Source: a virus
DNA length: 21,420 nucleotides
IMG/VR virus record: IMGVR_UViG_3300046002_005298
Span: 1-21,420 of that record
Reading direction: 5' to 3' (one strand)
The notes under the pieces were generated by a model. The model was not told the DNA's origin. It saw nothing but the letters and a program-made list of their open reading frames with translations, and did not search any database. Numbering within the stretch: the first letter of the stretch is position 1; the number at the start of each line of letters is the position of its first letter. Below, piece after piece: positions 1 through 21,420 of this stretch. The translations under genes and the position numbers were made by a program.

Positions 1-2
1 CC

Positions 3-413
3 CATACCCACGGGGATATATATACCCCGCGCGTGAAGGGTCCGACGCCGACCGAGATCAGCCGGGGCTTCGCAGCGTTCTGGGCGGCCTATCCGAAGCG
101 GGTCGGCAAGGACGGGGCGGAAAAGTCGTTCGCCAAGGCGATGCGGCGCATCCAATCCGCCGAGCCTCTTGCCGTCATCCTCGCCGGACTGGAGCGGGCG
201 CTGCCCGGCTGGGACGACCCGCAGTTCATCCCGAACCCCGCAACGTGGCTCAACCAGGGCCGCTGGGACGACGACGCACCGCAACCGAAGGCCCTAGGAG
301 CCGCCCGAAATGACCGCCCTGACCGTTACGCCGCCAAGCAATCCAACTACGACGCCGCCCTCACCGGCTCTGAGTGGGCCTCTCAACTCGTGGCTGATCG
401 GCGAACGTTCTGA
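3..413 (+). CDS. Replication-initiator-like protein, C-terminal part (partial at left edge)
   Basis: The frame is open to the left edge, so the gene probably begins outside the window. A GTG at 33 is the only start codon ahead of the conserved part and has no Shine-Dalgarno sequence. The stretch FAAFWAAYPKRVGK followed by FIPNPATWLNQGRW is the signature found at the C-terminus of many phage and prophage replication proteins (helix-turn-helix or O-like initiators), a small domain thought to work in origin recognition or helicase loading. That function is family knowledge; no catalytic motif is visible here. The last ~100 nt overlap the next gene in another frame. If GTG 33 were the true start, the protein would be 126 residues and would lack the usual N-terminal DNA-binding half. 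The family call is fairly sure, the exact role is not. Confidence 0.65.
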   Translation, partial: HTHGDIYTPRVKGPTPTEISRGFAAFWAAYPKRVGKDGAEKSFAKAMRRIQSAEPLAVILAGLERALPGWDDPQFIPNPATWLNQGRWDDDAPQPKALGAARNDRPDRYAAKQSNYDAALTGSEWASQLVADRRTF

Positions 414-1005
414 CGCGGTGGCCATCGACACCATCCGCAAGTCGGAAATCCTGACTACGGAGGCCCGGCAGGCGATGCCCGCGCTCCGGGAAGCGGCTCT
501 CCGACCGGCGACGCACGACCAGATCAAGAGCATCATCGGCCAGCGCTTCGAGCTTTTCCCGCAGAGCCAACGCAGCGCCGACCAGTGGGCCGCGTGGTGG
601 GCTGACTACTTCGACGCGCTGGACGGGCTGACCCCGTTCGCGGTTGAGGCGGGGATGGCGGCATGGGTCCGGTCGGCGGATGCGGAGTTCATGTGCAAGC
701 CGGGCAAGCTGCGGGAGCTGGCCACGACGGTCCCGAACGATAACCGATGGGCCAAGGCTCACTACCGGGCGCAGAAGGCCACGGCTGAGCCTGTGAAGGC
801 GGAAGAGCCGGTGCGGGTGTCTGGACCGAACCCGACGCGAGAGGAGATCGCGGAGGTCATGGCGTCGTTCAAGATGACGATGGAAGCCAAAGACCCGATC
901 TTGAAGATGCGGAGCAGGTTTGAGCGTCCGTCGCCCTGCGCGCGTGTGGATAACACGGGTGTTTCGCCGGAAATGCGGGCGCTTTTACAGCAACGATACC
1001 GCTGA
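310..1005 (+). CDS. Hypothetical phage protein of the replication module
   Basis: A 231-residue protein that I cannot assign to a named function. The start at 310 has a good ribosome binding site (TAGGAG at 296-301) about 8 nt upstream, although it lies ~100 nt inside the preceding gene. The N-terminus (residues 1-30) is Pro/Thr/Ser-rich and probably disordered. The middle (about 70-150), with a Trp-rich QWAAWWADYFDAL segment and a KPGKLRELA segment, looks helical and resembles a domain often seen next to phage replication initiators. The C-terminal third is charged and low in conserved features. Its position right after a replication-initiator-like gene suggests a role in DNA replication or helicase loading, but this is context only. 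A later ATG at 475 is possible but has weaker support. Confidence 0.7.
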   Translation: MTALTVTPPSNPTTTPPSPALSGPLNSWLIGERSDAVAIDTIRKSEILTTEARQAMPALREAALRPATHDQIKSIIGQRFELFPQSQRSADQWAAWWADYFDALDGLTPFAVEAGMAAWVRSADAEFMCKPGKLRELATTVPNDNRWAKAHYRAQKATAEPVKAEEPVRVSGPNPTREEIAEVMASFKMTMEAKDPILKMRSRFERPSPCARVDNTGVSPEMRALLQQRYR

Positions 1006-1022
1006 TTGTGGTAGGCTGAAGC

Positions 1023-1100
1023 ATGACCCTCGGTCTTCAACTGAGAACAGCCGGGTACGAAGCCGCTTGCGGCGTAGTGAACCAAAGAAACCCCGCATGA
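1023..1100 (+). CDS. Micro-ORF, 25 residues, start of coupled chain
   Basis: An ATG-to-TGA frame of 26 codons beginning MTLGLQLRTAGYEAACG. An AGG at 1014-1016 lies about 6 nt upstream of the start, and the TGA overlaps the ATG of the next frame (ATGA at 1097-1100), the same arrangement used by the following genes. There is no recognisable domain. It is too short for sequence-based function, and it may be a leader peptide coupling translation into the next gene rather than a functional protein. Confidence is low because 25-codon frames are common by chance; the coupled junction is the main support. Confidence 0.35.
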   Translation: MTLGLQLRTAGYEAACGVVNQRNPA

Positions 1101-1255
1101 ACCGCTTTGAAACCACAGACCTGCTCGCTGCGGTGATCTTCCGCCATCTGCCTAACGGGACTTCCCGCCTAGCCCAATCTTCCCACCGAACTGCAAGGGC
1201 AGCAGCAGTCAGCGTCATGGATGAACTTGAAAGGATTAGCAGGAGCAAATCATGA
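1097..1255 (+). CDS. Small hypothetical protein, 52 residues
   Basis: Starts at ATG 1097 (MNRFETTDLLAAVIF) and ends at the TGA of an ATGA junction with the next gene at 1252-1255. The frame stays open upstream to 920, but that extension is Arg/Ser-rich, lies inside the preceding gene and has no ribosome binding site, so I prefer the internal ATG. The protein is predicted mostly helical, with a TDLLAAVIF start and a basic C-terminus (ERISRSKS); no known domain is recognised. The tight stop/start overlaps on both sides suggest translational coupling in one transcript that leads to the NusG-like gene. Confidence 0.5.
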   Translation: MNRFETTDLLAAVIFRHLPNGTSRLAQSSHRTARAAAVSVMDELERISRSKS

Positions 1256-1410
1256 TGGACCTCACGACGATTGATGGCCTGATCAAGTATCACCGCATGA
1301 TGGAAGCGCGGGCAAGAACGACTTCCAGCATGATTATGCATTTCGACGCGGCGCAGACCCTTGAGCGCATCGCCAAGGCCGAAGTGAACCAAAACAAGGT
1401 GAACCCATGA
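1252..1410 (+). CDS. Small hypothetical protein, 52 residues
   Basis: Begins MMDLTTIDGLIKYHRMMEAR with AGGAG at 1241-1245, about 6 nt before the start, and ends at the TGA of an ATGA overlap with the 1407 gene. The composition is Met-rich in the first 30 residues (six Met) and amphipathic helical, with no membrane segment and no recognised family. Both ends sit in start/stop overlaps, so it is very likely translated together with its neighbours. Function unknown; such tiny early or middle phage proteins are often host-interaction factors, but nothing in the sequence says which host target, if any, it has. Confidence 0.55.
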   Translation: MMDLTTIDGLIKYHRMMEARARTTSSMIMHFDAAQTLERIAKAEVNQNKVNP

Positions 1411-1691
1411 CCACGATGCTGGAGACCATGGCGAGGGCGACCTACGCCAAGTGGATCGAGGACGTTCGGGATTTGGAACCGTCATGGGACGACCTGCCCG
1501 ACAGCCACCGCGACAGGTTGATCGACGCATCCCGCGCAGCCCTTCAGTCTATAAGGGAGCCGAGCGAGGCTGCGCGTGTCGCGGCAGCCGAGGCTGGTGA
1601 CGACTATTATCTGGGCGACAAGATCACATGGGAAGAAATCCCGGTGATGTTCACCGCCATGATTGACGCTATCCTCGAAGGGAAAGCCTGA
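1407..1691 (+). CDS. Hypothetical phage protein, 94 residues
   Basis: Starts MTTMLETMARATYAKWIEDV, is acidic, and is predicted to be all-helical. It contains a DLPDSHRDRLIDASRAAL segment similar in style to a small protein commonly found in alphaproteobacterial phages and prophages, for which I know no function. The start at 1407 overlaps the preceding stop (ATGA), and the stop at 1689-1691 shares its last A with the next ATG (TGATG). The low content of rare codons and the consistent G/C third positions support coding. It lies three frames upstream of the NusG-like gene in the same coupled chain. No membrane helix, Cys pair or catalytic motif is seen. Confidence 0.75.
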   Translation: MTTMLETMARATYAKWIEDVRDLEPSWDDLPDSHRDRLIDASRAALQSIREPSEAARVAAAEAGDDYYLGDKITWEEIPVMFTAMIDAILEGKA

Positions 1692-1765
1692 TGGCCAAGC
1701 GAAAGAAGCCTACAGACCCGCAGGACATGGCCTCGGTTGCCGAGCGCCGGGAGCACAGAAAATGA
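1691..1765 (+). CDS. Micro-ORF, 24 residues, leader of the NusG-like gene
   Basis: A 25-codon frame starting MAKRKKPTDPQDMASVAERR. It begins on the last A of the preceding stop and ends in ATGA with the start of the NusG-like gene at 1762. The peptide is strongly basic at its N-terminus and acidic in the middle. It could be a real micro-protein or simply a coupling leader that sets the translation rate of the gene behind it. The upstream GAAGG at 1678-1682 could serve as ribosome binding site. Support rests on the double overlap only. Confidence 0.4.
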   Translation: MAKRKKPTDPQDMASVAERREHRK

Positions 1766-2355
1766 CGTTGCGTTGGTACGCGGCCCAAACCAATCCCCTG
1801 TGCGAGCGGCGCGCCGAGGCTGGCCTTCGTGAGCACGGCTTCACCGTGTTCCTGCCCGTCGAGACGAAGTGGAAGCGAAGCCGCTCCAAGGCGCGCGAAC
1901 GGGTCAATACGCCCTTGTTCACGGGCTACATCTTCGTGGGCGTGGGGCCGTGGCAATCGCTCTATCAGGTCCGCCAGATCGACGGCATCCGGGGCCTGGT
2001 ATGCGGCCACGACGGCGAGCCTATCGACATGACGTGGATGCCGGTCCAGTTGCCGAGCGGACGCTTCCTGCGGAACCCGGACGGTACGCTGGCCAAGGTC
2101 AGCTTCGTCTATGATCTGCAAGCCCGGCAAGCCGGTGGCGAGTTCGACCACACGCCCGCCCGCCGCTCTCTGTTCAGGAAGGGGGACAAGGCCCGCATCA
2201 TGCTCGACGGACCCCTTAAGGACCAGATCGCGGAGGTTCTGGAGGCGAACGACGAAGGGCGGGTCAAGCTGCTGCTGTCAGCCAAGTTCGGATGGCGAAC
2301 GACGCTCGACAGCGACCAGCTTGAGCACCCGGAAGAACTGCTGAAAGCCGCCTAA
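1762..2355 (+). CDS. Phage NusG/RfaH-like transcription elongation factor
   Basis: A 197-residue NusG paralog. Residues 4-62 form the start of the NGN domain, which binds the RNA-polymerase clamp: RWYAAQTNP, then GLREHGFTVFLPVE, then TPLFTGYIFV, the best conserved NusG/RfaH signature. Residues about 137-188 form a KOW domain (FRKGDKARIMLDGPLKDQ ... KFGWRTTLDSDQLE). The linker between them (about 95-135) is longer than in housekeeping NusG. NusG-family paralogs travel with RNA polymerase and suppress pausing or termination, often on one dedicated operon. The gene is the last of a chain of overlapping small genes and lies just before the packaging and structural genes, so a late-gene antiterminator role is likely (inference). 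The start at 1762 is chosen because of the ATGA junction and because the NGN domain begins right there; the upstream open frame has no NusG similarity. Confidence 0.88.
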   Translation: MTLRWYAAQTNPLCERRAEAGLREHGFTVFLPVETKWKRSRSKARERVNTPLFTGYIFVGVGPWQSLYQVRQIDGIRGLVCGHDGEPIDMTWMPVQLPSGRFLRNPDGTLAKVSFVYDLQARQAGGEFDHTPARRSLFRKGDKARIMLDGPLKDQIAEVLEANDEGRVKLLLSAKFGWRTTLDSDQLEHPEELLKAA

Positions 2356-2373
2356 TGGTGGCGTTCGCTTTTT
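2342..2373 (+). terminator. Probable intrinsic terminator overlapping the NusG-like stop codon
   Basis: Bases 2342-2352 pair with 2357-2367 (six continuous pairs at the loop end, one A/G mismatch, then four more), with a TAAT loop that contains the stop codon, followed by CTTTTT at 2368-2373. The stem plus T-run fits a Rho-independent terminator, although the mismatch and the short T-run make it moderate in strength. It would separate the early/middle chain from the late genes, and read-through would be a natural target of the factor encoded just before it. Confidence 0.45.
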
Positions 2374-2531
2374 ACCCCTACTAGGTGTTGCGTTCTCGTT
2401 TTGTCCGTGTTAGCGTCCACGGGACGACCGGCGAACAATAGCAACAGCAACCCCTAGTGGGGCGTCCCGGCCAAAGACCAACCCGCGTTTTTCCGTGGCG
2501 AGGTCGGGTGCGGGAGCAATGGCGAGGCACC

Positions 2532-3176
2532 GTGCGGCTTAGTTACCTCTATGTGGTCGGGCCGCGAGGCGGTGATGTCGTCAAGATCGGGCGAGCGCAG
2601 GATGTGCGGTCCCGGCTCTGCGGCCTCCAGATTGGCCAGTGGCAGGAAATCGAAATCCTGGACACGGTGTCCCTGCCTTGGCGGGCCGTTAAGGCGGCAG
2701 AGGCGTTGACACATAAGCGGCTGGCCTCAGACAGGCTTCGCGGCGAGTGGTTCAAGGTGTCGCCCGAGCGGGCTGCGGGTGTGGCGCTTCACGCGGCCAC
2801 GCAATGCACACTGGACCGAGGGATGCAGAACCGCTTCGACCTGTGCAACCACTTCTGCATGGCGAAGAGTCCGGCGCTGGCCATAGAGGCGCTGTCGGCA
2901 TACCGAACGGCGATGCTGCGGGGCCAAACAGGGCAGATCAACCACGCCCTTCTCGACCACATCGGAATGGCCGCTTACGGCGTGTTCCGCCAGATCATCG
3001 AAGACGGCCCTGTGGTGCGGGACGGTCGCCAGTTCTACAGCGAGCTTCAGTCGGACTTCCGCCTGCTGGATACCGTGGAGCAAGGCTTCGTGAAGGCGCT
3101 CAACTTCCTGATCGACCGCCACAACGGTTTTGACGAAGACGACAGCATGGCGGACCTGATCGCCGCTGCGGCCTAG
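2532..3176 (+). CDS. GIY-YIG / T5orf172-type nuclease-fold protein
   Basis: The N-terminal ~85 residues match the T5orf172/MUG113 branch of the GIY-YIG fold: LSYLYVVG (first strand with the degenerate GIY position, residues 3-10), VVKIGRA (17-22, the YIG-like strand), DVRSRL with the usual Arg (24-29), Glu57 and His61 on a helix, and RGEWFKV (70-76). The remaining ~125 residues are helical and not recognised. GIY-YIG proteins cut DNA as homing or repair nucleases, but T5orf172 members in phages are mostly uncharacterised. I prefer the GTG at 2532, which has GAGG a few bases upstream and falls just before the domain; the frame is open from GTG 2457, which would add 25 Arg-rich residues. A free-standing nuclease-like gene next to terminase genes is a common phage pattern, sometimes linked to packaging. 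Fold call is good, activity uncertain. Confidence 0.7.
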   Translation: MRLSYLYVVGPRGGDVVKIGRAQDVRSRLCGLQIGQWQEIEILDTVSLPWRAVKAAEALTHKRLASDRLRGEWFKVSPERAAGVALHAATQCTLDRGMQNRFDLCNHFCMAKSPALAIEALSAYRTAMLRGQTGQINHALLDHIGMAAYGVFRQIIEDGPVVRDGRQFYSELQSDFRLLDTVEQGFVKALNFLIDRHNGFDEDDSMADLIAAAA

Positions 3177-3424
3177 TTACCAGTTCCCAGAGCGGGACTT
3201 GAAGCCCACCGCTTACAGGTGGCCACCGGCGTCATGACCAGGTGAGACATTCCAGAATCTGCGAGGCGGTCGCCCTTCCGGTTTATCGGTGGGGAAGCTT
3301 GCAAGCCCATCGCCTCGCAGGCCCCCATCCACGCCCCCGCACACGCTGATCAAAGCCACGGCAAGCCCGTAGGCACTACTGCGCACAGAGGCGGTGAGGC
3401 GTGGATACCTACACGGAGAGACCG
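3177..3424. other. Gene-poor structured region upstream of the packaging genes
   Basis: I see no convincing gene on either strand here. The region holds several inverted repeats: a CCACC/GGTGG hairpin with a 7-nt loop (3206-3222), overlapping the 10-base palindrome GGTGGCCACC (3218-3227); the palindrome GTCATGAC (3231-3238); and a long stem at 3258-3321 listed separately. No clear sigma-70-like promoter is seen. Its place just ahead of the terminase genes makes a packaging-recognition site, late-promoter region or small RNA possible (inference). Confidence 0.4.
3258..3321. repeat. Long inverted repeat with internal hairpins (possible structured RNA or DNA site)
   Basis: CTGCGAGGCG at 3259-3268 is the perfect reverse complement of CGCCTCGCAG at 3311-3320. 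The pairing extends by wobble or Watson-Crick pairs to 3258-3270 with 3309-3321, about 13 pairs. The enclosed 38 nt can form further hairpins: CTTCC (3275-3279) with GGAAG (3293-3297), or CCG/CGG around GTTTAT, and the palindrome GCTTGCAAGC (3297-3306). No T-run follows, so it is not a standard terminator. It could be a non-coding RNA, a regulatory site or a packaging/recombination site; the sequence cannot decide. Confidence 0.55.
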
Positions 3425-3517
3425 ATGCGTTCGACCGACATACTCATTGCCCGCGAAGGCTTCTTGATCGGTGACGGCGGCGGCGGCTGCATCGAAGGCT
3501 TCGGCGGCATCCGCTAA
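3425..3517 (+). CDS. Possible Gly-rich micro-ORF, 30 residues
   Basis: The frame starts MRSTDILIAREGFLIGDG and continues with four consecutive Gly, one Cys and a GFGGIR end. It is preceded by ACGGAGAGACC (3413-3423), the same 11 bases that precede the tailspike gene start at 17866, which is the main reason to list it. There is no recognised family. It could be a tiny structural or regulatory peptide, or a chance frame behind a ribosome-binding-like sequence. Confidence 0.3.
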   Translation: MRSTDILIAREGFLIGDGGGGCIEGFGGIR

Positions 3518-3592
3518 CCACGCCATCCCGTCTGTGTACTGAGCCAAGGCAACGGCCAGCACGGGAAGGCGAGACAATCACAGGAGGGCGCA

Positions 3593-3901
3593 ATGCGTAT
3601 CACCGTCCTCAAGCGTGGAGGCCTGTCGGTATTCGGCGGGACATACGACGCGCAGACCAACCGGGCCAAAACAGACACCGATCAGCAGCAGACTGTTGAG
3701 CTGGTGTTCCCCGAGACAATCACGGCGCTGGCCCTGACGGAGAACGGCATCGACGCCGGTTCAGTCACGATCAGCGGCACCAAGGCGACATTCACCATTT
3801 CAGGGTCCGGCTCCCTGGAGTGCATTGCGACGATGGGCAGCGAAAGGCCCAAGGTCACCATTCAAGCCGAGAGCGTCAGCCCCAGCGATTACGGCGGCTG
3901 A
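3593..3901 (+). CDS. Hypothetical protein, 102 residues, predicted beta-rich
   Basis: The start at 3593 has an excellent ribosome binding site (AGGAGG, about 5 nt upstream). The protein starts MRITVLKRGGLSVFGGTYD and alternates short beta-prone stretches (VELVFPETITALAL, SVTISGTKATFTISGSG) with Gly/Ser/Thr turns, suggesting a small beta-sandwich or Ig-like fold such as seen in phage decoration or accessory proteins. No membrane segment, no catalytic motif, a single Cys. It is the first well-supported gene of the packaging and head module, about 20 nt ahead of the small-terminase-like gene. Without a recognised family the function stays open; a minor virion component is one guess. Confidence 0.7.
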   Translation: MRITVLKRGGLSVFGGTYDAQTNRAKTDTDQQQTVELVFPETITALALTENGIDAGSVTISGTKATFTISGSGSLECIATMGSERPKVTIQAESVSPSDYGG

Positions 3902-3923
3902 TCTTTTATCGGAAAAATCAGAC

Positions 3924-4223
3924 ATGGCCCGAGGCGGTAAACGCGAAGGCGCTGGAAGGCCGAAAGGCGCGCTGAACAAGGTGACCGCCAGCGTCATGGA
4001 GGCGGCGCAGTCGTTCACCACGGACGCGCTCTCAACCCTCGCTGAGATCATGCGTAACCCTGAGCATCCGGCTGCGGCGCGGGTGTCAGCGGCCAACGCA
4101 TTGCTCGACAGAGGTCATGGGAAGCCGACGCAGAGCGTGGAGTTGGACGGCTCGCTCGACATAGAGGCGCACATCAGCGAGATCAGGCGAACCGTTGTCG
4201 ATCCTCTGCATCCAGACGCCTAG
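3924..4223 (+). CDS. Small-terminase-like DNA-binding protein
   Basis: A 99-residue protein starting MARGGKREGAGRPKGALNK. The basic GRPKG-containing N-terminus (residues 4-20) is AT-hook-like, and the helical part SAANALLDRGHGKPTQ (about 54-70) is typical of short proteins encoded directly before PBSX-type large terminases in proteobacterial phages, commonly annotated as small terminase or KGG-type packaging proteins. In that role it would bind the packaging site and regulate the motor (family inference). The gene overlaps the large terminase start by about 29 nt. The ATG at 3924 is preferred: it fits the conserved start of this family, although the ribosome binding site (CGGA at 3909-3912) is weak. 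The upstream open frame lies inside the previous gene. The protein is shorter than classical small terminases, so the name is provisional. Confidence 0.65.
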   Translation: MARGGKREGAGRPKGALNKVTASVMEAAQSFTTDALSTLAEIMRNPEHPAAARVSAANALLDRGHGKPTQSVELDGSLDIEAHISEIRRTVVDPLHPDA

Positions 4224-5445
4224 AGCGTTCCTCCCGCTTCTCAAGCCTGCACGATACAAGGGAGCCAAGGGCGGGCGGGGTTCTGGCAAGAGCCATTTCT
4301 TCGGAGAGCTTGCGGTCGAGGAGGCTGTGACCGGCCACGTTCGGTTTGCCTGCCTTCGTGAGACGCAGACCAGCATCAAGGACTCGGTCAAGCAGTTGGT
4401 CGAGGACAAGATCAGGAAGCTCGGCGTCGAGCATCTGTTCAGGATTACCGAGACGGAAATCCGGGGGCCGAACGACAGCCTGTTCATCTTCAAGGGCCTT
4501 CAGAACCACACGGCGGCGTCGATCAAGTCGCTGGAGGGGTTCAACAGGGCTTGGATTGAGGAAGCGCAGACGATCAGTCAGCGGTCGTTGGACATCGCTA
4601 CGCCGACGTTCCGAACGCCCGGCGCGGAGATGTGGTTCTCATGGAACCCCAACCACGCCAACGACCCGGTCGAGCGGCTGTTCAGCGACAACCAGGGCGA
4701 CCCGGACTTTGTCTGTGTCGAGGCCAACTACCGCGATAACCCGTGGTTCTGGGACACGGCGCTCGCCAAGGACATGGAGCGCGACAAGGCTCGCGACCCT
4801 GAGAAATACCAGCACGTCTGGGGTGGTGGATATCAGACCAGCTCAGAAGCCCGCGTCTTCCGTAACTGGAAGGTTGAGGCATTCGAGACAGCGCCCGGTT
4901 CGGAGTTCCGGTTCGGGGCCGATTGGGGTTTCTCGGTCGATCCTACCGTCCTGGTTCGCTGCTATCTGGATGGCCGAACGCTCTACGTCGATCAATGCGC
5001 TTGGGAAGTAGGCTGCGAGATCGACAAGACCCCGGCGCTGTTCGATCAGATCGAGGGTGCGAGGAAGTGGACCATCACGGCGGACAGCGCGAGGCCTGAG
5101 ACGGTCTCGTATATGCGCCGACAGGGCTTCCGCATCGTCCCTGCGATCAAGGGGCCGGGTTCGATTGAGGACGGTATCGAGTTCCTCAAGTCGTTCGACA
5201 TCGTTGTTCACCCGCGTTGTCAGCACGTCGCTGATGAGCTGACGCGGTTCTCGTTCAAGACCGACAGCCTGACGGGGGAAATCCTGCCGGTGCTGGAGGA
5301 CAAGGACAACCACACGATTGACGCCCTGCGGTACGCGCTGGAGGCGTTGCGCCGCACCTGGAAGAAGACTGTCCCGCCGCCCGCTCCCGTTCGGGATAGG
5401 TGGGACCGCAGACGAGAGGAAGGCCCGGATTGGAAACTAGCCTGA
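4195..5445 (+). CDS. terL: Terminase large subunit (PBSX-type)
   Basis: A complete 416-residue packaging motor and nuclease. ATPase domain: Walker A GGRGSGKS (26-33), Walker B AWIEEAQ (119-125, Glu122/123), and the coupling motif FSWNPNH (148-154). RNase-H-fold nuclease domain: GADWGFSVDP with Asp243, TADSARPE with Asp297 and DNHTIDALRYALE with Asp376, giving the expected acidic triad. The enzyme pumps DNA through the portal into the prohead and cuts the concatemer. The start is TTG 4195, chosen because family members begin a few residues before the QTPRAFLPLL segment and because an AGG lies about 7 nt upstream; no ATG or GTG suits. It overlaps the gene before by 29 nt and the portal start by about 16 nt, consistent with one coupled packaging operon. 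All key residues are present. Confidence 0.95.
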   Translation: MSILCIQTPRAFLPLLKPARYKGAKGGRGSGKSHFFGELAVEEAVTGHVRFACLRETQTSIKDSVKQLVEDKIRKLGVEHLFRITETEIRGPNDSLFIFKGLQNHTAASIKSLEGFNRAWIEEAQTISQRSLDIATPTFRTPGAEMWFSWNPNHANDPVERLFSDNQGDPDFVCVEANYRDNPWFWDTALAKDMERDKARDPEKYQHVWGGGYQTSSEARVFRNWKVEAFETAPGSEFRFGADWGFSVDPTVLVRCYLDGRTLYVDQCAWEVGCEIDKTPALFDQIEGARKWTITADSARPETVSYMRRQGFRIVPAIKGPGSIEDGIEFLKSFDIVVHPRCQHVADELTRFSFKTDSLTGEILPVLEDKDNHTIDALRYALEALRRTWKKTVPPPAPVRDRWDRRREEGPDWKLA

Positions 5446-7196
5446 CTCCGAACAATGACGCCCGACTGACGCGCCTGATCGGCTATTTCGAGGAAGCCGA
5501 AGAGGCCACGCAGGACGCCCGCACCAAGTCCGAGCGCGACCGCGACTACTACGACGGCAAGCAATGGACGGCTGAGGAAATCCAGACGCTCAAGCAGCGT
5601 GGCCAGCCTGCTATCGCGTTCAACGTCATCAAGTCGCGTGTCGAGTTCCTGTTGGGGCTGGAAAAGCAGCAGCGCCGCGACCCCAAAGCCTACTACCGCA
5701 ACCAGCCCGACCAGCCCGCCGCCGACGCCTTCACCGCTGGCCTTCGCTATGCTGCCGACTCCGCAGACTTTCCGGCCAAGCGTTCGCGGGCATGGAAGAA
5801 TATGGTCGTCGAGGGCTACGGCGGTGTTGAGCTGTACGCCGAGCCGGACGCGCTCGACTATGCGCTGAAGATCAATGTCATCCCGTGGGACCGGATCGTC
5901 TATGATCCGCACTCGGCGCAAGAGGACTTCTCCGACGCCCGCTATGTCGGCCAGGTTCTCTGGATGGACCTTGAGGAAGCGGTCGAGAAGTACGGTGAGG
6001 AAAACCGTACCATCCTCGAAAACACGCTGAACGATGGCCGCAGGGTTGGCGAGACCTACGATGACCGGCCCAAGTGGCAGGTGTGGTCCGACACCAAGCG
6101 CAAGCGTATCCGGGTCGTGTCGCTCTGGCACAAGGAAGCGGGCCGCTGGAACTGGTGCGAGTTCACCAAGGGCGGCGAACTGAGCTACGGCGAAAGCCCC
6201 TACACGACGAAGGAGGGCGAGAGCCTTTGCCCGCTCATCCTTGAGAGCGCGCACATCGACCGCGAGAACAACCGTTACGGCGAGGTCCGCCATCTGGTTG
6301 ACCCGCAGGATGAGGTCAACAAGCGCCGCTCCAAGGCCCTGCACCAATCGGTCAGCCGTGGTGTTATCGCGGAGGCTGGCGCGGTCGAGGACATCGCCAA
6401 GACCCGCAAGGAACTGGCCCGCCCGGACTTCTATGTCGAGGTCCAGCGCGACAGCCGTTTCGAGGTCGTGGACGGCATCCAGCTTGCCGCCGGTCAGGCC
6501 GCGCTGCTGAACGACGCCATGAGCTACATCGCTCAGGCTGGTCCGAACAGCGCCCTACTTGGCAAGGGAACCGAGGACCAGTCAGGCCGGGCTATCGAGG
6601 CTCAACAGGCTGGCGGCATGGTCGAAATGGGCGACCTTCTGGATGCGTTGCGCCGGTTCGACCAGCGTGTGTTCCAGATGCTCGCCAACATGATGCAGCA
6701 GTTCTGGACTGCGGAGAGGTGGATTCGTGTCACTGACGATGAGCTATCGCCGCAGGCTGTTGGCCTCAACGTCGCGGAAGTCGATGAGTTTGGCTATCCG
6801 GTCGGGCAACAGAATGCCGTTGCAGAAATGGACGTGGACGTAATCATTGCCGACGCTGAGAACGTGATCGCCATGCAGGGCGAGACGTACCAGGCGTTCA
6901 TGCAATCGCTTCCGGCGCTGGCCCAGATGCCGCCCGCCTTCGCCCAGATCGCGGTCAGGGTGAACCCGGCGCTCAAGGCGGCGCAGAAGCGTGAGATTCT
7001 GGAGGCGCTGGAGCAGATGGCCCAGCCCAACCCGATGGCTGAACAACAGGCTCAGATGGCCGAAGCCAAGGCCCGAGCCGACATTGAGAACACGCAGGCG
7101 CAAGCGTTCCAGCGCGCCATGCAGGGGGAGGCCGCAGCAGTTCGCGCGAACCAGCCCCAAATGATGCCCGACATGGGCCAAGTCATCGCCGCTTAA
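5430..7196 (+). CDS. Portal protein (P22 gp1-like)
   Basis: A 588-residue portal, the dodecameric ring at the head vertex through which DNA enters and leaves. Recognisable segments: the N-terminal helix with ERDRDYYDGKQWTAEE (about 35-50), RGQPAIAFNVIKSRVEFLLG, VIPWDRIVYDP, and the clip/stem-like part with RSKALHQSVSRGVI and LLGKGTEDQSGRAIEAQQ, all typical of the P22-like portal family. The C-terminal ~70 residues are Gln/Ala-rich and helical, like the barrel or crown region that extends into the head. I choose TTG 5430, preceded by GAGGAAGG; GTG 5400 in frame would add 10 residues without a ribosome binding site. It overlaps the terminase by 16 nt. The length is shorter than the P22 protein, mostly from the C-terminal end. 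Confidence 0.92.
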   Translation: METSLTPNNDARLTRLIGYFEEAEEATQDARTKSERDRDYYDGKQWTAEEIQTLKQRGQPAIAFNVIKSRVEFLLGLEKQQRRDPKAYYRNQPDQPAADAFTAGLRYAADSADFPAKRSRAWKNMVVEGYGGVELYAEPDALDYALKINVIPWDRIVYDPHSAQEDFSDARYVGQVLWMDLEEAVEKYGEENRTILENTLNDGRRVGETYDDRPKWQVWSDTKRKRIRVVSLWHKEAGRWNWCEFTKGGELSYGESPYTTKEGESLCPLILESAHIDRENNRYGEVRHLVDPQDEVNKRRSKALHQSVSRGVIAEAGAVEDIAKTRKELARPDFYVEVQRDSRFEVVDGIQLAAGQAALLNDAMSYIAQAGPNSALLGKGTEDQSGRAIEAQQAGGMVEMGDLLDALRRFDQRVFQMLANMMQQFWTAERWIRVTDDELSPQAVGLNVAEVDEFGYPVGQQNAVAEMDVDVIIADAENVIAMQGETYQAFMQSLPALAQMPPAFAQIAVRVNPALKAAQKREILEALEQMAQPNPMAEQQAQMAEAKARADIENTQAQAFQRAMQGEAAAVRANQPQMMPDMGQVIAA

Positions 7197-7198
7197 GC

Positions 7199-7247
7199 GG
7201 ACGATCCGTCCGGGCCGGTAAGCCCGAGAGGTAGCGTCGGGAGACGC
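7199..7247 (+). promoter_or_regulatory. Three consecutive hairpins in the leader of the scaffold gene
   Basis: The 61-nt gap between portal and scaffold folds into three adjacent stems. GGACG/CGTCC has a 3-nt loop (7199-7211), CGGGC/GCCCG has a 6-nt loop (7211-7226), and GCGTC/GACGC has a GGGA loop of the stable GNRA type (7234-7247). There is no T-run, so termination is unlikely. The only Shine-Dalgarno-like GGGAG lies inside the third hairpin, about 14 nt from the ATG. RNA processing, mRNA stability or translation control are possible. Confidence 0.45.
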
Positions 7248-7257
7248 CACATATCGC

Positions 7258-7965
7258 ATGACCGACAACGAAGCACCGGACGCCATGTCCGAGACGGAGT
7301 CGGCTGGCATTGGCGACATTCTCGCTGGTGACCAGTCGGCTCCTGCGGAGGCAAAGACCACCGCTCTTGAGCCTGCCAAGCAGGAAACCGCCCCGGAGGT
7401 AAAGCCGGAGACGAAACCGGAGGCCGAACAGCCGTTCTGGTATCGTAAGCGCCTCAAGGAGATCGAGACGCGCGCCAAACAGGCCGAGCAACGCGCTCAG
7501 GAACTGGAGGCCCGTCAATCGGCTCCCAATCTGCCGGACCCCCGGCAAGACCCTGTCGCTCATTTCGAGACGATGCGGGTTATGGACCGACTGGAGCGTT
7601 CGGAAGATCGCTTCGTGGACAAGCACGGCGAACAGGAGTTCGACGCGGTCAAGGAATGGCTCGCAACCCGCCCGGATATCGAGGCGTGGGCCATCCAGCA
7701 GCGTCACCCTTGGGGTTCGGCTTTCCAGCAGTACCAGCGCGAGAAGCTCTCCGCTGAGATCGGTGACGATCCGAACGCATGGCGTGAACAGGAACGCGCC
7801 CGCCTTCGAGCAGAAATCCTCGCTGAGATGCCTTCGGCTCCGATGGCTCCCCAGCGCCCGAACATCCCTCAGCCTGCATCCGGCCAGCGTTCAACAGCCC
7901 CTCGGGGCGGGGACGGTCGGTTCGCAGGCCCTACGCCGCTCGGTGAGATCATCGGCAAGCGGTAA
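7258..7965 (+). CDS. Capsid scaffolding protein (inferred)
   Basis: A 235-residue, highly charged, Glu/Ala/Gln/Arg-rich, mostly helical protein between portal and major capsid genes, the classical place of the scaffold. Residues 1-60 are acidic and Pro/Glu/Thr-rich (probably disordered). Residues 60-95 form a coiled coil (KRLKEIETRAKQAEQRAQEL), and there is more helix at about 95-190. The C-terminus is Pro/Arg/Gly-rich and ends TPLGEIIGKR; scaffolds often bind the coat through a small basic C-terminal helix. Scaffolds guide coat assembly and then exit or are cleaved. No protease motif is seen, so I favour a P22 gp8-type, non-proteolytic scaffold. The ATG at 7258 lacks a well-spaced ribosome binding site and sits behind a row of hairpins. 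The sequence family is not recognised; the call rests on position and composition. Confidence 0.75.
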   Translation: MTDNEAPDAMSETESAGIGDILAGDQSAPAEAKTTALEPAKQETAPEVKPETKPEAEQPFWYRKRLKEIETRAKQAEQRAQELEARQSAPNLPDPRQDPVAHFETMRVMDRLERSEDRFVDKHGEQEFDAVKEWLATRPDIEAWAIQQRHPWGSAFQQYQREKLSAEIGDDPNAWREQERARLRAEILAEMPSAPMAPQRPNIPQPASGQRSTAPRGGDGRFAGPTPLGEIIGKR

Positions 7966-7978
7966 CCCAACAACGCCC

Positions 7979-7992
7979 GCGTCGGATGACGC
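7979..7992 (+). promoter_or_regulatory. GCGTC hairpin in the leader of the major capsid gene
   Basis: GCGTC (7979-7983) pairs with GACGC (7988-7992) around a GGAT loop, 27 nt before the capsid start. The same stem with a GGGA loop lies 10 nt before the scaffold gene at 7234-7247, and both are followed by another C. Repetition of the same hairpin ahead of two head genes suggests a shared RNA-level function, for example processing or stabilisation. Confidence 0.4.
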
Positions 7993-8019
7993 CGGTTAGC
8001 TCATAGAAAGACCAATCAC

Positions 8020-9123
8020 ATGGCAGACACGACCCCGGCCACCGGCCTCGTCGTCCAACAGTGGGACGATCAGTTCTTCACCGAGTACCTGCAAGACCTC
8101 CCCATCAAGTCGATGATGGGCACCGACGAAAACTCGGTGATCCAGGTCAAGGAAGACCTGACCAAGAAGAAGGGTGATGTGATCACCATCGCTCTGGTGA
8201 ACCGCCTGAACGGCGCGGCTGTCACCGGCACCTCGACGCTGGAAGGCAACGAGGACGACATGACCTCGCGTTCGTTCGACATCTCGGTCAACAAGCGTCG
8301 TCAGGCTGTCCGCATCGCTGAGATGAGCGAGCAGAAGTCGGCCATCTCCCTCCGCACCGCTGGCAAGGCTGTGCTGAAGGACTGGGCGATGGAAGACACC
8401 CGCGATCTGGTCATCGCCGCTCTGGGTTCGATCAACGGCGTGGGCTTCACCGCCTCGACCGAAGCCCAGCGGGATGCATGGCTGGTGGACAACGCCGACC
8501 GTGTCGTGTTCGGCGCGGCTGCGGCTGGCCTGACCGACGCCTCGGCTGACTTCGCCCTTCTGGACACCACGGCGGACCTGTTCACCTTCGCGGTGCTGGA
8601 CGCCATGATCTTGAAGGCCAAGACGGCCTCTCCGAAAATCCGTCCGGTTCGCGACCTGTCGAACGGTCGGCGCTACTACGTCGCGCTGGCCCACCCGGCT
8701 GCGTTCAAGAACCTGCGGGACTCGCTCGACACTGAGGTTCTGGCCAACACGTCGGTTCAGGCCGAGGGCGCGAAGCTGTTTGAGGGTGGTGACATCTTCT
8801 GGAACGGCTGCATCGTCAAGGAGTGCGACAACATCCCGGTTTACACCAACCTCGGTGCATCCGGGACCGCTGAAGTCACTCCGGTCTATCTCCTCGGCGC
8901 TCAGGCCATCGGCGTGGCTTATGCCGCTCGCTGGCGTTCGCGCACCGAAGAGTTCGACTACGGCGACAAGCACGGCATCGCCATCGACGGCATCTACGGC
9001 GTCCGCAAGCTGCTGTTCGGCTCGGGTTCGGGTGACACCGACGATCTGAAGGACCACGGGGTCGTCACTGGCTACGTGGCCACCACGGCGACTGGCAACA
9101 CGGTCGGCATCGCCGCTTCGTAA
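8020..9123 (+). CDS. Major capsid protein, N4-gp56 family
   Basis: A 367-residue HK97-fold coat protein. The diagnostic parts of the N4-gp56/DUF4043 family are seen in order: WDDQFFTEYLQDLPI (about 15-29), VIQVKEDLTKKKGDVITIAL (40-60), VTGTSTLEGNEDDM (67-80), VNKRRQAVRIAEMS, and in the C-terminal half LLGAQAIGVAYAARW and DYGDKHGIAIDGIYGVRK. It forms the icosahedral shell. It follows the scaffold after 54 nt and is followed by a strong terminator, which is usual for the most highly expressed head gene. The ribosome binding site is surprisingly poor (AGAAAGA about 10 nt upstream), so translation may depend on the leader hairpin or on coupling. Codon use is strongly C-biased, in keeping with high expression. 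Note that this family differs from the P22 coat although the portal and tail are P22-like. Confidence 0.88.
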   Translation: MADTTPATGLVVQQWDDQFFTEYLQDLPIKSMMGTDENSVIQVKEDLTKKKGDVITIALVNRLNGAAVTGTSTLEGNEDDMTSRSFDISVNKRRQAVRIAEMSEQKSAISLRTAGKAVLKDWAMEDTRDLVIAALGSINGVGFTASTEAQRDAWLVDNADRVVFGAAAAGLTDASADFALLDTTADLFTFAVLDAMILKAKTASPKIRPVRDLSNGRRYYVALAHPAAFKNLRDSLDTEVLANTSVQAEGAKLFEGGDIFWNGCIVKECDNIPVYTNLGASGTAEVTPVYLLGAQAIGVAYAARWRSRTEEFDYGDKHGIAIDGIYGVRKLLFGSGSGDTDDLKDHGVVTGYVATTATGNTVGIAAS

Positions 9124-9130
9124 GCGACTT

Positions 9131-9160
9131 GAGGGGCGGGTCTTCGGGCCTGCCCCTTTT
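9131..9160 (+). terminator. Strong intrinsic terminator with UUCG loop after the capsid gene
   Basis: AGGGGCGGGTC (9132-9142) pairs along its full length (three G-T wobbles) with GGCCTGCCCCT (9147-9157) around a TTCG tetraloop, followed by TTTT (9157-9160). This 11-pair stem, very stable loop and T-run are a textbook Rho-independent terminator. It begins 8 nt after the capsid stop codon. Because the downstream tail genes have no obvious promoter, it probably works as a partial terminator that sets the capsid-to-tail ratio, unless antitermination overrides it. Confidence 0.88.
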
Positions 9161-9184
9161 CGTGTGTTCTGATCGGAGGCGTCG

Positions 9185-9502
9185 ATGACCCGAGCCGAAG
9201 CTATCCGGCAGGTGCTTGAAAACCTGCGTGTCGTCGACGCTGTCTCCGAGCCCGCGCCCGAGGACTTCTCGCGTGTTGGCCGTCGCCTCGATCAAGAGCG
9301 CGCCCGGCTGGTCACGAAGGGTCTGGCCTGGTGGGACGCTGACAGCATCCCCGACGACGTGTCCGGGGCGTTCTGTGATCTGGTCTCGACCCGTTCGCAG
9401 GGCATTTTCAACAAGCAGTACGACTCGACCGGCGCGGAAAGCATGATCGCTGCCGCCAAGTCGTCTGAGCGCCGCGAGCCGGTGCGAAGCGCCTATTACT
9501 GA
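9185..9502 (+). CDS. Head-completion / tail adaptor protein (P22 gp4-like)
   Basis: A 105-residue helical protein starting MTRAEAIRQVLENLRVVDA, with a good GGAGG (9176-9180) 4 nt before the ATG. The pattern of an N-terminal amphipathic helix, a variable linker with PEDFSRVGRRLDQERARL, a WWDADSIPDDVSGAF turn and another helix matches the small adaptor or tail-accessory family that includes P22 gp4, the ring docking under the portal. It would close the filled head and provide the platform for the next tail proteins. The order portal, scaffold, coat, this gene, gp10-like gene supports the call. It is shorter than P22 gp4, and the peptidoglycan-hydrolase activity reported for gp4 cannot be recognised here. 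It overlaps the next gene by one base (TGATG). Confidence 0.7.
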   Translation: MTRAEAIRQVLENLRVVDAVSEPAPEDFSRVGRRLDQERARLVTKGLAWWDADSIPDDVSGAFCDLVSTRSQGIFNKQYDSTGAESMIAAAKSSERREPVRSAYY

Positions 9503-10845
9503 TGCGCGCCCCTCTCCAGATCGGTCGGCAAAGCGGCGAGGCGGCTTCGGCTCCCGTCAGTGTCGAGCGGCTGGTCAACGGCTATCTGGAACAGACCCCG
9601 CAGGGCCGTGAACCGGCTCCGGTGTACGGAACGCCCGGCTTTACCGCCTTTGCCACCACAGGGGCGCTCAGGGCGCTTCTGGCGGTCGCTGACAGGCTGT
9701 TCGCGGTCAACGCCACCAATCTGGTCGAGATCGCCTCTAACGGCACGGTGACCACGCTAGGGGCCATCACCATCCCTGCGGGAACGGTGGACATCGCCTC
9801 GGACGGCACAAACGTCGTCATCACCTGCGCGAATGAGATTTACGTCTGGAACGGCACGACGCTCGCAGCGGTGACCGACCCCGACGCGCCTAACGCTTCG
9901 TCGGTCGAGTACATCAACGGCTTCTACGTCTTCACCGAGACGGATGAGCAGCAGTTCTTCATCTCGCCGCAGAACAACCCCGGCGGGGACTATGACGCGC
10001 TCGATTTCGACAGCGCCGACACCACGCCTGACGATCTGATCAGAACCAAGCGCGTGGGCCGCGATTTGCTGCTGTTCGGCAAGCGGTCGGTCGAGTTCTG
10101 GTTCTACTCGGGGGACTCGACGTTCCCGATCAACCGATACCAGGACACCCCGCTGGAGGTCGGCCTGATCGGCGTTAATGCCGTGTCGGCCAACAACGAG
10201 ACCGCCTTCTGGGTGGCCTCCGACAAGACGGTTCGCCGCTTGGATGGCAGGACCGGAACGCGGATCAGCACCTTCGCGGTGGAAAAGAAGATCGCGGGCT
10301 GGGCTGATGCCTCACTGACGGTTGTGACCTCTCATGTGTGGGAGGGTCACCTGTTCGTGGTCTTCCGCAATCCGTCCGGCTGTGTGGTCTGGGACCAAGC
10401 AACGCAGACGTGGCACGACCGCAAGTCCTACGGTTCGGACACATGGTCGATCAGCCATTACGCCTACCAGTTCGGAAAGCATCTGGTCGGCGGCGCTCAA
10501 CTCTACCAGCTCGGCGGATATGACGAAGCCGGGGCCGTGCTGCCGTTTGAGATGGTCACGCCTTGGGTGGATAATCAGGGCGAGCGGTTCAGCATCAACA
10601 GTGTGGAGGTCCGGCTTGAGGCTGGCGTCGGCTCGCAGACGCTGAACCCCAAGATCAGCCTGTCGCGCACGGAAGACGGCGAGGAGTTCACCACGCCGCT
10701 GGTTCGTCCCTACGGCAAGCAGGGCGACAGGTTCCGCCGGGTGACATGGTCCTCGCAGGGCATGAGCCGGGGGTGCGCGTTCAAGCTGTCGATCACGGAC
10801 GCGGCCAAGCGGGCTATTCTCTCGGCCTATGCGGACATTGACTGA
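9502..10845 (+). CDS. Packaged-DNA stabilisation protein (P22 gp10-like)
   Basis: 447 residues, close in length to P22 gp10, the hub of the short tail that sits below gp4 and prevents DNA leakage. Typical features: an N-terminus with VERLVNGYLEQTPQGREP and VYGTPGFTAFATTG, repeated beta-strand blades (LLAVADRLFAVNATNLVEI, GTVDIASDGTNVVITCANE) and a middle part with RVGRDLLLFGKRSVEFWFYSG and FPINRYQDTPLEVGLIG, a hallmark of this family. The second half continues with beta-rich repeats ending in the common KLSITDAAKRAIL. Beta-propeller-like organisation is family inference. The start overlaps the previous stop, and its own stop overlaps the next start (TGATG at 10843-10847), so the neck proteins are probably translated in a coupled way. 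Confidence 0.9.
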   Translation: MRAPLQIGRQSGEAASAPVSVERLVNGYLEQTPQGREPAPVYGTPGFTAFATTGALRALLAVADRLFAVNATNLVEIASNGTVTTLGAITIPAGTVDIASDGTNVVITCANEIYVWNGTTLAAVTDPDAPNASSVEYINGFYVFTETDEQQFFISPQNNPGGDYDALDFDSADTTPDDLIRTKRVGRDLLLFGKRSVEFWFYSGDSTFPINRYQDTPLEVGLIGVNAVSANNETAFWVASDKTVRRLDGRTGTRISTFAVEKKIAGWADASLTVVTSHVWEGHLFVVFRNPSGCVVWDQATQTWHDRKSYGSDTWSISHYAYQFGKHLVGGAQLYQLGGYDEAGAVLPFEMVTPWVDNQGERFSINSVEVRLEAGVGSQTLNPKISLSRTEDGEEFTTPLVRPYGKQGDRFRRVTWSSQGMSRGCAFKLSITDAAKRAILSAYADID

Positions 10846-12398
10846 TGGGAACGACACCGCTCCCGCCCCGCTTCAGTTCGCAACAGCCGATGGTCGAGCA
10901 GGGCCGTGGCGGTCTCATCCCGACGCGGCAATACAGCCACTATTTCACGACGACGCAGTTCTGGACGGTGCAGACCTCGGTTCTCAATGCCGGGGTTCAG
11001 GCGCAGATAAACGACATTCACTACAAGATCGAGGACTCCAGTTCCCTCGCTCTACAGGTGAAGGCCGAGGTCGCGGCGCTCAAGGGTGATCCCCGTCTTG
11101 AGGAAGGGGCCAAGGCTCTGGAACTGGCGCTGGTCGCCTTGATGCAAGGCCAGTCCAAGCAGGACGCACGGTTCAGGCAGGAGATCGGGGAGATTTACGG
11201 TCTGTTGGTGTCGTTGAGCCAGCAGGTTGCCGAGACGCAGCAGCGCCAGCAGGCAGCGGCCCATGAGGCGGCGCAGACGGCACAGCGCGGCGAGTTGCAG
11301 GTGTTCATCACCCAGGCTGCGGCTATCGCCTCGGTCAAGAGCCAGTCCGACCAAGTCGAGCGGCGGGTTGGTGGGGTTGAGGAGGACGTCGCGAACCTGA
11401 CCACGACCAACGTGGCTGAGGGGACCAACCTCTATTACACCAACGCTCGCGCGGATGGCCGGATTGCAGCGGCGGTTGGCGTCTCTGTTCAGGCGTATGA
11501 CGCAGACCTGACGACGTGGGCCGGGATTACGCCGGGAACGGGTGTCGCGACCGCGCTGGGCATCAACGTCGGCTCCTCCGGGGCCTTCGTCACCTTCAAC
11601 GGGGCTGGAGGAACCCCCTCCTCCCTGACCCTGACCAACGCCACGAACCTGCCGATCAGCACCGGCGTTTCCGGCTTGGGAGCGGGCGTCGCAGCCTTCC
11701 TCGCCACGCCCTCATCGGCCAACCTTCTCGCTGCCCTCACGGACGAAACCGGAACCGGCAAGCTGGTATTCGCGGACGCTCCGACCCTCGGAGGACAACT
11801 GACGGTCAAGGGGCTTGGCGCTAGCACCGGCATCGCTTTCGAGATTCAGGATAGTGCCGGAAACCCCACCTTCAGGATCACCGACAACGGTCGCGTTCTG
11901 GCCGGGACGCTATCGTCCACGTTCCCCTACTATTTCGTCAGTTCCGGCTCGCAGACGATTGTGGGTGAGCGCAGCAGCAGTTCAACCAGCCTGACCTCCA
12001 GCGTCGTCTCGGGCGGTGCTTTCCGCAACCCGGACACGACGAACGGCAACTATTCCTCTCTCCAGTTCCTCGGCGTCACGACCACGGGCGCGGGCATCAC
12101 CTTTGGCCATATCGCCTGTGTGATGACCGATCATACAAACGGCTCCATCGACAGCGATTTCGCCTTCCTCGCGCGCAGCAACAACGCCTTTACAGAGCCG
12201 TTGCGCGTCACCGGAACCGGAAACGTGGGCGTCAACACTAACTCTCAGTTCGGCTCCGGCGTGAAGGTCATCGGGATTGCCGACGCGGGCACCGTCCCCT
12301 CCACCAACCCAACAGGCGGCGGCGTCCTCTATTCCGAATCCGGCGCGCTCAAGTGGCGCGGTTCCGCTGGCACCGTCACGACCATAGCGGTCGCCTAA
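10845..12398 (+). CDS. Tail fibre / needle-position protein with coiled coil
   Basis: A 517-residue elongated virion protein. Residues 1-45 are a globular Pro/Gln-rich start (probably the tail-binding part). Residues about 45-190 are helical and strongly coiled-coil-like with many Gln/Ala/Glu (VKAEVAALKGD, EIYGLLVSLSQQVAETQQRQ, VERRVGGVEEDVANL). From residue ~190 on it turns to Thr/Ser/Gly-rich beta repeats typical of trimeric fibres: TTTNVAEGTNLYYTNAR, STGVSGLGAGVAAFLATPSS, LTDETGTGKLVFADAPTLGG. The YYTNARAD segment is common in phage fibres. The C-terminus lacks an obvious chaperone domain. The place just after gp10 is where P22 has the needle gene gp26, so it may plug the channel, or it may be a side fibre for host contact. 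No enzymatic motif is seen. Confidence 0.75.
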   Translation: MGTTPLPPRFSSQQPMVEQGRGGLIPTRQYSHYFTTTQFWTVQTSVLNAGVQAQINDIHYKIEDSSSLALQVKAEVAALKGDPRLEEGAKALELALVALMQGQSKQDARFRQEIGEIYGLLVSLSQQVAETQQRQQAAAHEAAQTAQRGELQVFITQAAAIASVKSQSDQVERRVGGVEEDVANLTTTNVAEGTNLYYTNARADGRIAAAVGVSVQAYDADLTTWAGITPGTGVATALGINVGSSGAFVTFNGAGGTPSSLTLTNATNLPISTGVSGLGAGVAAFLATPSSANLLAALTDETGTGKLVFADAPTLGGQLTVKGLGASTGIAFEIQDSAGNPTFRITDNGRVLAGTLSSTFPYYFVSSGSQTIVGERSSSSTSLTSSVVSGGAFRNPDTTNGNYSSLQFLGVTTTGAGITFGHIACVMTDHTNGSIDSDFAFLARSNNAFTEPLRVTGTGNVGVNTNSQFGSGVKVIGIADAGTVPSTNPTGGGVLYSESGALKWRGSAGTVTTIAVA

Positions 12399-12420
12399 CC
12401 CTCCAATAGCGAGCCAATCC

Positions 12421-12762
12421 ATGAGCTTTCGACTGTACGGCAAAGAGTTCACCCTCGGCAGTTCCGTGGCAGAGCTGTCGCTCGGTCTGGGGGCCAACGA
12501 AGGCCTCCTGATCTCCTCGGCCACCATCGTCAACACGGACGCGGTGACGCGGCTGGCGACGGTTCACCTCGCGTCTGACGGCGCTGCGGCGGCGACCGGC
12601 AATAAGATTGAGAACGACCGGACGCTTCCGGTTGACCAGTCCACCAACACCGCGCTGTCGGGCAAGACGGTCAAGCCGGGCGGCAAGGTCTATGCCGGTT
12701 CGGATGCGGCGGCGGTGTGCATCCTGTCGCTCACCGGCACGATTGTTCCGCAGTCCGCGTGA
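12421..12762 (+). CDS. Small beta-rich structural protein
   Basis: 113 residues starting MSFRLYGKEFTLGSSVAELS. Alternating beta strands and Gly/Ala/Thr turns (GLLISSATIVNTDAVTRLAT, VHLASDGAAAATGNKI, LPVDQSTNTALSGKTVKPGG) point to a small jelly-roll or Ig-like head or tail decoration protein. It resembles small phage proteins encoded beside fibre genes, for which I know no proven function. The ribosome binding site is weak (GCGAG about 8 nt before the ATG). The stop overlaps the start of the next gene (GTGA at 12759-12762), so both are probably made together. No signal peptide or membrane segment. Confidence 0.7.
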   Translation: MSFRLYGKEFTLGSSVAELSLGLGANEGLLISSATIVNTDAVTRLATVHLASDGAAAATGNKIENDRTLPVDQSTNTALSGKTVKPGGKVYAGSDAAAVCILSLTGTIVPQSA

Positions 12763-13202
12763 TAAACCGCGACGTAGCTTTCTGGGACCGCATCGCCAGT
12801 CACCCGCAAGTCGCGCCGCATATCTTCATGGGCCGCGAGCCTGAAACCCTCGCCCCGCTCATTCTCAATCCGAAGGCCCATCCCTACGCCAGCGAAAACG
12901 GCGGGGTCATCTTCCTGCCGGTCGATCACCTCGGCTTTGTGGTCGAGATGCACACCCTGTTTACCCCGGAAGGTTGGGGCCGCGAGGTCGCCAAGTTCGG
13001 CAAGCGGGTCATGCCCGACATTCTGCAATCCGCCAGCCTGATCCTGACGCACGAACAGGACGGACACTGGCAGTCCCGCCCCCCACGGTCGCACGGTTGG
13101 AAAGCCTGCGGCGAGTTCAAAGACGTTGGAATGCCCTGCCGGTTGCGGCTTTGGGCGCTCTCTCGCGAGGCCTGGTTCGCCTCCCCTGTAGGACGAAAAT
13201 AA
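12759..13202 (+). CDS. DUF2824 / P22 gp14-like protein (GNAT-like fold)
   Basis: 147 residues, start GTG 12759 overlapping the previous stop. The order NRDVAFWDRIASHPQVAPHI, GGVIFLPVDHLGFVVEMHTLF and PEGWGREVAKFGKRVMPDILQ resembles a minimal acetyltransferase-like (GNAT) fold of the kind grouped as DUF2824, which includes P22 gp14 and is seen as an internal or accessory head-assembly protein in several podoviruses. The acetyl-CoA pyrophosphate loop is poorly conserved, so enzymatic activity is doubtful. P22 gp14 is needed for ejection-protein incorporation, and here too the gene stands directly before three ejection-type genes, with no gap (the next ATG starts the base after the stop). An upstream in-frame GTG at 12717 would lie inside the previous gene and is less likely. 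Confidence 0.72.
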   Translation: MINRDVAFWDRIASHPQVAPHIFMGREPETLAPLILNPKAHPYASENGGVIFLPVDHLGFVVEMHTLFTPEGWGREVAKFGKRVMPDILQSASLILTHEQDGHWQSRPPRSHGWKACGEFKDVGMPCRLRLWALSREAWFASPVGRK

Positions 13203-14060
13203 ATGCCCATTGCTGTCCCTCTCGCCATCGCTGGCGCGTCCGTTGCGGGCGCGGCTATCTCGTCCAACGCCTCGCGCGATGCTGCCCGGACGCAGCAGCA
13301 GGGGACGGACGCGGCGGTCAACGAACAACGCCGCCAGTTCGATGAGATGGTTCGCCTGTCTCAGCCGGGTCTGGACCGGGCCAACAGCGCGGCGGGAACC
13401 TATATGCAGGCCCTCGGGCTGGGTGGTCCGCAAGGGCCGCAGACGCAGCCCCGTCAACAGGGATACCAAGGCCAGCCGGGCGGCATCAGCGGCGGTGGCT
13501 ATCAAGGCTCGGGCGGCGGCATGGGGCAAGGTGGCTCGGATATGGCCGTGCAAGCCTCACCCCGCCTGATGACTGGCGGCGAGGACTTCTCGGGTCCGCA
13601 GGTTTACACGGGCGGCGCAGTCCCCGGTGATCCGCAGGTGCTTCCGGGCCAGCCCGGTCAACCGGCGCAGGGTGGCGGCTCGCTCGACATCTACAATCAA
13701 GTCCGCAACACGCCGGGCTATCAGGCCCAACTCGATCAGGGCATCAAGTCCATCGACCGCGCCGCTCCGCTGGTCGGCGGGATGTACTCGGGTCGCCGCA
13801 TGAAGGCGCTGGAGAGCCACGGACAACAGACCTTCGGCTCCTACTACAATGACTGGATGAACCGCGTTGGCGGCATCGCCGGACAGGCTCCGCAGATTGC
13901 CCAGAGCGTCGGACAAGCCGGGATGCAGAACGCGAACAACGTCGGCTCCCTGCTGATGACGGGAGCCAACAACCGCGCTCAGGGCCAGCTTAACAGCGCC
14001 TCGGCATGGACCGGCGCGCTCGGCAATGTGGCCGGTATGGCGGGAGGCTACTACGGATGA
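13203..14060 (+). CDS. DNA ejection (transfer) protein, P22 gp7-like
   Basis: 285 residues. The N-terminal hydrophobic stretch VPLAIAGASVAGAAISS (5-21), followed by a Gln-rich helical part (NASRDAARTQQQGTDAAVNEQRRQ), is typical of the small ejection or DNA-transfer protein of P22-like phages. The middle (about 75-155) is a low-complexity Gly/Gln/Pro region. The C-terminal third carries the conserved NTPGYQAQLDQGIKSIDRAA, GGMYSGRRMKALESHGQ and YNDWMNRVGGIAGQAPQIAQ segments seen in this family. Such proteins ride in the head and enter the host envelope ahead of DNA to form a conduit. An AGGA about 9 nt before the ATG serves as ribosome binding site, and the stop overlaps the next start (ATGA). 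The expanded Gly/Gln linker is longer than I would expect for the family. Confidence 0.82.
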   Translation: MPIAVPLAIAGASVAGAAISSNASRDAARTQQQGTDAAVNEQRRQFDEMVRLSQPGLDRANSAAGTYMQALGLGGPQGPQTQPRQQGYQGQPGGISGGGYQGSGGGMGQGGSDMAVQASPRLMTGGEDFSGPQVYTGGAVPGDPQVLPGQPGQPAQGGGSLDIYNQVRNTPGYQAQLDQGIKSIDRAAPLVGGMYSGRRMKALESHGQQTFGSYYNDWMNRVGGIAGQAPQIAQSVGQAGMQNANNVGSLLMTGANNRAQGQLNSASAWTGALGNVAGMAGGYYG

Positions 14061-15061
14061 GCATGCCGTTTGACTCCTTCCAGCAGGGCATGATGACCGG
14101 GCAGCAGCTCGGTTCCGGCTTGCGTCAACGTCGCAACGCTCGCGAGCTTGGCGGGCTGATGGCCTCGGGTGACGTGGCTGGCGCTCGGGCGATGGCCTAT
14201 GGTCAAGGCGACCTGCAAACCGGGCAGGCCCTTGATGGTCAGGTCCGCGATCAGGCCCAAGCCGAACGCGGGCAACAACTGACCGGCGCGCTTCGGTCGG
14301 GTGACTTCGACGCGGCCTCGGGCTTCGCTCAGACCCCTCAAGAGTTGGCGGCAATCGAGACGTTCCGCAACAACGCCTCGGAAACCGAACGCGCGCAGGC
14401 CGCGCAACGGTTCGGCACGGTGGCGATGGCCATTGAGTCCGTGCAGGGCCTTCCGCCTGAACAACAAGGCGCTGCGGCTCAGGAAGCGGCCCGCAGCCTC
14501 GGTCTGGACCCCTCGCAACTCCCGCCTGACACATGGACCCCGCAGGGCCTTGAGCGCGCCCGTATGCAGGCCCTCGGCTATGCGGAGTACCTGGAGTTCA
14601 AGCAGGACCAGCGCGACGCGCAAAGCCCGCGCTATGTCCCGGCCCTCGGTGGCTTCCTGATGCCTCCCGGCGCACCCGGCGCTCCCGGTACGGGCCAGCC
14701 TCAAACGCTGGACGCCCTGCCCCAAGGCGCGAGGATTCGTCCCCGCCCTAATCAGCCCTCGCCCGCTCTGGCGGCAGGCGGGGGCGAACGGGGCCAGCCG
14801 GTCGGCGTATCATTCAGGACTTCTCAGGAAGCCCAAGCGGCAATCACAAGCCTTGTCCCCGGCGTTCGGGTGACCTCCGGCGCTCGCAGTCCGGCGGATA
14901 ACCGCAGGGTTGGCGGCGCGCCCGGTTCCTTCCACCTTCAAGACCGCGCTCGCGACCTTGTCCCCCCTCCGGGGATGAGCATGGCCCAACTTGAGGCCAA
15001 GATGCGTCAAGCCGGTTTCCGCGCTCTCAATGAGGGCGATCACATTCACGTTTCATGGTGA
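14057..15061 (+). CDS. Ejection protein with C-terminal M15 peptidase domain
   Basis: 334 residues, starting at ATG 14057 behind GGGAGG and overlapping the previous stop. The first ~230 residues are helical, Gln/Ala-rich and Met-rich (FQQGMMTGQQLGSGL), in the position of the P22 gp20 ejection protein. Residues about 240-334 form a peptidase M15 domain: VRVTSGARSPADNRRVGG, SFHLQDRARDL with zinc ligands His293 and Asp300, and GDHIHVSW with the HxH pair (His329/His331). M15 enzymes cut D-Ala/D-Ala-type or peptide-stem bonds of peptidoglycan. The usual Gly of SxHxxGxAxD is Asp296 here, which may affect activity. The architecture suggests a virion-carried muralytic enzyme that opens the wall during DNA entry (inference). 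Confidence 0.85.
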   Translation: MSMPFDSFQQGMMTGQQLGSGLRQRRNARELGGLMASGDVAGARAMAYGQGDLQTGQALDGQVRDQAQAERGQQLTGALRSGDFDAASGFAQTPQELAAIETFRNNASETERAQAAQRFGTVAMAIESVQGLPPEQQGAAAQEAARSLGLDPSQLPPDTWTPQGLERARMQALGYAEYLEFKQDQRDAQSPRYVPALGGFLMPPGAPGAPGTGQPQTLDALPQGARIRPRPNQPSPALAAGGGERGQPVGVSFRTSQEAQAAITSLVPGVRVTSGARSPADNRRVGGAPGSFHLQDRARDLVPPPGMSMAQLEAKMRQAGFRALNEGDHIHVSW

Positions 15062-15065
15062 CCTG

Positions 15066-17702
15066 ATGGACCCGCAAGAAGGCGACATTGCCGACCTGCC
15101 CGATGGCCGTACCGCTGTCTATCAAGGCGGGCGCTGGGTGGTGCAAGGCGGGCAACCGCAGGCGCAATCCGGCCCGGCTGGCATCCCTGGCTTCGTGCCG
15201 TTCCAGTCTCCGTCAGACCGCCGCGCTGACCAGCGCCTCGACATGAGCGCGCAATCGGAAGCACGGCAAGCGGCTGCGGCGGAACGGTCGGTTGAGAACG
15301 ACGCTCGCAATCAGGGTCGGCAGAACGTCCAGAGTGAGACGGACCTCCGCAAGGAGTTCCTGTCACAGCCTGACGCCAAGGACTTCCCGCTTATCGCCTC
15401 GGCCTATGGGAACGTGGTGGCGACGGCCCGGAACGACAGCGCGGCGGGCGACCTGTCTCTGATCTTCGCGTTCATGAAGATTCTGGACCCGAACTCGGTC
15501 GTTCGTGAGCAGGAGTTCGCCAACGCCCAGAACGCGGCCTCGGTCCCGGACCAGATCAGGAACGCCTACAACCGCGTCCTGTCCGGCGAGCGCCTCAATC
15601 CGAACCAGCGCGCCGACTTCGTCCGTCAGGCCCAGTCGGTCTATGGCAACCGCCTTGAGCGATACAACGGACTGGCTGAACGCTATCGCGGCCTTGCGGA
15701 GAGCTATGGCTTCATGCCTGACCGGGTCGCGCTTGTCGAAGCGATGCCCGAACAGCCCGCACCCACCACGGCCCGCGCCGCTGAAGGTGACGGCGTCGCC
15801 AAGCCTGTTACGGGCCGGGTGCAGCAGTACGAGGGCGCGGCGTATGTTCCGACCTTCTCCGGCCCCGGAAGCTCGCCTGACGAGCCGTTCGTCCTGCAAC
15901 GGGTAGAGCCTAACTCTGAAGCCGACTACGACCAGCGCCGCGCTCTGTACGCCCTCCCCCGAGGCGCGTTCATCTCCAACGAGGGCCAGATTTTCCGCAT
16001 GACGGCGGAAGCCTACCCTTCAGAGGGTGGCGCGGTTGACCCGAACCTTGGCGGCGTCAACCTGCGTGAGACGAACATGGGCGACAACGCCCGCGCGTTC
16101 GGCATGGCCGCGATGGAGCAAATCCCGTTCGGGGATGAGGCCGTGCAGGCTGCTGCCGGTGCGATCAGCGGACGCGGCTTCTCCGACACGCGGGATTCCT
16201 GGCAGGCCGCTGCCAGCATCGACAATCAGGCGAGCCGGGGATACCGCGTCGCCGGGGGCCTGTCTGGCGCTGGCCTGACGATGGTTGCGCCGGGCGGCGG
16301 GGTGGCGGGCAAGTTCCTCGCCAACGCTCCCAAGGGTGCGGCGGTTGTGCGGGGAATGATGGTCGGCGGTGGCTCTGGCGCTCTCTACGGCGCTGGCGCT
16401 GCGGATGGTGGGGTGCAAGATCGCCTTGCCGGTGCGCGTGACGGCGGACTTGTCGGTGCAATGACGGGCGGCGCTCTGGCGGGCGGTGGTCGCCGGATCG
16501 GCGAGATGGCCAACACGACGCCCCCGCAAGCCGGAACCCGCGCGGCCCAAGTCCAAATCCTTCGGGACAACGGCGTTTCCCTGACGCCGGGTCAACAGTT
16601 GGGCGGCGTCGTGAAGACAGCCGAAGACCTCGCCATGCGCGCACCCATTCTCGGCACCGCGATCAAGGGCGCTCGCGCTCGCGGCGTCGAGTCGATGAAC
16701 CGGGCGCGCGGCAACAGCGCACTGGACCACATTGGCGAGGGCGTTCCGGCCAACATCCCGGCAGGTGGCCCGATGGTCGATCACGTTCAAGGACGCCTTG
16801 GCGCTGAGTTCGACCGGGCCTATGCGATGGTCCCGGAGATCAATGTTCAGGAGCCGGCCCTGTTGGACGGCCTGTCGCGCATTGGTCGCGCAAAGCACGA
16901 CCTCCCGGCTCCGTTGCGAGACCAGTTCGACTCTATCGTGTCGGCCCGCCTAGAGCGGCTTCAGGGCGCTGTGGCATCGGGCGAAACGGTCGGGGGTATC
17001 CGGTCGGAATTGAACACGCTCGCAGGCGGTTATCTGAAGGCGACAGACCCCGGCCAGCAGGCGCTTGGCCGCATGATCGCAGAGCTTGGCGACGAGCTGG
17101 ACGGCGCTATTACCCGCGCCAACCCTGCTGCCGGGGCCATCCTCCAAAACGCTCGCACGGGCTATGGTGAATACATCCAGATTGAGCGAGCTTCGACAGC
17201 GGCAAACGGTCGTCCTTTCTCGCCCGGCCAACTGGAAAACGCCGTGAAGGCGTCGGACAACAGTGTGCGTCACGGCGCGATGGGGCGGGGTAACGCGCGC
17301 GGCCAAGAGTTTGCGAACGCGGCCCGGACGGTTATGCCTGACCAGTTCGGCAATCCAGGGTCAGCGGACGCCATCGCGGGCGGCGCTCTTGCCGTGAATG
17401 CGCTTCATGCGCCCATCACCACGACAGCCATCGCTGGCGGTCTGACCGCTGCGGCGACGCCCTACTTCATGATGGCCCGGAACGTGGTTGATCGCCTCCC
17501 CGCCAACGCCTCACGCCGTCAGATCGAGGCCGCTGCTGCGGAGATCGAACAACTGGCGACCAAGGACTCCAACGTCATCATCCTGCGGGATGAGATCGCC
17601 CGTCGTCTGGGTGCTGCGTCCGGTATTGCCGGGGGCAATGCGCCCCAAGCGACCGAGCGGCTTATGACCGGAACGCGGTCAGCATCAGCCAGCCCACGAT
17701 AA
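15066..17702 (+). CDS. Large ejection protein (P22 gp16 position)
   Basis: 878 residues starting MDPQEGDIADLPDGRTAVYQG, 4 nt after the previous stop. The layout fits a large ejection (internal virion) protein. It starts with an N-terminal beta-hairpin-like segment (residues 10-30) that reads like a repeat of a small binding motif (DGRTAVYQGGRWVVQGG), then a charged helical part to ~290 and a linker. Gly/Ala-rich hydrophobic segments capable of entering membranes lie between about 400 and 480 (VAGGLSGAGLTMVAPGGG, VVRGMMVGGGSGALYGAG, GLVGAMTGGALAGGG). A long helical C-terminal half follows (ALLDGLSRIGRAKHDLPAPL, LGRMIAELGDELDGAI), with another hydrophobic patch near 785-800. No enzymatic motif is seen. 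The order gp14-like, gp7-like, gp20-like, gp16-like matches P22. The extreme C-terminus is overlapped by a gene on the other strand. Confidence 0.8.
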   Translation: MDPQEGDIADLPDGRTAVYQGGRWVVQGGQPQAQSGPAGIPGFVPFQSPSDRRADQRLDMSAQSEARQAAAAERSVENDARNQGRQNVQSETDLRKEFLSQPDAKDFPLIASAYGNVVATARNDSAAGDLSLIFAFMKILDPNSVVREQEFANAQNAASVPDQIRNAYNRVLSGERLNPNQRADFVRQAQSVYGNRLERYNGLAERYRGLAESYGFMPDRVALVEAMPEQPAPTTARAAEGDGVAKPVTGRVQQYEGAAYVPTFSGPGSSPDEPFVLQRVEPNSEADYDQRRALYALPRGAFISNEGQIFRMTAEAYPSEGGAVDPNLGGVNLRETNMGDNARAFGMAAMEQIPFGDEAVQAAAGAISGRGFSDTRDSWQAAASIDNQASRGYRVAGGLSGAGLTMVAPGGGVAGKFLANAPKGAAVVRGMMVGGGSGALYGAGAADGGVQDRLAGARDGGLVGAMTGGALAGGGRRIGEMANTTPPQAGTRAAQVQILRDNGVSLTPGQQLGGVVKTAEDLAMRAPILGTAIKGARARGVESMNRARGNSALDHIGEGVPANIPAGGPMVDHVQGRLGAEFDRAYAMVPEINVQEPALLDGLSRIGRAKHDLPAPLRDQFDSIVSARLERLQGAVASGETVGGIRSELNTLAGGYLKATDPGQQALGRMIAELGDELDGAITRANPAAGAILQNARTGYGEYIQIERASTAANGRPFSPGQLENAVKASDNSVRHGAMGRGNARGQEFANAARTVMPDQFGNPGSADAIAGGALAVNALHAPITTTAIAGGLTAAATPYFMMARNVVDRLPANASRRQIEAAAAEIEQLATKDSNVIILRDEIARRLGAASGIAGGNAPQATERLMTGTRSASASPR

Positions 17703-17802
17703 AGACCACGATGGCGTAGGGGATGAACAACCCCCACGCCTTGATGTGCTGTCGGCGGGTCCACTTGGACGTATCCACGCCCCACAACGGATGTTTCTGC
17801 AT
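17662..17802 (-). CDS. Small membrane protein on the minus strand, 46 residues
   Basis: Reads MQKHPLWGVDTSKWTRRQH, followed by one hydrophobic helix (about 22-43: AWGLFIPYAIVVFIVGW and on) and ends TAFRS. The basic, Trp-containing N-terminal part and clean helix look like a genuine single-pass membrane protein with the N-terminus inside. An AGG lies about 6 nt before the ATG (minus-strand CAGGCCGG). It overlaps the last 41 nt of the large ejection gene and is the only minus-strand gene between 1 and 20.8 kb. In-frame GTG at 17820 would add six residues (MCYSGR) and, further upstream, a CKVC pair. No family recognised. Independent accessory genes of this kind (morons) often alter the host envelope, exclude other phages or tune lysis; none of these is shown here. 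Confidence 0.6.
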   Translation of the reverse strand: MQKHPLWGVDTSKWTRRQHIKAWGLFIPYAIVVFIVGWLMLTAFRS

Positions 17803-17865
17803 CCGGCCTGAATAACACACTTTGCAGCGTCGGACGACGCCGCTTTCCCATGACGGAGAGACCTG

Positions 17866-20238
17866 ATGGCGGCTGGCCGTATCATCATCCCCAACTGCAT
17901 GCCCGCGCTCGACATCAACGGGAATCCGGTGGCTGGGGCCAAGCTGACGTTCTACGTCAACGAGACGACCACGCTTCTGGCGGTCTATACGTCCTCGGCC
18001 CTGAACGTCGCGCATCCGAACCCGGTCTCGGCGGACGCTGCGGGTGCCTTCCCGTCGATCTTCGCGGATACGTCGGTCGCCTATTCGGTGGCGGTCACGG
18101 ACGCGGACGGCCTTCCGATCACCAACCTCCGCAACCGGGACAACGTCAAGGCGGCGCTGTTCTATGGCGATGACGTGGTGACCGCAGCCGCCGCCTCCGC
18201 AGCGTCCGCCGCTGCCGATGCCGCTTCTGCTGACGCCGACGCCACGGCTACCGCAGCCGACCGGGTGCAAACCGGCCTTGACCGCATCGCTACCGCCGCC
18301 GATGTCGTCAGCGCAGAAGCTGACCGTGTCGCCACCGCTGCCGACAGGGTCCAGACTGGCCTCGACGCAGCCGCCGCCGGGGTGTCAGCCGCTTCCGCTG
18401 AGGGAGCCGTCACCACGGCGGTTGCATCCATCACGGGGGCGCTGACTGCAACGGTCGTCAGTCGCGAGATGGGCGTTCCGGTGCTGACTGCTGGCGCTGC
18501 GGACTTCCCCGACAACTATTCGTGGCTGCTCTATCAGGCGACCGAGCCTCACGCGATCACCGAAATCCAGATGCGCATTGCCACGGTCGGCACCGGCGCG
18601 GTCAACCTCGCGATCTTCACCGGCGACCCGGAAAGCGGGAGCATGACGTTCGTGCGGTCTGTCGCGCTTTCGACGGTTGCGGCGACTGGCGACAAGACCT
18701 GGGCGAACCCCGACCCCGGACAGACGGTGCTTGTCGGACAGTGGGTTGGCTTCAACTTCCCCTCGGGCGGTGTTGCGCCCCGTCGCCGGAATACGGGTGT
18801 CGGTCGCGCCTATTACAAGACCGCCCCCCTGACCACGGGTTCCGCTGCCTTCACGGTGGCGACCGGCATCGGCCTTGAGGCCCGCGTCGAATACACCGCA
18901 ACGGAAACGTCTGTGGTTCTTCCGGGGCTGTCGTCGGAAGTGCGCGGCATCCTTTCCAGCGTAGAGGCGGCTGGCGTCGTTGAACCTGTCTGGACGGGCT
19001 ACGGCGGGCAGATGACGACGGTTGTCGGCACGTTCGGCGCTGGGTCGATGCTCTATGTCGGAACGGCGATCTATGCCGGGCTGATCGAGGGATTGCAGTT
19101 CCGCGTCCCCACTCTCGGCAACGGCATCACCCGCCTGGTTGTCGCGCGCGGCACCCTGTCCGGTCGCCCGGTCATCCTTCGGAACGTCACCCTGCCTACC
19201 ATCCTGTCGTCTGGCGCGGTGTCGATGGTCCGGGCCGATATTGGCGACATCATGCTGGAGGAAGGCGACCACGTCTTCCTGATGTCGGACGATGCTGGCC
19301 CGGTGCTGGGGGTGGGTTCGGTCGCTACGGCTGTGACGTTCTACTTCAGCGCAGCGGCGGCGGGTAATCCCTACGCCGGTATGCCGCTGGCGCTTTCGAC
19401 GACAACCGGACTGGTCGCGCAGGCGCGCTTTTCCCAGAGCGTCCGCAACCTTCAAAACCCGCCCGCAGTCACGCCGACGATGTGGGACATCTTCCTTGTC
19501 GCTGGCCAGTCGAACGCGGTCGGCGCGTCGGAAGGCGGCGGCCCGGTCATCCAGCCCGGCATCGCCAAGCAGTACTACAGCAGCGCGCTGACTGAAATCC
19601 TTGGCGACCCGGTCGGCGGGGCTACCTACGGAAGCCTCTGCCCCGCGTTCGTCAACGAGTATTACCGCCGGACGGGTCGGGGCGTCATCCTTGTCCCCGC
19701 TGCGCTCAACGGCTCGCCGCTGCTTCAGGCCACCCTCGGCGGGACCGACAACTGGTCCTCGACCGGCACCCTTCGCGGGACGGCAATCACGCTCCTTGAC
19801 GCGGCCAAGACTGCGGCGACTTCGGCCAATCTGCCGTGGCAGTTCGGCGGTGTGATCTGGGTTCAGGGCGAGCGCGATGCCGACGCTATCGACGCCAGCA
19901 CGGCGGGCGTCAGTGGCGCGAACTACATCACCGAGTTCGGCCTGCTCAACACCTACCTCAACACGAACACCGGAAACGTCGGTAACCGGATGCCTATCCT
20001 GATGGTTCGCACGGGCCACAAGGACACCGGCGACACGGCGGGCTATGTTGCCATCCGGGCTGCTCAGGACACCCTCGCGCGGACGCATCCCAACGTCTTC
20101 ATGGCCCACACCGGGGCGTATCGCTTCACGGCGCGCGGGCTGATGAAAGACCTCTACCACTACGAGCAGCCCGCCTACGACGAGATTGGCGTGTCTGTCG
20201 CGATGGTCGCGGCTGCTCGCTGCGTGGGGTGTGCCTAA
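17866..20238 (+). CDS. Tailspike with SGNH/SASA-type carbohydrate esterase domain
   Basis: 790 residues with a strong ribosome binding site (GGAGAG). Residues 1-95 resemble the particle-binding head of podovirus tailspikes (GAKLTFYVNETTTLLAVY, FPSIFADTSVAYSV, VTDADGLPI). Residues 105-190 are an Ala-rich stalk with three 14-residue repeats. Residues about 200-530 are beta-rich. Residues 540-790 form an SGNH hydrolase of the sialate O-acetylesterase type: DIFLVAGQSNAVG with Ser549, WVQGERDAD (665-673), and the C-terminal DLYH with Asp762 and His765, giving Ser-Asp-His. The domain should remove acetyl or similar groups from a surface polysaccharide (capsule or O-antigen), letting the phage recognise or penetrate it. 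The substrate cannot be read from sequence. It is separated from the ejection operon by ~160 nt that hold a minus-strand gene. Confidence 0.85.
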   Translation: MAAGRIIIPNCMPALDINGNPVAGAKLTFYVNETTTLLAVYTSSALNVAHPNPVSADAAGAFPSIFADTSVAYSVAVTDADGLPITNLRNRDNVKAALFYGDDVVTAAAASAASAAADAASADADATATAADRVQTGLDRIATAADVVSAEADRVATAADRVQTGLDAAAAGVSAASAEGAVTTAVASITGALTATVVSREMGVPVLTAGAADFPDNYSWLLYQATEPHAITEIQMRIATVGTGAVNLAIFTGDPESGSMTFVRSVALSTVAATGDKTWANPDPGQTVLVGQWVGFNFPSGGVAPRRRNTGVGRAYYKTAPLTTGSAAFTVATGIGLEARVEYTATETSVVLPGLSSEVRGILSSVEAAGVVEPVWTGYGGQMTTVVGTFGAGSMLYVGTAIYAGLIEGLQFRVPTLGNGITRLVVARGTLSGRPVILRNVTLPTILSSGAVSMVRADIGDIMLEEGDHVFLMSDDAGPVLGVGSVATAVTFYFSAAAAGNPYAGMPLALSTTTGLVAQARFSQSVRNLQNPPAVTPTMWDIFLVAGQSNAVGASEGGGPVIQPGIAKQYYSSALTEILGDPVGGATYGSLCPAFVNEYYRRTGRGVILVPAALNGSPLLQATLGGTDNWSSTGTLRGTAITLLDAAKTAATSANLPWQFGGVIWVQGERDADAIDASTAGVSGANYITEFGLLNTYLNTNTGNVGNRMPILMVRTGHKDTGDTAGYVAIRAAQDTLARTHPNVFMAHTGAYRFTARGLMKDLYHYEQPAYDEIGVSVAMVAAARCVGCA
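18247..18372 (+). repeat. Three tandem 42-nt repeats coding 14-residue stalk units
   Basis: Residues 128-141, 142-155 and 156-169 of the tailspike read ATAADRVQTGLDRI, ATAADVVSAEADRV and ATAADRVQTGLDAA. Units one and three are near identical in protein, yet differ at several silent and non-silent bases in DNA. Fourteen residues equal two heptads, so the repeats fit an alpha-helical trimeric coiled coil between the head-binding and receptor parts. Such repeats can change in number and so alter spike length. Confidence 0.8.
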
Positions 20239-20247
20239 CACCGCAGC

Positions 20248-20275
20248 CGGGGAAGGTGTCTCACCACCCTCCCCG
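20248..20275 (+). other. Strong hairpin between tailspike and lysis genes
   Basis: CGGGGAAGGTG (20248-20258) pairs with CACCCTCCCCG (20265-20275), ten pairs with one A/C mismatch, around a 6-nt loop, 10 nt after the tailspike stop. No T-run follows, so it is not a standard intrinsic terminator; it may protect the 3' end of the tailspike message or pause polymerase. The further sequence to 20352 holds one more palindrome (GCCGCGCGGC at 20298-20307) and no visible gene. Confidence 0.5.
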
Positions 20276-20352
20276 ACCCCGAACAGTGACCGTCCGGGCC
20301 GCGCGGCTCGACACCCTGACACCCCAAACCATTAAGAGCGAGTGACCCGCTA

Positions 20353-20586
20353 ATGACTCTCCACGCCGACGCCCGCAAACTGAACTGGTCAATGATCGGG
20401 GTGATTATCGCCCTAGTCGTTCAGGCTGCGGCGCTGATCTTCTGGGGCGGCGGGCTTAATCAGCGCGTGTCGAGCCTGGAACGTATCGTTGCCCCCTTGG
20501 CCGATGGAACCCTCGCCCGACTGGATGAGCGGACAAAGGCCATGAAGGAACAGCTCGACCGGATTGAGCGGGACAAGGCCCAATGA
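20353..20586 (+). CDS. Small membrane protein with coiled coil (lysis region; spanin- or holin-like)
   Basis: 77 residues: a short cytoplasmic start (MTLHADARKLNW), one transmembrane helix at about 13-34 (SMIGVIIALVVQAAALIFWGGG) and a charged coiled-coil tail (NQRVSSLERIVAPL, LDERTKAMKEQLDRIERDKA). This layout, membrane anchor first and coiled coil after, is that of inner-membrane spanin subunits, although the length is short and no partner outer-membrane lipoprotein gene is visible. An antiholin or accessory holin is the alternative. It overlaps the holin candidate by four bases (ATGA at 20583-20586), which supports a common role in lysis. The ribosome binding site is weak (GAGCGAG). Confidence 0.7.
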   Translation: MTLHADARKLNWSMIGVIIALVVQAAALIFWGGGLNQRVSSLERIVAPLADGTLARLDERTKAMKEQLDRIERDKAQ

Positions 20587-20876
20587 CCGACCCGCAGGAC
20601 CCGCTCCCCGAACCGTCGTTCACATGGCGTCGCTGGATGGCCTTCGCTGTGGTTGCGGCCTCGCTCGCCCTTGTCTGGCGGCTGACCTACATCATCCCCA
20701 CGAATGACGCCCTAGGGGCCATACACGCCATTCTCGCCTTCGCGGCCCTCATGCTCCTGCTGTGGGCCGGAGGGGCGTCAGCGGCGGATATTTCGGGCAT
20801 TCTGGCGAACCTGAAGCTCAGGCTTCGTGGACCCCGACCTGCAGAGCCTCCGACCGTTCAGACGGCGGGGGACTAG
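20583..20876 (+). CDS. Holin candidate with two transmembrane helices
   Basis: 97 residues with a Pro-rich, acidic start (MTDPQDPLPEPSF), a first membrane helix at about 18-37 (WMAFAVVAASLALVWRL), a short polar turn (YIIPTNDAL), and a second helix at about 42-64 (IHAILAFAALMLLLWAGG). A basic tail (LKLRLRGPRPAEPP) follows. Size, two helices and a charged C-terminus fit a class II-like holin, which opens the inner membrane at the end of infection to free the endolysin. Holins have no sequence-wide signature, so the call rests on topology and on the M15 endolysin 330 nt downstream. The stop is shared, on the other strand, with the convergent minus-strand gene (CTAG at 20873-20876). Confidence 0.7.
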   Translation: MTDPQDPLPEPSFTWRRWMAFAVVAASLALVWRLTYIIPTNDALGAIHAILAFAALMLLLWAGGASAADISGILANLKLRLRGPRPAEPPTVQTAGD

Positions 20877-21175
20877 GCCGCGCGCCGGTCTTCCGTGAAA
20901 ACCGGAAGGTTGCGCCAGTAAGCCTCCTTAATCTGGCGAGCCACCTCTACGCCGATTGGCTTGAGGGCCTCATCGTTCCCGTCGAAATCGCAACTGTGGC
21001 TGTGAACCCAGACGCCAGCCTCGCCGCCCTTGCCGCACCCAACCTCGACGCAGACGCCAAGCACCTCGAAGCCGCCGCAAGCGCAGCCGTCGCTGAAGTT
21101 CAAACCCTGATACCCGACCTTCTCAAGTAGGTCCAAGACGGGCTGAACGCGGTGCTTTTCGAGCCAGTTTTCCAT
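20873..21175 (-). CDS. Cys-rich hypothetical protein on the minus strand, 100 residues
   Basis: Starts MENWLEKHRVQPVLDLLEKV and ends IKEAYWRNLPVFTEDRRAA. The third-position G/C content is higher in this frame than in the plus-strand frame across the same DNA, and the residue mix is natural, so I prefer this strand. The middle carries five Cys (31, 33, 42, 47, 62) and a HSHS stretch (58-61), which could bind zinc or form disulfides. No known family is recognised. The gene sits between holin and endolysin, facing the opposite way, with its start 34 nt from the endolysin start; a divergent promoter could lie only in that short gap or inside the endolysin gene. A lysogenic-conversion or host-defence role is possible but unproven. 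A TTG two codons upstream (21181) is an alternative start. Confidence 0.65.
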   Translation of the reverse strand: MENWLEKHRVQPVLDLLEKVGYQGLNFSDGCACGGFEVLGVCVEVGCGKGGEAGVWVHSHSCDFDGNDEALKPIGVEVARQIKEAYWRNLPVFTEDRRAA

Positions 21176-21209
21176 CCCCAAAACCTAGCAGATTCAGCGG
21201 AGAAAACCA

Positions 21210-21420
21210 ATGGCCTATGCCTTCGGTCCAGCCTCGCGCGGGCGCCTTGAGCGGGTGCATCCCGATCTTCAAAAGGTCGCGCATCTGGCCCTGTCCTACA
21301 GTCCCCACGACTTCACCATCACCGAGGGCATCCGCACCCTTGCCCGGCAAAAGCAGCTCAAGGCCGCTGGCGCATCGCAGACCCTGAACAGCCGCCACAT
21401 CACCGGCCACGCGCTCGACT
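21210..21420 (+). CDS. Endolysin, M15 peptidase (partial at right edge)
   Basis: The first 70 residues of a phage lysis enzyme of the peptidase M15 type (L-alanyl-D-glutamate or D-Ala/D-Ala-type endopeptidase). The segments VHPDLQKVAHLAL, HDFTITEGIRTLARQKQLKA and SRHITGHALD are the classical order: the SxHxxGxAxD motif with zinc ligands His63 and Asp70 is complete, and Arg42 matches the conserved substrate-side Arg. The second His ligand (HxH) would lie beyond the window. GGAG (21199-21202) stands 7 nt before the ATG. It lacks a signal peptide, so it would depend on a holin, which fits the two-helix gene upstream. Codon use matches the late genes. Confidence 0.93.
   Translation, partial: MAYAFGPASRGRLERVHPDLQKVAHLALSYSPHDFTITEGIRTLARQKQLKAAGASQTLNSRHITGHALD

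Follow-up and report, generated by a model that had tools for sequence, protein, structure and literature searches.

LoaP is a NusG paralog of Bacillus that carries out processive antitermination of long operons (difficidin and macrolactin) from a leader in which an RNA hairpin is followed by an intrinsic terminator; antitermination depends on the hairpin, and termination in the leader depends on NusA (PMC12691694). RfaH, a further protein with the NusG-paralog fold, is loaded by ops DNA in a paused complex, and its C-terminal domain switches fold. Genes like rfaH, which code for NusG paralogs, have been mentioned on prophages (PMC7593976).

Processive antitermination in an alphaproteobacterium is known for GafZ (PMC11150451). 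The genes for λ Q, P22 gp23, AlpA and GafZ are each the last before the late genes, and in this position and in the presumed job they resemble the phage gene described here; they differ in being loaded at DNA elements in or near a promoter, not at an RNA hairpin. To our knowledge these four proteins do not have the NusG fold, nor are the described phage late antiterminators as a whole (the Q types, P22 gp23 and Xp10 p7) NusG proteins, while the specialised NusG paralogs known to us serve host or plasmid operons. PHROG 6386 is called "transcription antiterminator", a name that comes without a recorded cis-element or late-gene role. In our search of openly available papers we found no description of a phage NusG associated with late genes, nor of the RNA element reported below.

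The window, by which we mean the whole stretch of 21,420 nucleotides of viral DNA analysed here, encodes such a NusG. LoaP differs from it in that it recognises a UNCG-type hairpin, is encoded by the host and serves antibiotic operons, whereas the present protein is phage-encoded and lies ahead of late genes.

The phage NusG and its genomic place

The nusG ORF (1762..2355, + strand) starts with ATG at 1762, stops with TAA at 2353-2355 and encodes a product of 197 amino acids, which was assigned by Pfam NusG, phrog_6386, AlphaFold and Foldseek. A sequence-only reading of the window had claimed both NGN and KOW domains for this protein, and both are borne out, though by different means. The NGN domain (residues 4-90) is significant and above the cut-off in Pfam (NusG, 1.8e-14), and PHROG 6386 is matched at 1.4e-15. 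KOW stays under the Pfam cut-off (E 0.077, 13.3 bits vs 22.3) and is instead recognised from the AlphaFold model (31 sequences in, pLDDT 86.7), which has an NGN fold and a C-terminal KOW-type beta-barrel with strands at 143-183, and from Foldseek matches in the PDB (NusG, RfaH and Spt5; best NusG 1.9e-10) that cover both domains. Despite the sub-threshold KOW score, the predicted structure places the protein in the NusG/Spt5 family with a C-terminal KOW beta-barrel.

Within that family the protein stands apart. It falls under the cut-offs of the housekeeping NusG equivalog TIGR00922 (24.9 vs 135.7 bits), the RfaH equivalog TIGR01955 (42.9 vs 144.5 bits) and the LoaP family NF033641 (19.6 vs 125 bits; E 0.00078, a weak match), and it also fails the score cut-off of the UpxY profile. 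We therefore regard it as a separate specialised paralog. Its NGN domain does match the RfaH and UpxY profiles below the family cut-offs, and RfaH is among the structure matches. The C-domain of RfaH switches fold and has an autoinhibited alpha-helical state; that of the window protein was predicted in the beta-barrel state only, and prediction may miss a fold switch. No Q-family sequence was found in the protein, all of its Pfam and PHROG matches being of the NusG type.

The closest relatives, found by protein search and alignment searches, come from the loci L002 (78%), L003 (57%) and L058 (41%), which together with the window we call the window subgroup. A sister lineage, from Bradyrhizobium phages, is about 30-35% identical to the window protein, and its members also match PHROG 6386; a cultured phage that carries the module is Bradyrhizobium phage ppBjS10J-1 of Bradyrhizobium japonicum S10J, whose nusG-like product is WAX24484.1 in record OP596615.1.

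The placement of nusG just before the packaging and structural module, claimed in the sequence-only reading, holds. Downstream of the ORF follow a small ORF in the terminase-small-subunit position (3924..4223, + strand; phrog_15261, of unknown function, 4.9e-22), the terminase large subunit (TerL) gene as the first recognised late gene (4195..5445, + strand; Terminase_3, 1e-36), a P22-like portal (1e-113) and the major capsid protein (8020..9123, + strand; Phage_capsid_3, 1.1e-49). The gene is likewise directly ahead of the late genes in the Bradyrhizobium phage and in a Labrenzia phage. Of the 31 sister loci that a protein search brought up, 30 have a TerL gene 0.56-2.9 kb downstream of nusG and in the same orientation. 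The conserved position at the late-gene entrance is thus established, and the phages that share it have terminases, portals and capsids unrelated to one another: the sampled TerLs of all lineages form 7 clusters (30% identity over 200 aa), and L009 and L010 have near-identical NusGs with unrelated TerLs. Since the place of nusG is constant while the TerLs belong to different clusters, the gene stays while the packaging module is exchanged. The TerL of a Bradyrhizobium tropiciagri prophage (L035:9041-11308) holds an intein (Intein_splicing, 2.1e-15).

In the window, the leader that separates nusG from the terminase genes contains a GIY-YIG (T5orf172/MUG113) nuclease ORF (2457..3176, + strand; Pfam MUG113 1.2e-7, T5orf172 1.4e-7), which on comparison the L002 and L003 leaders lack. 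Nuclease ORFs of the GIY-YIG or HNH type recur in this interval, in the L100 leader, at 8712-9020 of L005 and at 7251-7637 of L058 (those of L100 and L058 were identified by eye), as if the leader were a favoured landing site for them. A second conserved block (3194..3239, + strand), just upstream of the structural genes, has 31 + 14 nt identical to L003 (1810-1855 of that contig) and is near-identical between these two otherwise diverged phages. The contigs of the window, L002 and L003, the three closest, all start 1.1-1.8 kb upstream of nusG, and the window (1-413) and L003 both begin inside one replication-initiator gene; this points to an assembly break that they have in common.

A covarying RNA element after nusG in the sister lineage

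An alignment of six sister loci revealed a conserved non-coding block 3′ of nusG and a small ORF, beyond which the sequence diverges. The block corresponds to an RNA element of ~65 nt just after nusG, comprising an AAAUC box plus a short hairpin in which one mismatch is conserved. Its order is box 1 (CAAATCAG), ~16-17 nt, box 2 (CGGCCGGT), 2 to ~30 nt, and box 3 (TTTCACCCGCCGGGNGGCTTGTGTCC); the hairpin, of 6 bp with a conserved C-mismatch, is followed by GGGNGGCUUGUGUCC. A search of Rfam with the leader or element sequences of the window, L002-L004, L035, L037, L042 and L054 gave no match.

The element is linked to nusG. A 20-nt DNA pattern taken from it matched 20 viral contigs, 16 of which have nusG 83-337 nt upstream; in three of the remaining four, no more than 303 nt of upstream sequence is present. 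A scan for boxes 1 and 2 that left out box 3 yielded 22 new loci. Both of those with a detectable nusG (L063 and L077) carry box 3, which is also present in L064, where the upstream sequence is only 407 nt. Boxes 1 and 2 alone were rejected as a marker of the element, most of the new matches being chance occurrences with neither box 3 nor nusG. Every whole record that was searched and carries the element has exactly one copy. A covariance model built from the DNA-ascertained elements alone found the element after nusG in 12 of 15 held-out loci that had been ascertained by protein (E<1e-3). Its E-values, which are rough, were better than those of a sequence-only model for several variants, such as L109 (3.8e-6 vs 3.6e-3), but not for every locus.

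Two kinds of departure were seen. On a contig of 4276 bases without nusG (L042:1428-1488), the element and a strong terminator separate one half of an SU10-type portal gene from the other and adjoin an ORF for a GlsB/YeaQ-like membrane protein (identified by eye); this copy could represent a second target site, have arrived by insertion or belong to a degraded prophage. L083 and L075 retain boxes 1 and 2 and have, in place of box 3, other sequence with hairpins of its own, perhaps a switched recognition signal.

The hairpin is supported by covariation. In loci found by protein search only, changes in box 2 are accompanied by matching changes in the first half of box 3: GC is replaced by UA in L092, L095, L096, L100, L110 and L111, by CG in L086, L096, L098, L099 and L109, and by AU in L097, and CG is replaced by UA in L098, L099 and L109. 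Across 37 sequences aligned with MAFFT, 95.8% of cells pair. Two-sided changes occupy 11 cells, against 1.5 +/- 1.1 in shuffles (0/500) and 0 to 2 in slid controls, a count that is conservative because L098 and L099 are misaligned. All 42 upper-stem pairs in 14 held-out loci are formed (shuffled mean 25.8, 0/20000); the arms for this count were read by eye, and it therefore adds support without being independent evidence. The middle position of the hairpin is always C, facing C, U or A, and is thus a kept mismatch. A hairpin internal to box 3 (CAC-CC-GCC-GGGN-GGC-UU-GUG) was considered first and dropped, as the compensatory changes fall in the box 2/box 3 helix.

These properties bear on whether the conserved element might be a DNA packaging (cos/pac) site, as its position just upstream of the terminase genes would allow. 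Against it, the element covaries as a hairpin and stays with nusG while the terminases differ, as in L009 and L010, and we consider this reading very improbable.

The element is often followed by a terminator. A strong intrinsic terminator lies within 200 nt after it in 14 of 22 loci; shuffled sequences would give 2.2, and among the control windows the figure is 31 of 535. Most of these terminators start 24-56 nt past the 20-nt core. Counted from nusG, 15 of the 31 protein-ascertained loci have a terminator within 600 nt, whereas 25 of 319 windows do (Fisher 4.5e-8). The probabilities for both enrichments are optimistic because the loci are mutually related, and in roughly one third to one half of the sister loci a terminator was not detected. 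The leader of the Labrenzia phage has a GC-rich stem, then TTTTTC.

The sister lineage thereby shows the layout of the LoaP leader, a hairpin and then an intrinsic terminator; in the window subgroup only a conserved box is established. With an RNA hairpin as its putative recognition signal, the sister lineage compares best, as a working system, with LoaP and the LoaP leader hairpin rather than with RfaH and ops DNA. This corrects the comparison with RfaH in the sequence-only reading, the NusG-paralog fold being common to RfaH and the phage protein. The sequence GGCGGCTTGTG resembles ops.

The same RNA could also be an attenuator, an autoregulatory site or a leader signal for host factors (NusA, NusB/S10, Rho or the ribosome), with the phage NusG serving all phage transcripts as a general anti-Rho or coupling factor and leaving the element unrecognised. 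General roles of this type are known for housekeeping NusG (PMC6391919). Against this, the element is a single copy tied to nusG while everything downstream varies, and the combination of element and terminator fits the LoaP leader; we judge this explanation unlikely.

Candidate terminators and a candidate element in the window subgroup

A generic scan of positions 1-12000 of the window returned 8 terminator-like sites, and 8.8 +/- 3.5 were found in shuffles. With the count at chance level, a hairpin and T-run is by itself no evidence, and a stricter score with controls was used. On the + strand this score ranks first the candidate intrinsic terminator after the capsid gene (9132..9165; AGGGGCGGGTCTTCGGGCCTGCCCCT, with its hairpin at 9132-9157, + TTTCGTGT; score 31.4) and second the candidate over the nusG stop codon (2342..2373; score 24.4). 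The latter, which also appears in the generic scan, consists of a hairpin at 2342-2367 (stem of 11 with one mismatch, loop of 4) and then CTTTTTAC. The two scores agree with the sequence-only reading, which had placed a hairpin with T-run over the nusG stop and a stronger one after the capsid gene. The stop-codon hairpin is partly kept in relatives, the T-run being farther from the stem in L003 and L002.

In a covariance-model search the sister element was absent from the window, L002, L003 and L058. These four have in common a box, TGCGTTC(GTTC)[TA]CG, which occurs once per locus, +34 nt from the nusG stop in the window, L002 and L003 and +38 nt in L058. In the window the box (TGCGTTCTCG, 2389-2398) lies in a conserved block of 24 nt (2386..2409, + strand), an exact match between the window and L003 with diverged flanks, which is the candidate recognition element of the subgroup. 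A possible hairpin after the box (UUGUCCGUG...CACGGGACGA; 2401..2427, + strand) is suggestive only. It can be drawn in all four sequences, and some relatives can pair here with different letters; folding after the box in the four sequences was not better than in shuffles. Because the box is shared while its hairpin is not better than shuffles, the window element is a good candidate and not a proven one. The pattern GTTGCGTTCN{0,4}TCGTTNTGT, run against viral contigs, was discarded: only the window group matched in context, and the remaining matches were due to chance.

The order of these features in the window has to be weighed, since the candidate element at 2386-2409 lies past the stop-codon terminator, which may then simply end the early transcript. 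It is conceivable that nusG is just the last early gene and that the late genes are read from their own promoter with no antitermination, the conserved block being part of a promoter or operator. Beside the terminator candidate upstream of the block, this would be in keeping with GTTCTCGTTTTGTCC (2392-2406), which is one base off GTTC-N7-GTTC, the LexA box of alphaproteobacteria. The conserved block has no good sigma-70 match, and a consistent -10 was not found when the window box was read by eye as a promoter. In the sister lineage, moreover, the element covaries as RNA across loops of ~2 to 30 nt and has the terminator after it. Late genes served in this way from their own promoter thus seem to us a rather poor explanation, less probable than a leader signal for host factors. 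GTTCTCGTTTTGTCC also occurs in L003, and L002 has a close form; a link of the late genes to SOS through this LexA-like sequence is possible.

A proposed leader-RNA-loaded late antiterminator

The layout seen in the LoaP system, together with a genomic place like that of λ Q, leads us to propose that the phage NusG is a late antiterminator of the LoaP kind, loaded from a leader RNA, in the position of Q; we put the probability of this at roughly two in three. NusG would be made from the last early gene and would be loaded on the host RNA polymerase while a short leader signal just downstream of its gene is transcribed. It would then remain bound, so that the polymerase passes the terminator or terminators that precede the packaging and structural operon or lie inside it. 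The phage NusG would, on this proposal, bind both the RNA and the polymerase, bring about read-through and control the late genes. The loading signal of the sister lineage would be the RNA with the AAAUC box and the 6-bp hairpin; in the window subgroup it is probably the box at 2389-2398 and what follows. Against the proposal stand the L042 copy on a contig without nusG and the sister loci in which a terminator was not detected.

The late-gene switch suggested in the sequence-only reading is upheld in part. It gains from the conserved late-gene entrance and from the covarying RNA and terminator of the sister lineage, and loses in the window itself, which lacks the sister element and has its terminator ahead of the candidate. 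More broadly, we lean towards the view that a viral NusG, a dedicated nut-like RNA hairpin and a terminator make up a widespread and so far undescribed class of late switch in alphaproteobacterial phages, a module that moves between unrelated packaging machineries.

If the proposal is true, a viral NusG that has an RNA loading site of its own would link phage late antiterminators with specialised NusG paralogs, and a new RNA family would be added. The system would be compact enough for studying how a NusG paralog selects the operon that it serves, and in it the natural compensatory variants of the sister hairpin would be ready-made test mutants.
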